A stretch of DNA of 64,000 nt from Paracoccaceae bacterium. Lineage in GTDB: Bacteria; Pseudomonadota; Alphaproteobacteria; Rhodobacterales; Rhodobacteraceae. Within the stretch, counting starts at the first letter, position 1; each line of letters begins with the position of its first letter. The stretch lies in the NCBI GenBank assembly GCA_028150825.1, contig JAOGIM010000005.1, positions 1-64,000 of the forward strand, in the 5' to 3' direction. The notes under the pieces were generated by a model. That model was not told the DNA's origin. It did no database searches and worked only from the letters and a program-made list of their open reading frames with translations. Shown here piece by piece: positions 1-64,000 of this stretch. Position numbers and translations under genes: made by a program.

Positions 1-133
1 TTTAACAATACGTCCCGCAGAATGATCAACGACCATCTGTCGCCTAGCGTGCTTACTACACTAGCGATCGGGCACGCACAATTTTCAGGCACTTTCTTAT
101 TACGTAGGGTCATGATGCCACATTTATAAAATT

Positions 134-162
134 TTGACTTGTCTTTTGCAACTGAATTAAAT
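134..162 (+). promoter_or_regulatory. putative sigma70-type promoter of the RND operon
   Basis: A TTGACT -35 box (134-139) is followed after 17 bases by TTAAAT (157-162), which matches four of six -10 positions. Transcription would begin near 169, just before the first gene of the operon. This is visual matching only. The rest of bases 1-133 shows no gene. Confidence 0.45.
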
Positions 163-250
163 AACTGGCTTTTTGCAAGCGATTAGCCAAATGACCGATC
201 CAATGAAAGCTAAGCTTTTGAGCGTAAGAGATATAAGAGGATATAAAATA

Positions 251-2602
251 GTGAATAAAAAAAATGTATTTGGAGAGTTCCTTTTAAACAACAGAATTTT
301 ATGCCTTATTGCATTACTATTTTTTACTTTACTTGGCGCGTCGGGAGGGCAATTCCTATATTTTGACAATGACTACAGAGCTTTTTTTGGCAAAGAAAAC
401 CCGCAACTTAATGCTTTCGAGAAGCTTCAACAGACTTACACGCAAGTCGATAATGTGAATTTTGCCTTTGAACCATTAGAGGGGTTAAAGGCAAATGCTC
501 CTGAAGTTTTGGCCGCTGTTGAAGAACTGACAGAAATGGGTTGGCAGCTGCCCTATTCTATAAGAGTAGACAGTCTTTCAAACCATCAACATACTGAAGT
601 TGACCAAGATGACCTTATCGTGCGTGATCTATATTTTGACGCATTGAATATGGAAGAAGAAGACAAGAAATTAGTTGAAAAAATTAGTACCTCTGAACCT
701 TCTTTGGCGGGGCGCGTACACGATACTGCACATCGCAGTACTTCTGTAAGCGTAACAGTACAAATGCCGGGAAAAGATCCACAAGAGCTTGTAGATATCG
801 CGACGGCAGCCAGAGAAATGGTATCTAACATTGAGGAAAAATATCCTGTAAGAATAAGAACGGGTGGAGTTGTCTTCCTCAACAATGCTTTCCTTGAAGC
901 CTCTATGGCCGACTCCGCGACACTGATACCAATGGCCTTTCTCGTTATCTTGCTTATTTCTTACGTACTTTTGAGGTCCGTTGTAGGTGTTCTAAATGTC
1001 TTTATTGTGTGTATTTTGAGCATTTTATTCGCAATGGGCTGTGGTGGATGGATGGGTGTGGGTCTCACCCCACCTTCGGCATCAGCACCAATTATTATTG
1101 TCACTTTAGCGGTAGCAGATTCGATTCATTTGTTGGTTTCGGCGCTAAATCGCATGCGTGATGGTCATACCCAAAGAAGCAGCATTCTCTACAGCATGAG
1201 AGTAAATTTTAAGCCAGTCTTTCTGACAAGCGTCACAACAGCTGTTGGTTTCCTGTCGTTAAATTTCTCCGATTCACCACCATTTCATGACCTTGGTAAT
1301 ATTTCGGCAGTTGGCGTAATGGCCGCATGGCTTTATTCCATAACTTTACTCCCCATCCTTGTTAGCTTTTTACCACTGGGGAAACCAAAAAATACGATAA
1401 AAACTTTAGACGCGATAATGAACCGGTTGGGTACTTTCATTGCCGATCACCATAAAGCAGTCTTGGCTATAGGTGTTGTTTCGTCAATCGGTATTGTTTC
1501 GTTAATTCCATTGAACGAGGTTAACGACGATTTTGTAAAATACTTTGACGAGTCTACAGAATATCGCCAAGATGTGGACTGGATTAGTGATAATTTGACT
1601 GGCGTAAATATTGTACAATTTAGTTTCCCTTCGGGCGAACCTAATGGTGTAAGTGAACCTGCTTTTCTAGAGAAGGTATCGCGCTTTACCGACTGGGCTC
1701 GTGCAGAGAATGAGGTTACTAACGTACTGGCGATTTCAGATATATTCAAACGGCTCAATCGCGATTTGAATTTAGGAAATAAAGACTTTTATACAATCCC
1801 TGAAAACCGAGAATTGGCTGCCCAGTACTTACTTCTTTATGAGCTTTCACTGCCGTTTGGTCTAGATTTGAATAATCAGCTGGATATAAGCAAGTCGTCA
1901 ACCCAAGTAGTTGTTACATTAAAAGATATGACAACCAATGAAATGCAAGCTTGGATTAAGACAGCTGAAAATTTTATACTTGATGATGCCAAGATAGAGC
2001 TTAAGGCTGTCGGTCCAACAGTAATGTTTGCATACATATCTGAACGTAATATTGAGAGTATGCTAACTGGAACGATAGTGGCTATATTTATAATCAGTGG
2101 ACTTATTTTGATAGCGTTAAGAGATGTTCGGCTTGGCTTGATCAGTCTTATCCCTAATCTTTTACCGATTGCTTTAGCCTTTGGTATTTGGGGGGTGTTG
2201 GTAGGTCAGGTCAACCTAGCTGTTTCCGTTGTAACAGGATTAGCGCTTGGTATAGTTGTGGACGATAGTGTCCATTTCCTATCCAAATACCAGTTGGCTA
2301 GAAAAGAACTAGGCTTGAATGCAAGAGAAGCCGTTATCTCAGCGTTCACCGCAGTTGGGACCGCCCTTGTCGTAACTACCATTATACTTGTTGCTGGATT
2401 CTCAGTATTGGCGCAATCAACCTTTGGTCTGAATAGTATAACGGCAACTCTGACAGGAATCGCCATTTCCATCGCGCTTATTGCAGATCTGAGCCTTTTA
2501 CCTGCATTGTTAATTCGATTGGATAAAAATAATAAAGACTTGGCACCAAATGAAACTGATGCTGAATTGGGTTCATCTGTTCAATCTAACGTCGCGACTT
2601 AA
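251..2602 (+). CDS. RND/MMPL-type exporter, inner membrane
   Basis: A large RND-superfamily membrane protein of the two-fold repeated MMPL/HpnN-like type, about 783 residues. One transmembrane helix near residues 12-34 precedes a periplasmic domain; a cluster of about five helices (about 228-380) is followed by a second periplasmic domain and a second helix cluster near the C terminus. The segment VADSIHLL and its repeat VVDDSVHFL are the polar transmembrane motifs expected for proton-driven transport. I chose the GTG at 251 because AAGAGG lies ten bases upstream and the protein then begins with the usual short cytoplasmic stretch before helix 1; ATGs at 191 and 203 are in frame but lack a ribosome site. 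It heads an operon with a LolA-like protein and an outer-membrane barrel, which suggests movement of a lipid or hydrophobic molecule between membranes. The substrate cannot be read from sequence. Confidence 0.85.
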   Translation: MNKKNVFGEFLLNNRILCLIALLFFTLLGASGGQFLYFDNDYRAFFGKENPQLNAFEKLQQTYTQVDNVNFAFEPLEGLKANAPEVLAAVEELTEMGWQLPYSIRVDSLSNHQHTEVDQDDLIVRDLYFDALNMEEEDKKLVEKISTSEPSLAGRVHDTAHRSTSVSVTVQMPGKDPQELVDIATAAREMVSNIEEKYPVRIRTGGVVFLNNAFLEASMADSATLIPMAFLVILLISYVLLRSVVGVLNVFIVCILSILFAMGCGGWMGVGLTPPSASAPIIIVTLAVADSIHLLVSALNRMRDGHTQRSSILYSMRVNFKPVFLTSVTTAVGFLSLNFSDSPPFHDLGNISAVGVMAAWLYSITLLPILVSFLPLGKPKNTIKTLDAIMNRLGTFIADHHKAVLAIGVVSSIGIVSLIPLNEVNDDFVKYFDESTEYRQDVDWISDNLTGVNIVQFSFPSGEPNGVSEPAFLEKVSRFTDWARAENEVTNVLAISDIFKRLNRDLNLGNKDFYTIPENRELAAQYLLLYELSLPFGLDLNNQLDISKSSTQVVVTLKDMTTNEMQAWIKTAENFILDDAKIELKAVGPTVMFAYISERNIESMLTGTIVAIFIISGLILIALRDVRLGLISLIPNLLPIALAFGIWGVLVGQVNLAVSVVTGLALGIVVDDSVHFLSKYQLARKELGLNAREAVISAFTAVGTALVVTTIILVAGFSVLAQSTFGLNSITATLTGIAISIALIADLSLLPALLIRLDKNNKDLAPNETDAELGSSVQSNVAT

Positions 2603-2612
2603 GGAGAAAACC

Positions 2613-3395
2613 ATGAGATTATTTATTGCAACATCGATCGCCATATTGTCGAGCTGTCTACTTAACAGCAGTCATGCTTTGGCCGATAAAGGCTTAAAAA
2701 TAGCCATGGAAGTTATCGAGCGTGACCAAGGGTGGGGTGATAGTTCTTCCAAGATGACGATGGTCCTGAAGGATAAATATGGGCAGTCTACCCAGCGTTC
2801 GCTTCGAAATTCAAGTCTGGAAGGAAGTAGTCAGGGAGACAAGTCTCTTGTCATTTTTGACACGCCCGGTGACGTGCGCGGCACTGCTTTTTTATCACAT
2901 ACCAAGAAAACAGACTCAGATGACCAGTGGCTCTACCTACCTGCTTTGAAGCGGGTCAAAAGAATTGCGTCATCTAACAAAGCTGGCCCGTTTATGGGAA
3001 GTGAATTTTCTTTTGAAGATATAGCAAGTCAGGAGATTGAAAAATACACTTACAAATATTTACGTGAAGAAAAATATAATGGTGTAGATTGTTTTGTGGT
3101 GCAATACGATCCAGTTGACCGAAAAAGCGGTTACTCAGTTCAGGAGACTTGGATTGATAAATCCAAATATATAGTGCTTAAAACTGAGTACTATGATCGT
3201 AAGAAATCACTTTTAAAGACTTTGACTTTTGATGGCTACAAAAAATATAAAGGCAAATTCTGGCGTGCGGATACTTTTCTCATGGTCAATCACCAAACGG
3301 GTAAAGAAACTGAATTACAGTATGAAAACTGGATTTTTGGAAAGGGTCTGTCAGAGAAAGATTTTAATAAAAATATGTTAAAGCGGGTCAAATGA
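2613..3395 (+). CDS. periplasmic LolA-like outer membrane lipoprotein-sorting family protein
   Basis: A 260-residue secreted protein with a signal peptide ending near SSHALA (residues 19-24). The body resembles the LolA-like family often annotated as outer membrane lipoprotein-sorting protein, with the typical stretches DQWLYLPALKRVKRI and GSEFSFEDI. In such families an open beta barrel shields a lipid in the periplasm. The start at 2613 is set by AAGGAG at 2601-2606, which overlaps the stop region of the RND gene, so the two are probably translationally coupled. It is not the housekeeping LolA. Its position between an RND pump and a barrel protein argues that it serves as the periplasmic carrier or adaptor for that pump; this is inference. 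Confidence 0.82.
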   Translation: MRLFIATSIAILSSCLLNSSHALADKGLKIAMEVIERDQGWGDSSSKMTMVLKDKYGQSTQRSLRNSSLEGSSQGDKSLVIFDTPGDVRGTAFLSHTKKTDSDDQWLYLPALKRVKRIASSNKAGPFMGSEFSFEDIASQEIEKYTYKYLREEKYNGVDCFVVQYDPVDRKSGYSVQETWIDKSKYIVLKTEYYDRKKSLLKTLTFDGYKKYKGKFWRADTFLMVNHQTGKETELQYENWIFGKGLSEKDFNKNMLKRVK

Positions 3396-4549
3396 TGGTG
3401 CGTTCCTTACTATTAGGTATAGTTGGGGTGCTGTTTGCCCAATCTGCGATAGCAGATGGAGACTTGAATACAACCGTGATTGCAGAATTTCGATCTTATC
3501 CTAACAGCAATGCCGGAACTATAGATAGAGGACAATCCCTCGAGCTTAATGTTGATGCATATCAAGATTTCGGTACTTCACGTGGTGTACTTGAACTTGT
3601 CGCTCGTATTGATGACCAAGACTCTGGGCGACGTATCCTAGAGGCCCGTCAGGCTTACATAACTACTGAAATTGGGGGGGTTGAAATCTATATTGGGAAT
3701 CGACAGGAATTTTGGGGTAAAGCAGAAAGTATAAATATCGTTGATGTTGTTAACCAGGAGGATGCCGCTGCGGACCAGGGCGGCGCTGGAAAACTTGGAG
3801 CGCCTTCGGTGTCAATCGAAAGATATGCGAACTATGGCGATCTTCAGTTTTGGTACATGCCGAATTTTCGGGAATTAACATTTAATGATGCGGACGCGCA
3901 CCCAAGTGGAGAGTTGCCTGTAAAAGCTGCGAGGTATCAGCGGTCGCTGGGAAGGAATGCAGACGACTTTGCCTTCAGGTTTTCGACCGTCGTGAATGAT
4001 TGGGATTTGGCTGGAAGCTTGTTCTATGGAACGGCACGGAAGCCAATCCTTTCAGTTGTTGATATGGGAACAGCTCTGCAGCCATATTACGCTGAACAAA
4101 GATCTGTTGGTCTAGAGGCTCAATACACCGGTGATGCAACTCTTTTAAAATGGGAAAGCTTGCATGGGAAACAAGATGGTAAAGACTTTTTCGCAGCTGT
4201 GGCTGGTCTGGAATACACCCTTTATGGTGTGTTGGATCAAGTTTGGGATTTAGGGTTGATTGCAGAGGCACAATATGATGAACGTCCCCAAGTCGCCGCC
4301 GAACGTTTTTACGTGGCGGGCTTGCGCCTCACTTTAAATGATGCGAAAGATTCGAGCCTATTGCTTTTAACGTCACAGGATGAGGCAAAAGATCAATCTC
4401 TTATCTCATTTGACGCATCGCAACGGATAAACTCATGGTCCAGCATTGATGTTGGTGCAAAGTTTTTTGACGCAAAAACCCCCTCTTCAGTATTTGGTTT
4501 TCTCGATGATGATGATACGATCAGCGTTAAGCTAAACATGTTTTTCTAG
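3392..4549 (+). CDS. predicted outer-membrane beta-barrel protein
   Basis: A 385-residue exported protein with a short signal peptide (cleavage near SAIA-DG, about residue 21). The rest is alternating beta-strand sequence rich in aromatic and charged residues, and it ends in LNMFF, the terminal Phe typical of barrels inserted by the BAM machinery. The start overlaps the previous stop as ATGA, so it is coupled to the LolA-like gene. I do not recognise a named family with certainty; DUF1302-like or alginate-export-like barrels are possible. It is likely the outer-membrane end of the RND/LolA-like system. Its 3' end overlaps the convergent pepT by 18 bases. Confidence 0.68.
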   Translation: MMVRSLLLGIVGVLFAQSAIADGDLNTTVIAEFRSYPNSNAGTIDRGQSLELNVDAYQDFGTSRGVLELVARIDDQDSGRRILEARQAYITTEIGGVEIYIGNRQEFWGKAESINIVDVVNQEDAAADQGGAGKLGAPSVSIERYANYGDLQFWYMPNFRELTFNDADAHPSGELPVKAARYQRSLGRNADDFAFRFSTVVNDWDLAGSLFYGTARKPILSVVDMGTALQPYYAEQRSVGLEAQYTGDATLLKWESLHGKQDGKDFFAAVAGLEYTLYGVLDQVWDLGLIAEAQYDERPQVAAERFYVAGLRLTLNDAKDSSLLLLTSQDEAKDQSLISFDASQRINSWSSIDVGAKFFDAKTPSSVFGFLDDDDTISVKLNMFF

Positions 4550-5794
4550 TCCACCTGTTTCTTTTGCTGCCAAGTTTAAAAGTTCCAAACAAAACTTGGT
4601 TGCAGCTGCCATGTCCTGAACTGAGATCCACTCTAGAGGGCCGTGAATATTCTGCATACCTGTAAACAGGTTTGGTGTGGGAACCCCCATTTCGGTGAGG
4701 CGAGACCCATCTGTGCCACCTCGAATTGGGATTGATATTGGTTCAATGTCCAGACTGCGCGCCGCTTTATCTGCAATATCGACAGGTGTCATGTCACTCT
4801 CTAGCCAATAACGCATGTTTCGGTATTGGGCGCTAATGTGACAAGTGATGCTGGCCCGGGGTTCGGATAGCTGGACGGCTTCACAAACCTGGTGCAATAA
4901 ATTACCTTTTGCTTCTAGACCATCAAGTTCAAAATCGCGAATTATAAAATTTAGTCGCATCTCTGCGGCACTCCCTTTCATTTCAGTGGCGTGAATAAAA
5001 CCTTCGCGCTGATGAGTGGTTTCTGGTGTCATTGTGGCCTGTGGGAGCGTCGCAATTATTTTTGAGGCAAGGTGAACAGCATTGACTAATTTATCTTTGG
5101 CTAACCCGGGATGAATCGAGATTCCTGATATCTTTACTTCTGCAGAGTCAGCTGAAAAAGTTTCTGACTCTATCTCTCCAACTTCGCCTCCATCGAAGGT
5201 ATAAGCGAAATCTGCATTGAGATCTTTTGGTAGTTTTGGATCAACACCTCGGCCAATTTCTTCATCTGGCGTGAACGCAATTCGGATTGGGCCGTGTTCG
5301 ATTTCGGGGTTTTTAAGCATGTGCCTAGCAGCCGTCATTATAATGGCAATACCTGCCTTATCGTCGGCACCAAGAAGAGTTGTTCCCGATGCAGTTATGA
5401 TATCGTGCCCTCGTTTTTCTGCTAAATAAGGAAATTCAACAGGGGAAAGAACGAGCGTCGGATTGTCGGGGAAAGTAATTTCTCCTCCGTTATATCGTTT
5501 GATCACTCTTGGTTTTACGTCTGTAGCATTAAATTGCGGCGCAGTATCTACATGCGCCAAAAGCCCTATTGTCTGAGCTTGGACGTTTCCAGGTATCGTA
5601 GCCAAAACAACACCGTAATCAGTGAGTTGCACGTCCTGTGCTCCAATACCCTCAAGCTCTTGTTTTAAAAGGTTCAGCATATTAAATTGGACGGCCGTAC
5701 TTGGTCCAATTGTCGTATCATTATCACTCTGACTGTCAATAGCTGCATATCGCATAAGTCTATCTTCAAGTTCTCTATCAAATTGATTTTCCAT
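4532..5794 (-). CDS. pepT: peptidase T (tripeptide aminopeptidase)
   Basis: A cytoplasmic M20B zinc metallopeptidase of 420 residues that removes the N-terminal residue from tripeptides. Metal and catalytic motifs are in place: AHVDTAP (His-Asp), LLGADDKAG (bridging Asp), TPDEEIGRG (Glu-Glu pair) and a C-terminal IHGPLEW with the last His ligand. Length matches the family. It is monocistronic, convergent with the barrel gene and overlapping it by 18 bases. A decayed copy of its first codons and leader lies at 8575-8672. Confidence 0.92.
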   Translation of the reverse strand: MENQFDRELEDRLMRYAAIDSQSDNDTTIGPSTAVQFNMLNLLKQELEGIGAQDVQLTDYGVVLATIPGNVQAQTIGLLAHVDTAPQFNATDVKPRVIKRYNGGEITFPDNPTLVLSPVEFPYLAEKRGHDIITASGTTLLGADDKAGIAIIMTAARHMLKNPEIEHGPIRIAFTPDEEIGRGVDPKLPKDLNADFAYTFDGGEVGEIESETFSADSAEVKISGISIHPGLAKDKLVNAVHLASKIIATLPQATMTPETTHQREGFIHATEMKGSAAEMRLNFIIRDFELDGLEAKGNLLHQVCEAVQLSEPRASITCHISAQYRNMRYWLESDMTPVDIADKAARSLDIEPISIPIRGGTDGSRLTEMGVPTPNLFTGMQNIHGPLEWISVQDMAAATKFCLELLNLAAKETGGLEKHV

Positions 5795-6321
5795 GTATAA
5801 ATACTCTTTTTTGTGTTCTGCACTGCGTTTTAACTGGTCAATGAAATTACATTATTGCGCCACGTTACTTTGACCTTAAAGGGTGTGTCATTGAAGATAT
5901 TCTAAGCTTCGGTTTTTGTTCTCATTGTATTTAAAGCTTTAACATAAGGTTAGCTCAACTGCACAACCTCTTTAAAATTATGAAGGCCTGATAAAAACGT
6001 AAACTCAAACTCAAACTAATTTCCAATTCTTTGCGCTGGGATTATTTGTTTTAATTTAAACATACCCAGAAAAAAGCCGTATTTATAATTGTTCATATTA
6101 TTCTTCCCATTCAAAATAATACTGGCTGCACTTAGGTGCAGCCTTTTTATTTATCTTTTGGTAATTATTATGGTTAGTAGTTTCTGGTAATTGAACACAG
6201 GTTTGATTAGATTTCTGATTGTAAACAATGTGGTAAGAAGAGGGGTTGTCTAGAGGCTGGTTCGGGTGCTGTTTTCACAGTAGGTATATTTGACAAATAG
6301 GTAACATTGGGTCTTAATTTC
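5795..6321. other. 527-base intergenic region with an orphan terminator
   Basis: No protein gene is visible. It separates pepT, which runs leftward, from the alpha/beta hydrolase, which runs rightward. AT-rich DNA contains a short direct repeat AACTCAAACTCAAACTAA near 6001 and a strong rightward intrinsic terminator at 6124-6148. No annotated rightward gene ends before that terminator, so a short untranslated transcript is possible. Confidence 0.5.
6124..6148 (+). terminator. intrinsic terminator with no upstream gene
   Basis: A perfect 8-bp stem GGCTGCAC/GTGCAGCC with a TTAG loop (6124-6143) is followed by TTTTT. The T run is only on the + strand, and the neighbouring pepT is transcribed away from it, so it would end a + strand transcript that starts between 5795 and 6120. 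Confidence 0.72.
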
Positions 6322-7254
6322 ATGAAGATAGTATTAATTACACTTTTACTTATTTTAGTATTATTGATTGTGTGTTTTGTGGTCACGCAGCTTTTAGCTC
6401 TTTTGGCAAGGAATAAGCTGCCGCCACATGGAAAGTTCACTTCTGTGAAAGGTGGACAAATTCACTGGACTGAAAGTGGTGAAGGCGACACAGTTTTACT
6501 AATTCATGGCTTAGGAGGTAATCTACACAACTTTAATTATATGCTACCTGAGCTGTCAAAGAATTATCGTGTAGTTTGTATTGATAGATTAGGATCTGGT
6601 TGGTCAACAAGAGAAAGCATTTATTACGCAGGTATCGATGCTCAAGCTGCTGCTATCGCAGAGTTTATTGAAAAAGAGGAGTTAGATCGCCCTCTTGTAG
6701 TTGGACACTCATTAGGTGGTACATTTGCTATATCTTTGGGTATCAATTTTCCAGATAGGATCAAAAGCCTTGCTCTTATTTGTCCTGCTTCGATGGCGGT
6801 CGATCAAATACCTGAAGTGTTTCGGGATTTAGAATTAAGTACTGTGGTAGGCAGAAAGTTTGTTGCCAATGTTCTTTCTGGGCCATTCGGTTTGATCAAA
6901 CAACAAAAGCTCCTAACGGAAATCTTCAAACCAGAACCTGTGCTGGCTGACTTTGATACCAAAGGTGGTGCAGTGCTGGGCCGTTTACCTAGGCATTTCC
7001 AAACAACGTGCGAAGACTTGATCTCTGCTAAATCTGCTCAGGAAGAATTAATGACAAGATTGGGTGATATAAAAACAGATATGTATGTGATTTTTGCAGA
7101 AGACGACACTATTTTAGATGCACAACATCATGGCAAGACATTTTGTGAGAAAACAGGAGCGAAGTTAACGCTTATACCTAATACTGGACATATGCTACCT
7201 GCAACTAATCCTCAACTTTGTAATAAGTTCATCCAAGATATTATGTCCCTCTAG
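6322..7254 (+). CDS. membrane-anchored alpha/beta hydrolase
   Basis: A 310-residue protein with one N-terminal transmembrane segment (residues 2-26) and an alpha/beta hydrolase fold facing the periplasm or membrane surface. The oxyanion-hole motif LLIHGLGG, nucleophile elbow GHSLGG (Ser near residue 130), an acid in AEDDTILD and the base His in NTGHMLP form a full triad. A TTG five codons upstream is in frame, but the ATG at 6322 directly precedes the hydrophobic anchor. The substrate is unknown; esterase, lipase or haloperoxidase-like activity are all possible. It stands alone. Confidence 0.82.
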   Translation: MKIVLITLLLILVLLIVCFVVTQLLALLARNKLPPHGKFTSVKGGQIHWTESGEGDTVLLIHGLGGNLHNFNYMLPELSKNYRVVCIDRLGSGWSTRESIYYAGIDAQAAAIAEFIEKEELDRPLVVGHSLGGTFAISLGINFPDRIKSLALICPASMAVDQIPEVFRDLELSTVVGRKFVANVLSGPFGLIKQQKLLTEIFKPEPVLADFDTKGGAVLGRLPRHFQTTCEDLISAKSAQEELMTRLGDIKTDMYVIFAEDDTILDAQHHGKTFCEKTGAKLTLIPNTGHMLPATNPQLCNKFIQDIMSL

Positions 7255-7575
7255 TAAAAGTCAACTGCCACGATATTCAAATCTACTAGACTTCCTCTTA
7301 TCCCACTTAGGTTCTCCTAAATTAGAGATATAATCCAAACTAATTTCTTTATGTTGTAAATGTAGGTGGCGAATGTGGCAGTGTCTTTCGTTGCTCAGTT
7401 TTCTAAAGGGTCCCAAGGTGATGGTTGATGCGCCGCACTTCGCTCAGTAGTGAGCGACAGCTAGGCTTACAGACAACGGTAGTGGCTGGCCTTGCTAATG
7501 TGTAATTGCTCTTGCACCTGTAAGTTTGCATAATCTATTTTCAGCGAGGCTTTCACAGATGGGATTAGAGATAGC
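7255..7575. other. intergenic region without recognised genes
   Basis: This lies between the 3' ends of two convergent genes. The only structure I see is a 6-bp inverted repeat CGCTCA/TGAGCG near 7440-7456, without a T run. There is no supported coding sequence. Confidence 0.4.
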
Positions 7576-8271
7576 CTATGTAGCAAGCTGCTGAGTATTT
7601 ATGAAGACTTTGATAAAGAGAAATTTAAAAAAATGCATCGCCATAGCTGCTGCGGGTCCAATGAATAAAGCGAACATCACAGTTGCAATACCCGCAGTTC
7701 CACCAATGCTCCATCCTATAATTACAACACTCAGTTCAAGCCCATTTCTGACATATGCCAGAGGTAAATCAGTTACCCTTTGGAGGCCCGTCATCAAGCC
7801 ATCCCTAGGCCCGGGGCCAAGATTGGCAATTAGATAAACCGCAGTACCTATCGCTATTACAATTATACCAAATAGGGTTTGTAGACTTTGAACTAAGATA
7901 TGATCAAAGGATGGTAAAAACTTAACGGATACTTCAATTACGGCAGCTACAACAAAAAAATTTATGAATGTACCTAATCCTGGAACTTGTCTCAGTGGTA
8001 TCCAAAATATCAGGACTAGAAAGCTGACTGCTATTATAGTCCATCCAATGCTCCAGCCAGTTTGAACTGTGATCCCCTGACTTAAGACCATCCAAGGGCT
8101 GACGCCCAGATTAGAAGTGAATAGAATAGCATGACCAAATCCAAAAATTATTAGACCTAAAAGTAAGAAGGTCACAGAAATCAGGGGAGGTCTTATTGTG
8201 AATGGGTTAGGAGCTGTCCAAAATAAAGTTGGTATTATCTTTAAAGATAAGATGTTCAAAAGCCACTTCAT
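7576..8271 (-). CDS. YczE/YyaS-like integral membrane protein
   Basis: A 231-residue membrane protein with about five to six helices. The segments NLGVSPWMVLSQG and NLGPGPRDGLMTGL are the repeated Gly/Pro-rich motifs of the YczE/YyaS family (COG2364-type). The molecular function of the family is not established; some members sit near antibiotic-synthesis or transport genes. It has no operon partner here: the upstream minus-strand MFS gene is 505 bases away. Confidence 0.75.
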   Translation of the reverse strand: MKWLLNILSLKIIPTLFWTAPNPFTIRPPLISVTFLLLGLIIFGFGHAILFTSNLGVSPWMVLSQGITVQTGWSIGWTIIAVSFLVLIFWIPLRQVPGLGTFINFFVVAAVIEVSVKFLPSFDHILVQSLQTLFGIIVIAIGTAVYLIANLGPGPRDGLMTGLQRVTDLPLAYVRNGLELSVVIIGWSIGGTAGIATVMFALFIGPAAAMAMHFFKFLFIKVFINTQQLAT

Positions 8272-8474
8272 GAGAAAGGAAGTATTCCTGAAAATTTGGT
8301 TTGTCGACAGTCAATTTCTAGATTTCACCGTTCCCAAAAAAACCCCATTTTATCTGACATTTTAGAGTGCTTGACTCCTTAGCGCAAATAATCCCTTCTA
8401 AGGCTTTAGAACTTTGACGTGTCTCCGCGGCTTAGAGCGAGGAAAAATTCTCAAGGTTCTGTGAGGCAAATGTT

Positions 8475-8494
8475 AAAGGCTCAAAAGCCTTTTT
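8475..8494 (+). terminator. possible intrinsic terminator in decayed DNA
   Basis: The stem AAAGGCT/AGCCTTT with a CAAA loop (8475-8492) runs into TTTTT. No gene on the + strand ends here, and the surrounding 8272-8776 region has no intact gene. It may be a remnant or chance structure in AT-rich sequence. Confidence 0.35.
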
Positions 8495-8574
8495 ATCTAT
8501 TTACTTTATCCGTCAAAAAAATTTCATCAGTGAAGCCGGTTTCTTTGTTCCGCTGCTTCTTCATTTCTGTCAAA

Positions 8575-8672
8575 AGCTGCATATCATACAAGTCTATCTT
8601 CAAGCTTGGTGTCGAATTGATAGTCTAAGTGCACTTGCTCTTTTGTTTGATCTACGCTAATTTTAAAGTCAA
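8575..8672 (-). pseudogene. remnant of a second pepT (5' end and leader)
   Basis: Bases 8575-8622 match the 5' end of pepT (5741-5788) at about four of five positions by hand alignment, and weaker likeness continues through the leader to about 8672. Read on the minus strand it gives QFDTKLEDRLV, stop, YAA, against pepT QFDRELEDRLMRYAA; the stop is TGA in place of the CGA Arg codon. Further downstream the reading frame fills with stops. The rest of 8272-8776 holds no intact gene. Confidence 0.7.
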
Positions 8673-8776
8673 AAATTAAATCACCGAAAACGTAAAATTG
8701 GCCTGTGTCCCACATGCTAATTTCTATATCTATTGGTAGTGTGAAAACTAAAATATGTGAGAAGTTCAGAATACAT

Positions 8777-9967
8777 CTATCTGAGATCTGCAGTTATTTT
8801 CCATAGCCACAAAATTAAAAAAATATTTATAGCAGAAAAAGCCGCAACGCATTTAAGGGAGGTTTGTGGTCCAATCCAGATGATCAGTAAAATCCCAAGA
8901 ATTGGTGCGCAAGATTGCGCCATTAGCCAAGGCCGGGCAAGGGCACCTATAACTGTGGGATATTGTCCCTCTCCATAGAGCGCCAATGGAAGCGACCCCC
9001 TCGCAATGGAAAACAATCCACTCCCAATGCCAAAAAGAATGATGGCTAGCGCTGCAAACCCATTATCAAGTGCAAGCAAAGCCAAACCTGCAGTAACCAT
9101 AGTCACTGATATAGAAAGAGTCCACATAGGGTGGTGGCGCTCTTTATTTGCTAGCTCAATCAGACGTGCCGCCACTTGAGAAGGTCCCATCAAAGCACCG
9201 ATTGCGATAGCCGCTGTGAGAGTGAAACCTTGAGCTTGAAGATAGGTAAATATCAGGGCTGTAATATTTACGACGATCAGTCCTTGAATTACTTGGATAG
9301 AGGCAAAGGTCAAAAGGCTTTTGGTTTTATCTTTGATGAAACCAGCCTGAGTAATGCCTGTCTGGTGGTTCTTTTGAATAGTATCATCGGATGGAGAAGG
9401 GATCAGAAATATGATGATGGGAAAGCAAATAAAAGCATGAATGGCAGCATATCCAAAAACAGTTCCTCGCCAGCCCCAAGCTTCTAGCATTAAGGCTGAA
9501 AGTGGCCAGCAAACCGTTGATGCAAAGCCACCGATAAGCGTTAGGAGAACAATTGCACGTCTAGCGTCTTTTCCATAAAGCCGCCCCAGGGTTGCGAATG
9601 CTGGATCGTAAAGTCCAGCAGCCATGCCGAACCCAAGCAAAGTCCATCCAAACCAGAATATCAAAATATTTTGCGCTGTTCCAAGGGTGCATAATCCGAT
9701 GCAAATCAAGAAACAACCAATTGACAAAATAGAACGGCCACTACCACTTTGTATCTTGCGTCCAATTAGGGGTGACGCGAGACTTGCTGTAAACAATCCG
9801 ATTGACAAGGCTCCGGTCACTGATCTGATACCCCACTCAGTATCTGACGCAATTGGATCGGCCAGAATAGCCAAGAGATAATAAGTGCTGCCCCAAGTAA
9901 AGATCATCACCAATCCAAGAGCCGAGACTATTAGAAATTGCGGTAATCGATATGTGGGCAATGTCAT
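8777..9967 (-). CDS. MFS transporter
   Basis: A 396-residue major facilitator superfamily carrier with 12 predicted helices in two halves. Charged loop residues after helix 2 (SPLIGRKIQSGSGR) correspond to the family A-motif region. Helices are rich in Gly, Ala, Leu and Ile, with a polar central loop (about residues 195-215). The substrate cannot be assigned. A rhodanese gene lies 113 bases upstream on the same strand, so the two might be co-transcribed. Confidence 0.8.
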   Translation of the reverse strand: MTLPTYRLPQFLIVSALGLVMIFTWGSTYYLLAILADPIASDTEWGIRSVTGALSIGLFTASLASPLIGRKIQSGSGRSILSIGCFLICIGLCTLGTAQNILIFWFGWTLLGFGMAAGLYDPAFATLGRLYGKDARRAIVLLTLIGGFASTVCWPLSALMLEAWGWRGTVFGYAAIHAFICFPIIIFLIPSPSDDTIQKNHQTGITQAGFIKDKTKSLLTFASIQVIQGLIVVNITALIFTYLQAQGFTLTAAIAIGALMGPSQVAARLIELANKERHHPMWTLSISVTMVTAGLALLALDNGFAALAIILFGIGSGLFSIARGSLPLALYGEGQYPTVIGALARPWLMAQSCAPILGILLIIWIGPQTSLKCVAAFSAINIFLILWLWKITADLR

Positions 9968-10080
9968 CTACTGTTCCTTTAGGCCCATTGCTTGCCCCCA
10001 CATCGCTCTGGGATGGAATGTGTAATAAGACTAGGGGGTGCTCTTGCTTGCGCCTTCAAGGCCTGTCTTTAGTGTCTGCA

Positions 10081-10452
10081 CTATTGCACATTGCCTCCTG
10101 CAGCTTGCCATTGTTTAAAGCCACCAATGTTAAACACGTTTGAATAGCCCATTTCCTGCAGAGTTTTGCCTGCGAGAGCAGCTCGACCGCCTGCTGCGCA
10201 TAACACACAAATACGTCCTGCTTTTTTGAGTTCTTCTTTAAAGTATGGGGTTTTTTCGTCAGCCGCAAATTCAAGGATGCCACGGTTAACGCACAGAGCA
10301 CCTTTGATTGTGCCTGATTCCGCAATTTCACTACTGTCTCGGACATCCAGAAAAAGCGTTGAACCGTCTCCATGATGTTTAACAGCATCTTCTGCTGACA
10401 TACGTTGAACGACTGAATTCGCATCTACTACATAATCTTTTGATGTTTTCAT
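10081..10452 (-). CDS. rhodanese-like domain protein
   Basis: A single-domain rhodanese of 123 residues, probably cytoplasmic. The substrate-binding segment FLDVRDSSEIAESG is followed by the active-site loop CAAGGRA with the persulfide-carrying Cys85, and the family ending GFKQWQAAGG is present. Such proteins move sulfane sulfur or detoxify reactive sulfur species, but the acceptor is unknown here. An upstream AGGT-type ribosome site is weak. It is followed after 113 bases by an MFS gene on the same strand. Confidence 0.85.
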   Translation of the reverse strand: MKTSKDYVVDANSVVQRMSAEDAVKHHGDGSTLFLDVRDSSEIAESGTIKGALCVNRGILEFAADEKTPYFKEELKKAGRICVLCAAGGRAALAGKTLQEMGYSNVFNIGGFKQWQAAGGNVQ

Positions 10453-10703
10453 TTTAACCTCAGAGTTTCGCCTTAACCTATAAAAAATACTATCTTTTTC
10501 TGATAACAGAGTAAATGCTAGATAAAATTAAGTCACTGACATACATAGACATCTTAGCTATTTTTCCATTAACGACGCTTTATATAAGAAGTTTTGACTC
10601 TTCGAGCCCTCCGCAGGTGCCGTGTGTCAGAAAAACGATCATCGGAACATACTTAACCATCAAATAGTGGGAAGCGTAACCCTGTAGAAAAGGTCAAATA
10701 TAA

Positions 10704-11867
10704 ATGAACATGACGACTGATCAAATGTATAAAAGTAGTCCAGTTTATATTGCATTTTTCATATATGCGTTTGCCTTGGGCAGTTTATTTCCAAGGATTG
10801 GCGATCTCCAAATCCAATTGGGCGTGCAGGAGGGAACTTTAGGGATCGCCTTGATAGGATTACCTTTAGGTGTTCAAATATCTTTATTATTGGCTGACAA
10901 AATTCTGAAGTATTTGAATATACGACATGTCATGTTGATTGGTATCCCTGTCGTTAGTTTGGCATTTTATTTCGCCGCTTTAACTGATGATTGGATGATC
11001 TTTTTTGGATTTTTAATTTTATCTGGTCTTTGTGTAGGGACACTGGAAGTGGCAGTAAATCTGGAGGCAGATAGGATCGAATATTTGGTTGGGCGTCGCA
11101 TTATGAATCGCGCTCACAGTTTTTGGAGTTTAGGCTTTTTCGCAACGGGCATTTTAGGCGCAGGACTGGCCCAGCTAGGTGTTGCGCCAGCACTGCATTT
11201 TCTGGTTTCGGCTCTCCTAAGCACTTTGGCGACCATCGTGTATTTTCGAAATTATTCGCCGGCTCCAGAAAGGCCTGGCTCAGATACATCAACTCCGCAT
11301 TTTGTTATGCCAACAAAAAGCATTATGTTTTTGGTGGTTTTAACACTTTCAGCGATGCTTGTAGAAGGCTCTGGCATAGACTGGTCCGTCATTTATATGC
11401 GCGACGTGCATCAAACGCTGCCTATTGTGAGCGGTTTAGCATTTGCAATTGGTGCCTTTTCGCAATTTTTAGCCCGATTTTTTGCTGATCAATATGTTGA
11501 TAAGTATGGTGCAGAACCGGTAGCCAAATATAGTATTTTTTTGATGTTAATCGGTGTTTTTTGCGTGACTTTTTCGACATCTCCGCTTGTCGCCTTGATT
11601 GGTTTTACTTTTATGGGGGCAGGAAATGCAGTTATATTTCCTCTTGCTATATCTGCGGCTGCCCAAAAAACTGATAGGCCAGCGGCGATCAATGTTGCGT
11701 CTCTGGTGCAAATATCCTTTGTTGTCTTTTTACTTGCGCCACCGCTATTGGGGTTTGTTGCGGAGACGTTTGGTATCAGAGTTTCATTTGGTCTGAGCAT
11801 ACCGTTCATCTTTATCAGCTGGCTTACTCTGGGCGCTTTGAGGCAAACGGAAGAGACTAAAAGATAA
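10704..11867 (+). CDS. MFS transporter, YbjJ-like
   Basis: A 387-residue 12-helix major facilitator carrier. The N-terminal pattern of a short leader followed by YIAFFIYAFALGSLFPRIGDLQ, together with the long Gly/Ala-rich helices, resembles the YbjJ/fucose-permease-like branch; residue E217 in LVEGSGIDWS is a conserved acidic site in that branch. The substrate is unknown. A methionine three residues in is an alternative start. The divergent rhodanese gene starts 250 bases upstream. Confidence 0.8.
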   Translation: MNMTTDQMYKSSPVYIAFFIYAFALGSLFPRIGDLQIQLGVQEGTLGIALIGLPLGVQISLLLADKILKYLNIRHVMLIGIPVVSLAFYFAALTDDWMIFFGFLILSGLCVGTLEVAVNLEADRIEYLVGRRIMNRAHSFWSLGFFATGILGAGLAQLGVAPALHFLVSALLSTLATIVYFRNYSPAPERPGSDTSTPHFVMPTKSIMFLVVLTLSAMLVEGSGIDWSVIYMRDVHQTLPIVSGLAFAIGAFSQFLARFFADQYVDKYGAEPVAKYSIFLMLIGVFCVTFSTSPLVALIGFTFMGAGNAVIFPLAISAAAQKTDRPAAINVASLVQISFVVFLLAPPLLGFVAETFGIRVSFGLSIPFIFISWLTLGALRQTEETKR

Positions 11868-12050
11868 AATCGTTGACAGCTTAAGCTTTAAGTCAAATTA
11901 TGTGTCTGGTTGCATCTTGCTATGTTCAATTGAGTAAAATCCACACGATTACAGATCAGCTGCAGGCAAGGGAAATTAGACGGGTAAATCCAATTTAACG
12001 TGCGATGCACGATCTAGAGCATTCATAATGTCAAAACTGAGGCTTATGTC

Positions 12051-12986
12051 ATGAATACATTTTTAAAAACTAACCGTGAAACAGCCCATTGGGGCTATTT
12101 TGATGCAGCGCGTGAGCCTGTTTTGACGGTTGAAAGTGGATCTGAAGTGACCATCCAAACTGTTTCAGGGGGGCCGGATATGCTCCCAGGAAAAGGATTT
12201 TATGTTCCGGAAGAACTTTTAGATCTGCATGCTGCTGGCGCTCCCACGATGCCTGGTCATATCCTAACTGGTCCTATTGCCGTCAATGGTGCGGTTCCCG
12301 GCGATGTGCTTCAAGTCGATATTTTGGAAGTGAAACTGAGACAGGATTGGGGTTACAATATGATCCGTCCGCTGGTTGGCACTTTGCCGCACGATTTTCC
12401 CGAACGACACAAAACCATTATTCCTTTGGATATCGATCGCGCAGTGGCCACGATGCCCTGGGGGCTAGAGCTGCCACTTACACCATTTTTTGGGGTGATG
12501 GGGGTTGCGCCGCCGGCTGAATGGGGGCGAATTTCGACGATAGAGCCACGCGCGCATGGCGGTAATATTGACAACAAAGAGTTGGTTGCTGGTACAACAC
12601 TTTATTTGCCTATCTTTGCTGATGGAGCGTTGTTTTCGTGCGGGGACGGACATGGAGCTCAAGGTGATGGTGAAGTCTGTGTGACAGCCATTGAAACGGC
12701 TCTTGAGGGGCGGTTTCGTTTCTCAGTGCGGCGTGACCTACAGTTCAGTTATCCTCAAGCTGAAACGCGTGAGCATATTATTACGATGGGTATGGATACA
12801 GATCTGGACCGCTGCGTTGAGATCGCATTGCGCCATATGATCGACTTCGTTTCAGATCGTTTGGCGATTACCAAGGCAGAGGCCTATATGCTGTGCAGTC
12901 TGTCAGGGAATCTTCGTATTACTCAGACGGTCAATCGCGAAAAGGGTGTCCACATGATGATGAAAAAAACCTTTCTGGGTCTATAA
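12051..12986 (+). CDS. acetamidase/formamidase family hydrolase
   Basis: A 311-residue member of the FmdA/AmdA family, zinc- or metal-dependent enzymes that release ammonia from short amides. Family landmarks are PGHILTGPIAVNGAVPGD, the hydrophilic core PFFGVMGVAPP, the segment EPRAHGGNIDNKEL and the metal-site region FSCGDGHGAQGDGE. The protein is shorter than formamidases of about 400 residues but typical for the acetamidase branch. It supplies nitrogen from amides in the cytoplasm. A dead class V aminotransferase gene follows 134 bases downstream, so a former two-gene unit is possible. Confidence 0.85.
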   Translation: MNTFLKTNRETAHWGYFDAAREPVLTVESGSEVTIQTVSGGPDMLPGKGFYVPEELLDLHAAGAPTMPGHILTGPIAVNGAVPGDVLQVDILEVKLRQDWGYNMIRPLVGTLPHDFPERHKTIIPLDIDRAVATMPWGLELPLTPFFGVMGVAPPAEWGRISTIEPRAHGGNIDNKELVAGTTLYLPIFADGALFSCGDGHGAQGDGEVCVTAIETALEGRFRFSVRRDLQFSYPQAETREHIITMGMDTDLDRCVEIALRHMIDFVSDRLAITKAEAYMLCSLSGNLRITQTVNREKGVHMMMKKTFLGL

Positions 12987-13120
12987 AATTGCCATATTTT
13001 CAAAATTTTTAAGAGAGCTCATGTCAGGATGAGCATTGGCTATTATTTAAAAGCGCCACTATTCACTTGGGAAAAGAGCGTTATTCGATTTAAGTCAAAG
13101 CCAATTAGACAAAGTCAAAT

Positions 13121-14255
13121 ATGATACAATCAATTTCTAGCCGTCTGGACTACCCTTGCTTGAAAACGCAAAGTTATCTCAATTAAGCCTCTTTGGGTTT
13201 GGTGGGTGAACCGGCTGTATCTGCCATGCATCGCTTTCTTGATGAAACAGCCAGTCATGGAAATTTGAAAATGTCGGATTCTAAGTAAGCTGTATTTTTG
13301 CAGCCTCTCCGGTCCCGCTTTGCGCGGCTCATTGATGCCCATGAAAACAATGTCGCGGTTGTAGCAAGCGCAAGTGAGATTTTGAACCAGTTACCAGCAT
13401 TGGTATCTCCTACATGGGGAAGCAAGATTATTTTGGTTGCCACGGATTTCCCCTCAATAACGCGTCCGTGTATAGCTTATTGTGAGTCGATCCCATGCAA
13501 ACTTTGTTTTGTTGAGGATGAACCTTATCAAAGCTTAACCGATCAGATAATTCAAAACCTGGACGCGCAAACCGCAGCAGTCTGTGTAAGCTTTGTTCAG
13601 TTTTCCTCTTGAAGACGGCTTGATATTTACCGATTGTGAACTGCAACTCAAGTGGTTGGGGCAAAATTGGTGGTTGATGTGACGCAGGCGGCCGGTGCTA
13701 TACCGGTCTGTGTTCAAGAGTGGGACGCAGATTTGGTGGTCTGCAGTGGATATAAGTGGCTTGGTGGGCATGGTGGTATTGCGTTTGCGAGTTTCTCAGA
13801 TGCACTATTAGAAAAACAACCACCATTTATTGGCTGCTTTGGGGGGAGGGAAGACCCCTTTGATATGGATGCAAAACAGCTTTTACTGTCCAAAACAGCA
13901 GCCAAATATACGCAGTCGACTCTGTCTTATATTTCAGTTGTTGGGCTGAATGCAGCTTTCGACGAATTGCTGAAATTTAGCGTGGAGTGGATAAATAAGC
14001 ATTCCAGTCAACTTGCAGAAGTTTTACTAGCGGGTCTTACCAATCTCGAATGGGAAGCCTTTATTGAGGCGGAGTCAGACGAATTTTCATCCCATATTAT
14101 GACACTAAAAAACTGTGCGCTATAATATACAGTCGGTTTGGCGAAAATTGATGGAAAATGGTGTTATTTGTGGAATTCGAAATGGGCGTGTCCGCGTCCC
14201 ACAGGCGCATTAAAACAATGAAGATGATATTCAGGCACTATTAATAGTACTATGA
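13121..14255 (+). pseudogene. class V aminotransferase (SufS/kynureninase-like fold), inactivated
   Basis: Starting at ATG 13121 one frame reads as a full PLP-dependent class V enzyme, including VVDVTQAAGAIPV and the Lys-bearing SGYKWLGGHGG, but four stops interrupt it: TAA 13184, TAA 13286, TGA 13610 and TGA 13637. A frameshift near 14110-14126 moves the C-terminal part (GVICGIRNGRVRV) to another frame, which carries one more stop, TAA 14211. Similarity is readable almost end to end, so the loss looks recent. The lost enzyme could have been a cysteine-desulfurase-like or selenocysteine-lyase-like protein. Its neighbours are an amidase-family gene and argE. Confidence 0.88.
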
Positions 14256-14373
14256 TATATCTCAGATGTGCGCCCTCTATGGCCACATTTTTCTGAAATC
14301 ATCGGTTTTTAGTGCGAAATCAATTTTGCTTAACAAGCTTATGAAAACCAAAGTCATGCGTTTGTAGTTTTAA

Positions 14374-15534
14374 TTATCTTGCTAGCCGGTCAGCAATTTT
14401 TTCAAGGAATGCCAATCCTTGGGCTAATTCTTGGACTGTGATATATTCATCCGGTTTGTGAGCACGGGTAATACTCCCCGGACCGAAGACAACGGTTGAA
14501 AACCCATTTGCGCTGAAATACCCACCGTCAGTTCCAAAAGACACTACACCTTGGCTGTTGATCCCAGTGATTTCGCTGACAAAAGCGGCTGCAGCGTTTG
14601 CATTTTGGTCGTCCATTCCTGGTGCTGGAACTTCAGTGATGATGCGGATATCGCAGTTGGGGCTGACCGCTTTCATCGCAGGAACAAGCTCTGCAGCATA
14701 GGCTTCTATTTCGGCGATTGTCTCAGCGCCATCTTCGTTTGGCATTTGCCGGTACTGCCAATCAAAATTGCACCAGCCCGCAGTTGCGTTACGCGCCGTA
14801 CCTCCTTCAATTATACCGACATTAAAGGTTGCATATGGCAAATCAAACGGTGAGTTTGGGATTGGATTGTTGGCTTTTTCAAGACCGATCTCATCAATTT
14901 TTGCAATGAGTTTGCTTGCGATTGAAATAGCACTCACGCCTTTTGTGGGATCACTTGAATGGGTTTCATGGCCTACAATCTCTGTACGCATTTCGTAACT
15001 GCCCTTATGCCCTGTGATGATTTGCATCTCGGTCGGTTCACCAATAATTACAATATGCGGTTTGAATGGCATGCGGGCGATGCTTTCGAGCAAAACTGGC
15101 ATTCCAAAGCCTCCGGTTTCTTCATCATATGAAAATGCTATATGTATCGGTTCTTTCATCTTCACAGTTTTGAAATAGGGCACTGAAGCGAGGACACAGG
15201 CCAAAAACCCCTTCATATCGACAGAACCACGCCCATAGAGACGGTTTTCCTTGCGGGTCAGTGTAAACGGGTCTGTATTCCAGTTTTGTCCAGTGACTGG
15301 CACGACATCTGTGTGTGCGTTCAACAAAACGCCACCATCTATTTCTGGTCCTATTGTGGCAAACACATTGGCCCGTTGACCGTCTTTGTCGATACTCAGC
15401 GACGCTGTAATATCATAATCTGACAAGTAGTCTTGGATATAGCTCACGATCTCATGCGTTGGTTGGCCTGAAATGCTTTCAAAACTGACAAGATCTTCGA
15501 GAATTGAAATTGTATTGTCTAAAGTATCGGGCAT
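14374..15534 (-). CDS. argE: acetylornithine deacetylase
   Basis: An M20A zinc hydrolase of 386 residues that deacetylates N-acetylornithine in arginine synthesis. Visible residues are LNAHTDVVPV (His/Asp), GRGSVDMKG (bridging Asp), FSYDEETGGFG (catalytic Glu pair) and the last His ligand in TRAHKPDEY. The segment SFGTDGGYF is typical of ArgE/DapE. ArgE rather than DapE is favoured by overall sequence and length. Related N-acyl amino acid deacylases cannot be excluded. It is monocistronic. Confidence 0.85.
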   Translation of the reverse strand: MPDTLDNTISILEDLVSFESISGQPTHEIVSYIQDYLSDYDITASLSIDKDGQRANVFATIGPEIDGGVLLNAHTDVVPVTGQNWNTDPFTLTRKENRLYGRGSVDMKGFLACVLASVPYFKTVKMKEPIHIAFSYDEETGGFGMPVLLESIARMPFKPHIVIIGEPTEMQIITGHKGSYEMRTEIVGHETHSSDPTKGVSAISIASKLIAKIDEIGLEKANNPIPNSPFDLPYATFNVGIIEGGTARNATAGWCNFDWQYRQMPNEDGAETIAEIEAYAAELVPAMKAVSPNCDIRIITEVPAPGMDDQNANAAAAFVSEITGINSQGVVSFGTDGGYFSANGFSTVVFGPGSITRAHKPDEYITVQELAQGLAFLEKIADRLAR

Positions 15535-15754
15535 TTCTGTTTCCTCAGATTTAAAAGCCTTTTGACCGATCTTCAGTATGAATGATCGTTCTTTTTATCT
15601 ATAAGATTGCCAAATTCTAGCATAAAGAACTGAGCAAAATATTGGTTACAAAGAATATGCTCACAAAGTCTCTTTTAAGGTCCATTCCTTAATGGGAGAT
15701 GGGCGGAGATCAGTTTTTGCTTTTCTTATGTGTTAAGAATTAAAAGCCGTTTCT

Positions 15755-18046
15755 TTATGTTTGCTTTGGTCTGCGCGGAACGGCGTTTGGTCCTTTGGTA
15801 ACTTTGGGTTTGCCGAAGGGCTTGCCAGCCCTGGCTTCTGCGTTGTTGTCTTTGCCTTGAGTAGACGCTTTACGTCGTTTTGCTGTTTTGCTGCTGCCTG
15901 GGGGCACAAAACGCTTTGATGTATCGTTGGCTGGCGCGCGATAACGGTTTGCGTCGCTTGGACTAATGTTAGACGACGTTTCTTTGGTCTTGCTAACGCC
16001 ATCTTTGACCTGTCCGCTAGAAGGTTTTTTGGACTTTGAAAAACCTGCCTCTTTGCCTTTTGACCACGGCGCTTTCTTGGCGTTCGTGCTCCCTGGAGGT
16101 TTGTCTTTGTAACCACCTGGCTTTGACGTTTTGCCAGATGCTGGTTTTGGTTTGCCCTTGCCCTCTGCTTTTTTCTTATATCCCTGTGACGATTTACTTT
16201 CGTCAGTTTTCGAACCTTTAATTTGTGTAACAACGCCGCCCGGCCGTGAACGTTCTGGGCGTGGATCGGGCAGACTGCGTTCTGTTTGGACGTAATTTGA
16301 TTTTCTATTCTCACTGAAATCAGGTTTGGCGTCGCGCGCCCTGTGACTGGGTTTTGATTTTTCACCCAAGTGCTTACGCGCACCACTGGGACCTCCCGAT
16401 GGTGCTCTGTTGCCGCCATAGTCCGACCGTGGTGGACGTTGGATTTTATCCAGATCAGGGGCTTTGTCTAACTTACGCAAGCGAATGTTGTCTTCCAGCT
16501 TACCTTCTGGTCCAACAGCATCTTGAAATTCTTTGGCAATGGCTTGGCGAATTTCGACATAGCTTTCTTTTGCTTGAACTCGGATTGCGCCGATGTCGTC
16601 TTTTGTGATGTTGCCCGCGTTACAGACCATTGGCAGAAGCCTGCGGGGTTCCGCACCTTGGTCACGCCCTTGAGATACAGTGAACCAGACAGATTTGCCA
16701 AATTCAACTCGAGGCTTTCGGGCATTTTCAGCGGGAGCAGCGTCCAGCTCTTCAGGGGCAGATTTACGGTCTGAGTAAAGTCTCATATAGGCAGCCGCAA
16801 TTTGCTCAGCCGTATACAATTCAGTCAATTTTTTGATGAATTCCAGTTCTTGATCTGCAACGGGTTCTGACCATGTTGCATCGCTTAGCAATCTGATTTG
16901 ATCGCGCTCGGTGACTTCTTCTGCAGAGGGAGCATCTGCCCATTCTGCAGTTAGCTTTGCCATTTTAAGCAACCGCTGAGCTTTGCTGCGGCTTTTGGGT
17001 GGAACGATCATCGTGCTGACCCCCTTTCGACCTGCGCGACCCGTACGGCCCGAACGGTGCAAAAGAATCTCGAAGTTTGATGGAAGTTCCGCATGCACCA
17101 CCAATTCAAGATTGGGCAGATCAATTCCGCGTGCTGCAACGTCGGTCGCTATACAAACTCTCGCACGACCATCGCGCATGGCCTGCAGCGCATGTGTACG
17201 CTCGGTTTGGGTTAATTCCCCGGATAAAGCGACAACAGAAAATCCTCGGTTCGAAAACCTTGTTGTCAGCCGATTGACCATAGCGCGGGTATTACAAAAA
17301 ACGATCGCATTGGGAGATTCGTAATACCGCAATACATTGATGATTGCATTTTCACTATCGCGAGGCGCGACACTCAGTGCACGATATTCGATATCGCTAT
17401 GCTGCGAGTTTTCGCTTGTGGTTGCTATTCGAACAGCATCTTTTTGATATTGTTTTGCTAAAGTTGCAATTGCGCGCGGCACAGTTGCGGAAAACAAAAG
17501 TGTGCGGCGGTCTTTGGGGGCTTCACCCAGAATAAACTCTAAATCTTCGCGAAATCCCAAATCCAGCATTTCATCGGCTTCGTCCAGAATGACGGCACGT
17601 AGAGCGCCCATGTCAATCGACCCGCGCTGAATATGATCGCGCAGTCGTCCTGGCGTTGCTACGACGATATGTGCGCCCCGTCCCAATGCACGCCGTTCAT
17701 CGCGGGAATCCATACCTCCTACGCAAGAGGCAAGCACGGCGCCTGCCTTTGCATAAAGCCAAGCCAATTCTCGTTTAACTTGGAGTGCAAGTTCGCGCGT
17801 TGGAGCGATAACTAACGCCAAAGGTGCGCTAGCAGCCTTGAATACGGTATCATCGCCTAAAAGGTTTGGTGCGATAGCCAGCCCAAAGCCAACCGTTTTG
17901 CCAGAACCGGTTTGGGCTGATACCAAAAGATCGGTCTGTTCAAGCTCTGTTTCTGAGACTGCAATCTGTACAGGAGTAAGTGTTTCATACCCCTGTTGTG
18001 CAAGGGCATCTAATATTGTTGTAATCACTATCGATATATCCGTCAT
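15755..18046 (-). CDS. DEAD-box ATP-dependent RNA helicase with long basic tail
   Basis: A 763-residue DeaD/DbpA-type RNA helicase. Motif I AQTGSGKT (44-51), Ia PTREL, II DEAD (155-158), III SAT (186-188) and the C-terminal ARGID and HRSGRTGRAG motifs are all present. A DbpA-like RNA-binding domain follows (roughly residues 450-530). The last 200 residues are low-complexity, rich in Lys, Ser, Pro and Gly, and likely disordered and RNA-binding. It would act in ribosome assembly or cold-time RNA remodelling. No clear Shine-Dalgarno precedes the ATG. A small reading frame overlaps its start from upstream. Confidence 0.92.
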   Translation of the reverse strand: MTDISIVITTILDALAQQGYETLTPVQIAVSETELEQTDLLVSAQTGSGKTVGFGLAIAPNLLGDDTVFKAASAPLALVIAPTRELALQVKRELAWLYAKAGAVLASCVGGMDSRDERRALGRGAHIVVATPGRLRDHIQRGSIDMGALRAVILDEADEMLDLGFREDLEFILGEAPKDRRTLLFSATVPRAIATLAKQYQKDAVRIATTSENSQHSDIEYRALSVAPRDSENAIINVLRYYESPNAIVFCNTRAMVNRLTTRFSNRGFSVVALSGELTQTERTHALQAMRDGRARVCIATDVAARGIDLPNLELVVHAELPSNFEILLHRSGRTGRAGRKGVSTMIVPPKSRSKAQRLLKMAKLTAEWADAPSAEEVTERDQIRLLSDATWSEPVADQELEFIKKLTELYTAEQIAAAYMRLYSDRKSAPEELDAAPAENARKPRVEFGKSVWFTVSQGRDQGAEPRRLLPMVCNAGNITKDDIGAIRVQAKESYVEIRQAIAKEFQDAVGPEGKLEDNIRLRKLDKAPDLDKIQRPPRSDYGGNRAPSGGPSGARKHLGEKSKPSHRARDAKPDFSENRKSNYVQTERSLPDPRPERSRPGGVVTQIKGSKTDESKSSQGYKKKAEGKGKPKPASGKTSKPGGYKDKPPGSTNAKKAPWSKGKEAGFSKSKKPSSGQVKDGVSKTKETSSNISPSDANRYRAPANDTSKRFVPPGSSKTAKRRKASTQGKDNNAEARAGKPFGKPKVTKGPNAVPRRPKQT

Positions 18047-18218
18047 TAGGGCTTTGGGTGATCGGGTTTCTGCGCCAATCCCGATTGGGCGCCCCGGGGT
18101 CGCCGATAAGATATCCCATTACAATCTGACGGCTGTTTGGATGAACTAAGACCAAATGCGCCCAATGTATAGGTCTTTCTTTTATCGATGCGTTTTCAAG
18201 CTTGTCATTTTCAGCCAT
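17985..18218 (-). CDS. small hypothetical protein overlapping the helicase start
   Basis: A 77-codon frame that ends 62 bases inside the helicase gene. The first 50 residues (HWAHLVLVHPNSRQIVMGYL, then WRRNPITQSPN) look like real protein sequence with a beta-rich pattern, while the part overlapping the helicase looks like chance translation. It could be a short gene with an altered 3' end or a spurious frame. I do not recognise a family, and the ribosome site is weak. Confidence 0.3.
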   Translation of the reverse strand: MAENDKLENASIKERPIHWAHLVLVHPNSRQIVMGYLIGDPGAPNRDWRRNPITQSPNDGYIDSDYNNIRCPCTTGV

Positions 18219-18462
18219 TCTCATGCTGTGGCTGAAATATTTCACCACTTAGGCTGTAATAGTAAATAGGCGAAGCTCTACAGGACTGACGCAAAAAGTC
18301 TAAATATAAATCTGATCCACTTTGATCAATAGATATTTTTGTTCTAAAATTTTAATAACATGATGTATGATCCAAGGTTTTCATTGATAGTCTTTTCTGT
18401 TTCAATGTAAAGCTGTGTTATCGAATTCACATTCTAATTTTGTTGCATGAAAGTAATGGGAC

Positions 18463-19467
18463 ATGGATGAAATGAAATTTGGACGTCGGGACCGCCGGGA
18501 ACACTATATTCCCAATAAAAGGGTAGGCTACCCGCCCGTATTTGTATGGCCAGTGCAGCCATTTTCCGCCTTGAAGTGGCTCATTGCAATTCCTGGGTAC
18601 TTCATGCCTTGGAATGTATTTTATGTGATTGTTGGTCTTGTTGCTTGGTTTTTGCTTTCACCGGCATTAGAAAGTTTTGCTAGTCCGTCGTTTGAAACAG
18701 TCATTTTTCTATTTTTTAGGAATGCGGGATTTGTCGCAGCCTATTTTGGAGCTTTCCATTTGCGTTTGTACATCCAGCGCAGGCAAGATATAAAATTCAA
18801 ATTTAATCCAGTGTGGCCTCAAACAGGTGCTAAGAAGTTTATGTTTGGAAGTCAGACTGTAGATAACATCATTCTGACTATTGGCAGTGGTGTGACGATT
18901 TGGACAGGATTTGAAATTGGTCTTCTGTATCTTGCAGCTAATGATTTTCTAATTTTAATCTCCCCTATTGATCAGCCTATTTACTTTTTAGTAATGATTT
19001 TCACAGTCCACTTGTGGCGTGATCTGCACTTTTATCTGGTCCATCGTTTAATACATTGGGGTCCACTTTATCGTCTGGCCCATAATGTACATCACAAAAA
19101 CATCAATCCAGGCCCTTGGTCGGGCCTTGCGATGCATCCAGTTGAACATCTTCTATATTTTTCGTGTGCTTTTATTTACCTGCTTTTCCCATTCCATCCC
19201 GCATTTATTGTGATCACCTTAATTCATGCCGGACTTAGCCCCGCACCAGGCCATGCGGGGTTTGAAAGGGTCGTCTTAGACGATGGCCGTAGCGTCGACC
19301 TTGATAGCTATGCGCATTATCTGCATCATAAATATTTCGAATGTAACTATGCAGATGGAATTTTGCCTTTGGATAAGTGGTTCGGTACGTTTCACGATGG
19401 AAGCACCGAGGCCCAGAAGAAAATGCGGGACCGGCTCAAAGAAAATTTGATTTCAAAAACACAATAG
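18463..19467 (+). CDS. sterol desaturase / fatty acid hydroxylase family membrane protein
   Basis: A 334-residue diiron membrane oxygenase of the sterol desaturase/fatty acid hydroxylase superfamily. Four or so helices surround the histidine clusters: DLHFYLVHRLIH, RLAHNVHHKNINPGPW, a His in AMHPVEH, and the late HYLHHKYFECNY. The His boxes bind two irons and activate oxygen. The substrate (fatty acid, sterol, hopanoid or other lipid) is not decided by sequence. An acyl-CoA synthetase follows 146 bases downstream on the same strand, which may hint at a lipid or acid substrate. Confidence 0.85.
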   Translation: MDEMKFGRRDRREHYIPNKRVGYPPVFVWPVQPFSALKWLIAIPGYFMPWNVFYVIVGLVAWFLLSPALESFASPSFETVIFLFFRNAGFVAAYFGAFHLRLYIQRRQDIKFKFNPVWPQTGAKKFMFGSQTVDNIILTIGSGVTIWTGFEIGLLYLAANDFLILISPIDQPIYFLVMIFTVHLWRDLHFYLVHRLIHWGPLYRLAHNVHHKNINPGPWSGLAMHPVEHLLYFSCAFIYLLFPFHPAFIVITLIHAGLSPAPGHAGFERVVLDDGRSVDLDSYAHYLHHKYFECNYADGILPLDKWFGTFHDGSTEAQKKMRDRLKENLISKTQ

Positions 19468-19613
19468 AATTGCGCAATTTGAGGTTTTGTTCTTCAAAAT
19501 TCTGATCTTTTGAAGTTGCTGAGATAAGAAAAAAATGTTGCTTACTTCTATCATCATTTTACAATGTAAAAAAATGTCTGAACAATGATTGCCTTTAATC
19601 AGGAGTTACAAGA

Positions 19614-21254
19614 TTGACTGATCCTAGACCGCGATTTGATTATACCAAAGCAGCAGCTGATTTTTCGCTTGAGGTGCCTGAAGATTTTAATTTTGCCTTT
19701 GATGTTTTGTCCAAACAGGCTGCACAAAATGATAAAACTGCTTTGATTTATATAGACCGAAGTGGGCATCATATAGGAGATTTAAGCTATGGAGATTTGG
19801 ATCGTGCCTCAGGTCGTTTTGCCAATGCCTTACTGACCCTAGGCGTACGTAAAACAGAAACAATCCTCGTCGTTTTACCTCGTATCCCTGAGTGGTATCA
19901 CGTGCTTTTCGGATGTGCCAAAATGGGCGCTGTAGCGATGCCTGGAACAAATCTTTTAACTGGCAACGATCTTGAATACCGTATCAAGAGGGCAAGTGCC
20001 AAAGTCGCAGTTGTATCCGAGGCCCACGCAGATGCGGTTGACGCTATAAAAGCTAATTGTCCAAGTCTCGAACATCTCATTATTGTGCGCGGCGCGCGAA
20101 GCGATTGGCATAGTTTTGAAAAGATCTGCGCGCAAGCGTCTGATCATATTGACAGGTCTATGGTACCCGCGACAAGCCGAGACGACTTGTTGCTGATCTA
20201 TTTTACGTCTGGGACAACGGCTATGCCTAAAATGGTTGGACGGGATCATGCGTATTCTCTTGCCCATAGAATTACTAAAACCTATTGGCAGGATCTTCAT
20301 AGGAACGATGTGCATTGGACGCTGACAGACACGGGCTGGGCAAAAGCAGCGTGGGGGCTTTTATACCCGCAAATTTTGGCTGGCTGTGCTATCCTGCTTT
20401 ATGATGGGGAAGGCTTTGATCTGGAGATGCATTTGCGCATCATCAAAGAACACAAGGTTACAACGTTTTGTGCTCCCCCAACCATTTATCGCCTAATGGC
20501 TCAGGCAGATCTATCGAAGGCCGATTTTAAGTCACTTAGACATTGTTTTGGGGCTGGAGAACCTTTGAACCCAGAAGCTATGCGGGTTTGGAAAACTGCA
20601 ACGGGCTGTGACATCTATGATGGGTATGGGCAAACTGAAACGATCAATATAGTGGCAAATTTTCCTGGTATGGATATTCGACCTGGATCCATGGGACGAC
20701 CATGTCCGGGGTTTGAAGTCGATATAATTGATGATAAGGGTCAAGTCCTTGCTGATGGTGAGATTGGTCATATTGCCATAAAAATAACTGATCCTTACCC
20801 ACCAGGCTTGTTCAAGGGATATTATCGTGATGCAAAAAAGACGGCTGAGGTATTTCGAAACGGATGGTATTATACTGGGGATACTGCCACGCGAGATAAG
20901 GATGGATATATTTGGTTTGTAGGGCGTTCGGATGATATTATTTCCTCCTCAGGCTATCGTATAAGTCCGTTTGAAGTTGAAAGTGCGTTGGTCGAGCATC
21001 CAGGTGTGGTTGAGTCGGCCGTTGTTGCAAAGCCTGATCCAATAAGGGGTGAAATTGTCAAAGCCTATGTTGTCTTGGCAAATGATTATCAGGCATCTGA
21101 TGCGCTTGCTGTTGAAATTCAGGATTTTGTTAAACAACATTCTGCTCCTTACAAATATCCAAGGGAGATAGAGTTCAAAACATCTCTGCCAAAAACGATC
21201 TCAGGTAAGATCAGGCGAGTCGAGTTGCGGGTTGATACATCTACAAAAAACTAG
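19614..21254 (+). CDS. AMP-forming acyl-CoA synthetase (medium-chain type)
   Basis: A 546-residue ANL-superfamily enzyme that activates a carboxylic acid with ATP and CoA. The P-loop YFTSGTTAMPK (near residue 200), the adenylate motif GYGQTE, the hinge WYYTGD and SGYRISPFEVE, and the C-terminal LPKTISGKIRR catalytic Lys are all intact. Length and pattern fit the medium-chain (ACSM-like) branch. The start is TTG at 19614, set by AGGAG at 19601-19605; no ATG fits. It converges with the enolase-superfamily gene, 51 bases apart. The acid substrate is unknown. Confidence 0.9.
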   Translation: MTDPRPRFDYTKAAADFSLEVPEDFNFAFDVLSKQAAQNDKTALIYIDRSGHHIGDLSYGDLDRASGRFANALLTLGVRKTETILVVLPRIPEWYHVLFGCAKMGAVAMPGTNLLTGNDLEYRIKRASAKVAVVSEAHADAVDAIKANCPSLEHLIIVRGARSDWHSFEKICAQASDHIDRSMVPATSRDDLLLIYFTSGTTAMPKMVGRDHAYSLAHRITKTYWQDLHRNDVHWTLTDTGWAKAAWGLLYPQILAGCAILLYDGEGFDLEMHLRIIKEHKVTTFCAPPTIYRLMAQADLSKADFKSLRHCFGAGEPLNPEAMRVWKTATGCDIYDGYGQTETINIVANFPGMDIRPGSMGRPCPGFEVDIIDDKGQVLADGEIGHIAIKITDPYPPGLFKGYYRDAKKTAEVFRNGWYYTGDTATRDKDGYIWFVGRSDDIISSSGYRISPFEVESALVEHPGVVESAVVAKPDPIRGEIVKAYVVLANDYQASDALAVEIQDFVKQHSAPYKYPREIEFKTSLPKTISGKIRRVELRVDTSTKN

Positions 21255-21305
21255 AAAAGCGGCGCAACATTATATTTACTTAGACAACGCAAAATGTGGG
21301 GTTCA

Positions 21306-22418
21306 TCAAAGGTCGGCAGTCGTGGTACTTTGATAGTCCGCCTTTGCAAGCCAATCTGGATTGATTTCGCAGCCCCAACCGGGAGCCTCAGAGATGGTAA
21401 CCTGGCCATTGTCGACATCAAATGGACTCGTTGTAAAAATACTTTGCTGCCAAGGGTAATAATCTGCACCCTCGATTGAAAATTCGAGATATTTTCCAGC
21501 ATTGGGGATCGCTTTTAGCAAATGCATCGTGAAAAGAGTTACCATTGACAGGTTGGCACAATGTGGCGTGACGGGAAGCCCAGCTTTTTTAGCCATTTCT
21601 ACAACGCGCATCGTGCGACTGATCCCACCCAAGTATAAAATATCTGGCTGCACAATATCTACAGCGCGAATATCAATCATACGCTGCCATGTGGGTAAAT
21701 CGCAGTCCTGTTCACCACCTGTGACATCAATGTCTAATGCTTCAGTGACTTGTTTGGTTTGTTCGAGTTCCCAATAGGGACAGGGTTCCTCGTAGTGAGA
21801 AAACCCGTGATCTTGTAAGAGCTGTCCAACCTCAATTGCCCTTTTGGGCGAATAGCAACTATTGGCATCTATCAGCAGGGCGACATTGTCCCCCATCGTT
21901 TTTCGCATGGTGGCGATGATCTCTTCCGTGCGCCCCGGCCATTCATCCTTATCGCGTCCGACCTCAGCACCGGCGCGTACTTTAAATGCATCAAACCCCG
22001 CATTGTCGCGCAGCCGTATCAGGCGGTCAGCTTCGTGCTTGGGTGTAATATCGCGTTTCATCGATGAGGCATAGGCCCGTAGTTTTCCGGGAGTGCCCCC
22101 CAAAAGTTCGACCACTGATTTGTCCTGTTGCTTGCCCCACATATCCCAAACGGCCGTATCGAATCCGCCCAACGCGCGACGCAAATATGATCCGGGAAAT
22201 TTATGCTCGCGTTCAGTTACGAAGTCTAGCAGATCGTCAAAATCTTCAGTCTCTACTCCAAGGACCCAAGGCGCCACTTGACGGTGCAACACCTGGCAAG
22301 TTATGTCCGAGTGATATGTTGAGACTTGGCCCCAGCCCCGTGCACCGGTTTCGTCAGTGACGCAGACAAAACCAACAAATTCGTTACAAAAACTTTCAAT
22401 ATGTGTAATCTTAACCAT
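21306..22418 (-). CDS. enolase superfamily dehydratase/racemase (mandelate racemase/muconate lactonising type)
   Basis: A 370-residue enolase-superfamily enzyme that abstracts the alpha proton of a carboxylate. The barrel shows K146 (FKVRAG), metal ligands D184 (LIDANSCY), E210 (YEEPCP) and E236 (TGGEQD), and the D259/H286 general-base dyad (QPDILYLGG, TPHCANL), so the active site matches the mandelate racemase subgroup of acid-sugar dehydratases. The ATG at 22418 has AGGA eight bases upstream. It is the last gene of a four-gene minus operon, 16 bases after the GMC gene. The exact substrate is unknown. Confidence 0.87.
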   Translation of the reverse strand: MVKITHIESFCNEFVGFVCVTDETGARGWGQVSTYHSDITCQVLHRQVAPWVLGVETEDFDDLLDFVTEREHKFPGSYLRRALGGFDTAVWDMWGKQQDKSVVELLGGTPGKLRAYASSMKRDITPKHEADRLIRLRDNAGFDAFKVRAGAEVGRDKDEWPGRTEEIIATMRKTMGDNVALLIDANSCYSPKRAIEVGQLLQDHGFSHYEEPCPYWELEQTKQVTEALDIDVTGGEQDCDLPTWQRMIDIRAVDIVQPDILYLGGISRTMRVVEMAKKAGLPVTPHCANLSMVTLFTMHLLKAIPNAGKYLEFSIEGADYYPWQQSIFTTSPFDVDNGQVTISEAPGWGCEINPDWLAKADYQSTTTADL

Positions 22419-22434
22419 AAGTTTTTTCCTGTTA

Positions 22435-24087
22435 TCAGGCCTCCTCTTGCAAAATTGCTGCGGCTTTTTCACCCACAAGTATCGCAGCCGCATTGATATT
22501 ACCTGATGGTATCGTAGGGAAGACAGAAGCATCTGCAACCCTCAGCCCTTCTACTCCATGCACTCTGAGATTCTGATCAACGACACTGCTGGATGGGTCT
22601 TTCCCCATTCTGCAGGTGCCACATTGATGAAAGACCGTACCGGCATTCTGGCGTGCAAAGGCAATCATTTCAGCGTCACTTTGGACGGTTTGTCCAGGGG
22701 AATGCTCTTTGGTCACGATCTCTTTTAACGCTGGAGTTTGGGTGAATTTGCGCATCAGTCGCATGCCTTTTAGCATCATTTCTAAGTCATAATCCGTAGA
22801 CAGATAATTTCCAAAAAATTTTGGGGCCACAAATGCATCGTTTGATTTTATTTCTATGCTGCCTTGGCTTGTTGGTTTACATGGATTAAATCCAAGGCGC
22901 ACCGCAGCAAATGGATCTGGGCTCATCATGGGGCGCTTCCCATGCGGCGCGACGGTATAGCTGAGCGGTGAAAAATAAAGTTGAAGGTCAGGGAAAGTTA
23001 GAGATGGATCCGATTTGACGAAGCCTCCGCCTTGATTGACGCTCATCGAAAGAGGTCCTTTTTGCTTTAGGAGATATTCAAGCCCAACCCTTATTTTGCC
23101 CCAGACAGGACGTAGGGTCTGATTTAGTGAGGACTGATTGACTAGCAATGTGTGGTCGATGCCCAAATGGTCTTTCAAATGTTGTCCAACATCTGGTGAA
23201 TGATGCAACACTTCTACATTATGGCGTTGCAACAAGGGCGCTGGGCCAATCCCTGAAAGTTGCAACAGCTGCGGCGAGAGTAGTGCTCCAGCGCTCAGGA
23301 TAACCTCGCGGTTGGTGTGAACAATTTTTGTTTTACCTTTGTGAGAATATTCTATGCCGATAGCTTTTTTGCCTTTTAAGAGTATTTTTTTTGCATGGGC
23401 GTTTGTCAAAACTTGGATATTCACTTGATTTTTCACTGGCCGTAGATAGGATGTATATGCAGAGGCGCGAAACCCTTTATCCGTAGTTGTCTGGTATATG
23501 TTAGCCCCCTCCATATCAGTGCTATTATAGTCTGTGTTGACGGGAAACCCGAGCTGACTGGCAGCTTTGAGATAGATGTTTGTTAAAGGATGGACTTTGT
23601 CAGAAACATCTGTAACGGACAACGGCCCACTGCCTCCGCGCGCTTGATCTGGTCTGCCTTTCCAATTTTCCATTTTGCGAAAATAAGGCTCTAGGTCTTT
23701 CCACGACCAGCCTGGTGCAACAGCTCCCCATTCATTGAAATCATTAGGATGTCCGCGTACGTAAACCATTGCATTGATTGAGCTTGATCCTCCAAGGACC
23801 TTTCCCCGTGGCCAATACATCGGTTTTCCTGTCAGGGCTGGTTCTGGCTCGGTCTGGAATTTCCAGTTAACTTTGGGATCGTAAAATAATTTTCCGTATC
23901 CTATTGGCATGCGGATCATCGGGTGTAAATCTGAGCCACCTGCCTCAATGACTAAGATCTTCAGTTGTGGGTTTTCTGCCAGTCGACCGGCAAGAGTCGA
24001 GCCCGTGGATCCGGCGCCGACAATCACATAATCAAATATCCCATCAGGGTCGCGTTCTACATTTTTGTTGAATGATTTATCTGGCAT
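22435..24087 (-). CDS. GMC family FAD oxidoreductase (choline dehydrogenase-like)
   Basis: A 550-residue flavoprotein of the glucose-methanol-choline family. It has the FAD-binding VIVGAGSTGSTLAG near residue 21, the GMC signature GGSSSINAMVYVRG near residue 98, and a C-terminal active-site His in FHQCGTCRMG followed by SGNINAAAILVGEKAA. It oxidises an alcohol to an aldehyde or acid. It lies third in the operon with a quinone oxidoreductase, a cupin and an enolase-superfamily enzyme. Choline itself is only one option: no betaine aldehyde dehydrogenase is nearby. Confidence 0.9.
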   Translation of the reverse strand: MPDKSFNKNVERDPDGIFDYVIVGAGSTGSTLAGRLAENPQLKILVIEAGGSDLHPMIRMPIGYGKLFYDPKVNWKFQTEPEPALTGKPMYWPRGKVLGGSSSINAMVYVRGHPNDFNEWGAVAPGWSWKDLEPYFRKMENWKGRPDQARGGSGPLSVTDVSDKVHPLTNIYLKAASQLGFPVNTDYNSTDMEGANIYQTTTDKGFRASAYTSYLRPVKNQVNIQVLTNAHAKKILLKGKKAIGIEYSHKGKTKIVHTNREVILSAGALLSPQLLQLSGIGPAPLLQRHNVEVLHHSPDVGQHLKDHLGIDHTLLVNQSSLNQTLRPVWGKIRVGLEYLLKQKGPLSMSVNQGGGFVKSDPSLTFPDLQLYFSPLSYTVAPHGKRPMMSPDPFAAVRLGFNPCKPTSQGSIEIKSNDAFVAPKFFGNYLSTDYDLEMMLKGMRLMRKFTQTPALKEIVTKEHSPGQTVQSDAEMIAFARQNAGTVFHQCGTCRMGKDPSSSVVDQNLRVHGVEGLRVADASVFPTIPSGNINAAAILVGEKAAAILQEEA

Positions 24088-24180
24088 TCAGATCTTTCAA
24101 ACTTTGGGTCTGCAGAGATTTCTAACATTTAGCTTCCAAAAGAAAAGCTATATGTTTCTAATACATGTCTTGTAATCATT

Positions 24181-24600
24181 TCAGGTCTTTGGGGCCTCGA
24201 CGCTTTCGGTTTCGAACTCTGCAGGCGATGTGATCTCAATCAGCTCTAAATTATCGCTATGGCGTATCTCGCGATGGCGGATGCCGGGGGGCTGCAGCGC
24301 TGAGGACCCGGGGCGAAACGTGATTTCTCCTTGGCCCTCATATTCAAAGGTGACCCATCCTTGGAGGATATAGATCATCTGAAAGTTTAGGTCATGGACG
24401 TGCCAATTGGGTTCGGCGTGCCGCCCCGGTACTGCGCGAATGACATTGGCGGAGTATTTTCCGCTGGAGGCGGTATTTATTCCCAGATCACGATATTCAA
24501 AAAATGCCCTCAATCCTCCGGAAAACCCGCTGCTTGATGTCCCACTACCGTCGGCGTGGCTTACACAAAAAGATTGTCCTTTCCATATTTCAGACGCCAT
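24181..24600 (-). CDS. cupin domain protein
   Basis: A 139-residue single cupin. Motif 1 contains WHVHDLNFQMIYILQG with two His ligands and motif 2 is PPGIRHREIRH, so a metal site is likely. Small cupins of this kind act as isomerases, dioxygenases or sensors, and nothing here decides which. Its start codon overlaps the stop of the upstream quinone oxidoreductase by one base (TAATG), which implies coupled translation and a shared pathway. Confidence 0.8.
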   Translation of the reverse strand: MASEIWKGQSFCVSHADGSGTSSSGFSGGLRAFFEYRDLGINTASSGKYSANVIRAVPGRHAEPNWHVHDLNFQMIYILQGWVTFEYEGQGEITFRPGSSALQPPGIRHREIRHSDNLELIEITSPAEFETESVEAPKT

Positions 24601-25586
24601 TAGTCTCTCCCAATATCAAAGACTGTTGCGCCAGTTGTTTTGCGCTCAAGTAAGGCTTTGAATGCTGTTGGGACATCTTTCAAAGGATAACGCTGATTTA
24701 TGTCCATCGTTAAATGCCCATCAGCAATCATTTGAAACATATTTCCTGACACTTCACTCAGGCTTTCCAATGTATCGATAAAGTTAAAAAGCGTTGGTCT
24801 TTGCACATATAGCGAGCCATTACTTGCCAGATCAGACATAGCAATGTTTTTTATGATGCCACTGGATTGACCGAATGAGACAAATAAACCAAACCTTTTG
24901 AGACATCTCAGAGTATGGGGGTAGGTGGCTTTCCCAACGCTGTCATATGCCACATCAACTCCTGATCCATCGGTTATGTCGCGGACTTCATCGACAAAAT
25001 TTGTACTATTATAATTTATAACATGTGTGAAGCCTGCCGTCTTCGCCAAAGGAATTTTCTCATCGCTTCCTACGGTTCCAATAGACTCTACTCCAATATG
25101 TTTTAGCCACTGGCCGGCAATAAGGCCGACACCGCCCGCCGCTGCATGAAAGAGAACTTTGTGATTGGGCTTCACTTTGAATGATCGGTTGAGCAGATAC
25201 TCGACTGTCATACCTTTCAGCATGGCTGCCGCTGCAACTTCATCTGAGACGCCTTCTGGAAGTTTGACAAGCTTATCTGCTGCAAGAACGCGTTCTTCAC
25301 GATAAGCGCCATTTGGTGTCGAATAGGCGACTCGGTCGCCCACCGAAAAAAAATCAACACCCTCGCCAACTTGTGCGACAATACCGGCCGCTTCACCGCC
25401 CGGTATCTGTGGCCCCTCTTTCGGAAAAGGGTAAGTTCCACTCGTCATATAAACATCGATAAAATTCAAACCTACTTTTGTCTGATGGATCAAAACCTCC
25501 CCAGGACCAGTTTGCGGTGTTATAATGTCGCGCCATTCGAGAACCTCTACACCACCCGGTTTATCTGCACAGATTGCCTTTGCCAT
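24600..25586 (-). CDS. NADPH:quinone oxidoreductase, zeta-crystallin type
   Basis: A 328-residue medium-chain reductase without the zinc-binding residues of alcohol dehydrogenases. The nucleotide-binding motif AAAGGVGLIAGQW and GSDEKIPLAKTAGFTHVINY are typical of QOR/zeta-crystallin enzymes that reduce quinones or enones. It is the first gene of the four-gene minus operon, followed by a one-base overlap with the cupin. It may process an unsaturated or carbonyl intermediate of the pathway. Confidence 0.87.
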   Translation of the reverse strand: MAKAICADKPGGVEVLEWRDIITPQTGPGEVLIHQTKVGLNFIDVYMTSGTYPFPKEGPQIPGGEAAGIVAQVGEGVDFFSVGDRVAYSTPNGAYREERVLAADKLVKLPEGVSDEVAAAAMLKGMTVEYLLNRSFKVKPNHKVLFHAAAGGVGLIAGQWLKHIGVESIGTVGSDEKIPLAKTAGFTHVINYNSTNFVDEVRDITDGSGVDVAYDSVGKATYPHTLRCLKRFGLFVSFGQSSGIIKNIAMSDLASNGSLYVQRPTLFNFIDTLESLSEVSGNMFQMIADGHLTMDINQRYPLKDVPTAFKALLERKTTGATVFDIGRD

Positions 25587-25954
25587 TTTGTCTTCTCCAT
25601 TTTGTTAATGTGAGAGTATTGCGAGTGAACTAAGCTGGTCAATTAAAGAACTTCGCTTTTCCTTATAATTCGTACAGAATTAAAAAGTTTCTGGTGGGTG
25701 GGGTTAATTTGTTTCATTCGGTTATTTAAAGTCTGAAAAAAATTTTCTAAAATTGATAGATAAATCGGTGGAGTTAACTTCGAGGGATCACACAAATTTA
25801 AAATCATTGATTGAGCCATGCTTTAGAGGGCAAAGTTGTGTAATGCCGTGGAAAGATAGAAGTCCTAATGGATCTTGTAGTAGGTATACGTGGATAACGA
25901 TCTGCATGCCTACCGCTTATTTATACAAACTAAATTGACTTGAGGAGAGTTTCT
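25587..25954. other. divergent intergenic region
   Basis: This lies between the divergent quinone oxidoreductase operon and the AhpD-like gene and should hold both promoters. I see no supported coding sequence; a 61-codon frame at 25753 has no family likeness and no ribosome site. There is no clear palindrome. Confidence 0.4.
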
Positions 25955-26563
25955 ATGTCTTGGATCAAAACGATTTCTTACAGTGAGACGTCTGGTCGTC
26001 TTAGAAAGTTATACGACCGTGTAAAAGGGCCAAATAATAATGTTGATAATATCATGATGCTGCACTCATTGCGTCCTCACACAATGGAGGGGCATATGGC
26101 CATTTACAAATATGTGCTTCATCATTCTTCTAACACTTTACCAAAATGGTTCTTGGAAACCCTTGGTGTCTGGGTCAGCGCATTGAACAACTGCGCCTAC
26201 TGTGTGGATCACCATTTTGAAGGGCTGCAACGGTTGTTAGGCGACGATGTGAAAGCAGCTCAAATAAAGGCAGCGGTTGAGGCGCGGGATATTATTTCAG
26301 CACCATTGAATACAGCGCAAAAAAGTGCAATGATTTATGCACAGAAATTAACGCAAACGCCGTCTGACCTCATTGAGGATGATATTATTGCGATGAGAGA
26401 CGCAGGATTTAGTGACGGTGAGATATTAGAAATCAATCAAGTTTCGGCCTATTTTAGTTATGCAAATCGAACAGTGCTTGGTCTTGGTTGTAACACTAAG
26501 GGCGATATTATAGGTCTGTCGCCGAATAATTCGGATGATCCAAATGACTGGGGACACACATAA
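25955..26563 (+). CDS. AhpD-like / carboxymuconolactone decarboxylase family protein
   Basis: A 202-residue all-helical protein of the peroxidase-related AhpD/CMD family. The redox motif NNCAYCVDHH (C80, C83, His86-87) is intact, as in AhpD-type alkyl hydroperoxide reducers. The ATG at 25955 is set by GAGGAG at 25941-25946; a methionine five codons earlier lacks a site. It is divergent from the quinone oxidoreductase operon, so it may share its regulation. The electron donor and peroxide are unknown. Confidence 0.85.
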   Translation: MSWIKTISYSETSGRLRKLYDRVKGPNNNVDNIMMLHSLRPHTMEGHMAIYKYVLHHSSNTLPKWFLETLGVWVSALNNCAYCVDHHFEGLQRLLGDDVKAAQIKAAVEARDIISAPLNTAQKSAMIYAQKLTQTPSDLIEDDIIAMRDAGFSDGEILEINQVSAYFSYANRTVLGLGCNTKGDIIGLSPNNSDDPNDWGHT

Positions 26564-26615
26564 GGTCAAATTTTTTTTGGGTAAAATTTCTGGAGGCATT
26601 CTCCTCAATGTGTTC

Positions 26616-27458
26616 TCAGTCAATTAAATTGAGCATCCAATCATGCAACTGCAAACCGTCAGGAGTATCAGAATTACTTAGTTTATCGACCAGGTCAAAG
26701 TGATTTGCAGCCTGCACAATTCGAAATTTTAAACGTTCGCCGCGTTTGCTAAGAGCGTCAGCCAATTGCCATGATTGATCGATCCATCCAGAGGGTTCAT
26801 CGCCGCCAACGGCAATATAATACTTTGGCCCAACTATGGGTAAATTCGTAATGACGCACCAGCGTTCTGCCTCCTGTGGCGTCATTCTAATGTCGTCGTT
26901 GACTGCGATATGGCGTACAACTTCCGTTTCGTAAATCCCTGTCAGCGCCACAACACCGACTAATCGGCCTTGAAGGCGCGGGTGGTGCGAAAGATGTGCA
27001 GCCAGATGTGCGCCTGCGGAATGCCCAAATAAGATAAACTTAGGGTCAATTATATCACGCGTCACAAGCTCAAAGAGCTTATCGATAGCGCGTTCCAAAC
27101 TCTTAACAATATCTGTTAAAGAGATTTCGGGGCATAAAGGATAGTTCAGATTTGCAATACTGAACCCTGAGCGTGATAGATCTGCCATGTGGTGGTGCAT
27201 GGCAGATTTGTCTAAAGCACGCCAATAGCCGCCATGGATATTTATTATGACAGGTGCAGCACTGGCGCTTGGATGATAATCAAAGCGCATGAGCGGGTGG
27301 ACGCCATATGCTATATCAAAGTGTCCTTGCAAGTGGCACCGCGCACCCTGGGATTTGGCCTCCCAAATGGCCAAAATATCGTCAGTTTTTGCACCAAGTG
27401 CCGTGCGCGGATTAAACTGAGTTTCTAAATTATGCCTTTTCCAGTCCTGCCAGCTCAT
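26616..27458 (-). CDS. alpha/beta hydrolase, kynurenine-formamidase-like
   Basis: A 280-residue cytoplasmic hydrolase with the oxyanion motif NIHGGYWRALDK, the nucleophile elbow FGHSAGAHLAAHL, a late acid region and His in AANHFDLV. The HGGYW form is characteristic of arylformamidase-like (BNA7-type) esterases. Formyl-kynurenine hydrolysis is possible, but no other tryptophan-degradation gene is here. A TTG five codons upstream is an alternative start. It converges on the AhpD-like gene. Confidence 0.78.
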   Translation of the reverse strand: MSWQDWKRHNLETQFNPRTALGAKTDDILAIWEAKSQGARCHLQGHFDIAYGVHPLMRFDYHPSASAAPVIINIHGGYWRALDKSAMHHHMADLSRSGFSIANLNYPLCPEISLTDIVKSLERAIDKLFELVTRDIIDPKFILFGHSAGAHLAAHLSHHPRLQGRLVGVVALTGIYETEVVRHIAVNDDIRMTPQEAERWCVITNLPIVGPKYYIAVGGDEPSGWIDQSWQLADALSKRGERLKFRIVQAANHFDLVDKLSNSDTPDGLQLHDWMLNLID

Positions 27459-27690
27459 CTTCACAATTCTCAAGGGTCTTAATTATAGGCCACACTAATA
27501 TCACCCATATCGAGTAATCAATCAAAATATGACAATGTGATGTGCATTTATGAATATGGATCATTGCATGTGTCCTGACGTCACGTTCCTTTGGGCACAA
27601 ATTCTTACAGGCAGTAAGTGACAGAGTATTCCTAGAGCACTAGTGTCAGACTAAAGGTTTTGTTCGCTATCGACCTAATTAGGAGGAAAT

Positions 27691-28383
27691 ATGGGAAATT
27701 CTGTTTTAATCGTTGGTGCTGGTTTCGGTCTGAGCGCCTCCCTTGCAAGATTGTTTTCACGTGAGGGTATGTCGGTTATTTTAGCATCGCGCAATATTGC
27801 AAAACTGGAGCCTATCGCTGCTGAAACGGGCGCTGATCTTCATCAGTGTGACGCAAGCAACATAGAGGACGTGAACCGATTGTTTGCAGGACTTGATAAG
27901 AACGTCGGCACGCCTGATCTTGTGATTTATAATCCGTCAGCCGCCGTCAGAGGTCCAATCCAAGACCTTGATCCAGAGAAGACCAAAGATGCTATAAATA
28001 TTACATGCTACGGTGCATTTCTTGTGGCGCAACAAGCATCAAAAAGGATGTTGGAACTTGGTCATGGAAGCATATTTTTTACAGGGGCGACTGCTGGAGT
28101 AAAGGGGTTCTCCAATTCTTCTGTCTTTGCCATGGGTAAATTTGGGCTTCGAGGTCTTGCACAATCTTTAGCCCGCGAGTTGCACCCAAAAAATATCCAT
28201 ATTGGGCATTTTGTTATTGATGGTGGAATTCGCTCGGCTCACCGGCCCGAGCGACATGGTAATGGCAATGACAATATGTTGGATCCGGATGAGCTGGCCA
28301 AGACATATCTACAGTTTTACCGCCAACACCGCAGTGCTTGGGCATGGGAAGTAGAATTGCGCCCTTGGGTTGAGAGTTTCTAA
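27691..28383 (+). CDS. short-chain dehydrogenase/reductase with Phe at the Tyr position
   Basis: A 230-residue SDR with the Rossmann motif VGAGFGLSASLA near residue 8 and the NPSA equivalent of NNAG at about residue 81. The Lys of the YxxxK motif is K150, but the catalytic Tyr position is F146 (FAMGK). I recall related SDRs that also lack this Tyr, so the enzyme may not be a classical dehydrogenase. A strong AGGAGG (27681-27686) sets the ATG. It is divergent from the alpha/beta hydrolase and 180 bases ahead of the PLP enzyme gene. Confidence 0.83.
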   Translation: MGNSVLIVGAGFGLSASLARLFSREGMSVILASRNIAKLEPIAAETGADLHQCDASNIEDVNRLFAGLDKNVGTPDLVIYNPSAAVRGPIQDLDPEKTKDAINITCYGAFLVAQQASKRMLELGHGSIFFTGATAGVKGFSNSSVFAMGKFGLRGLAQSLARELHPKNIHIGHFVIDGGIRSAHRPERHGNGNDNMLDPDELAKTYLQFYRQHRSAWAWEVELRPWVESF

Positions 28384-28563
28384 GTAAGGATATCAATCAA
28401 AAGTGTGCTAAAATAGCCCTAAATAGGATGGGTCAAGATAAATCCCAACAATTCTAAGTCCGTCTGAGTAACCTTCGGACTCTCGTTCCAGTGTCAGTAT
28501 TGGGTAGACAAAAGTATAAACTTTTTCCTTACTGGTCCAGAATGCCAGTAAAGGAGACTAGCT

Positions 28564-29649
28564 ATGCGCGGAACTGAAAAGTTAAAGCAAAGCATTATTG
28601 AAAATTTTGGAACCCCATGTCCAGTGATTGATCTTGATATTGTTGAAAAAAATATCAAACGTGCGCAAAGGCTATGTGATGAAAAGGGACTTGGGAACCG
28701 ACCGCACATAAAAACCCATAAATCGCCTATCTTGGCAAAAATGCAAATTGCTTCTGGAGCAAAAGGCATAACATGTCAAAAGCTTGGTGAGGCCGAAGTG
28801 ATGGTCGATGCGGGTATCACCGATATAATTATTGCTACGAACATTTTGGGGGCTTCAAGATCAGGTCGTTTAGCTGCGTTGCAAAAGCGTATAGGTTTAA
28901 AAGTTTGTGCCGATAATCCAGTCTCTATAGGGGCCTATTCAGAGGCTGCGCATACGGCTGAGCGTGTGATGGATGTAATGATTGAATGTGATACTGGACA
29001 AAAACGTGCTGGCGTAGAAACGCCTTCAGAGGCCATCGCGCTTGCGCAGATTATCAAAGATGATCCCATGTTAAATTTTGCGGGTTTATTGTTTTACCCT
29101 CCTTGTGATGGTTGGGTTCGAACCCAAGGCTTTTGGAACCAAACCAAAGCAGGGCTGGAAAGTTTAGAGCTGTCGGCTAAGATTGTCTCGACTGGGGGTA
29201 CTCCAAATTTCCAAAATATTGGCCAATTGGATGGAGCGACGGAACATCGGGCTGGAACATGCATCTTTAATGATTTGATGATGATCAATGCAGGGGTTGC
29301 CGGTCTGGAAGACTGTGCTTTTCAAGTGTTTACAAGTGTTGTGAGCCGCGGCGGGTGGAACCGTGGTATCCTCGATGCAGGCTCAAAAACATTGACCTCT
29401 GACCAATTCGGATTGGAAGGGTTTGGAAGGCTTTTAGAGCATCCAAATGCAGTCATCGAGAGATTTGCTGAAGAACATGGATTTTTGAACCTTTCAAAGT
29501 GTCAAAATGAGCCTCAGGTAGGCGACATCGTTAGGGTTATTCCAAATCATGTGTGTGTCGCAGTGAATATGGTTGATCAGCTCATAGCTATACGCGGTGA
29601 TGAAATCGTTGATATCATCCCAGTCACAGCCCGTGGAAAGCTTGTTTAA
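28564..29649 (+). CDS. D-threonine aldolase / D-serine dehydratase-like PLP enzyme
   Basis: A 361-residue fold-type III PLP enzyme (alanine racemase N-terminal barrel plus a D-serine-dehydratase-like C-terminal domain). The PLP Lys is K50 in RPHIKTHK, and PNHVCVAVN near the C terminus supplies the His/Cys metal site of DSD1/D-threonine aldolase enzymes. It would cleave or dehydrate a D-beta-hydroxy amino acid in the cytoplasm. A ribosome site AAGGAGA lies just upstream. Assignment within the family (aldolase, dehydratase or 3-hydroxyaspartate aldolase) is open. Confidence 0.87.
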   Translation: MRGTEKLKQSIIENFGTPCPVIDLDIVEKNIKRAQRLCDEKGLGNRPHIKTHKSPILAKMQIASGAKGITCQKLGEAEVMVDAGITDIIIATNILGASRSGRLAALQKRIGLKVCADNPVSIGAYSEAAHTAERVMDVMIECDTGQKRAGVETPSEAIALAQIIKDDPMLNFAGLLFYPPCDGWVRTQGFWNQTKAGLESLELSAKIVSTGGTPNFQNIGQLDGATEHRAGTCIFNDLMMINAGVAGLEDCAFQVFTSVVSRGGWNRGILDAGSKTLTSDQFGLEGFGRLLEHPNAVIERFAEEHGFLNLSKCQNEPQVGDIVRVIPNHVCVAVNMVDQLIAIRGDEIVDIIPVTARGKLV

Positions 29650-29678
29650 TTTTCAATTCTAAAAGCATGCAATTTGAC

Positions 29679-30407
29679 TTATTTACCAATAAAGAGACGC
29701 TTCATTGATGGCTTTGTAAAGTAAGCTGCTTGTGCAAACCAATTGTACATCTTCGAACGTTTCTCAGTCACAGAATTTTCCGGCTCGGGCGAATGAAACT
29801 CTAAGACATTAAGTGGTAATTTTCCGAAGCTGTCGACATCTTCGATTATTTTTGAAAAATCAGTTAAGTATTTAGCACTTACATCTTCTGCAAAAGCGTC
29901 TGTCAAGAGCCAGTATTCATTGCTTTTCAAGCTGTTCTTTAAAAGCCGGTGGACTAATATTACGGCTTCACCAGCAATTTCTTCAAATTGGCGAATTTTT
30001 TTGATCGCAAACTCGCCTTTATGTGCGACTATCTTTAACCTCAAATTCTTTGATTGGAGGCACGGATCGCATCCGCAAGCTTGCACAAATACAAGCTCAG
30101 AGGCTTTTTCTTTGAAGGCTTGGTTTGCATGTTCCATTGCAGCGATAATAGCGTCTGCCTTAGATACATTGCCGTCGCCCTCACAGAAAAAAAATGCTGC
30201 ATCACCCTCAAGTTTATTCAAGCTCATGACTGGCTCTATTTGGTCTATCACGGCTTCTAGTAAAGCTGAAATTATTGTTTCGGCATGTGCTTCAAACATA
30301 TCGGCGATTTTGCCGCCAATGACTGGCTTTTTTCGAAGGTTATGCAACTTGATAAAATCAGTATAACCGCTAATGTCAGCAATGAGCAAGTAACCTTCGT
30401 GAGACAT
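29679..30407 (-). CDS. DUF2652 / nucleotidyl-cyclase-fold protein
   Basis: A 242-residue protein whose first half resembles class III adenylate cyclase catalytic folds, as in DUF2652 proteins. ADISGYTDFIK near residue 9 and LEGDAAFFF near residue 66 supply the two metal Asp positions, but I cannot find confident base-selecting and transition-state residues, so cyclase activity is doubtful. A Cys-containing segment, ACGCDPCLQSKNL, sits in the middle and could bind metal. It converges on the PLP enzyme gene and is otherwise alone. Confidence 0.68.
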   Translation of the reverse strand: MSHEGYLLIADISGYTDFIKLHNLRKKPVIGGKIADMFEAHAETIISALLEAVIDQIEPVMSLNKLEGDAAFFFCEGDGNVSKADAIIAAMEHANQAFKEKASELVFVQACGCDPCLQSKNLRLKIVAHKGEFAIKKIRQFEEIAGEAVILVHRLLKNSLKSNEYWLLTDAFAEDVSAKYLTDFSKIIEDVDSFGKLPLNVLEFHSPEPENSVTEKRSKMYNWFAQAAYFTKPSMKRLFIGK

Positions 30408-30722
30408 CTATCACCTTTTTTCAATAACATTGAAGTTTTGTATAACACCCAATACGCCAAAAAACATCGTGGTCAAATTTTTTGTTAGATACAATTCCAC
30501 TTTTTCTCAAGGTGGTAGTGTATAAAAGACTTATTTAGCGAATTTGAAATTGAAGATAGCTGTATTTTATTTACTATAGATATTTTAAAAAGTAACTTTT
30601 GCCGTCTGTATTGGATAAACTTATTATTGATATGGCATTTGTTAATCGCGTTTAAGCAAAAAACCTTTTTGGTCGATGTCGGAATAGTTATGTTAACGCA
30701 CCAAGGAAGAAGGGGGCCAGAT

Positions 30723-31667
30723 ATGCCTGATTATAATCAACCTTTAAGTGGGAATGAGATGATCCGCACCGGTGGGTCCGCAACGTTCATGAGATTGCCA
30801 TCTCAAGATACAGCAGAAGGTTTAGATGCATGTTTTGTTGGAATACCAATGGATATTGGGACCTCTAATCGTCCAGGAACAAGGTTGGGCCCACGTCAAA
30901 TTCGAGATGAAAGCCGGATGCTAAGGCCGTTTAATATGGCAACTGGGGCTGCGCCTTTTGCACAGATGCATGTAGCGGATATTGGGGACGTTCCAATCAA
31001 TACCTTTGATTTGAAAAAATCGGTAGATATCATTACTGATTATTATAACAAACTGTTGTCGCATGAAGCTATTCCGTTGACTCTTGGTGGAGATCATACG
31101 CTGACTTGGCCAATTTTGTGTGCAATGCGCAATAAATATGGGCCTGTAGCTTTGATACATGTCGATGCGCATGCAGACACCAATGATGAAATGTTTGGTG
31201 AAAAGATTGCGCATGGCTGTCCTTTTCGGCGCGCATGGGATGATGAATGTCTCAATAATGAGAAAGTATTCCAGATAGGTCTTCGCGGAACTGGCTACAG
31301 CACTGAAGATTTTGATTGGGCGCGACAGCAAGGGTGGACAGTTATTTCTGCAGAAGAGTGTTGGTACAAATCTCTTACGCCTTTGATGCAAGACATACGC
31401 GCTCAGATTGGAAATACACCGGTTTATTTGACCTTTGATATAGATAGCCTTGATCCCGCTTATGCACCTGGGACAGGAACGGTCGAGGTTGGTGGGCTAA
31501 CCTCAATACAAGGACTTGAGATTATTCGTGGCATGTCTGGCCTAAATCTAGTTGGGTGTGATTTGGTGGAAGTGTCTCCACCCTATGATACGACCGGCAA
31601 TACCGCGCTTATAGGCGCAAATTTTCTGTATGAGATGCTATGCACCTTGCCACAATGTCAGTCATAA
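30723..31667 (+). CDS. ureohydrolase (agmatinase/guanidinobutyrase family)
   Basis: A 314-residue binuclear manganese enzyme that removes urea from a guanidino compound. Metal motifs are GGDHTLTW (H125), HVDAHADTND (D148, H150, D152) and TFDIDSLDPAYAPGTG. The sequence fits agmatinase-like enzymes; guanidinobutyrate or another guanidino acid is as likely as agmatine. The ATG at 30723 gives the usual N terminus and has a purine-rich AAGGAAGAAGG site; an extension to 30627 looks untranslated. A convergent IclR regulator follows 15 bases downstream. Confidence 0.87.
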   Translation: MPDYNQPLSGNEMIRTGGSATFMRLPSQDTAEGLDACFVGIPMDIGTSNRPGTRLGPRQIRDESRMLRPFNMATGAAPFAQMHVADIGDVPINTFDLKKSVDIITDYYNKLLSHEAIPLTLGGDHTLTWPILCAMRNKYGPVALIHVDAHADTNDEMFGEKIAHGCPFRRAWDDECLNNEKVFQIGLRGTGYSTEDFDWARQQGWTVISAEECWYKSLTPLMQDIRAQIGNTPVYLTFDIDSLDPAYAPGTGTVEVGGLTSIQGLEIIRGMSGLNLVGCDLVEVSPPYDTTGNTALIGANFLYEMLCTLPQCQS

Positions 31668-31682
31668 AGCGCGTAGATGTGT

Positions 31683-32444
31683 CTAATTAAAAATCGCAGT
31701 TTGTAATAGCTTTGCGCCTTTTAGCAAGCTAGGAAGTCGATCTTTTGCCTGCGTGACGGACATCCTTTGTGACGGACCATGTGTAGCTAGTGCGGCGACA
31801 AAATTCCCTTGTGTGTCCAATACAGGGACCGCTATTGCGATCATGCCTACCATGAATTCTTCCTTGTCGATTGCAAACCCAAGCTTTTGACATTCCTTGA
31901 TGTCGGCCATGAGAGCCTTAGGCGTGATGCGTGTTTGATCGGTGTATTGATCCAAACGCATACTATCTACCAGCGTTTGGCATTCTTTCTTTCGCAAGCT
32001 GGAAAGAAAAACCTTCCCACTAGCGGTACAATGGAAGGGTACAGAAGATCCTATGGGCAATTGGATGCGAAACGCCCAATTGGTTTCGACGCGATCTAGG
32101 TAGTTCATACCATTAACTCCGGATACCACAAAGTTAACAGTTTCGCTGGTTTCTTCGGCGACGCGCTGCAATATTTGGTGACGGATTATATGGCTTTGTG
32201 AGGCGTTCAGAATACCTGCCGCCATATTTCTGAGACGGCGACTTGGCCTTAGCTTTTTACCGCCTGGATCACGGATTAAAAATCCTTCGCTTTCCAGAGT
32301 GGAAACAAGCCTATGCATCGTTTGTTTTGGTAGCCCAATAGATTGGTTCAACTGAGTTGCACTTAGTGCTTCATTTGCGCTCGAGAGTGTTTCCAGAATA
32401 AGCAAAGTTCTGAGGTTCGTAGGAATACGGCTGTCTTCTGACAT
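31683..32444 (-). CDS. IclR family transcriptional regulator
   Basis: A 253-residue regulator with an N-terminal winged helix (roughly 10-70, LNQSIGLPKQTMHRLVSTL) and a C-terminal effector domain (VPFHCTASGKVFLSSL, then GMIAIAVPV). IclR proteins usually control aromatic or carboxylic acid catabolism. It is divergent from the second GMC oxidoreductase, the likely target, and convergent with the ureohydrolase. A GTG at 32471 would add nine residues. The intergenic space to the GMC gene is short (about 90 bases), so the operator should lie there. Confidence 0.87.
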   Translation of the reverse strand: MSEDSRIPTNLRTLLILETLSSANEALSATQLNQSIGLPKQTMHRLVSTLESEGFLIRDPGGKKLRPSRRLRNMAAGILNASQSHIIRHQILQRVAEETSETVNFVVSGVNGMNYLDRVETNWAFRIQLPIGSSVPFHCTASGKVFLSSLRKKECQTLVDSMRLDQYTDQTRITPKALMADIKECQKLGFAIDKEEFMVGMIAIAVPVLDTQGNFVAALATHGPSQRMSVTQAKDRLPSLLKGAKLLQTAIFN

Positions 32445-32536
32445 TTTAACTTGCACTCTCGTTTGAATCACCCTTTAACTCTTTATAGCAATAAACGAGA
32501 ACAAAAGTCTCATTTTTTGATTATTGGGAGAAATTT

Positions 32537-34138
32537 TTGGAATTTGACTTCGTAGTGGTGGGCGCTGGGTCAGCGGGTTGTGCAATAGCGAGCCGTTTGT
32601 CTGAGAATGGCCGCTACACTGTTGCGTTGTTGGAGGCTGGTGGGAAAGACGTAAGTCCCTGGATACACATACCTGTTGGTTATTTTAAGACCATGGGGCA
32701 CAAGTCGATGGACTGGAACTATCAAACGGAACCTGACAAAGGTCTAAATGGACGTTCTCTCTCTTGGCCCCGTGGTCGCGTTTTGGGTGGGTCAAGCTCG
32801 ATAAACGGACTTTTATACGTTCGCGGACAGCCACAAGATTTTGATCATTGGCGGCAACTTGGGAATGTGGGTTGGTCCTGGGATGATGTGTTGCCTTATT
32901 TTAAGCGATCAGAAAGCTGGCAAGGGGATACTCCAATAGATCCGGCGAGAGGCCTCACTGGACCTCTAAAGGTTTCCCCGACGCGGCTCAGTCGAGAAAT
33001 CGTAGATAAGTGGGTCGATTCTGCCATTGCGGCCGGGTATCCGCGTTGTTCGGACTATAACGGTTGTCATCAAGAAGGTGTAGGTTATTTTCAGCTTACA
33101 TCGCATCAAGGGCGCCGATGGTCGAGTGCTGTTGCCTACCTAAAGCCGGCTCGACATCGGGCAAATCTGAAGATTATAACCCATGCTCAAGCTGAGCGAT
33201 TAATTCTAAAAGACGGACGTACAGTTGCCGTACGGGCCAACATCAAAGGTAAAACAACTGATGTTTACGCAAAATGTGAAGTAATTTTATCTGCTGGATC
33301 TATTGGGTCACCGCAAATATTAATGTTATCTGGGATCGGTGATGCCTCTGAAATCCGCGATACCGGTGTGAAGCCTCTTCACGATCTTCCCGGAGTTGGT
33401 AAGAATTTGCAAGATCACCTACAGGCGCGACCTATTTTTAAGACTGATCTACCAACCATTAACATTGAAACAAACAATATATTCAAACAAGCTCTTATTG
33501 CATTGGAATATATGGCCAAACGTACTGGGCCAATGACAATGGCGGCAAGTCTAGGTACAGCATTTTTGAAAACTGACTCTACTCTGGAAACCCCCGATAT
33601 TCAGTTTCATATACAACCCTTCAGCGCCACTGTGCCAAGTGACGGCCCGCATAAATTTTCTGCGTTCACGGCCTCTGTTTTACAACTTCGCCCGGAGAGT
33701 ACAGGGGAAATAAAGTTAAATACTAATAATTGGCGGGATGCACCTGCTATTCATCCAAACTATTTGGCAACGGCTCTTGATCAAAACACAATTGTGAAAG
33801 GTATTCAGGTTGCCCGTCAGATTGCTCAATTTGAACCATTGAAATCTCATATTTTCGAAGAGTACACACCTGGCCGAGAAATTGCCTATGACGATAATGT
33901 AGGCACTTTGGAATGGGCCCGTAATACTAGCGTTACAATCTATCATCCCACAGGTACTTGTAAAATGGGATCTGATAAAATGGCGGTTGTTGATGAGCGT
34001 TTGCGAGTGCATGGCATCAGTGGATTGCGAGTCGCAGATTGTTCCATCATGCCTAAAATCACGTCAGGCAATACCAATGCTCCTGCGATCATGATTGGAG
34101 AAAAAGTGTCTGATATGATCCTTGAGGATGCAGCGTGA
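32537..34138 (+). CDS. GMC family FAD oxidoreductase
   Basis: A 533-residue flavin-dependent alcohol oxidoreductase. FVVVGAGSAGCAIASRL opens the protein, GGSSSINGLLYVRG is the GMC signature, and YHPTGTCKMG and SGNTNAPAIMIGEK carry the active-site His and the C-terminal FAD contact. The start is TTG at 32537 with GGGAG six bases upstream. It is paralogous to the GMC enzyme at 22435-24087 but in another context: divergent from an IclR regulator and followed by a TerC-like gene 25 bases downstream. The alcohol substrate is unknown. Confidence 0.9.
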   Translation: MEFDFVVVGAGSAGCAIASRLSENGRYTVALLEAGGKDVSPWIHIPVGYFKTMGHKSMDWNYQTEPDKGLNGRSLSWPRGRVLGGSSSINGLLYVRGQPQDFDHWRQLGNVGWSWDDVLPYFKRSESWQGDTPIDPARGLTGPLKVSPTRLSREIVDKWVDSAIAAGYPRCSDYNGCHQEGVGYFQLTSHQGRRWSSAVAYLKPARHRANLKIITHAQAERLILKDGRTVAVRANIKGKTTDVYAKCEVILSAGSIGSPQILMLSGIGDASEIRDTGVKPLHDLPGVGKNLQDHLQARPIFKTDLPTINIETNNIFKQALIALEYMAKRTGPMTMAASLGTAFLKTDSTLETPDIQFHIQPFSATVPSDGPHKFSAFTASVLQLRPESTGEIKLNTNNWRDAPAIHPNYLATALDQNTIVKGIQVARQIAQFEPLKSHIFEEYTPGREIAYDDNVGTLEWARNTSVTIYHPTGTCKMGSDKMAVVDERLRVHGISGLRVADCSIMPKITSGNTNAPAIMIGEKVSDMILEDAA

Positions 34139-34163
34139 TGATTGAAAATACTAGGGATTAAAT

Positions 34164-34832
34164 ATGATTGAAACAGCTGTAGATTTTACCCAGATTATTA
34201 TTGCAGATTTGATTTTGTCGGGTGATAATGCACTGATTATTGGTATGGCTGCTGCGGGCCTCGCCCCTGAGTTGCGCCAAAAAGCAATCATATATGGCAT
34301 GGCTATCGCAGCTCTCTTGCGAATTGTCTTTGCAATTGTAGCAACCAAACTTTTAGGTGTGCCTGGGTTATTGTTTTGTGGGTCTTTACTTTTGTTCTGG
34401 GTTTGTTGGAGGCTTTTTCAAGAAATTCGTGAGGGCTCTCAAGTAGAAAACCAGCAATTAGTAGGATCTGGCGTTAGACTTGAAAATGAACCAGAAAAAA
34501 AATCTAAGCGGACACTAGGAGCCGCTTTGATCTCTATCACTATCGCCGATGTTTCCATGTCGCTTGATAATGTTCTCGCCGTTGCAGCGATTGCGGATGG
34601 CGATACTAAAATGCTCGTTTTTGGCCTAGCTTTGGCAATTTTACTCATGGCTTTTGCCGCGACTTTCATAATGAAGTTGTTGACCAGCTATCCTTGGATT
34701 TCCTGGTTGGGTCTGGTTGTGTTAATCTATGTTGCATCCGAGATGCTCTTAAGGGGAGTTTTTGATGTCAATTATGGGATCGGCCCAATGCTGGGGCTGG
34801 TTGAGGGTTGGCACATTGGTAAGGGCCATTAA
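34164..34832 (+). CDS. TerC/YjbE-like integral membrane protein
   Basis: A 222-residue TerC-family membrane protein with about six helices. The paired acidic motifs LILSGDNALI (helix 1) and MSLDNVLAVAAIA mark the internal repeat and probable metal pathway. A charged loop (about 95-118) splits the halves. Some TerC relatives export manganese; others are linked to tellurite resistance. It follows the GMC gene by 25 bases and may be co-transcribed, though a shared role is not obvious. Confidence 0.85.
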   Translation: MIETAVDFTQIIIADLILSGDNALIIGMAAAGLAPELRQKAIIYGMAIAALLRIVFAIVATKLLGVPGLLFCGSLLLFWVCWRLFQEIREGSQVENQQLVGSGVRLENEPEKKSKRTLGAALISITIADVSMSLDNVLAVAAIADGDTKMLVFGLALAILLMAFAATFIMKLLTSYPWISWLGLVVLIYVASEMLLRGVFDVNYGIGPMLGLVEGWHIGKGH

Positions 34833-34947
34833 GGCTAAATGCATTTGACTCTTTAAGGGGGGCAAAAAAGAGAAAATCCTTCGGTTGTGCCTTCGGCGTT
34901 GGGTTTTTAGTGAATTAAGAGGGCATAACACAAGGGAGATAAATATA

Positions 34948-36054
34948 ATGTTTGACCTTAAAAATCTTAAAATTGGCGCTGCTGCAATTAGTGTTAGCGC
35001 CGCTATGATAGCGTCGGCTAGTTTTGCTGACACTGTTATTCGTGTTCAGTCGGTGCTTGCGAACTCTTCAGACGAAGTACGAATGGTTGAAAGCTTTGCC
35101 GCAGACGTTGCAGAACTAACAGGTGGCTCGTTGACAATTGAAATTTTGCCAGCGGGTGCCGTTGTTGGACCACGCGACATTATCGACGCTGTTGATGCGG
35201 GCCTTGTCGAAGGTGGCTTTGCTTGGACACACTACTGGGGTGGTAAACACCCAGCAGCAAACTTATTTGGCGCTCCGATTGCTGGTGCGGGTGTCGGCCT
35301 AGACAACATCGCTTTCCTGTCGTGGTTCCAGTATGGTGGTGGCCAAGAACTTTACGACCGTCTATGGGACGAAATGGGAGTCAACGTAAAAGGCTTTATG
35401 CTTCAGCCAGTTGGCCCAGAAGCCTTGGGTTGGTTCCCAGAGCCGATCGCCTCAATGGATGACTTCCGTAAACTACGCTTCCGTGCCCCTCCCGGAATGG
35501 TTGGAGCTGCATACAACGAAATTGGTGTCGCGGCGGTTGCTATGGGTGGTGGAGACATCCTCCCCGCCCTTGAAAAAGGTACGATTGATGCTGCAGAGTG
35601 GTGCTGCCCTAAGCCTGACTCAGTCTTTGGCTTTCAAAAAGTACTTAAGCACTACTATCTGCAAGGTTTGCACCAGGTTGTTGTGAACGCTGACCTATAC
35701 GTCAATGGCGATGTATACGCAGGCCTATCGGCGATTGAAAAGAAAGCCTTGGAAGTTGCAGCAAATGCATCCTTGTCCAAGTCACTATCTTACCGCATCT
35801 ATGAAAACGGCAAAGCTCTTAAAGATTTGACAGAGAACCATGGCGTTATCCTGGAAGATACACCTGCAGACTACTTCACAGAATACATGGCTGCGGCAAA
35901 AAAGCTTCTTAAAGCAGCAGCTGATGATAATGAATTCTTCGCAGAAGTATGGCAGTCACAACAAGATTTTGCTGACATTGCAGTTCCATTCTGGGCTGGT
36001 GCGCAGGCGTCAAACGCTAGTTTGGGTAAAGCCCACGCAGACACTTTGAAGTAA
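34948..36054 (+). CDS. TRAP transporter substrate-binding protein (DctP family)
   Basis: A 368-residue periplasmic binding protein with a signal peptide ending near ASASFA-DT. The DctP fold shows the ligand-Arg region KLRFRAPPG, then GGGDILPALEKGTIDAAEW; the Trp after AAE is typical of the 2-oxoacid-binding (TakP-like) branch, so a carboxylate is likely. GGGAGA at 34934-34939 sets the ATG at 34948. A terminator hairpin separates it from the fused permease gene, as expected when binding protein is needed in excess. Confidence 0.88.
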   Translation: MFDLKNLKIGAAAISVSAAMIASASFADTVIRVQSVLANSSDEVRMVESFAADVAELTGGSLTIEILPAGAVVGPRDIIDAVDAGLVEGGFAWTHYWGGKHPAANLFGAPIAGAGVGLDNIAFLSWFQYGGGQELYDRLWDEMGVNVKGFMLQPVGPEALGWFPEPIASMDDFRKLRFRAPPGMVGAAYNEIGVAAVAMGGGDILPALEKGTIDAAEWCCPKPDSVFGFQKVLKHYYLQGLHQVVVNADLYVNGDVYAGLSAIEKKALEVAANASLSKSLSYRIYENGKALKDLTENHGVILEDTPADYFTEYMAAAKKLLKAAADDNEFFAEVWQSQQDFADIAVPFWAGAQASNASLGKAHADTLK

Positions 36055-36067
36055 TGTGTCGATAATA

Positions 36068-36108
36068 ATGATTGGGGCTTTTCAAGGCCCCAATCATCGT
36101 CTTTTTTT
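36068..36108 (+). terminator. intercistronic terminator/attenuator in TRAP operon
   Basis: A perfect 11-bp inverted repeat ATGATTGGGGC/GCCCCAATCAT (36068-36078 and 36087-36097) with an 8-base loop is followed by CGTC and seven T residues. It lies between the TRAP binding protein and the permease gene and would let only part of the transcripts continue. Confidence 0.85.
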
Positions 36109-36184
36109 GGCAAGAGTATTAAACTTTTTCCAAAAAAAGAACGCTCCATTTTAATAGAAAGAGCACAGAAAGGGAGAACGGGTT

Positions 36185-38647
36185 ATGGCTGAAGAGGTTA
36201 TACCTGATGATCTAGAAATCGCTGACGAGTTAATTGCTGAGCGGCGGACAGAAAAACCGGGGGAAACACCTGAAGATATGACGCCCTGGCAGCGCCCCAT
36301 TACGAGGTGGATTGATCTGATCAACGACTGGGCAGGTAAAATCTTGTGCCTGTTAATGGTTCCTTTAATTGGTGTTGTCGTGATCGAAGTGTTTTCTCGC
36401 AACACTTTTGGCATTATGGCAAACAATGGCTGGGATGACACAGCCCGTGCATTAGGTCTCGGTCCAACCGTCTTCGCCTACGATATTAGTCGTATGATTG
36501 CAGGTGTTTTGTTCATGGGCGCTGCGGGATATGGACTTATGCGCGGTGTACATATTCGGGCGGATTTTTTATATCGAAACTGGTCTGATAAAACTCAGGC
36601 TACGGTGGATGCATCGCTTTATCTGGCATTTTTCATACCATCTATGATCTTCTTTACGATTATTGCTGCTCAATTTTGGGAAGTTGCATACCGAACGAGC
36701 GAAACCGCGTTTGATAGTACATGGCAGCCAGTTTTATGGCCAGCGCGCTTGGCAATGCCTGTTGGTGGGCTGCTTCTTTTTCTTCAAGGGTTCCCCGAAC
36801 TGTTCCGTGCCTTGCACAAAATGGGCAAAGAGCGTGAACGTTATTTCGTGATAGCGATGCCTGCGTATTTCATCGCTTTAGTTTGGCTGGTCTTGGCAGT
36901 TTTCTATCCAGATATGACGCCAGGCGGTGAATGGTTTAACGACATCATGTCGGCGCGTCCGGGTCTATCCAAACCCACGATTGGTTTAATCATGTTGGCG
37001 GCAATGATCTTTGTGATATTTATCGGCTTTCCAATTTCGTTCACGTTGATTTTTTTAGCTTTCATATTTGGTATTTGGGGATCTAACTTTAAACTTACAA
37101 CGCTTTTGATGACGCTGAACACAAACTCAACAATGATGAACGATCAACTGATGGCAGTCCCTTTGTTCATCTTGATGGGTATCGTGATGGAGGCCGCTGG
37201 CCTAATGGAGCGTTTGTTTGCGTCAATTCAGATGATTATGTCTCGCGTGCGCGGTGCGCTTTATATTGCGGTGTTAATAGTCGCCACAATCTTTGCCGCA
37301 GCCACGGGTATCGTGGGCGCCTCTGTTACCTTGTTGGGTATTATGGCGGGGGCAACAATGAACCGCTCGGGCTATAATGTTCAACTTGCGGCCGGTACGA
37401 TTACAGCTGGCGGCACGTTGGGTATTTTGATCCCACCATCGATCATGTTGATTGTTATGGGACCTGTCTTAGAAGTGTCTACACTCGATCTTTTCCGTGG
37501 AGCATTTATTCCCGGCGCGCTACTTGCGACATTGTACCTTGTCTACACTTTGGGACGGTGTTGGTTGAATCCAGACCTTGGACCAATTCTGTCAGAAGAA
37601 GATCAACCGAAAACGTCTGACTTCTATGGCGCCGAAGTTGCCCTTATATGTTTAGGAGTTCTAACCATTTGCCGTGTATTTGGCCTTGGTATCAATGGCG
37701 CTTTTGGTGACATTGTTCCATTTGGTGGGTTGATTGTATTGGGGGCTGTTTTGCTATTTGCCTATCGCGCCTATCGCAATCTAACAGTTGTTCGCATTGC
37801 GCTTCCTTTGACAATCTTGTTTCATGGCTACATGGTCATGGCTAATTGGGATGGGGGATTCCCAATATTTTCTGTTGTCTTGTTTGCCTTTATGATCCTG
37901 CTAGGTTTCTTGGCGTTGCCCATTTATCGAAGTGACGCAGATAGTCGTTTTGAGTTTTCAAATCTTTGGGATGAATTCTTTGCAGGTTTAATGCCACCAA
38001 CAATTTTGATTTCGTTTGCTTTGGGGTCCATCCTGTTGGGTTTTGCAACCCCGGCAGAAGCAGCAGCAATGGGCGCATTTGGCTCGATCCTTTTATCGAT
38101 TGCTTATCGTAAATTTACGTTCCCTGGTTTCTTTGACAGCTTGATCAAAGCTCTCGAAATCACCGTTTTGATCATGTTTCTTGTGGCTGCCTCTAACTTC
38201 TTTGGGGCTGAATTCTCAAACCTTGGAACTCCCAAGATGATGACACAACTGCTTTTGGGGCTGGATATGTCACCATACCTGATACTTTTGATGGTGATGG
38301 CGCTGATCTTTGTTCTTGGCTGGCCGCTAGAATGGGTGCCAATCGTGTTGATCGTTTTACCTGTGCTTCTGCCAACTGTAGCGGCTTTGGATATTCACGA
38401 CTTAAACCGCTATGATCTTATGGTTTGGTTCGGCATTCTTGTTGCTGTTAACCTGCAAACAGCGTGGTTGTCACCGCCTGTGGCTTTGTCGGCCTACTTT
38501 CTAAAAGGAGTCGTACCAGACTGGGATCTTAAAGACATCTACTTGGGAATGATGCAGTTCATGCTGATCCAACTTATAGGATTGACCTTGATCTTCATTT
38601 TCCCACAAATCGTTCTTTGGATGCCAAACCAAGTGTTTGGTCAGTAA
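36185..38647 (+). CDS. TRAP transporter fused small and large permease (DctQM)
   Basis: An 820-residue membrane protein joining a four-helix DctQ domain (about residues 50-215) to a DctM domain with about a dozen helices (about 255-815). The DctM half shows PLFILMGIVMEAAGL, AAATGIVGASVTLLG and TAGGTLGILIPPSI, landmarks of the substrate gate. The acidic N-terminal 40 residues are cytoplasmic. It imports a carboxylate using the sodium gradient, with the DctP protein upstream. The GGGAG site at 36173 fits the ATG. No metabolic gene is fused downstream, so the substrate must be inferred from elsewhere. Confidence 0.92.
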   Translation: MAEEVIPDDLEIADELIAERRTEKPGETPEDMTPWQRPITRWIDLINDWAGKILCLLMVPLIGVVVIEVFSRNTFGIMANNGWDDTARALGLGPTVFAYDISRMIAGVLFMGAAGYGLMRGVHIRADFLYRNWSDKTQATVDASLYLAFFIPSMIFFTIIAAQFWEVAYRTSETAFDSTWQPVLWPARLAMPVGGLLLFLQGFPELFRALHKMGKERERYFVIAMPAYFIALVWLVLAVFYPDMTPGGEWFNDIMSARPGLSKPTIGLIMLAAMIFVIFIGFPISFTLIFLAFIFGIWGSNFKLTTLLMTLNTNSTMMNDQLMAVPLFILMGIVMEAAGLMERLFASIQMIMSRVRGALYIAVLIVATIFAAATGIVGASVTLLGIMAGATMNRSGYNVQLAAGTITAGGTLGILIPPSIMLIVMGPVLEVSTLDLFRGAFIPGALLATLYLVYTLGRCWLNPDLGPILSEEDQPKTSDFYGAEVALICLGVLTICRVFGLGINGAFGDIVPFGGLIVLGAVLLFAYRAYRNLTVVRIALPLTILFHGYMVMANWDGGFPIFSVVLFAFMILLGFLALPIYRSDADSRFEFSNLWDEFFAGLMPPTILISFALGSILLGFATPAEAAAMGAFGSILLSIAYRKFTFPGFFDSLIKALEITVLIMFLVAASNFFGAEFSNLGTPKMMTQLLLGLDMSPYLILLMVMALIFVLGWPLEWVPIVLIVLPVLLPTVAALDIHDLNRYDLMVWFGILVAVNLQTAWLSPPVALSAYFLKGVVPDWDLKDIYLGMMQFMLIQLIGLTLIFIFPQIVLWMPNQVFGQ

Positions 38648-39062
38648 GGATGCAACGGAAAAGTGCTTACCTTATGATGTGAAAAATCAACTCATGGTCA
38701 TGACTGTTATCTATTTAGGTTGCGTAGGTTAGATTGATTATATGGATTTCACTTTCACAGTTTTATAGCCTATGGTCAGGACAAGACTACTCTGTATTGG
38801 CAAAATGTGTTTCTTTATGTACGTCAGTACCCTAGAAATACTAAGTTTGTGTATTACGAAATCATGGTAATAAACCATAATACTTTGAGAGATGTCTGGG
38901 TCTTTTTGAATGCGCTCTGTTAGGGTCAAATGGAGTTTTTTTAAAAAAAAGAGACAGACAAGTAATGGTGCAAAGTTCAATTTAATTTTGGATTGATGAG
39001 TTTTATGGTTTCCTATGGTGGATAAAATTTCTGGAATGAGCAGATTATATTTTTACCCAAGA
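38648..39062. other. intergenic region between convergent genes
   Basis: This lies between the TRAP permease and fabI, which run toward each other. An 80-codon minus-strand frame has no ribosome site or family likeness. I see no strong terminator for either gene. Confidence 0.4.
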
Positions 39063-39851
39063 TTATATGTTTTCAACGCGAGGCATTCCCATCACGTGAT
39101 ACCCCCCATCAACATGTATAATTTCACCAGTGGTGCAGGCACCTGCATCTCCGATAAGGTAAACTGCCGTACCGCCCACAGCCTCTAACGTGGCATTAGA
39201 TTGCAAGGGCGCGTTTTGATCTGTAAATTTATAGGTCTTACGTGCTCCTCCAATTGCAGCACCTGCAAGTGTTTTCATTGGTCCAGGCGAGATAGCATTT
39301 ACACGAATTCCTTCTGGGCCCAGATCACTAGCAAGATAGCGCGTTGTTGATTCCAATGCGGCTTTCGCAACACCCATCACATTGTAAAACGGCGTCACTT
39401 TGTTTGAGCCTTGATATGTAAGAGTGATTAGTGATCCACCATTCTTAACCATCAATGGATGAGCCCTCCTAGCAACTTCGATAAATGAATAAGCTGAAAT
39501 ATCGAGAGAGTTTTTAAAGTTTTCTCGGCTAGTTTGCAAAAACCGGCCAGTCAATTCGTCCTTGTCCGAAAACGCAATTGCATGCACTACAAAATCTATT
39601 TGCGGCCAGCGCTTTGCTAATTGATCAAAGGCGCGGTCCAGCGAGACATCGTCCGTCACATCGGCATTGACCATAAAGTCTGACCTAACAGAAGCTGCCA
39701 AGGGTTCTAGCCTTTTGCCAAAAGCGTCGCCTTGATATGTAAAAGCAAGCTCGGCACCGGCTTCATGCAGTGCTTTTGCAATCCCCCAAGCGATCGAGCG
39801 TTCGTTTGCCACGCCCATAACCAAACCACGTTTGTTGGTAAGCAATCCCAT
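39063..39851 (-). CDS. fabI: enoyl-ACP reductase (NADH), FabI
   Basis: A 262-residue SDR-type enoyl-ACP reductase, the last step of fatty acid elongation. It has GVANERSIAWGIA at the cofactor site and the catalytic pair Y156 and K163 (YNVMGVAK), exactly at the E. coli FabI spacing, and the flexible loop ISPGPMKTLAG. It follows fabB by 12 bases, so the three fab genes form one minus operon with fabA first. Roseobacters commonly have a second FabI elsewhere; this copy is tied to unsaturated fatty acid genes. Confidence 0.95.
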   Translation of the reverse strand: MGLLTNKRGLVMGVANERSIAWGIAKALHEAGAELAFTYQGDAFGKRLEPLAASVRSDFMVNADVTDDVSLDRAFDQLAKRWPQIDFVVHAIAFSDKDELTGRFLQTSRENFKNSLDISAYSFIEVARRAHPLMVKNGGSLITLTYQGSNKVTPFYNVMGVAKAALESTTRYLASDLGPEGIRVNAISPGPMKTLAGAAIGGARKTYKFTDQNAPLQSNATLEAVGGTAVYLIGDAGACTTGEIIHVDGGYHVMGMPRVENI

Positions 39852-39863
39852 ATAATAACCTCT

Positions 39864-41096
39864 TTAAAAATTATGGTATTTTGATAAGATCATTGATCCG
39901 TTGGTTCCGCCAAAGCCAAAACTATTTGTCATAATGCTGTCTAGCCTAGCATTCTCGACTAATTTTGTTGCAATTTCATCTGGATGGAGGGCTGGATCCA
40001 ATGTTTTAACGTTGATCGACGGACAAATAAAATCATGTTGCAGCATCAAAAGGCAGTAAATAGCCTCTAATGCCCCTGCCGCTCCCTGGCTGTGCCCTGT
40101 CATTGACTTAGTCGAGCTAACTGGTGGTGTTTGGCCTTGGCCAAATACGCGTCTTACTGCTTCAATCTCCCCGATATCGCCAACGGGTGTGGATGTACCA
40201 TGGGCGTTGATATAATTCACCCTGCGTCCCTCTGGTAAAGTAGCCAAAGCAAGGCGCATAGCGCGCTCTCCGCCCTCGCCTGATGGAGCAACCATATCAT
40301 GCCCGTCAGATGTTGCACCGTAGCCGGCAACTTCGGCATAGATTTTAGCACCACGTGCTTTGGCGTGCTCCAGTTCTTCTAAAACCAAAATCCCACCGCC
40401 ACCGCTGATCACGAAACCGTCCCGATCTGCGTCAAACGCCCGCGATGCAGTCGCAGGGCTATCGTTATATTTGCTCGACATCGCACCCATTGCGTCAAAC
40501 AGACACGATAGGGTCCAATCCAGTTCTTCTCCACCACCAGCAAACATTACGTCTTGCTTACCAAGCATGATTTGCTCTGACGCATTTCCAATGCAATGCA
40601 ACGAAGTCGAACAAGCGGACGTGATGGAATAATTTACGCCTTTTATTTTAAAGGCTGTCGACAAATTTGCTGAGATGGTTGAAGACATGCATTTAGGGAC
40701 CGCAAAAGGGCCAACTCTTTTGGGAGCACCGGACTTAAGCACCGTTTGGTGTGCGATTAGCATGGCACTTGTCGAAGGTCCACCGGAGCCCGCCACCACC
40801 CCTGTACGTGGGTTTGACACATCTTCCGGGTCAAGGCCGGCATCGGCAATCGCCTGTTCCATCGCTATAAATGCATAGGCAGCACCTGGGCCCATGAATC
40901 GGAGAGTGCGTTTGTCAATTTTATCAGCAAGATTTAAATCGATTGCACCGGCAATTTGACTTCTAAAACCGTGTTCTTGCATGTCTGCATTGCTTACGAT
41001 GCCAGATTTGCCTTTTTTCAGGCTTTGATGAACTTGAACAGCATTATGACCTATTGAGGAAACCACCCCAAGACCTGTGACCACAACTCTACGCAT
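39864..41096 (-). CDS. fabB: 3-oxoacyl-ACP synthase I, FabB
   Basis: A 410-residue condensing enzyme. The catalytic triad is C162 ([12 protein letters not shown]), H299 ([11 protein letters not shown]) and H335 ([12 protein letters not shown]). Its place between fabA and fabI identifies it as FabB, which extends cis-unsaturated intermediates, rather than FabF. It is 29 bases after fabA. Length is usual. Confidence 0.95.
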
Positions 41097-41125
41097 TGGG
41101 TATTCCTTTTTGTTCAGCCGCTGTC

Positions 41126-41635
41126 CTAACTTTCTGACAAGGCCACCTTCATATCTTTCACTTGATAAATGACTTCATCATCGGCTTCAACCCAACCGTC
41201 AGCCACGCCCATGGTCAAACGACGTGTTTGGAGGGCCTTCGTAAAATCTATATGGTATCTCAGCATTCTTCGGTTAGGCCTAACCATACCCGTCAGCTTT
41301 ACTTCACCAACGCCAAGCGCATATCCTCGCCCTTGCCATCCCCGCCAACCCAAATTGAAACCGGTGAGCTGCCAAAGCCCGTCAAGCCCTAGGCAACCCG
41401 GCATAATCGGATTATTCGGGAAATGACAGCCAAAAAACCAAAGATCTGGTGAAATGTCAAACTCTGCTATTATATGCCCTTTGCCATGTTCACCGCCATC
41501 TGAACTCACTTCTGTGACGCGGTCCACCATAAGCATTGGTGGCTCCGGCAATTGAGCGTTCCCAGGACCGAACAACTCGCCGCGGGCACATTTTAAGAGA
41601 TCTTCTTTGTCAAAACTGCTCGGAAAGCTAGTCAT
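41126..41635 (-). CDS. fabA: 3-hydroxydecanoyl-ACP dehydratase/isomerase, FabA
   Basis: A hot-dog-fold enzyme that introduces the cis double bond into fatty acids. H71 ([13 protein letters not shown]) and D85 ([10 protein letters not shown]) are the active-site pair. Start at 41635 gives the usual 169 residues; a longer TTG start at 41692 is in frame, with AGGAAGG too close to serve well. It heads the fabA-fabB-fabI operon and is divergent from the irr-like regulator. Confidence 0.95.
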
Positions 41636-41824
41636 TTTTCGATTTGCCTTTTTAATTATTTCTTGTTTTCTGAGCAGATCTTTATCACTCAAGCCTTCCT
41701 GCTGGCAAGTGTTGCAAGTGATTGGTAGTCGTTTCTGGGTATACGAAAAGTAGCAACTTCATAAAATGTTTGAATTTGAATTCTCTTACACCTTATGTTA
41801 GTACAACTGTAAAAGAGATGAGTC

Positions 41825-42244
41825 GTGATTACATTGTCCTTAAAACGTGCAAACGAATGGTTGGCTTCCGCAGATCTTAGACCAACGCGTCAGCGAGTAG
41901 CCCTTGCAGAGGTTCTTATCGGTGACGGAAAACACCGCCATGTGACTGCTGAAACTCTTTTTGAGCGGGTTAAATTGGGTGGAGAAAAAGTGTCTTTAGC
42001 AACGGTATATAACACCTTGCGGGCATTTTGTGATGCAGGCCTTACTCAGGAGGTGACTGTTGATGGTTCCAAAAGCTATTTTGACACCAATACGCATGAT
42101 CACCCGCACTTCTATTGGGAAGACACTCAGACGTTGACAGATGCTCCGGCTGACCAGTTGAAAATAACCCAGTTACCTGATACTCCAGAAGGTACGGAGA
42201 TTGCGTCTGTTGATGTTGTCATTCGTCTTCGAAAGAAGAATTAA
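41825..42244 (+). CDS. irr: Fur-family iron response regulator Irr
   Basis: A 139-residue Fur-family regulator. The helix-turn-helix is LRPTRQRVALAEVL with VSLATVYNTLRAF as the recognition part, and the His cluster THDHPHFYWED fits Irr, which senses haem and iron in Alphaproteobacteria. The CxxC zinc sites of Fur or Zur are absent. A GTG start at 41825 follows a weak site. Divergence from fabA may mean shared promoters, but I found no clear Irr box between them. Confidence 0.83.
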   Translation: MITLSLKRANEWLASADLRPTRQRVALAEVLIGDGKHRHVTAETLFERVKLGGEKVSLATVYNTLRAFCDAGLTQEVTVDGSKSYFDTNTHDHPHFYWEDTQTLTDAPADQLKITQLPDTPEGTEIASVDVVIRLRKKN

Positions 42245-42250
42245 GGTACC

Positions 42251-43234
42251 ATGCGCGCTATTGGTTATAATAAATTCGGAACTGCAGCTCAGGTTCTGAA
42301 GACAACTCAGCTGCCAGATCCGGCACCTGGGCAGGGCGATGTTGTTGTTAAACTAGCCTATTCTGGTGTCAATCCCTCTGATGTAAAATCGCGAATGGGT
42401 GGTCGCCCCGGCATCGGGAAACCAGCATTTGACTTTATTGTGCCCCATTCTGATGGCTCTGGAGTCGTGACCGACGTGGGCGCTGGGGTTGATCCTGCTA
42501 GGATAGGGCAAAGGGTCTGGATTTGGAACGGACAATGGGGCCGAGCATTGGGCACAATGGCCGAGTATATTGCTTTGCCGAGTGCTCAGGCAGTTCATTT
42601 GCCCGATGAGATCAGTCTCGAAGCTGGAGCGACCTTTGGCATCCCGGGACTAACTGCGGCTCAGTGTGTTTTGGGTGGGGATGATGTAAAAGACAAAACA
42701 GTATTGATTTCCGGTGGAGCTGGCGCCGTGGGACACTTTGCGGTTCAAATTGCAAAATGGGCCGGCGCTCAGGTTATTGCGACTGCATCGCCCAAAAATT
42801 GGGGTCACGTTCAAGCCGCAGGAGCAGATCATGTGCTTGATTATAATTCAGCTGAACTTAGCGAACAGATCAGGGCTCTCTGTCCAAATGGAGTAGATCG
42901 ATCAGTTGAGCTAGAATTTGGTTCAAACATATCGCTATTAGCAAAAATCATGCGTCCTCTGGGAACGATTGCTGCCTATGGTTCGGCGATAGACTTAAAA
43001 CCTAGCATTCCTTTTGGGCCTCTTTTATTCAAGGCGCTTAAAATCGATATCACACTTATTTATATTTTAGATGATGCGCCGCGTCATAATGCTATAAATA
43101 GTTTGCATCAGGCGTTTGCAGACGGTGCTTTAATGCCTTCGATAGACGAGATTTACGAATTTGAAGCTTGTGTCCAAGGGCATGAGAAAGTCGAACAAGC
43201 TGGGCGCCGTGGGGCAAGCCTGATTAAATTATAA
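42251..43234 (+). CDS. NADPH:quinone oxidoreductase family protein
   Basis: A 327-residue medium-chain reductase, zinc-free type. SGGAGAVGHFAVQIAKWAGA binds NADPH and SGVNPSDVKSRMG is the family N terminus. It starts six bases after irr and so is probably in its operon, which suggests iron- or oxidative-stress-linked expression. It is not AcuI-like by N-terminal sequence, although a dead dddP is nearby. The quinone or enone substrate is not known. Confidence 0.85.
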   Translation: MRAIGYNKFGTAAQVLKTTQLPDPAPGQGDVVVKLAYSGVNPSDVKSRMGGRPGIGKPAFDFIVPHSDGSGVVTDVGAGVDPARIGQRVWIWNGQWGRALGTMAEYIALPSAQAVHLPDEISLEAGATFGIPGLTAAQCVLGGDDVKDKTVLISGGAGAVGHFAVQIAKWAGAQVIATASPKNWGHVQAAGADHVLDYNSAELSEQIRALCPNGVDRSVELEFGSNISLLAKIMRPLGTIAAYGSAIDLKPSIPFGPLLFKALKIDITLIYILDDAPRHNAINSLHQAFADGALMPSIDEIYEFEACVQGHEKVEQAGRRGASLIKL

Positions 43235-43466
43235 AATTTTGTTATCGTTCCAAAACTTTTATGAACCGCAGACTGAATAAGTTTGATAATACGGGTTTTC
43301 CTTAAGCAGCGGTTGCTCTACCAATAATACATTTTAATTCAATTCTAAACATTGATGTTTTACGTGAATAAAAATCATCAAGTTTTTGATATTATTATAA
43401 ATATTTTATATTACTTACTTTTTTAACATCTTTTACGTAGACATTCCTAAATTCAGTTGTGGAATT

Positions 43467-44210
43467 TTACATCAACCTGTCAGGTGGATCTAAAACAAAT
43501 GTATGGATAGTAAAAATCACTGCATTGCTTTTCGGCAGACGCGTCAGAGTTTGTTTCTCACTTCTTATATACTTGCCTTCATTCCTCCCTAATATTTTGC
43601 GAGGATTTGAAAATGTACGCGGCTGGTGCAAGTCGGGAGCCTCATAATAGAGTTTGTTGAACCGCCAAAGTGGACGTTCCACTTTAATCCCGTTAAAAAG
43701 TCGCTGGACGCGACGTGTGATGTTCTCATCATATTCGGTAACAGGTTCGTGGATCACTGTCAGTGGTTGCATGAATTTTTCCGACAGCGACCAACTGGCT
43801 GGAAAGCACAAAACAGCGCCGGTTAGAATATGTTCGTCACCGCGTTTTTGCATGATGCAAAAATCGTTTTGTATCAATCGCCCGAGCGTAGCCATCGGGT
43901 CAGATACATCTATTTTGACGGACCGCCCGTCTGGACAAAAGACTATTTCTGCATTTTGCTCAAACCCACCAAGGTCTGGTAGAAATTCCAGCGTTTTTTC
44001 GAGTAGCTCTACGGCTGCCCTCAATGCCATATCATCTAGTGCGATAACGGCATTGCGATTATCGGTTATCAACCGTTCGCGTTCTTCCATTTGTCCAGCG
44101 TAAGCCTCATCCTTGATAAGCCATTCTTTTGGGTCCAGAGGGGCAATTCCGGGCAATACTTTGTCCTGATTTGTGTCAAAGGGGAGTTCTGTTTGAAAAA
44201 TTGCTTTCAT
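43467..44210 (-). CDS. DUF3445 / haem-dependent oxidative N-demethylase-like protein
   Basis: A 247-residue cytoplasmic protein of the DUF3445 family, which includes haem-dependent oxidative N-demethylase subunits that act on methylated amines. FPASWSLSEKFMQPLTVIHEPV and WRFNKLYYEAPDLHQ are conserved blocks of the family. The partner reductase subunits are not next to it. It is divergent from the dddP pseudogene with about 100 bases between, so both once shared a regulatory region. The function stays a family-level guess. Confidence 0.75.
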   Translation of the reverse strand: MKAIFQTELPFDTNQDKVLPGIAPLDPKEWLIKDEAYAGQMEERERLITDNRNAVIALDDMALRAAVELLEKTLEFLPDLGGFEQNAEIVFCPDGRSVKIDVSDPMATLGRLIQNDFCIMQKRGDEHILTGAVLCFPASWSLSEKFMQPLTVIHEPVTEYDENITRRVQRLFNGIKVERPLWRFNKLYYEAPDLHQPRTFSNPRKILGRNEGKYIRSEKQTLTRLPKSNAVIFTIHTFVLDPPDRLM

Positions 44211-44313
44211 GAGAGGGGAGACTTACAGAAAACGACAAAATTGCAAGTCGGAAACAAGCGCGATTGTTCTTAGAATATCTTGCTTAATGAGACGAGAATG
44301 AGGGAGTGGTGTG

Positions 44314-45659
44314 ATGACAATACACTACAGAGACGGGCGTAAAATTGCCCTTCCTTGAGAGATAAAACTGCCAACGATCAAAACCGCGTTGAAATTGGGC
44401 CGACGCGGTTAGCCTTCGATGAATGGCGGGCTTTGAACCTCAAGCTCCCAGATTTACAAATGATGCGCCGCTTTCGTTGGGACAGGCTGACCAAGTATAT
44501 AGTTAACCGTGAATATGGCGGTCTTTTGAAGTTTGACCCCCTTAATATACGCTACGCGACAGGCGGTACGACTATGCAGCTATAGAATACGGATAACCCA
44601 TTTTGCGCAGTGCTATTAGGTGCTGACGGCTATATGGTTATGTGGGACTACAAGAACTCTCCCTTTCTGTCTGAATTCAATCCGCTAGTCAGAGAACAGA
44701 GGTCAATAGCAGATTTTTTCTACTTTGATCGTAGTGATAAAGTGGATGTGGCAGCAGCTGCCTTTTCCAATGAAATGCGCGCGTTGATCCAAGAGCATGG
44801 TGCCAATGATAAGCGCCTTGCAGGGGATAAGATCATGTTGCATGCATTAAAAGCGCTCGAAGGCCTGGGCTTTGAAATTATTGAAGGTGAGGCGGTCATA
44901 GAAAAGTCTCGCTCGGTAAAAGGGCCGGATGAAATCCTTGCTATACGCTGTGCCTCTGTCGCCTGTGAGAACGCAGTTTACGAAATGGAGCGGGTTGCGC
45001 GTAAGGACATTCCCAAAGGTAATATGAGCGAAAACGATGTCTGGGCTGTGCTTCCTGCGGAAATTATAAAACGTGGTGGAGAATGGATAGAAACCCGTCT
45101 TTTAGCCCTGGGGCCACGCACTAACCCATGGTTTCAGGAATGCGGTTCACGTATCGTTCAAAACAATTAAATTTTAGCTTTTGACACAGATTTAATGGGA
45201 TCTTATGGCATCTGTATAGATATTAGCCAAACGTGGTGGATTGGGGATAAAAAGCCATGACCTGACATGGTCTTTGCCGTGAAGCAAGGCCATGAACTTA
45301 TCAAGAGAAATATGGAAATGCTGAAGCCAGGTGTCCATATGAGAGATCCTTCGCTCAACACGCATATGCTAGATGATCAATATCAAAAGGGCAAATAAGG
45401 TTGTCTTATGCACGGGGTTAGCCTTTGAGATGAATGGCCTTTGATTGCCTACCCCGACAAGATGGTTGAAGGGGCCTATGATTATGTGCTTGAGGCGGGA
45501 ATGGTGCTCTGCGTTGAAGCGCTTATCAGTCCGGAGGGCGGTGATTTCTCCATCAAACTGGAAGATCAGGTTTTAATAACTCCGACCGGTTACGAAAATC
45601 TTAGTAACTGCTCATTTGACGATATCTTGATGAGACAGTCTAAAGGGATTTATCGTTGA
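44314..45659 (+). pseudogene. dddP: dddP, DMSP lyase (M24 family), inactivated
   Basis: From ATG 44314 (YRDGRKIA) one frameshift near 44350 leads into a frame that reads as DddP to the end: FDPLNIRYAT, GYMVMWDYKNSPFLS, GPRTNPWFQECG, then AGMVLCVEALIS and SIKLEDQVLIT. Five stops break it: TAG 44583 (Trp position), TAA 45168, TGA 45258, TAA 45396 and TGA 45426. Metal-ligand motifs survive in the text (FDTD, DIS, MHGV, VEA, LEDQ). DddP cleaves dimethylsulfoniopropionate to dimethyl sulfide and acrylate. The gene cannot yield that protein here. High readability implies recent loss. Confidence 0.92.
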
Positions 45660-46285
45660 AAGGTAGGTGCGTATCTGAGGATTCCTATTGCTAGTACTTT
45701 AGAAAATGTAACCCACTCAACGAGGTTTGTTCGTACGTCAAAGTAAAATAATTTTTATTACTTTTGAGTTTAAACTTTCTGTAAAAGTTTTATTTTCTGA
45801 ACAAGATACAACCGTGGGCCCCGATACTTTGCAAATATTTCAGATTTTTATGAATCAGAATGTTTCCTATGGCTTTTGTTGAATTCCTGGATGCATAGAT
45901 GTTGGTTTGAGACCGAACCTGAATTCAAGTGTCCTATAAGTTGTAACGGATGAAAAAACCATAAGTCCAACAATTTTATACTATCGTTTGGTAACTAACG
46001 ACGGTGTGAATTTACTATTTCTCTTAGATGATCAACGATTCACCCTCATCAATTTTCACTATAGTAAAAATGCTTAAAAGCGATGTCGGTTTAAAGATGG
46101 TTCCCTATTTTTTGCTTGATTTGTCATCTTTGACCAATGTTGGTTAGTATGTATCATTCTGTAAGTGCGTGAACAATTTTAGTAAGACCCGAAGTTGTCC
46201 ATTTCGTCCCGCGCTTTTGGTTGTACCTTCTGTGAGGCGCGCTTATAAGGAGTTCGATTTCTAAATAATATGAGGTTGTCCTCCA
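45660..46285. other. intergenic region before purB
   Basis: 626 bases of AT-rich DNA between dead dddP and purB. No coding sequence or terminator is evident. At its end GAGG (46272-46275) pairs with CCTC (46280-46283) around TTGT, so the purB ribosome site could be masked in a small hairpin. Confidence 0.4.
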
Positions 46286-47587
46286 ATGATTACACGTTAT
46301 TCCCGTCCCGACATTGTTAAAATCTGGTCACCTGAGACAAAATTCCGTATCTGGTACGAGATTGAGGCTCATGCCTGTGACGCGATGGCTGAGATAGGTG
46401 TCATTCCAGAGGAAAACGCAAAAGCGGTTTGGAAAGTAAAAGATGTTGAGTTTGATGTGGCTCGAATTGATGAGATTGAAGCTGTCACTAAGCATGATGT
46501 AATAGCGTTTTTGACCCATCTTGCAGAAATTGTTGGATCAGACGAAGCGCGATTCATTCATCAGGGCATGACGAGCTCTGATGTGTTGGATACTTGTTTT
46601 AATGTCCAGCTAGTCAAGGCGGCTGATATTTTGATTGCCGATATGGAGGCGCTTTTGGCGGCTTTAAAACGACGCGCCTTTGAGCATAAATATACTGTGC
46701 GTATTGGACGCAGTCATGGCATACATGCTGAGCCGACCACAATGGGGCTGACGTTCACACGTTTTTACGCAGAGATGGATCGCAATCGCGAACGCCTTAT
46801 CGCGGCTCGGGCAGAAATTGCGACGGGTGCAATTTCTGGTGCGGTGGGAACATTTGCAAACATTGATCCACATGTTGAAGATTATGTGTGTCAAAAACTT
46901 GGCCTAGAGCCAGAGCCAATCAGCACTCAAGTTATTCCGCGAGACCGTCATGCGGCATTTTTTGCTGTGCTCGGTGTTGTGGCCAGCAGCATCGAAAACG
47001 TAGCAACAGAAATCCGCCATATGCAGCGCACCGAAGTGCTTGAAGCAGAGGAATTTTTCTCAAAGGGGCAAAAAGGTAGCTCGGCTATGCCCCACAAGCG
47101 CAACCCTGTTTTAACAGAAAATCTAACTGGATTGGCGCGTCTGGTACGTGCAGCTGTCATTCCAGCCCTGGAAAATGTGGTGCAGTGGCACGAACGAGAT
47201 ATCTCGCATAGTTCTGTAGAAAGGAACATTGGCCCAGACGCTACGGTCACGCTGGATTTCGCTTTATCACGGTTAACTCAAGTCATTGATAAACTGGTTG
47301 TTTACCCTGAAAATATGCTAAAAAATATGAACAAATTCCGTGGTCTTGTAATGAGCCAAAGAGTTCTTTTGGCGTTGACACAGGCGGGCGTCAGTCGAGA
47401 CGATTCCTACCGTCTAGTGCAGAGAAACGCGATGAAGGTTTGGGAGGAAGGCAAAGATTTTAAGACTGAGCTTTTGGCTGATAAAGAAGTAATGCAGGCT
47501 CTCAGCGAGGAGGAAGTGCGTGAAAAATTTGATATCAGCTATCATACGAAGCATGTGGATACCATTTTTAAGCGGGTTTTTAAGTAG
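46286..47587 (+). CDS. purB: adenylosuccinate lyase
   Basis: A 433-residue fumarase/aspartase-superfamily enzyme that acts twice in purine synthesis, releasing fumarate from SAICAR and from adenylosuccinate. Visible are HQGMTSSDVLDT, GRSHGIHAEPT with the catalytic His, and the signature GSSAMPHKRNPVLTEN. Length is standard. The GAGG ribosome site ten bases upstream can fold with CCTC. It is transcribed alone; the dead fliG follows. Confidence 0.95.
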   Translation: MITRYSRPDIVKIWSPETKFRIWYEIEAHACDAMAEIGVIPEENAKAVWKVKDVEFDVARIDEIEAVTKHDVIAFLTHLAEIVGSDEARFIHQGMTSSDVLDTCFNVQLVKAADILIADMEALLAALKRRAFEHKYTVRIGRSHGIHAEPTTMGLTFTRFYAEMDRNRERLIAARAEIATGAISGAVGTFANIDPHVEDYVCQKLGLEPEPISTQVIPRDRHAAFFAVLGVVASSIENVATEIRHMQRTEVLEAEEFFSKGQKGSSAMPHKRNPVLTENLTGLARLVRAAVIPALENVVQWHERDISHSSVERNIGPDATVTLDFALSRLTQVIDKLVVYPENMLKNMNKFRGLVMSQRVLLALTQAGVSRDDSYRLVQRNAMKVWEEGKDFKTELLADKEVMQALSEEEVREKFDISYHTKHVDTIFKRVFK

Positions 47588-47722
47588 AACACCCTTGAAA
47601 AAGGGTCAAACCCATTATCAGTTTGAGGTGTTTGTAGTTTTTATTTGTCGAACAAAGACAGAGCCTTCAAAACTATGAGCAAGCGGTTGATTCGCCAAAC
47701 ATTAAGCACGAAATCTCTGGTC

Positions 47723-48731
47723 ATGAACTATCAATAGTAGTTTTTTAGACCGCGCAGTAGGAGAGGCTGTAATCATTGTGAGTTTATTAATTTGGCATAG
47801 GACGGATGGTTTACTGTCCAACCTTTCAGCTAAGCTGTAAAGCGAAATTACATAAAGTATCGTTCAATTACGGCGCGTTAATCCAGAAACCATTTTGAGT
47901 GTGGTCAGAGAGTTTGCCGGAGAGCCCGGCTCAGTTGGTTTAAGTCTTAGTGATGACCTTGTAGAGGCCTTTGGGTTTTGGAATGCAAAATTGCTAAACA
48001 AACTGCAAAACGAGGCTGGAGTTTTCCAGTTTGCAGATCTGTGTGGCCGACTAAAGCGGATGAGTGTTGAGGAACTTGGCAAAATTTTTGCGAATGTAAA
48101 CATGGAAATTGCTACTGTTAAATTGTCCAAATTAGACACAGGTAAAGCAGTAAATATTTTTGGGTCCCTTCCAGACGATCACGTTTGTAAAATAAGCCAT
48201 ATAATTTGGATTGGCAAAAATCTGAAATCTGATGCTATGGATCGGATTGGAAAGAGCCTTGTAGCTAAAATCGATAATCGTCTAGAGCGTGCATTTTATA
48301 AAACCCTTGCAGATTATATCGCTGTTATTTTAACTTTGGGATCTCACAAAGTCCGTCAGGAAGTGATAACGTGACTTGAAATAACGGACCTGAATTTGCT
48401 GAGCTGGTGAAGAATGCCATGTTTATATATAGACATAATTTGGGGAGTTTTTTTAAAAAGACATGGCCAAAGCGATAAGATCAGTATCTCAACTTGAGTT
48501 TATTACAGCACTTGGATTTGCGCGTCATCGCGGTGACATTAAAGTTAAAGACCGTATTCTTAGTGGCTTATAAAAGTGGTTGGCTGAAATTATAGAGAAA
48601 GAAAAGTTTCTTTCTAGTCGCACCAGAAATCGTGACGGCCAGTGGTAAATTTACAAAATTATTACAAAAAATCAAGATGGCATTACGACGGGCCTATTCA
48701 ATTGTAGAGATCCTTTGGAAGTTATGCACTA
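47723..48731 (+). pseudogene. fliG: fliG, flagellar motor switch protein, inactivated
   Basis: The longest open piece (about 47856-48371) reads as Rhodobacterales-type FliG: TILSVVREFAGE, IATVKLSKLDTGKAVNIF and SDAMDRIGKSLVAKIDNR. Upstream in the same frame, GEAVIIVSLLI and DGLLSNLSAKL continue the N terminus past TAA 47838 and TAA 47853. After TGA 48372 the frame shifts (EFAELVKNAMF) and shifts again to SQLEFITALGFARHRGD and KVKDRILSGL, ending in TAA 48571 and TAA 48646. It is thus a full-length gene with at least five stops and two frameshifts. No other flagellar gene is near. Confidence 0.83.
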
Positions 48732-48844
48732 ACGTGGTGGCTATTATATTTCTTTAGTGAACTTTTCGAACATTAGATCAAACACTTGTTCTCAGATAGT
48801 CTTTGGCTGTACTTGTTACACCGAGATTATATTTCCGAGGTTCT

Positions 48845-49762
48845 ATGGCTAAAACCCAAAAACTCGAGGGTAGCACAGCGCAAAAGGTAACGGATCTCCT
48901 TCTGCGTGGATTAATCAATCTAGCGCTCGCTCTGCCGCTTAGAATGCGATTGTGGTTCATGGGCATGCTGTTGCGTCGCGTGGTCTCACCTTTGGCTGGA
49001 TATAGGTCCCGGGCGATTGCCAATCTGGATTATATTTATCCTGACTTGGAAATGTCGAGAAAACGTCAAATTGCGGATGCTGTTGCAGATAATGCGGGGC
49101 GGACCCTTATCGAAAACTATGATGTTTTAGGTCTTAAAGATCGTATGCGCGATGCTGACGTTGAAGGGAAGGGCTTCGAAGCGGTTAAAGAGGCGCATGC
49201 ATCTGGCAGGCCAGTAATTTTCGTAACCGGCCATTTTGGCAACTTTGAAGCACCCAGAGCCGCGCTTGTTGCGCGGGGTTTTGAAGTTGGCGGTCTTTAC
49301 CGTCCAATGTCAAACCCCTTTTTTAATGCCCATTATGCAAAGAATATGCATTCTCTTTCTGGCCCGGTCTTTGAGCAAGGGAGGCGTGGTACGATGGGGC
49401 TTTTCCGCCATATCAAAAGTGGTGGTATGGGTGTTCTGCTCTTTGATATTTATGATAGCAGTGGAGCGCCAATGGATTTTTTAGGCCAGCCAGCGCCAAC
49501 AATGACATCAGCCGCAGACATAGCGCTTAAGACAGGTGCTTTGCTCGTTCCGTTTTTTGGTGTGCGCAAAGCAGATGGGCGCAGTTTTGAGTTGATTTTT
49601 GAGAATCCTATTCCCCATAGTGATGCGTTGACAATGACTAAGGACATGACACAGCGGCTCGAGGTACAAGTCGCAAGAAACCCTGAACAATGGTTTTGGA
49701 TCCATCGGCGATGGAAACCTGCCCGTCAGCGGACTATGGCAGAAGCCAAAATAACTTCCTGA
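48845..49762 (+). CDS. HtrB/MsbB-like lysophospholipid/lipid A acyltransferase
   Basis: A 305-residue inner-membrane-associated acyltransferase of the lipid A late-acyltransferase superfamily. A hydrophobic N-terminal segment (about 17-45) is followed by the catalytic HX4E motif GHFGNFEAP and later by PFFGVRKADGRSF and NPEQWFWIHRRWK, hallmarks of LpxL-type enzymes. GAGG at 48836-48839 sets the ATG. It adds a fatty acid to lipid A or a related lipid. It is alone, after the dead fliG. Confidence 0.88.
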   Translation: MAKTQKLEGSTAQKVTDLLLRGLINLALALPLRMRLWFMGMLLRRVVSPLAGYRSRAIANLDYIYPDLEMSRKRQIADAVADNAGRTLIENYDVLGLKDRMRDADVEGKGFEAVKEAHASGRPVIFVTGHFGNFEAPRAALVARGFEVGGLYRPMSNPFFNAHYAKNMHSLSGPVFEQGRRGTMGLFRHIKSGGMGVLLFDIYDSSGAPMDFLGQPAPTMTSAADIALKTGALLVPFFGVRKADGRSFELIFENPIPHSDALTMTKDMTQRLEVQVARNPEQWFWIHRRWKPARQRTMAEAKITS

Positions 49763-49805
49763 GGGCATTTTTTGAAAGATAAATACAATGTTGCCCTTGA
49801 GTGAC

Positions 49806-50624
49806 TTATAGTGACAAAGGCGCATCAGGTATTGGTGGGCCTGCCTCATATCCTCCCCAAACAGATTGATCAAAGTGAACTACCGATCCGGTCATTAATC
49901 CAGCATCCTCAGAGCTAAAAAACGTAACAGCACGAGCAACTTCAGCAGGATCAACCAAACGGCCAAAAGGCTGCTGGACTGCGGCTTTTTCAAGCCAATC
50001 ATCTTTTGCGCCGTGGTACTCGCGCTGGATCTGGTCTTCTCCATCCGAAGACATCCATCCAATGTTCAACTGGTTGACCCGAATGCGATTTCGTAACAAG
50101 GCAAACGCTGTATTGCGCGTAAAGGTCTCTAAAGCACCTTTTGAGGCGCAATATGCTGCAATAAAAGGTTGGCCAGTCATCGCGCTGGCTGACCCGATGT
50201 TAAGTATTGATCCTTCAATCCTGTCGCGGATCATCAGCTTAACGCTTTCCTGAGTTAAAAAGAAAGGCGCACGTACGTTAACTGCCATCATCGCATCAAA
50301 AAGACCCGGTGATGTATCGAGGATGTTGCCACGATCGGTTATGGCTGCTGCATTTACCAAGACGTCAGCCCGGCCAAAGGTTTCGTCGGCTATCGCAACG
50401 ACTGATCTGCAGTCATCGACGTCGCTTAGATCGGCCTGACAAAAGGCGACTGGCACACCAGTTTGATCCTGAATATCTAAGGCTACTTTGGCGCCTTTTT
50501 CGGCATTTCGGCCGCAGGTGACAATTCCCACCACACCGGATCTGGCAAACTCAAGTGCAATAGCCGCTCCAAGCCCTTGGGTCCCGCCAGTCACAATGGC
50601 AATTTTCCCATCCATCCGGTTCAT
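49806..50624 (-). CDS. short-chain dehydrogenase/reductase
   Basis: A 272-residue classical SDR with TGGTQGLGAAIA at the cofactor site, NAAA, and the catalytic YCASK motif near residue 157, with Ser at SASAM upstream. It is divergent from the iolG-like dehydrogenase across a 230-base region that carries an inverted repeat (50706-50720). A role in inositol or related polyol catabolism is inferred. The start is likely the second Met at 50624. Confidence 0.85.
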   Translation of the reverse strand: MNRMDGKIAIVTGGTQGLGAAIALEFARSGVVGIVTCGRNAEKGAKVALDIQDQTGVPVAFCQADLSDVDDCRSVVAIADETFGRADVLVNAAAITDRGNILDTSPGLFDAMMAVNVRAPFFLTQESVKLMIRDRIEGSILNIGSASAMTGQPFIAAYCASKGALETFTRNTAFALLRNRIRVNQLNIGWMSSDGEDQIQREYHGAKDDWLEKAAVQQPFGRLVDPAEVARAVTFFSSEDAGLMTGSVVHFDQSVWGGYEAGPPIPDAPLSL

Positions 50625-50705
50625 AATGCATCCTTTCATCGTACTTTTTTGATAGCTATAAACCTATTTAACTTAGCAGTTGCAATAAAAGAAAATCAAT
50701 TTCTA

Positions 50706-50720
50706 AACGTGTTTAACGTT
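50706..50720. promoter_or_regulatory. candidate operator AACGT-N5-ACGTT
   Basis: A perfect inverted repeat, AACGT and ACGTT with a 5-base spacer, sits in the divergent promoter region of the SDR and the iolG-like gene. Nearly the same site, AACGT-N5-ACGTG, lies upstream of the SnoaL-like gene at 51934-51948. Two such sites flanking adjacent genes suggest a common repressor, perhaps LacI-like; the regulator is not in the window. Confidence 0.45.
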
Positions 50721-50854
50721 ATTTGAGAATATTTGAAAAGTGGATAAAACTTCTTTAATAATTCTAAAAATTGGCTTTCCAGATCGTTTACTTGTGCAAC
50801 TGCAACATATCTGTCTTATAGATAATCTGGTTTATAGATAATAAGGAGACTAAC

Positions 50855-51862
50855 TTGCTAAAAATAGCTGTTTTAGGCTGTGGCCGAATCGGACAAATGC
50901 ACGCGGCTAATATAGCTCAACATCACAGAGCGGATCTGGCGATGGTATATGATATTTACCAACCTAACGCAGAAATGACGGCGATCAGACATGGCGTTTC
51001 AATGGCCTCTGCTGCGTCAGACGTATTTGCCTCATTTGAAGTTGATGCAGTGCTTGTTGCAACGACCACGGATACGCATGCAGACTTTATCGAAATGGCT
51101 GTAGCGGCGGGAAAGCCTATTTTGTGTGAAAAGCCAATCGATCTTAGCCTTGATAGGGTGAATGCATGTGCTGCAAAAATTGCGGGAACTGATGTACCCA
51201 TTCAACTTGGCTTTAACCGTCGTTTTGATCCTGGCCACAGATCTGCCCGAAATGCTGTGGTTAATGGTGAAATCGGCGATCTGCATCAGGTTATCATTAC
51301 CTCACGTGATCCTGAAATGCCGCCACGGACTTATTATGAAACAGCCGGAGGTTTGTTTCGCGATATGACAATCCATGATTTTGATTTAGCACGTTTCATG
51401 CTGGGCGATGAGCCTGTTGAGGTTTTCGCCATGGGCGGGGGATTGATCGATCGTGCAATGATGACAGACCTTGGTGATTTTGACACGGCCATGATCATCA
51501 TGCAGACCGCGGATGGCAAACAATGCCATATCAATAATTCACGCACAGCAGGATATGGCTATGACCAACGGGTGGAGCTTTTGGGCACGAAAGGTATGGT
51601 GCAGAGTGAGAACAAAAAAGAGCATGAGGTCAGGCGGTTTTCCTCAACGCAAACAGAAACATCCGCACCTTATTTAAATTTCTTCATTGAACGTTATAAA
51701 GAGGCGTTTGATGCTGAAATCGATGCTTTTGTGAAGTCTATAACAACAGGAAAAAAACCTGAAGTTGGTTTTGAGGATGGTCGGCGCGCATTGATGTTGG
51801 CAGAAGCTGCGTATCTATCAATTTCGCAAAAACGCAGTGTGAGTGTGGACGAAGTTGGATAA
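50855..51862 (+). CDS. iolG: inositol 2-dehydrogenase-like Gfo/Idh/MocA oxidoreductase
   Basis: A 335-residue Gfo/Idh/MocA enzyme. CGRIGQMHAANI binds NAD, EKPIDLS carries the conserved Lys, and GFNRRFDPGH followed by DMTIHDFDLARFML supplies the Asp-His catalytic region. The sequence fits myo-inositol 2-dehydrogenase, which makes scyllo-inosose. TTG at 50855 is the start, set by AAGGAG at 50843-50848. The rest of the iol pathway is not in this window, so related inositol or sugar dehydrogenases remain possible. Confidence 0.85.
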   Translation: MLKIAVLGCGRIGQMHAANIAQHHRADLAMVYDIYQPNAEMTAIRHGVSMASAASDVFASFEVDAVLVATTTDTHADFIEMAVAAGKPILCEKPIDLSLDRVNACAAKIAGTDVPIQLGFNRRFDPGHRSARNAVVNGEIGDLHQVIITSRDPEMPPRTYYETAGGLFRDMTIHDFDLARFMLGDEPVEVFAMGGGLIDRAMMTDLGDFDTAMIIMQTADGKQCHINNSRTAGYGYDQRVELLGTKGMVQSENKKEHEVRRFSSTQTETSAPYLNFFIERYKEAFDAEIDAFVKSITTGKKPEVGFEDGRRALMLAEAAYLSISQKRSVSVDEVG

Positions 51863-51933
51863 ATCAGATTGAATTTTTAGCTTTAAGTACCTGGGCCTTC
51901 CAAAAACTCTGATACTGGAACTTTTAATTTTTA

Positions 51934-51948
51934 AACGTTATAAACGTG
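51934..51948. promoter_or_regulatory. candidate operator AACGT-N5-ACGTG
   Basis: It matches the site at 50706-50720 in nine of ten half-site bases. It lies about 166 bases upstream of the SnoaL-like gene and after iolG, so both neighbours may respond to the same regulator. Confidence 0.4.
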
Positions 51949-52113
51949 CGCAATGCCTTTTATGGATTGGTTCTACATTCGCCGTACAAAAGGCAGTGTG
52001 CTACGCTTGATCTACAAAAGGGTATTGCACACCTAAAGAAAATCCCATTGCGCAGAGCTCGAAATGAGTTATGACCATTTTTGTGTTTTGTTAGTAAGGG
52101 AAACCGCTCGGCT

Positions 52114-53112
52114 ATGTCAGAATTTCAAAACCAAAAAAACCTTGTCCGCGACTTACACAAAGAGCTAGACGCCGCAACTGGAAACGATGTTGAAAATGTC
52201 CTAAGTCGTTATATAGAATCTGATTATCTTTGGCGCGGTTACCATCCCTTCAATGAACTTACATCTGCCAAAGAACTTGCCAAAGTGTTCTGGTCACCAT
52301 TAAAAACAGCATTTCAGCACCTCCAGCGTCGAGATGATGTGTTTATGTCTGGGCGCAACCAGATGGATGATTTCCAAAGCGTTTGGGTGGTCTCAATGGG
52401 CCATCTGATGGGGCTGTTTGATGCGCCTTGGTTGGGATTCAAACCAACTCAAAAAATGACATTTCTTAGATATTGTGAATTTAATAAAATTGAAAACAAC
52501 AAAGTTGTCGAAACGGCAATGTATTTTGATATTCCGCATGTGATGATGCAGTGTGGTCTAAACCCTTTTCCCACAGAAACTGGAGCTCAATTAGTACAAC
52601 CTGGTCCCCAAACCCACAATGGTTTGTTGTTTGACCCACAGGATCCGAAGATTGGGGAAAAAACACTTCAAACGATTAACGCAATGATAACTGATCTTGG
52701 GCAGTGGAACCTAGGCATGTCGCTTGAGGATGAGCTGAGACGCACTTGGTGTGAAGATATGATTTGGTGGGGACCCTCTGGCATCGGGGCGACCTATACA
52801 ATTGAGCGATATGCCAAACAACATTCTGGTCCCTTCCGAAACGGATTTACGGATCGTTCAAAGACCAACCATATATGCCGCTTGGCCGAAGGCCAATTTG
52901 GTGGATTTTTTGGATGGCCCAATTTTACAGCAAGGCCGACAGGCGGCTTTATGGGGATGCCCGCAACGGACAAAGTGGGTGAATTTCGTGTGATCGATAT
53001 CTACCGTCGACAAGGTGACAAGCTCGCTGAAAATTGGATTTTTATTGATCTCTTGCATTTTTGGAAAATGCAGGGGGTTGATATTTTGGAGCGCATAACC
53101 AAAATTGGGTAA
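52114..53112 (+). CDS. tandem SnoaL-like (NTF2-fold) protein
   Basis: A 332-residue protein made of two NTF2-fold halves. The first (about 1-150) and second (about 175-332) each begin with a helix-rich stretch ending near WxG-H/S and close with YFDI and IFIDLLHFWKMQG strands. SnoaL relatives bind small hydrophobic or polyketide molecules, and no catalytic acid is certain. The start at 52114 follows AAGGGA 11 bases away; an in-frame TTG lies at 52081. Its position after iolG with a shared putative operator suggests sugar or polyol metabolism. Confidence 0.75.
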   Translation: MSEFQNQKNLVRDLHKELDAATGNDVENVLSRYIESDYLWRGYHPFNELTSAKELAKVFWSPLKTAFQHLQRRDDVFMSGRNQMDDFQSVWVVSMGHLMGLFDAPWLGFKPTQKMTFLRYCEFNKIENNKVVETAMYFDIPHVMMQCGLNPFPTETGAQLVQPGPQTHNGLLFDPQDPKIGEKTLQTINAMITDLGQWNLGMSLEDELRRTWCEDMIWWGPSGIGATYTIERYAKQHSGPFRNGFTDRSKTNHICRLAEGQFGGFFGWPNFTARPTGGFMGMPATDKVGEFRVIDIYRRQGDKLAENWIFIDLLHFWKMQGVDILERITKIG

Positions 53113-53128
53113 ACTCTAAATTTGGAGG

Positions 53129-53923
53129 TCATCTTCCTCGAAAATGGGCGGGTCTATTCTCGTTAAAAGCGGCGACGCCTTCTTTGCGATCTTGGGTTGG
53201 AACAGTGCGATTGTAGGCTTCTATTTCAAAGGCCAACCCATCCATAAGACTCATTTGAAGTCCCTTGTGAATGGCCTGTTTTGCCTGACGCACTGCAATC
53301 GGTGCATTGGCTGAGATTTGTTTGGCGGTTTTTAAAGCGGCTGGTAAGAGGTCGTTTAGTGCAAAAACCTGATTGGCCAAACCCCATTCACAGGCTTCTT
53401 GTGCGTCGAACACTCGGCCGGTTAAGATAAGCTCTTTGGCTCTGCGCTCTCCGATGGCGCGGGCCAAAGTTTGCGTTCCCCCTGCGCCGGGAATAATGCC
53501 CAGTGTTACTTCGGTTTGGGCAAATTTTGCGGTCTCGGACACATACGTAAAATCCATAGCTGCAACAAGCTCGCAACCACCGCCAAAGGCTGCGCCGTTT
53601 ATCGCCCCTATAAGTGGGATCGGGCAGCCAATAATGACGCGCACCATGCGTTCGTAAACAAGGTGTTGGGTTTGCCAGGCCTCATCAGTCATGCCATTGC
53701 GTTCCTTTAGGTCTCCTCCAGCGCAAAAAGCGCGCTCACCGGCGCCGGTAAGAACAATCGCGCGTACCTGTTTAGGATTTAGCGTAAGATCTTCGAAAAG
53801 ATCTATCAGTTCCTTTGCCATTTGTGTGTTAAACGCATTTGCAACGTTGGGTCTGTTAATTGTCACAAGCAGTATATGTTTGCCATGCGTTTCTGTTAGG
53901 AGCGTTTTATATGATTTTGACAT
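53129..53923 (-). CDS. enoyl-CoA hydratase/isomerase family protein
   Basis: A 264-residue crotonase. The oxyanion-hole segments FCAGGDLKER and NGAAFGGGCELVAAMD and the catalytic Glu-bearing EVTLGIIPGAGG are all present, so hydratase chemistry is expected. The C terminus GVAAFNENRPAHFRGR is typical of bacterial EchA enzymes. The substrate (short- or medium-chain or aromatic-derived enoyl-CoA) cannot be told. It stands alone and converges on the SnoaL-like gene. Confidence 0.87.
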   Translation of the reverse strand: MSKSYKTLLTETHGKHILLVTINRPNVANAFNTQMAKELIDLFEDLTLNPKQVRAIVLTGAGERAFCAGGDLKERNGMTDEAWQTQHLVYERMVRVIIGCPIPLIGAINGAAFGGGCELVAAMDFTYVSETAKFAQTEVTLGIIPGAGGTQTLARAIGERRAKELILTGRVFDAQEACEWGLANQVFALNDLLPAALKTAKQISANAPIAVRQAKQAIHKGLQMSLMDGLAFEIEAYNRTVPTQDRKEGVAAFNENRPAHFRGR

Positions 53924-54074
53924 ATTTGGACCACCAGTGTTTTATATTTGACTGCAAAAGCAACATGAGTTTTCGGATCATGTCTTGTTGTAATCGCAAT
54001 TTACCCTCAATCAAGTGCAATCTAGGTGATCATATTATGTTTGCATCCTCTAGAAAAAAAAATTATCATCCGAC

Positions 54075-54181
54075 AAGCTGTTGGGGTGCCTGTAAAGGCT
54101 GAGATGTACAGACAAACCCATCGAACCTGAACTGGTTAGGACCGGCGGAGGGAACAGAAAAGTGTTAGCCTTAGTTTTTTT
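54075..54181 (+). ncRNA. TPP riboswitch (THI element)
   Basis: The conserved core is unmistakable: GGGGTGCC, CTGAGAT (54099-54105), ACCC, then GAACCTGA and GGACCGGCGGAGGGAA. P1 pairs CTGTT (54078-54082) with AACAG (54153-54157). Just downstream AGCCTT (54167-54172) could pair with AAGGCT (54095-54100) before a seven-T run (54175-54181), a plausible switch that ends transcription when thiamine pyrophosphate is bound. It precedes an ABC transporter pair. Confidence 0.95.
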
Positions 54182-54240
54182 AAACCTTTTGTGCCGATAA
54201 TGTAGGCTTAGATCAAGATGTGGAATACAGGTCTCGCCAT

Positions 54241-54978
54241 ATGAGTGACGTTCATGCAATAGCACCCGGTTTATATTTATCAGGAAATGCATATATTGAA
54301 CAGGTCATGATCTTTGAAGACTTGACTTTACAAATTGCGTCTGGGGAATGGCACTGTTTATTAGGGGCTTCAGGTGTTGGAAAATCAACAGTTCTGAGGT
54401 TATTTGCAGGGCTGAACGAGGGAATTAAGTTTGGTGGAACTCTGTCGGCTTCTGATGGTTTTCCTTTTAGTAATCGCGTTACTTTTATGGCGCAGAATGA
54501 TTTACTATTGCCCTGGTTAAATGCACGCGAAAACGTATTACTTGGTACGCGTCTACGTGGACAGGTGACTAACCAGTTTGAGGCGGATACAGTGTTAGAG
54601 AAGGTTGGCCTTGCCGATCACAGACTAAAAAAACCTTCTCAATTGTCTGGTGGCCAACGCCAAAGGGTGGCTTTAGCGCGAACGTTGATTGAAGAACGCC
54701 CAATCGTTCTGCTGGACGAACCATTTTCAGCTCTTGATGCCAAAACCCGATCGCAAATGCAGGAACTGGCGGTTGACCTGCTTAAAGGTAAGACCGTGTT
54801 GCTCGTGACTCATGATCCTGCAGAGGCCTCGCGCTTGGGGCAGGCGATCTCAATCATGTCATCCTCAAAGCTTGAAAAATTTTTACCACCTGTGGGGATC
54901 ATTCCACGCGGTCTTTCTGATCCTGAGACGTTATCCGCGCAGGGTAGTTTACTTAGAATTCTGCGGGGTACAGAGTGA
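54241..54978 (+). CDS. thiZ: ABC transporter ATP-binding protein, thiamine precursor uptake
   Basis: A 245-residue ABC ATPase. Walker A is GASGVGKST, the signature is LSGGQRQR, Walker B is IVLLDEP and the switch His is VTHD. The TPP riboswitch directly upstream and the partner permease point to ThiZ of the ThiXYZ pyrimidine (HMP/FAMP) uptake system rather than sulfonate import. It starts at ATG 54241; a GTG seven codons earlier is also in frame. The permease gene follows after 55 bases. Confidence 0.85.
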   Translation: MSDVHAIAPGLYLSGNAYIEQVMIFEDLTLQIASGEWHCLLGASGVGKSTVLRLFAGLNEGIKFGGTLSASDGFPFSNRVTFMAQNDLLLPWLNARENVLLGTRLRGQVTNQFEADTVLEKVGLADHRLKKPSQLSGGQRQRVALARTLIEERPIVLLDEPFSALDAKTRSQMQELAVDLLKGKTVLLVTHDPAEASRLGQAISIMSSSKLEKFLPPVGIIPRGLSDPETLSAQGSLLRILRGTE

Positions 54979-55033
54979 TATTTAAGACATGTAAAGATAA
55001 GCTGGAACTGCCTTTGCGAGTGAGGAAGGGCGC

Positions 55034-55771
55034 GTGAGAGCAGTTTGTTTCTTTTTTGGATCTTTGATATTTGGCGTTTGTATCTGGCAAGCGGTAGTTA
55101 CTTTGACAGGAGTTCCGAGGTTTATTCTGCCTAGCCCTACTTTGGTTGTTCAGACTTTGTGGAAGAGCCGAGCCCTTATAAGTGAACATGCCTTGATAAC
55201 ATTCGGAGAGGTCCTGAGTGGTCTTGTTTTAGGAACTGCTTTGGGTGCCATTTCCGCCATCGCCTTATCTGCCTCCAGAAATGCGCGCGATCTTTTGAAG
55301 CCAATACTTGTGTTTAGTCAGGCTGTTCCAGTGTTTGCGCTGGCACCTTTGTTGACGCTTTGGTTTGGATATGGAATTTGGTCCAAAATAGTGATGGCTC
55401 TCCTTATTATTTATTTTCCTGTTACCTCCGCATTTCTAGATGCCCTTATGCGGACGCCGCGCGGTTGGCTTGATCTTGCCAAAGTCATGGGAGGGTCCTC
55501 GCGCAGGATTTTGTGGCTCATCAGGATTCCAGCTGCTCTCCCAGGGCTGGCAAGCGGAGTACGACTAGCCGCGGTCTATGCGCCCATCGGTGCTATTATT
55601 GGGGAATGGGTTGGCGCTTCAAGAGGTTTGGGATACCTGATGTTATTGGCAAATGGCCGCGCAAAAACCGACCTTATGTTCGCCGCACTTATTGTACTGG
55701 CTGTTTTTACAATTGTACTGCATTTCCTTGTTGATCGCCTGGCTACTAAATATCTTGACCGGCCTGATTAA
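55034..55771 (+). CDS. thiX: ABC transporter permease, thiamine precursor uptake
   Basis: A 245-residue inner-membrane permease of the SsuC/TauC/ThiX family with about six helices. The cytoplasmic EAA loop is the segment DLAKVMGGSSRRILWLIRIP. GTG 55034 follows a GAGGAAGG site. Riboswitch control assigns it to ThiX. A binding protein gene (ThiY) normally completes the system; none follows, and the next 800 bases look decayed. Confidence 0.83.
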   Translation: MRAVCFFFGSLIFGVCIWQAVVTLTGVPRFILPSPTLVVQTLWKSRALISEHALITFGEVLSGLVLGTALGAISAIALSASRNARDLLKPILVFSQAVPVFALAPLLTLWFGYGIWSKIVMALLIIYFPVTSAFLDALMRTPRGWLDLAKVMGGSSRRILWLIRIPAALPGLASGVRLAAVYAPIGAIIGEWVGASRGLGYLMLLANGRAKTDLMFAALIVLAVFTIVLHFLVDRLATKYLDRPD

Positions 55772-56575
55772 AAACACGAACATTTTTTATGTTTGCTAAC
55801 CCAAAAGAGCTATGAAGAAGTTTTACTTCTATAGATGCTTACTGCGAATGCATTGGGCCACATTTTCTGGCAGAACTGATAAATTAATGGAAAAATGTTG
55901 CATTTATTCTAGTGGCATTTTTCATGCGATGTTGAGCAAATGGGCTTATTCATGCACAGATCTTATTGAGTTTACCCGCCATCATAGGTACTGGATCAGC
56001 AGTATTTCGTAGTTTTGCGCATTCTTGGGCTGCCTCGGCTGATATTGCTGCAATACTATTTTTCATGCAGTATTAAATATACATCGCAAACTTCAACTTG
56101 TGGAGGCTCTCGTTTTGAAAATACTTAATTGATGTAGGATTACTTTTTTCTAAGTGTTTGTAATGTTGCCTTGGTTTGAGTAATCCTAGATGGCTTGGAA
56201 CAAGTGGGTTTTACTTACCTTTTCCACTTTAAATTGGCCTGAATGCAGCTCAGTTAACAAAACGCTTGATAAAAATTGTACTGGACTTTGGCGTTGGGAT
56301 GGTGATGCTTTTGATTTCGCTCGGCTTTTGGAATATCAGAGTTACCGCTATGCGCAAAGTTACGACTGGGGACACATTTTCTATTGTATCTGATAAATGC
56401 AGTGATGATTGGCTGGATGGTCGAGGTCTATCGTAGCCTTGACCAGTCCTATAAAGATCGCAGGGTGGGATCTGCTGGATAGTTAGAAGCTTTGTTCCTG
56501 ATCTCAAAGAGATAATTGCTATCGTATAAAATACCAAAGAGATTGAGTTTCGTTTGAAAAAATGATAATTGAATA
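55772..56575. other. decayed DNA, possibly remnants of membrane protein genes
   Basis: No intact gene. One frame gives the hydrophobic text ANGLIHAQILLSLPAIIG and, near 56250-56340, another frame gives KIVLDFGVGMVMLLISLGF, both broken by stops. The pattern suggests one or two lost membrane proteins, but I cannot name a family. It would be the expected place for thiY, but the fragments do not resemble it. Confidence 0.4.
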
Positions 56576-56998
56576 ATGAAACATAGACACGCTCTTTCTC
56601 ACTTGCAGGATATTGATGTAAGCATGCTCATTTCTCTTAAAGCTGGGGACTACATTTACAAGGTTAAAGAAAAGCCAGATGGTGTCTTTTTAATTCACAC
56701 TGGAGCAGTGGAAATTCTATCCAATACTGGATTGCTGCTAGGTGAATTGAATGTTGGAGAGTTGTTTGGCGAAATCTCAGAATTACTGTCCGAACGTAGA
56801 AGCGTCTCAGCCAGGGCAAAAACCAATTGTACTCTGATGCTTATTGAGTCTTCTACACTTGAGAAAAAGCTTGATAGCTGCGACGCAGCCATAAAAGGTA
56901 TTTTAAGGTCTTTAGCACTGAGGCTGAAAGAAACTGATAGAAAATACGAGAAAATTTGGGACGAGTTACAGATATACAAATCAATTAAAAAAAAATAG
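56576..56998 (+). CDS. cyclic-nucleotide-binding domain protein
   Basis: A 140-residue protein that is almost wholly one cNMP-binding domain: KPDGVFLIHTGAVEIL, then GELFGEISELLSERRSVSARAKTNC, where the phosphate-binding cassette GEISELL...RRSVSA replaces the canonical GELALL...RAATV. It lacks a helix-turn-helix, so it is not a CRP regulator; the Lys-rich C-terminal helix may bind a partner. Ligand binding is plausible but unproven. Isolated between decayed regions. Confidence 0.75.
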   Translation: MKHRHALSHLQDIDVSMLISLKAGDYIYKVKEKPDGVFLIHTGAVEILSNTGLLLGELNVGELFGEISELLSERRSVSARAKTNCTLMLIESSTLEKKLDSCDAAIKGILRSLALRLKETDRKYEKIWDELQIYKSIKKK

Positions 56999-58054
56999 AA
57001 TGCACAAGCCCAGGCCCTTACCTTTATCCATTACTAATCTTTTTAGCGTAATTGTTCATTATCTTGTGACTAAAACCATTGCTCCAGTTCAATGAACGCA
57101 AGATCGAGTCATTGGTTGGAATGCCAGGGGAATTGTGAATTGTTCTAATAAAAGCAATGAATATTATATTTTCAAACTGGACTAAGCCGTGGAACCCTGG
57201 ATGTTAGAACCGAAATGATGGCAGCACTCAGATTGGTGTGTCAGGGACAGGCATAGGCATAGGCATACGCATGAGTTTTGTATTGTTGACCATCAAAAGA
57301 GAAATTTTTTAGCAGCTCCAACCCAGCGTTAGCGTTAAATAGTCCAACACGATTAATTTTTTGCTTTTTTGTGGGAATAAATTCTTAAAATTGGCATCAT
57401 AGCCCGCCAAAAAACGTGTTGTTGATCTTTGAATTTGTTATTAATTACATCCCATCATGCACGAGAATAGTAGCTATATTTATCAATTTGAGAATCTGTT
57501 GGAGATACCTATCTGGAGCTCTAGCGAAATTTTTAGCATAAACATTTACAACAAAGGAGAGCATTATATCGCAGCGCTCTTGGGTGTGAAGAGTAAATCA
57601 TCCTTGAACATTGTGGGCTTTGCAAAACGAACTAAAAATATTAGCCATTCAAGCAAAAGATGGGTGAATTGCAGTTATTTCGTTTTCCTCGTCAACGCTA
57701 TTGTGTGAATGTCCTTGGAAAGTCAACCTTCTCAGTTGTTGTTCCAGTCTTTCAATACCTTTGAAATTTGCATGCGAAGAAGCCCAAAACTAATAACGGC
57801 TTGAAACCCGCAATTCAGATAATGTTCATAAATTGAAACAAGTTCGGTTTGATCCTCTAAAAAGATCAGTTTAATGGGGCCTTTTATCTGAGTTCTAAGC
57901 GTAGTCTTCCAAAAGCCTTTTAAGAGCGATATATAATAATCGTAAAACTAACACGTTTTGATCTTTAATTAACAAAATAACTAGCAAGACGTTGCAAGTC
58001 AGCAGTTATCTGGTGTAACAAACTATTTAATTATTAACTCTGGAAAGCCAAGTT
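56999..58054. other. 1-kb region without supported genes
   Basis: AT-rich DNA with a short tandem repeat (57250-57268). An 83-codon frame at 57457-57708 starts with ATG and has no family likeness or clear ribosome site; it may be a remnant. The bases before miaB probably hold its promoter. Confidence 0.4.
57250..57268. repeat. short GGCATA tandem repeat
   Basis: Three consecutive GGCATA units followed by a CGCATG variant. There is no gene across it; it is likely slippage-derived. Confidence 0.6.
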
Positions 58055-59377
58055 ATGAGCGCTCCTAAAAAAATATTTGTTAAAACTTACGGCTGCCAAA
58101 TGAATGTTTATGACAGCGAGCGGATGATCGAAACCATGGGGCAAGCGGGTTATGAAGAAACTGATAAACCCGAAAATGCGGATATGATTCTTTTGAATAC
58201 ATGTCATATTCGCGAAAAAGCAGCTGAAAAAATTTATTCTGAACTGGGACGTTACAAAGGATTAAAGTCCGAAAAACCTGATTTGAAAATTGCAGTAGCA
58301 GGGTGTGTTGCACAGGCTGAAGGTGGCGAAATCATCCGCCGGCAGCCAATGGTGGACATGGTGGTTGGTCCTCAAAGCTATCACCGGCTTGCGGCGCTTG
58401 AAAAAGAATCTAATGGCGGTAAGAGGGTCGTAGATATTGATTTCCCTGAGGAAGACAAATTTGATCAGCTCGTTGCACGTCCTAAAGTCAAGCGAGCGCC
58501 AAGCGCTTTTTTAACGGTACAAGAGGGCTGTGACAAATTTTGTGCATTCTGCGTGGTGCCGTATACTCGAGGTGCTGAGTCATCGCGTCCTGTGGAACGC
58601 ATTCTCAATGAGGCGCGGGATCTTGTTGAGCGCGGCGTACGCGACATTACTTTGCTTGGACAAAACGTCAACGCCTATCATGGTATTGGATCTAAGGGCC
58701 AGGAAACCTCTTTGGCTGCTTTGATCTGGGAACTGAATAAATTAGACGGCTTGGAACGGATTAGGTTTACCACGAGCCATCCCAACGATATGAACGATGA
58801 TTTGATTGAGGCGCATGGCAATTGTGCCAAACTTATGCCCTATTTGCATTTGCCTGTTCAGTCTGGTTCGGACCGAATTTTAAAACGTATGAACAGATCT
58901 CACACAGTGCAGTCATATATCGATTTGGTTGATAAAATTCGGCAGGCAAGACCCGATATTTTGATTTCTGGCGATTTTATAGTTGGGTTTCCCGAAGAGA
59001 TGGATGAAGATTTTGATGCGACAATGGATTTGATCCGCCGTGTACAGTATGGACAAGCCTACTCTTTTAAGTATTCGACGAGACCTGGAACCCCGGCCGC
59101 AGAGCGGGATCAGCTTGATGAAGGAGTTAAAACGGAACGCCTTTACCGGCTGCAAAATCTTATTGCCATTCAGCAAAAATCTTTTCAAGATACCATGGTT
59201 GGTCGAGATTTACCGGTGCTTTTGGAGAAGTCAACCCGTTTTGAGGGGCAATTAGTAGGCAAATCTGAGTATCAACACGCAGTACATACCGATGCTTTTG
59301 ACACCATGATTGGCTCAATTCAACGAGTGCGAATTACGCAGAGCAACCGAAACTCGTTGACTGGAAATCTTTGCTAG
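58055..59377 (+). CDS. miaB: tRNA-2-methylthio-N6-dimethylallyladenosine synthase
   Basis: A 440-residue radical SAM methylthiotransferase that adds the 2-methylthio group to i6A37 in tRNA. The N-terminal cluster Cys residues are C14, C50 and C84, and the radical SAM cluster is C159, C163 and C166 (GCDKFCAFC). A TRAM RNA-binding domain ends the protein. Length and order match MiaB. The phoH-ybeY-corC-lnt block follows in the usual alphaproteobacterial order after an unusually long gap of 671 bases. Confidence 0.96.
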
Positions 59378-59391
59378 ATTTGTAAATTCTA

Positions 59392-59424
59392 CAGTGTTTT
59401 GGAACACTGATAAGGGTCATTTTT
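59392..59424 (+). terminator. weak terminator after miaB
   Basis: A 7-bp stem CAGTGTT/AACACTG with a TTGG loop (59392-59409) lies 15 bases after miaB. The T run starts ten bases later, so termination may be inefficient. Confidence 0.4.
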
Positions 59425-59630
59425 CTCTGTTGGCTTTATGCAATTTTTTGTTCGGACTGTTAGCGTTTTGAAAACAAAGTACTTGCTAAGCATTGAAAAG
59501 TTAACAGATCCTTATTAAAAATTCCTAGGGATATACAAATTAACCTTAATAACAATAATACTTAAGATATAAGTATGATATCAAATTTTTTGCAAAGGCA
59601 TTGTGTGATAAAATTTAAGGTTTAATTTTT

Positions 59631-59670
59631 TGTACTAATTTGTACTAATTTGTACTAATTTGTACTAATA
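59631..59670. repeat. four tandem 10-bp units (TGTACTAATT)
   Basis: Three exact copies of TGTACTAATT (59631-59660) and a fourth with a terminal A (59661-59670). The period equals about one helical turn, so all copies face the same side. Each unit contains the near-palindrome TTGTAC/GTACTAA. It may be slippage, or a cooperative protein-binding array. Confidence 0.9.
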
Positions 59671-59941
59671 GGAGTGGTAAGTTTTTTAAGCGTTGGTATT
59701 AGGTCGACATGCAGGGCGTTAGCTCTCAGTGTTTACTTGCTGAATGTATATTTAGACCCAGATGGACGCGAACATTAAGTTATGGATGATGGTGTAAAGG
59801 CTATTTGACGCAGAGTTTACTGCCTGATGTGAAGCCTACTTTAAGTCATAATCAACCAATTAATGCCGTGATAGGGATCGCAACGCAGCTAACAATTCTT
59901 TGACGATTTTATTCAAACTCTTTTTGATAACTCAAATTTAA

Positions 59942-59967
59942 CCTCTGGTTTCAGACAGAGGCTTTTT
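59942..59967 (+). terminator. intrinsic terminator before phoH
   Basis: The stem CCTCTG/CAGAGG (59942-59947 and 59956-59961) with an 8-base loop is followed by CTTTTT. No gene ends just before it; it lies 82 bases ahead of phoH and could stop read-through from miaB or end a small RNA. Confidence 0.7.
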
Positions 59968-60048
59968 ATCACAGCGACATATTGAGTCTGTCTATTGCAA
60001 TTTGAAACAGGTATCGACACCATGTAAGGCAGCTAAAAGGAGTTTCCA

Positions 60049-61071
60049 GTGGCAGTAAGTTCGTTCGGTATCCAAGATGACATTCAAAACCAATCTCAGG
60101 AATTGCTTGATTTTCCAGATAATAAATTGCTGATTGATCTCTGTGGGGTATGTGACAAAAATTTAGCTGAAATCGAACAAAAGATCTCTGTTCAAATTAT
60201 TAGACGTGGGAACCAACTGGTAATCGTTGGTGAAGAAGAGGCAAATAAAGAGGCTGCCGCTATTTTAATGGAGCTTTATGAGCGGTTGGGAAAAGGGCGT
60301 GAAATCGAACCTGCTGATCTCGACCGAGCAGTCAGAGTATTTGAGAGAGTTAAGGGCGTAAATAGTACGTCTCAAAATCAGCCGGAAATATTTGATGCTA
60401 GGGATTTAGAGATTAAGACGCGAAAAAAATCGGTGGAACCCCGCACTGAAGCTCAAAAAGCCTATGTCAGATCTCTTTTAACGCATGAATTATCCTTTGG
60501 CATTGGGCCAGCGGGAACAGGTAAAACCTATCTCGCCGTAGCGATGGCCGTCTCAAAGTTTATGATCGGGGAAGTTGACCGTATCGTTTTTAGCCGGCCG
60601 GCGGTTGAGGCGGGCGAAAAACTTGGATACTTACCTGGCGATATGAAGGAAAAAGTCGATCCATATATGCAGCCGCTATATGATGCGCTAAATGATTTTT
60701 TGCCGTCTAAGCAACTGGCGAGGTATATTGAGGAAAAACGGATTGAGATTGCGCCTCTCGCTTTTATGCGGGGACGCACGCTTTCGCATGCTTATGTGGT
60801 ATTGGACGAGGCACAAAACGCTACTTCGATGCAAATGAAGATGTTTCTGACAAGATTGGGTGAAGGTTCACGAATGGCTATAACTGGGGATGTTTCTCAA
60901 ATTGATCTGCCGCGTGGCGTGACATCTGGATTATCTGAAGCGCAGAGGCTGTTGAGTGATATACCTGATATTGGTTTTTCATATTTTACGGCAAAGGATG
61001 TGGTTCGTCACCGTCTTGTTGCGGCTATTATCGAAGCGTACGACGGAGATACATCGATAGGTTTGAGATAA
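60049..61071 (+). CDS. phoH: PhoH-like ATPase
   Basis: A 340-residue cytoplasmic ATPase with an N-terminal KH-like region and a P-loop domain: Walker A GPAGTGKT (153-160) and Walker B VVLDEAQN. PhoH/PhoL proteins are linked to RNA handling and act with YbeY. GTG 60049 is the start, set by AAGGAG at 60037-60042. It heads the phoH-ybeY-corC-lnt operon. Confidence 0.95.
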   Translation: MAVSSFGIQDDIQNQSQELLDFPDNKLLIDLCGVCDKNLAEIEQKISVQIIRRGNQLVIVGEEEANKEAAAILMELYERLGKGREIEPADLDRAVRVFERVKGVNSTSQNQPEIFDARDLEIKTRKKSVEPRTEAQKAYVRSLLTHELSFGIGPAGTGKTYLAVAMAVSKFMIGEVDRIVFSRPAVEAGEKLGYLPGDMKEKVDPYMQPLYDALNDFLPSKQLARYIEEKRIEIAPLAFMRGRTLSHAYVVLDEAQNATSMQMKMFLTRLGEGSRMAITGDVSQIDLPRGVTSGLSEAQRLLSDIPDIGFSYFTAKDVVRHRLVAAIIEAYDGDTSIGLR

Positions 61072-61108
61072 GTGCATGAACCTAAAAAGACCATAATGGT
61101 GCAAATAA

Positions 61109-61606
61109 ATGCCGATTGAAGTTGTTTTGGAGGATAATCGTTGGGAAACGCTTGACGTCGGCGATTTGGCATCCACGGGCTTTGTTTCCGTGATGAAGTA
61201 TTTTGAACTTAATCCAGAGACTTTTGAAGTTGAAATGCTTGCATGCGACGATCATCGTATCGCAGAATTGAATTCTGATTTTCGCGGAATCGAAAAATCT
61301 ACAAACGTCTTGAGTTGGCCTTCGGTCGATCGAAGCCCTAAAAGTAAGGGTCAATTTCCACCTAAGATGGCGCCTTGTAGTGAGAATTTTTTGGGAGATA
61401 TTGCTATTTCTTATGATACTTGCCTGAGGGAAGTGCAGGTGTCAGAAAGAAAAGTTGAGCATTATGTTTCGCATTTAATTGTCCATGCTATGCTTCATTT
61501 GATGGGGTTTAGCCATGAAAATGATACAGATGCAGTGCTAATGGAAACAATAGAAGTAGAAATACTTGGCAAAATGGGTATTGATAGCCCATATGGAGAA
61601 CAATAG
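61109..61606 (+). CDS. ybeY: endoribonuclease YbeY
   Basis: A 165-residue metal-dependent RNase for 16S rRNA 3'-end maturation and ribosome quality control. The zinc triad is H126, H130 and H136 (HAMLHLMGFSH). GIEKSTNVLSWP replaces the usual KDKPTNVLSFP block. Length is normal. It starts 37 bases after phoH. Confidence 0.95.
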   Translation: MPIEVVLEDNRWETLDVGDLASTGFVSVMKYFELNPETFEVEMLACDDHRIAELNSDFRGIEKSTNVLSWPSVDRSPKSKGQFPPKMAPCSENFLGDIAISYDTCLREVQVSERKVEHYVSHLIVHAMLHLMGFSHENDTDAVLMETIEVEILGKMGIDSPYGEQ

Positions 61607-61635
61607 AATGCACTAATTGCATTTGGACGAGGAAA

Positions 61636-62526
61636 ATGGGTGAGCAAGAGGGATCTTCTGGAGCGGCGCGTAGTGCGCAATCCAAGTCCGATCAAAAAAC
61701 AAGGGCAGCATTTGGTTTTTTAACGCGTCTTTTTATGAAGCTTGGACTTGTTAAGTCTAAGGCCGAAGAAACCTATCCGGGTAGCATCTCGAATGATGGC
61801 GAACACAGCATGATGAACCTGCGTAAAATGCGGGTAGAAGATGTGGCTGTTCCAACAGCAGAAATTATATCGGTGCCGGATACGATCTCGAAAGAGGCGC
61901 TGGTAGAGATATTTCGCGAAAGTGGCCTTACCAGAATTCCAGTTTATTCCGGAACTTTGGACACGCCAATTGGAATGGCACACTTAAAAGATTTTGCATT
62001 GCGCTATGGCTTTCGCGACATGAATGGTGATTTTGATCTCATTCCGATGCTCAGACCACTTCTTTATGTGCCTCAATCCATGACCATTGGCGTCTTACTA
62101 ACCAAAATGCAGGCCGAACGGCGCCACATGGCGCTGGTCGTTGATGAATATGGTGGTGTCGATGGGCTGGTCACAATCGAGGACCTGATTGAACAAGTCG
62201 TTGGCGAGATTGAGGATGAACACGATCTTGAAGATGATGCCTTTTGGGTCTTGGAAGAAAGTGGAAAATACCTCGCTAAAGCCCGTGCGCCATTAAAAGA
62301 ATTCTGCGCTGAAGCTAAAATTGACCTGACGGATGGCGAAGATATCGATGGAGAAGAAATAGAAACATTGGGTGGGCTCGTCTTTATGTTAGCTGGCCGG
62401 GTACCTGTGCGTGGCGAAGTGATTGAACATCCTGCGGGTGTCGAATTTGAAATCGTTGACGCAGACGCACGGCGCGTCAAACGGATGCGAGTACAGCTTC
62501 CAAGGCTCAAACAAGCTGCAGAATAA
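61636..62526 (+). CDS. CorC/HlyC-family CBS-domain protein
   Basis: A 296-residue cytoplasmic protein with paired CBS domains (about 70-195) and a C-terminal CorC_HlyC domain. [13 protein letters not shown] and [33 protein letters not shown] are typical. The latter block binds nucleotide. Annotated as haemolysin or magnesium/cobalt efflux protein; its real role is unclear, but it is regularly encoded between ybeY and lnt. Its stop overlaps the lnt start by one base. Confidence 0.92.
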
Positions 62527-64000
62527 TGGTCGCATTATCACTTAAGGCGAAAACCCGCGCATTACTATTTACTTTAGGGATTGTGGCCTCTTTAGGGCAA
62601 GCCCCTTTTTCATTATGGCCAGTTTCGATTGGAGCGCTGATTATTTTCTTTTTTCTTCAGTTTAAAGCGGCTGGGGTTGGAATAGGATCCTTCCAGCGTG
62701 GTTGGGTTTTTGGCTTTGGCTATTTCGTTGCAACAATTAACTGGATCTTAGAACCCTTTTTAATTGATGCCGCGAGCCATGCTTGGATGGCGCCTTTTGC
62801 TCTTGCTTTAATGGCGGGTGGTTTAGCGGTTTTTTGGGGCGTAGGAGCAACACTTGGCCAGTTTCTGGGAGATAAAACTTATAGTCTGGCCTTTAGTCTT
62901 GGGATTGCTGAGTTGGCCCGAGGATATATCCTTACAGGGTTTCCATGGGCTTTGGTCGGATATGTGTGGATGGAGACACCGGTCGTCCAGCTTGCCTCTT
63001 TGGTTGGTGTATATGGCCTAACAATTTTGACTTTTTTTCTAGTGGCCATTCTAGTCGAAATTTACGTCAAGCGAGGTGTTCTTCTGGCTACAGCAATGTG
63101 TTGCGCGCTGATTGCGGCGAGTTGGATTTGGGGCACCTATCGGATAACGAATTTGCAGGCGCTGGAAAATGCTAAAGTTGTTAGGCTAGTGCAGCCCAAT
63201 GCGCCACAAGAAGAGAAATGGCATCCTGAACATTCATTAAAATTCTTTGCGCGGATGTTGGAGTATAGTGCTGCTGAACCAAAGCCTGACATCATCATAT
63301 GGCCAGAAACAGCGTTGCCAATACCTGTTGAATATGCCTCAGAATTGCTCGATCACATTCGTATAGCTACTAAAAACTCCGCAATTTTGTTTGGGGCTCT
63401 ACGGTTTGATGGAGAACAATATTTCAACTCGATTTTTTATTTGGGCCAAAATAAAATTGCTGTACCTGTTTATGACAAACATCATCTGGTCCCTTTTGGA
63501 GAATATTTGCCGTTCGAGTCTTACTTACGGCGTATCGGCGTAGGATTTGTGTCGCAGCTTTTTGGGCTAGGATTTGGTGTTGGCCCTGGGCCATCTATTT
63601 TTATGACCGAAGAATTAGGGGCTGTATTGCCGCTTATCTGTTACGAAGCTGTATTCCCCCAGGATACAAGAGTTTCTGGTGCACGCGCTGACGTTTTGGT
63701 TCAAATAACAAACGATGCATGGTTTGGAACAAATTCTGGTCCTCAACAACATTTAAAGAAAGCTCAAATGCGAAGTATCGAACAAGGTCTTACCTTAATT
63801 CGAGTTGCAAACACAGGTATTTCTGGAGCGGTCGACCCTTATGGTCGTCTTATTGACAGTATAGCTTTGAACCAAGCTGGGTATTTAGATATCCGAATGC
63901 CGCCAGCGGTCCAAACGCCGGTATATGCTCGTATTGGGGATTGGGCGTCGATTTTTTTACTTTGTTTTCTGTTGGCCATGTCCTTTTGGAAACGCGCTGC
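62526..64000 (+). CDS. lnt: apolipoprotein N-acyltransferase (partial, runs off the window)
   Basis: ATG 62526 overlaps the corC stop (TAATG), and the frame stays open to the window end, about 491 codons, near the family's usual length. About six to eight helices precede a nitrilase-like periplasmic domain with the catalytic Glu in IIWPETALP, Lys in [14 protein letters not shown] and Cys in LICYEAVFP. It adds the third acyl chain to lipoproteins. A final transmembrane helix near the end of the window suggests only a few codons are missing. Confidence 0.95.

Follow-up and report, generated by a model that had tools for sequence, protein, structure and literature searches.

The 64,000-nucleotide stretch of Paracoccaceae DNA analysed here (the window) carries a nearly full-length relic of dddP, a DMSP lyase gene of M24-like type, whose reading frame is interrupted by five in-frame stop codons and a frameshift (Table 1). 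This gene is a real, recent pseudogene, and the mechanism of its loss holds nothing new. We hold with high confidence that dddP was vertically inherited, was inactivated in place after the window lineage split from its sequenced relatives, and is now drifting.

Identity of the relic and nature of the damage

Translated with X at each stop, the relic scores 728 bits against the NCBIfam model for DMSP lyase DddP (NF043017, cut-off 600), and it matches the PDB entries 4rzy, 4rzz, 4s00, 4s01 and 4b28 with E values of 2e-195 to 1e-203. The structure search labels these entries as M24 peptidases; we take all five to be DddP enzymes, the first four presumably from Ruegeria lacuscaerulensis and 4b28 presumably the Roseobacter denitrificans protein, which we take to be the enzyme of PMC4108388. 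The intact DddP of a member of the same genus (G001) matches the relic at 75% over residues 19-444 (tblastn), and a chance match is ruled out by the profile and structure scores. The initial annotation, made from the letters alone, had proposed that the full DddP protein could be read save for one frameshift and five stops; this observation is confirmed, with the stops lying exactly where it had placed them, and its interpretation as a dddP that lost its frame recently is supported.

A functional DddP is expected to occupy a single ORF of about 445 codons, an arrangement that the five stops and the 13-nt deletion have destroyed. Like the known DddP enzymes named above, the relic shows homology over nearly the whole length and still encodes six metal ligands and Asp377; unlike them, it carries the stops and the deletion and has lost the codons for Trp95 and Tyr366. 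Compared with the corresponding codons of a second genus member (G003), each stop differs by a single base (TGG-TAG, GAA-TAA, CGA-TGA, TAC-TAA and TGC-TGA), and the alignments with G001 and G003 bear out the earlier proposal that each arose by a one-base change of a conserved Trp, Glu, Arg, Tyr or Cys.

The metal-ligand segments had likewise been said to survive, and the ligands D295, D297, D307, H371, E406 and E421, together with D377, are indeed unchanged. The ligand list, the numbering and the residue roles follow the accessible part of PMC4108388, where D377 is the favoured base and Y366 the other candidate. The active-site pair is thus incomplete in the relic, Asp377 being kept and Tyr366 replaced by TAA. 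In addition, 35 positions that are identical across the genus members G001, G003, G004 and G006 carry different residues in the window dddP.

Table 1. Features of the dddP locus in the window, with the basis for each assignment
Feature	Position	Strand	Basis or remark
irr, iron response regulator	41825..42244	+	intact flank; NF045678 202 bits, cut-off 150
medium-chain oxidoreductase	42251..43234	+	intact flank; NF051456 62 bits vs cut-off 440, outside AcuI by that NCBIfam threshold
HODM alpha-subunit-like protein	43467..44210	-	intact flank, divergent to dddP; PF11927 158 bits
dddP relic (DMSP lyase, M24-like)	44314..45659	+	ancestral ATG start to final TGA
13-nt deletion shifting the frame	44355..44356	+	alignment with G003 and G005; lies after 44355 relative to both, placement approximate and alignment-dependent
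TAG for Trp95	44583..44585	+	alignment with intact G001, codon comparison with G003
TAA for Glu290	45168..45170	+	alignment with intact G001, codon comparison with G003
TGA for Arg320	45258..45260	+	alignment with intact G001, codon comparison with G003
TAA for Tyr366	45396..45398	+	alignment with G001 and G003; proposed active-site residue in the accessible part of PMC4108388
TGA for Cys376	45426..45428	+	alignment with intact G001, codon comparison with G003
purB, adenylosuccinate lyase	46286..47587	+	intact flank; TIGR00928 517 bits

Gene order at the dddP locus

The ancestral gene order, fabI, fabB, fabA, irr, oxidoreductase, HODM-like, dddP and purB, is common to the window, G001, G004, G005 and G006, and the 11-kb contig of G003, which ends before purB, shows the same order over its length. 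Since this order is shared between the window and its genus mates, dddP was inherited at this locus and decayed in place. The window copy is disabled whereas the orthologues in G001, G004 and G006 are open in the same gene order, as in a unitary pseudogene, and the seven flanking genes that were aligned to G001 contain no stops in the window. Contig C3 of G005 is collinear with the window from 3 to 63995, with window genes at 6.3-8.3 kb and 54.2-55.8 kb finding no match on it. An Rfam search of 43200-48900 returned no RNA element at gathering scores.

Other remnants lie in the same stretch. Between purB and an acyltransferase gene is a decayed fliG-like paralogue (47766-48398), for which G001 has a 365-codon form at the same place; a link to loss of motility was dropped, as an open fliG and rod-family genes are found elsewhere in the window genome. 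A class-V aminotransferase relic (13118-14252, PF00266) has stops in two frames, four in one and three in the other, and its homologue in G005 is open over 380 codons. A possible gene remnant at 57073-57639 resembles a glycosyltransferase weakly, scoring under the Pfam cut-off, and shows 32% identity to an open G001 counterpart, with eight stops in the window.

Damage to dddP within the genus

The genus is represented in the collection by seven genomes (the window genome, G000, and G001-G006), in which dddP is open in three (G001, G004 and G006), a contig-edge fragment in one (G002, residues 352-445) and damaged in three. In the case of G003, the gene lies at the same locus in the same clade and also has a broken frame, but differs from the window copy in that its sole lesion is a 1-nt deletion near codon 431, which leaves 430 codons open and replaces the last ~15 residues. 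The G005 relic resembles that of the window in its position and heavy decay, and differs from it in the lesions themselves, with stops at A45, Y85, R310, K365 and Y395 and gaps of ~237 and ~74 alignment columns. Moreover, D295 is changed in G005, and H371 and D377 fall within the deleted part, whereas all three residues are kept in the window. Not one stop or deletion is common to the three damaged genes.

The three genomes form a clade with a support of 100, in the arrangement (G003,(G005,window)); the grouping of G005 with the window is only moderately supported (75-76 on six neighbouring genes, 72-90 on dddP itself). A protein search at E 0.001 found no second dddP in the window genome as assembled (2.34 Mb in 110 contigs, 62.7% complete), further matches to the DddP family model being weak (24 and 31 bits). 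In G005, which is 96% complete, only pieces of its own relic were matched. On contigs C33 and C56 of G005, several GCV_T-domain matches contain in-frame stops, suggestive of further pseudogenes in that genome.

Selection on dddP

Selection was estimated with a joint codon model (custom script) in which dddP and six neighbouring genes had their branch times in common; purB was omitted because the G003 contig stops short of it, with a match to only 41 of its 435 codons. In this model the stem is saturated for synonymous change. The joint fit took the place of single-gene fits for dddP, in which the G003 omega was unidentifiable and its values of 29 to 233 meaningless. For the window, the single-gene omega was 0.324, and fixing it at 1 cost a 2dlnL of only 9.0.

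In the joint model, the background dddP omega was 0.033, against 0.092 for the inner branch, 0.133 for G003, 0.284 for the window and 0.368 for G005; for the neighbouring genes, the window, G005, G003 and inner branches had values of 0.092, 0.081, 0.095 and 0.099, respectively. Setting the window branch equal to the background cost a 2dlnL of 76.6, to 1 a 2dlnL of 50.1, and to its neighbours a 2dlnL of 26.1; for G005 the costs were 172.2, 49.8 and 76.0, respectively. Purifying selection on the window branch is therefore supported as relaxed in part only, with an omega between constrained and neutral. The initial annotation had called the gene recently killed and had named a dN/dS comparison with intact relatives as a check. 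The window value, raised over both the background and the neighbours on its own branch, agrees with that description, as does damage that is private to the window genome among those compared.

An omega of 0.284 is consistent with constraint over most of the branch followed by neutral evolution towards its end. Taking an omega of 0.09 before the loss and 1 after it, the gene would have been neutral for about one-fifth of the branch, or ~65 mutations. In simulations, 60 mutations gave a mean of 2.05 stops (95% range 0-5) and 80 mutations a mean of 2.81 (0-6), so that the five stops observed are at the upper end of expectation, yet compatible with it. A retained function for the 186-aa piece that is open at 44610-45170 is unsupported, as selection is relaxed there too (omega 0.293 vs 0.034, 2dlnL 22.6, with 0.527 for the rest of dddP, in single-gene fits).

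For G003, the dddP omega differs from the background (2dlnL 14.9), and neither from the neighbours (1.5) nor from 1 (2.4). Given that its omega matches that of its neighbours, the C-terminally shortened G003 protein may still work, in which case only two of the three clade members would have lost the function.

Separate or shared loss of dddP

The different lesions in G003 and G005 suggest that constraint on dddP weakened in this clade, and the absence of any lesion common to its members points to separate knock-outs as most likely. It is rather unlikely that a single ancestral loss, either before the whole clade diverged or before G005 and the window did, silenced dddP through a promoter or regulator, with the coding lesions following later. 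Damage in all three clade members would be expected from such an event, and the omega of the inner branch is uninformative, an omega of 1 costing a 2dlnL of only 0.39; with that branch so poorly determined, an earlier shared loss, such as that of a promoter, is possible for G005 and the window. However, G003 retains 430 open codons with an omega equal to that of its neighbours within error, which indicates selection until recently and argues against a three-way ancestral loss, though less against one confined to G005 and the window.

In the window lineage, five nonsense codons and the 13-nt deletion disable the gene. The window genome would then make no DddP enzyme and, lacking it, the acrylate-and-DMS route by way of DddP would be closed, with DMSP mainly demethylated. 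The broader proposal, that a clade of marine-type Rhodobacteraceae is dropping DddP cleavage by way of two or three independent knock-outs, with dmdA still under strong selection, is put forward tentatively, at somewhat short of even chances.

Remaining DMSP genes

A DmdA match above the NCBIfam cut-off and free of internal stops is present in each of the seven genomes. The dmdA gene had been proposed as one to look for beside the relic, and two open copies were found in the window genome, one of them adjoining a crotonyl-CoA carboxylase/reductase gene (552.6 bits). On the window branch the two copies have omegas of 0.071 and 0.093 (single-gene fits, given here as estimates outside any formal test). 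With dmdA present twice and open, the earlier suggestion that the loss bears on the switch between cleavage and demethylation is reasonable. The search for acuI gave the opposite outcome: no AcuI match exceeded the cut-off in the window genome assembly (62.7% complete) or in any of the other six genomes, among them the 96% complete G005, and only a G001 protein (430 of 440 bits) and a G002 fragment came near it. DddD is a double-length protein, and CoA-transferase matches at E 1e-30 in the seven genomes as assembled include no frame longer than 460 codons, which gives no sign of DddD in the assembled sequence, that of G005 included. Another DMSP lyase may still lie in the part of the window genome that the assembly lacks. 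Contig C41 of G005 has two CoA-transferase genes side by side.

Cupins of the DMSP_lyase family (PF16867) score above the cut-off in six of the seven genomes. One type, of 194 aa, is open in exactly the three genomes with damaged dddP and was not found in the other four, which are incomplete (G004, for instance, at 55%). This distribution could mean that a DddQ-like cupin took over DMSP cleavage and made dddP dispensable. The window genome copy (contig C67, L162:7844-8425) scores 85.3 bits against the Pfam model (cut-off 27), the protein resembles DddQ structures (4la2, E 3.8e-15), its omega is ~0.25, and the cupin motif residues are conserved in alignments. Against a takeover, none of the NCBIfam families matches the protein, and genomes with an open dddP also hold other PF16867 cupins. 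The genes around it (L162:684-12937) are glutamine-synthetase-like, aldehyde dehydrogenase, iron alcohol dehydrogenase and aminotransferase genes, the first three of these names being broad, as all score below curated cut-offs; the flanking transporter, judged by eye from the ORFs, is ABC-type in the window genome and TRAP-like in G003. These neighbours are not genes of acrylate or DMSP use, and their context suggests amine or amino-acid catabolism, for which reason the 194-aa cupin is not called a DMSP lyase here. We regard such a takeover as unlikely.

Decay of dddP in the family

In a family sample of 394 genomes, a DddP-type match at E 1e-40 was found in 225, and above the cut-off in 217. 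The matches listed are the strongest, and the search was repeated for 73 weaker genomes (35 and 38). In-frame stops within matches of more than 200 bits were found only in G000, G003 and G005 among the matches listed, and none was found in a DddP match above the cut-off among the family matches listed; G000 and G005 are among the 225 and carry stops, and a weak secondary match in G101 carries one TAG. Two further genomes have a damaged dddP, with a large internal deletion in one (G130:C39:63926-64512, L238) and a split over two frames with ~30 residues missing in the other (G213:C148:18491-19707, L239). The match in G152 ends at a contig end.

Among 80 named dddP loci, gathered by peptide patterns from the window query and so biased towards its relatives, 75 are intact. 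The five others are two loci cut by contig ends, that of G003, and two with broken frames. Of the latter, the dddP of the Planktomarina MAG FRAM18_bin059 (L099, 10004-11277) has two apparent stops and a frame change, and that of Roseobacter sp. CCS2 (L100, 9941-11274) one apparent frame change, either of which may be decay or sequencing error. These two and the G130 and G213 genes resemble the window copy in being dddP in pieces at one place, and differ in belonging to other genera. Within a mainly open-access set of papers on DMSP lyases, the titles and abstracts listed report no dddP pseudogene, and neither do passages of PMC8547437, PMC5896138, PMC7174347, PMC4334477, PMC8004995, PMC11747546 and PMC4304780.

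For the window gene itself, a sequencing or assembly error that conceals an intact dddP in the living cell is very improbable. The relic is known from a single assembly, incomplete and in many contigs, but stops of all three types, the deletion and the 35 changes at conserved positions are concentrated in one gene, none of the seven flanking genes that were aligned contains a stop, and the separately assembled G005 is broken differently at the same locus. Readthrough or recoding of the stops, with the protein still made, is scarcely credible. The remaining sequence does still read as DddP, but it combines a frameshift with stop codons of three different types, selection is relaxed in each of the two parts examined, and the neighbours are ordinary closed frames under table 11.

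Implications

Metagenomic work already counts dddP by profile searches (as in the accessible part of PMC8004995), and the relic, when read through, scores above the DddP cut-off, so that counts by homology could overstate the potential for DMS production. The accessible part of PMC4304780 describes a survey in which reads are translated and those carrying nonsense mutations are set apart; as far as that part goes, a survey of this type would miss dddP decay of the present kind.

What raises the case above the routine is that dddP, almost always open elsewhere, is damaged in three different ways in three related genomes, while dmdA is kept. A clade that breaks dddP but keeps dmdA open at low omega suggests that selection can separate cleavage from demethylation. 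If true, the clade would be a natural experiment in which cleavage, unlike demethylation, is either dispensable or disfavoured, one gene could be compared at open, nearly open and wrecked stages, and pairs of genomes would be available for asking why cleavage is lost.
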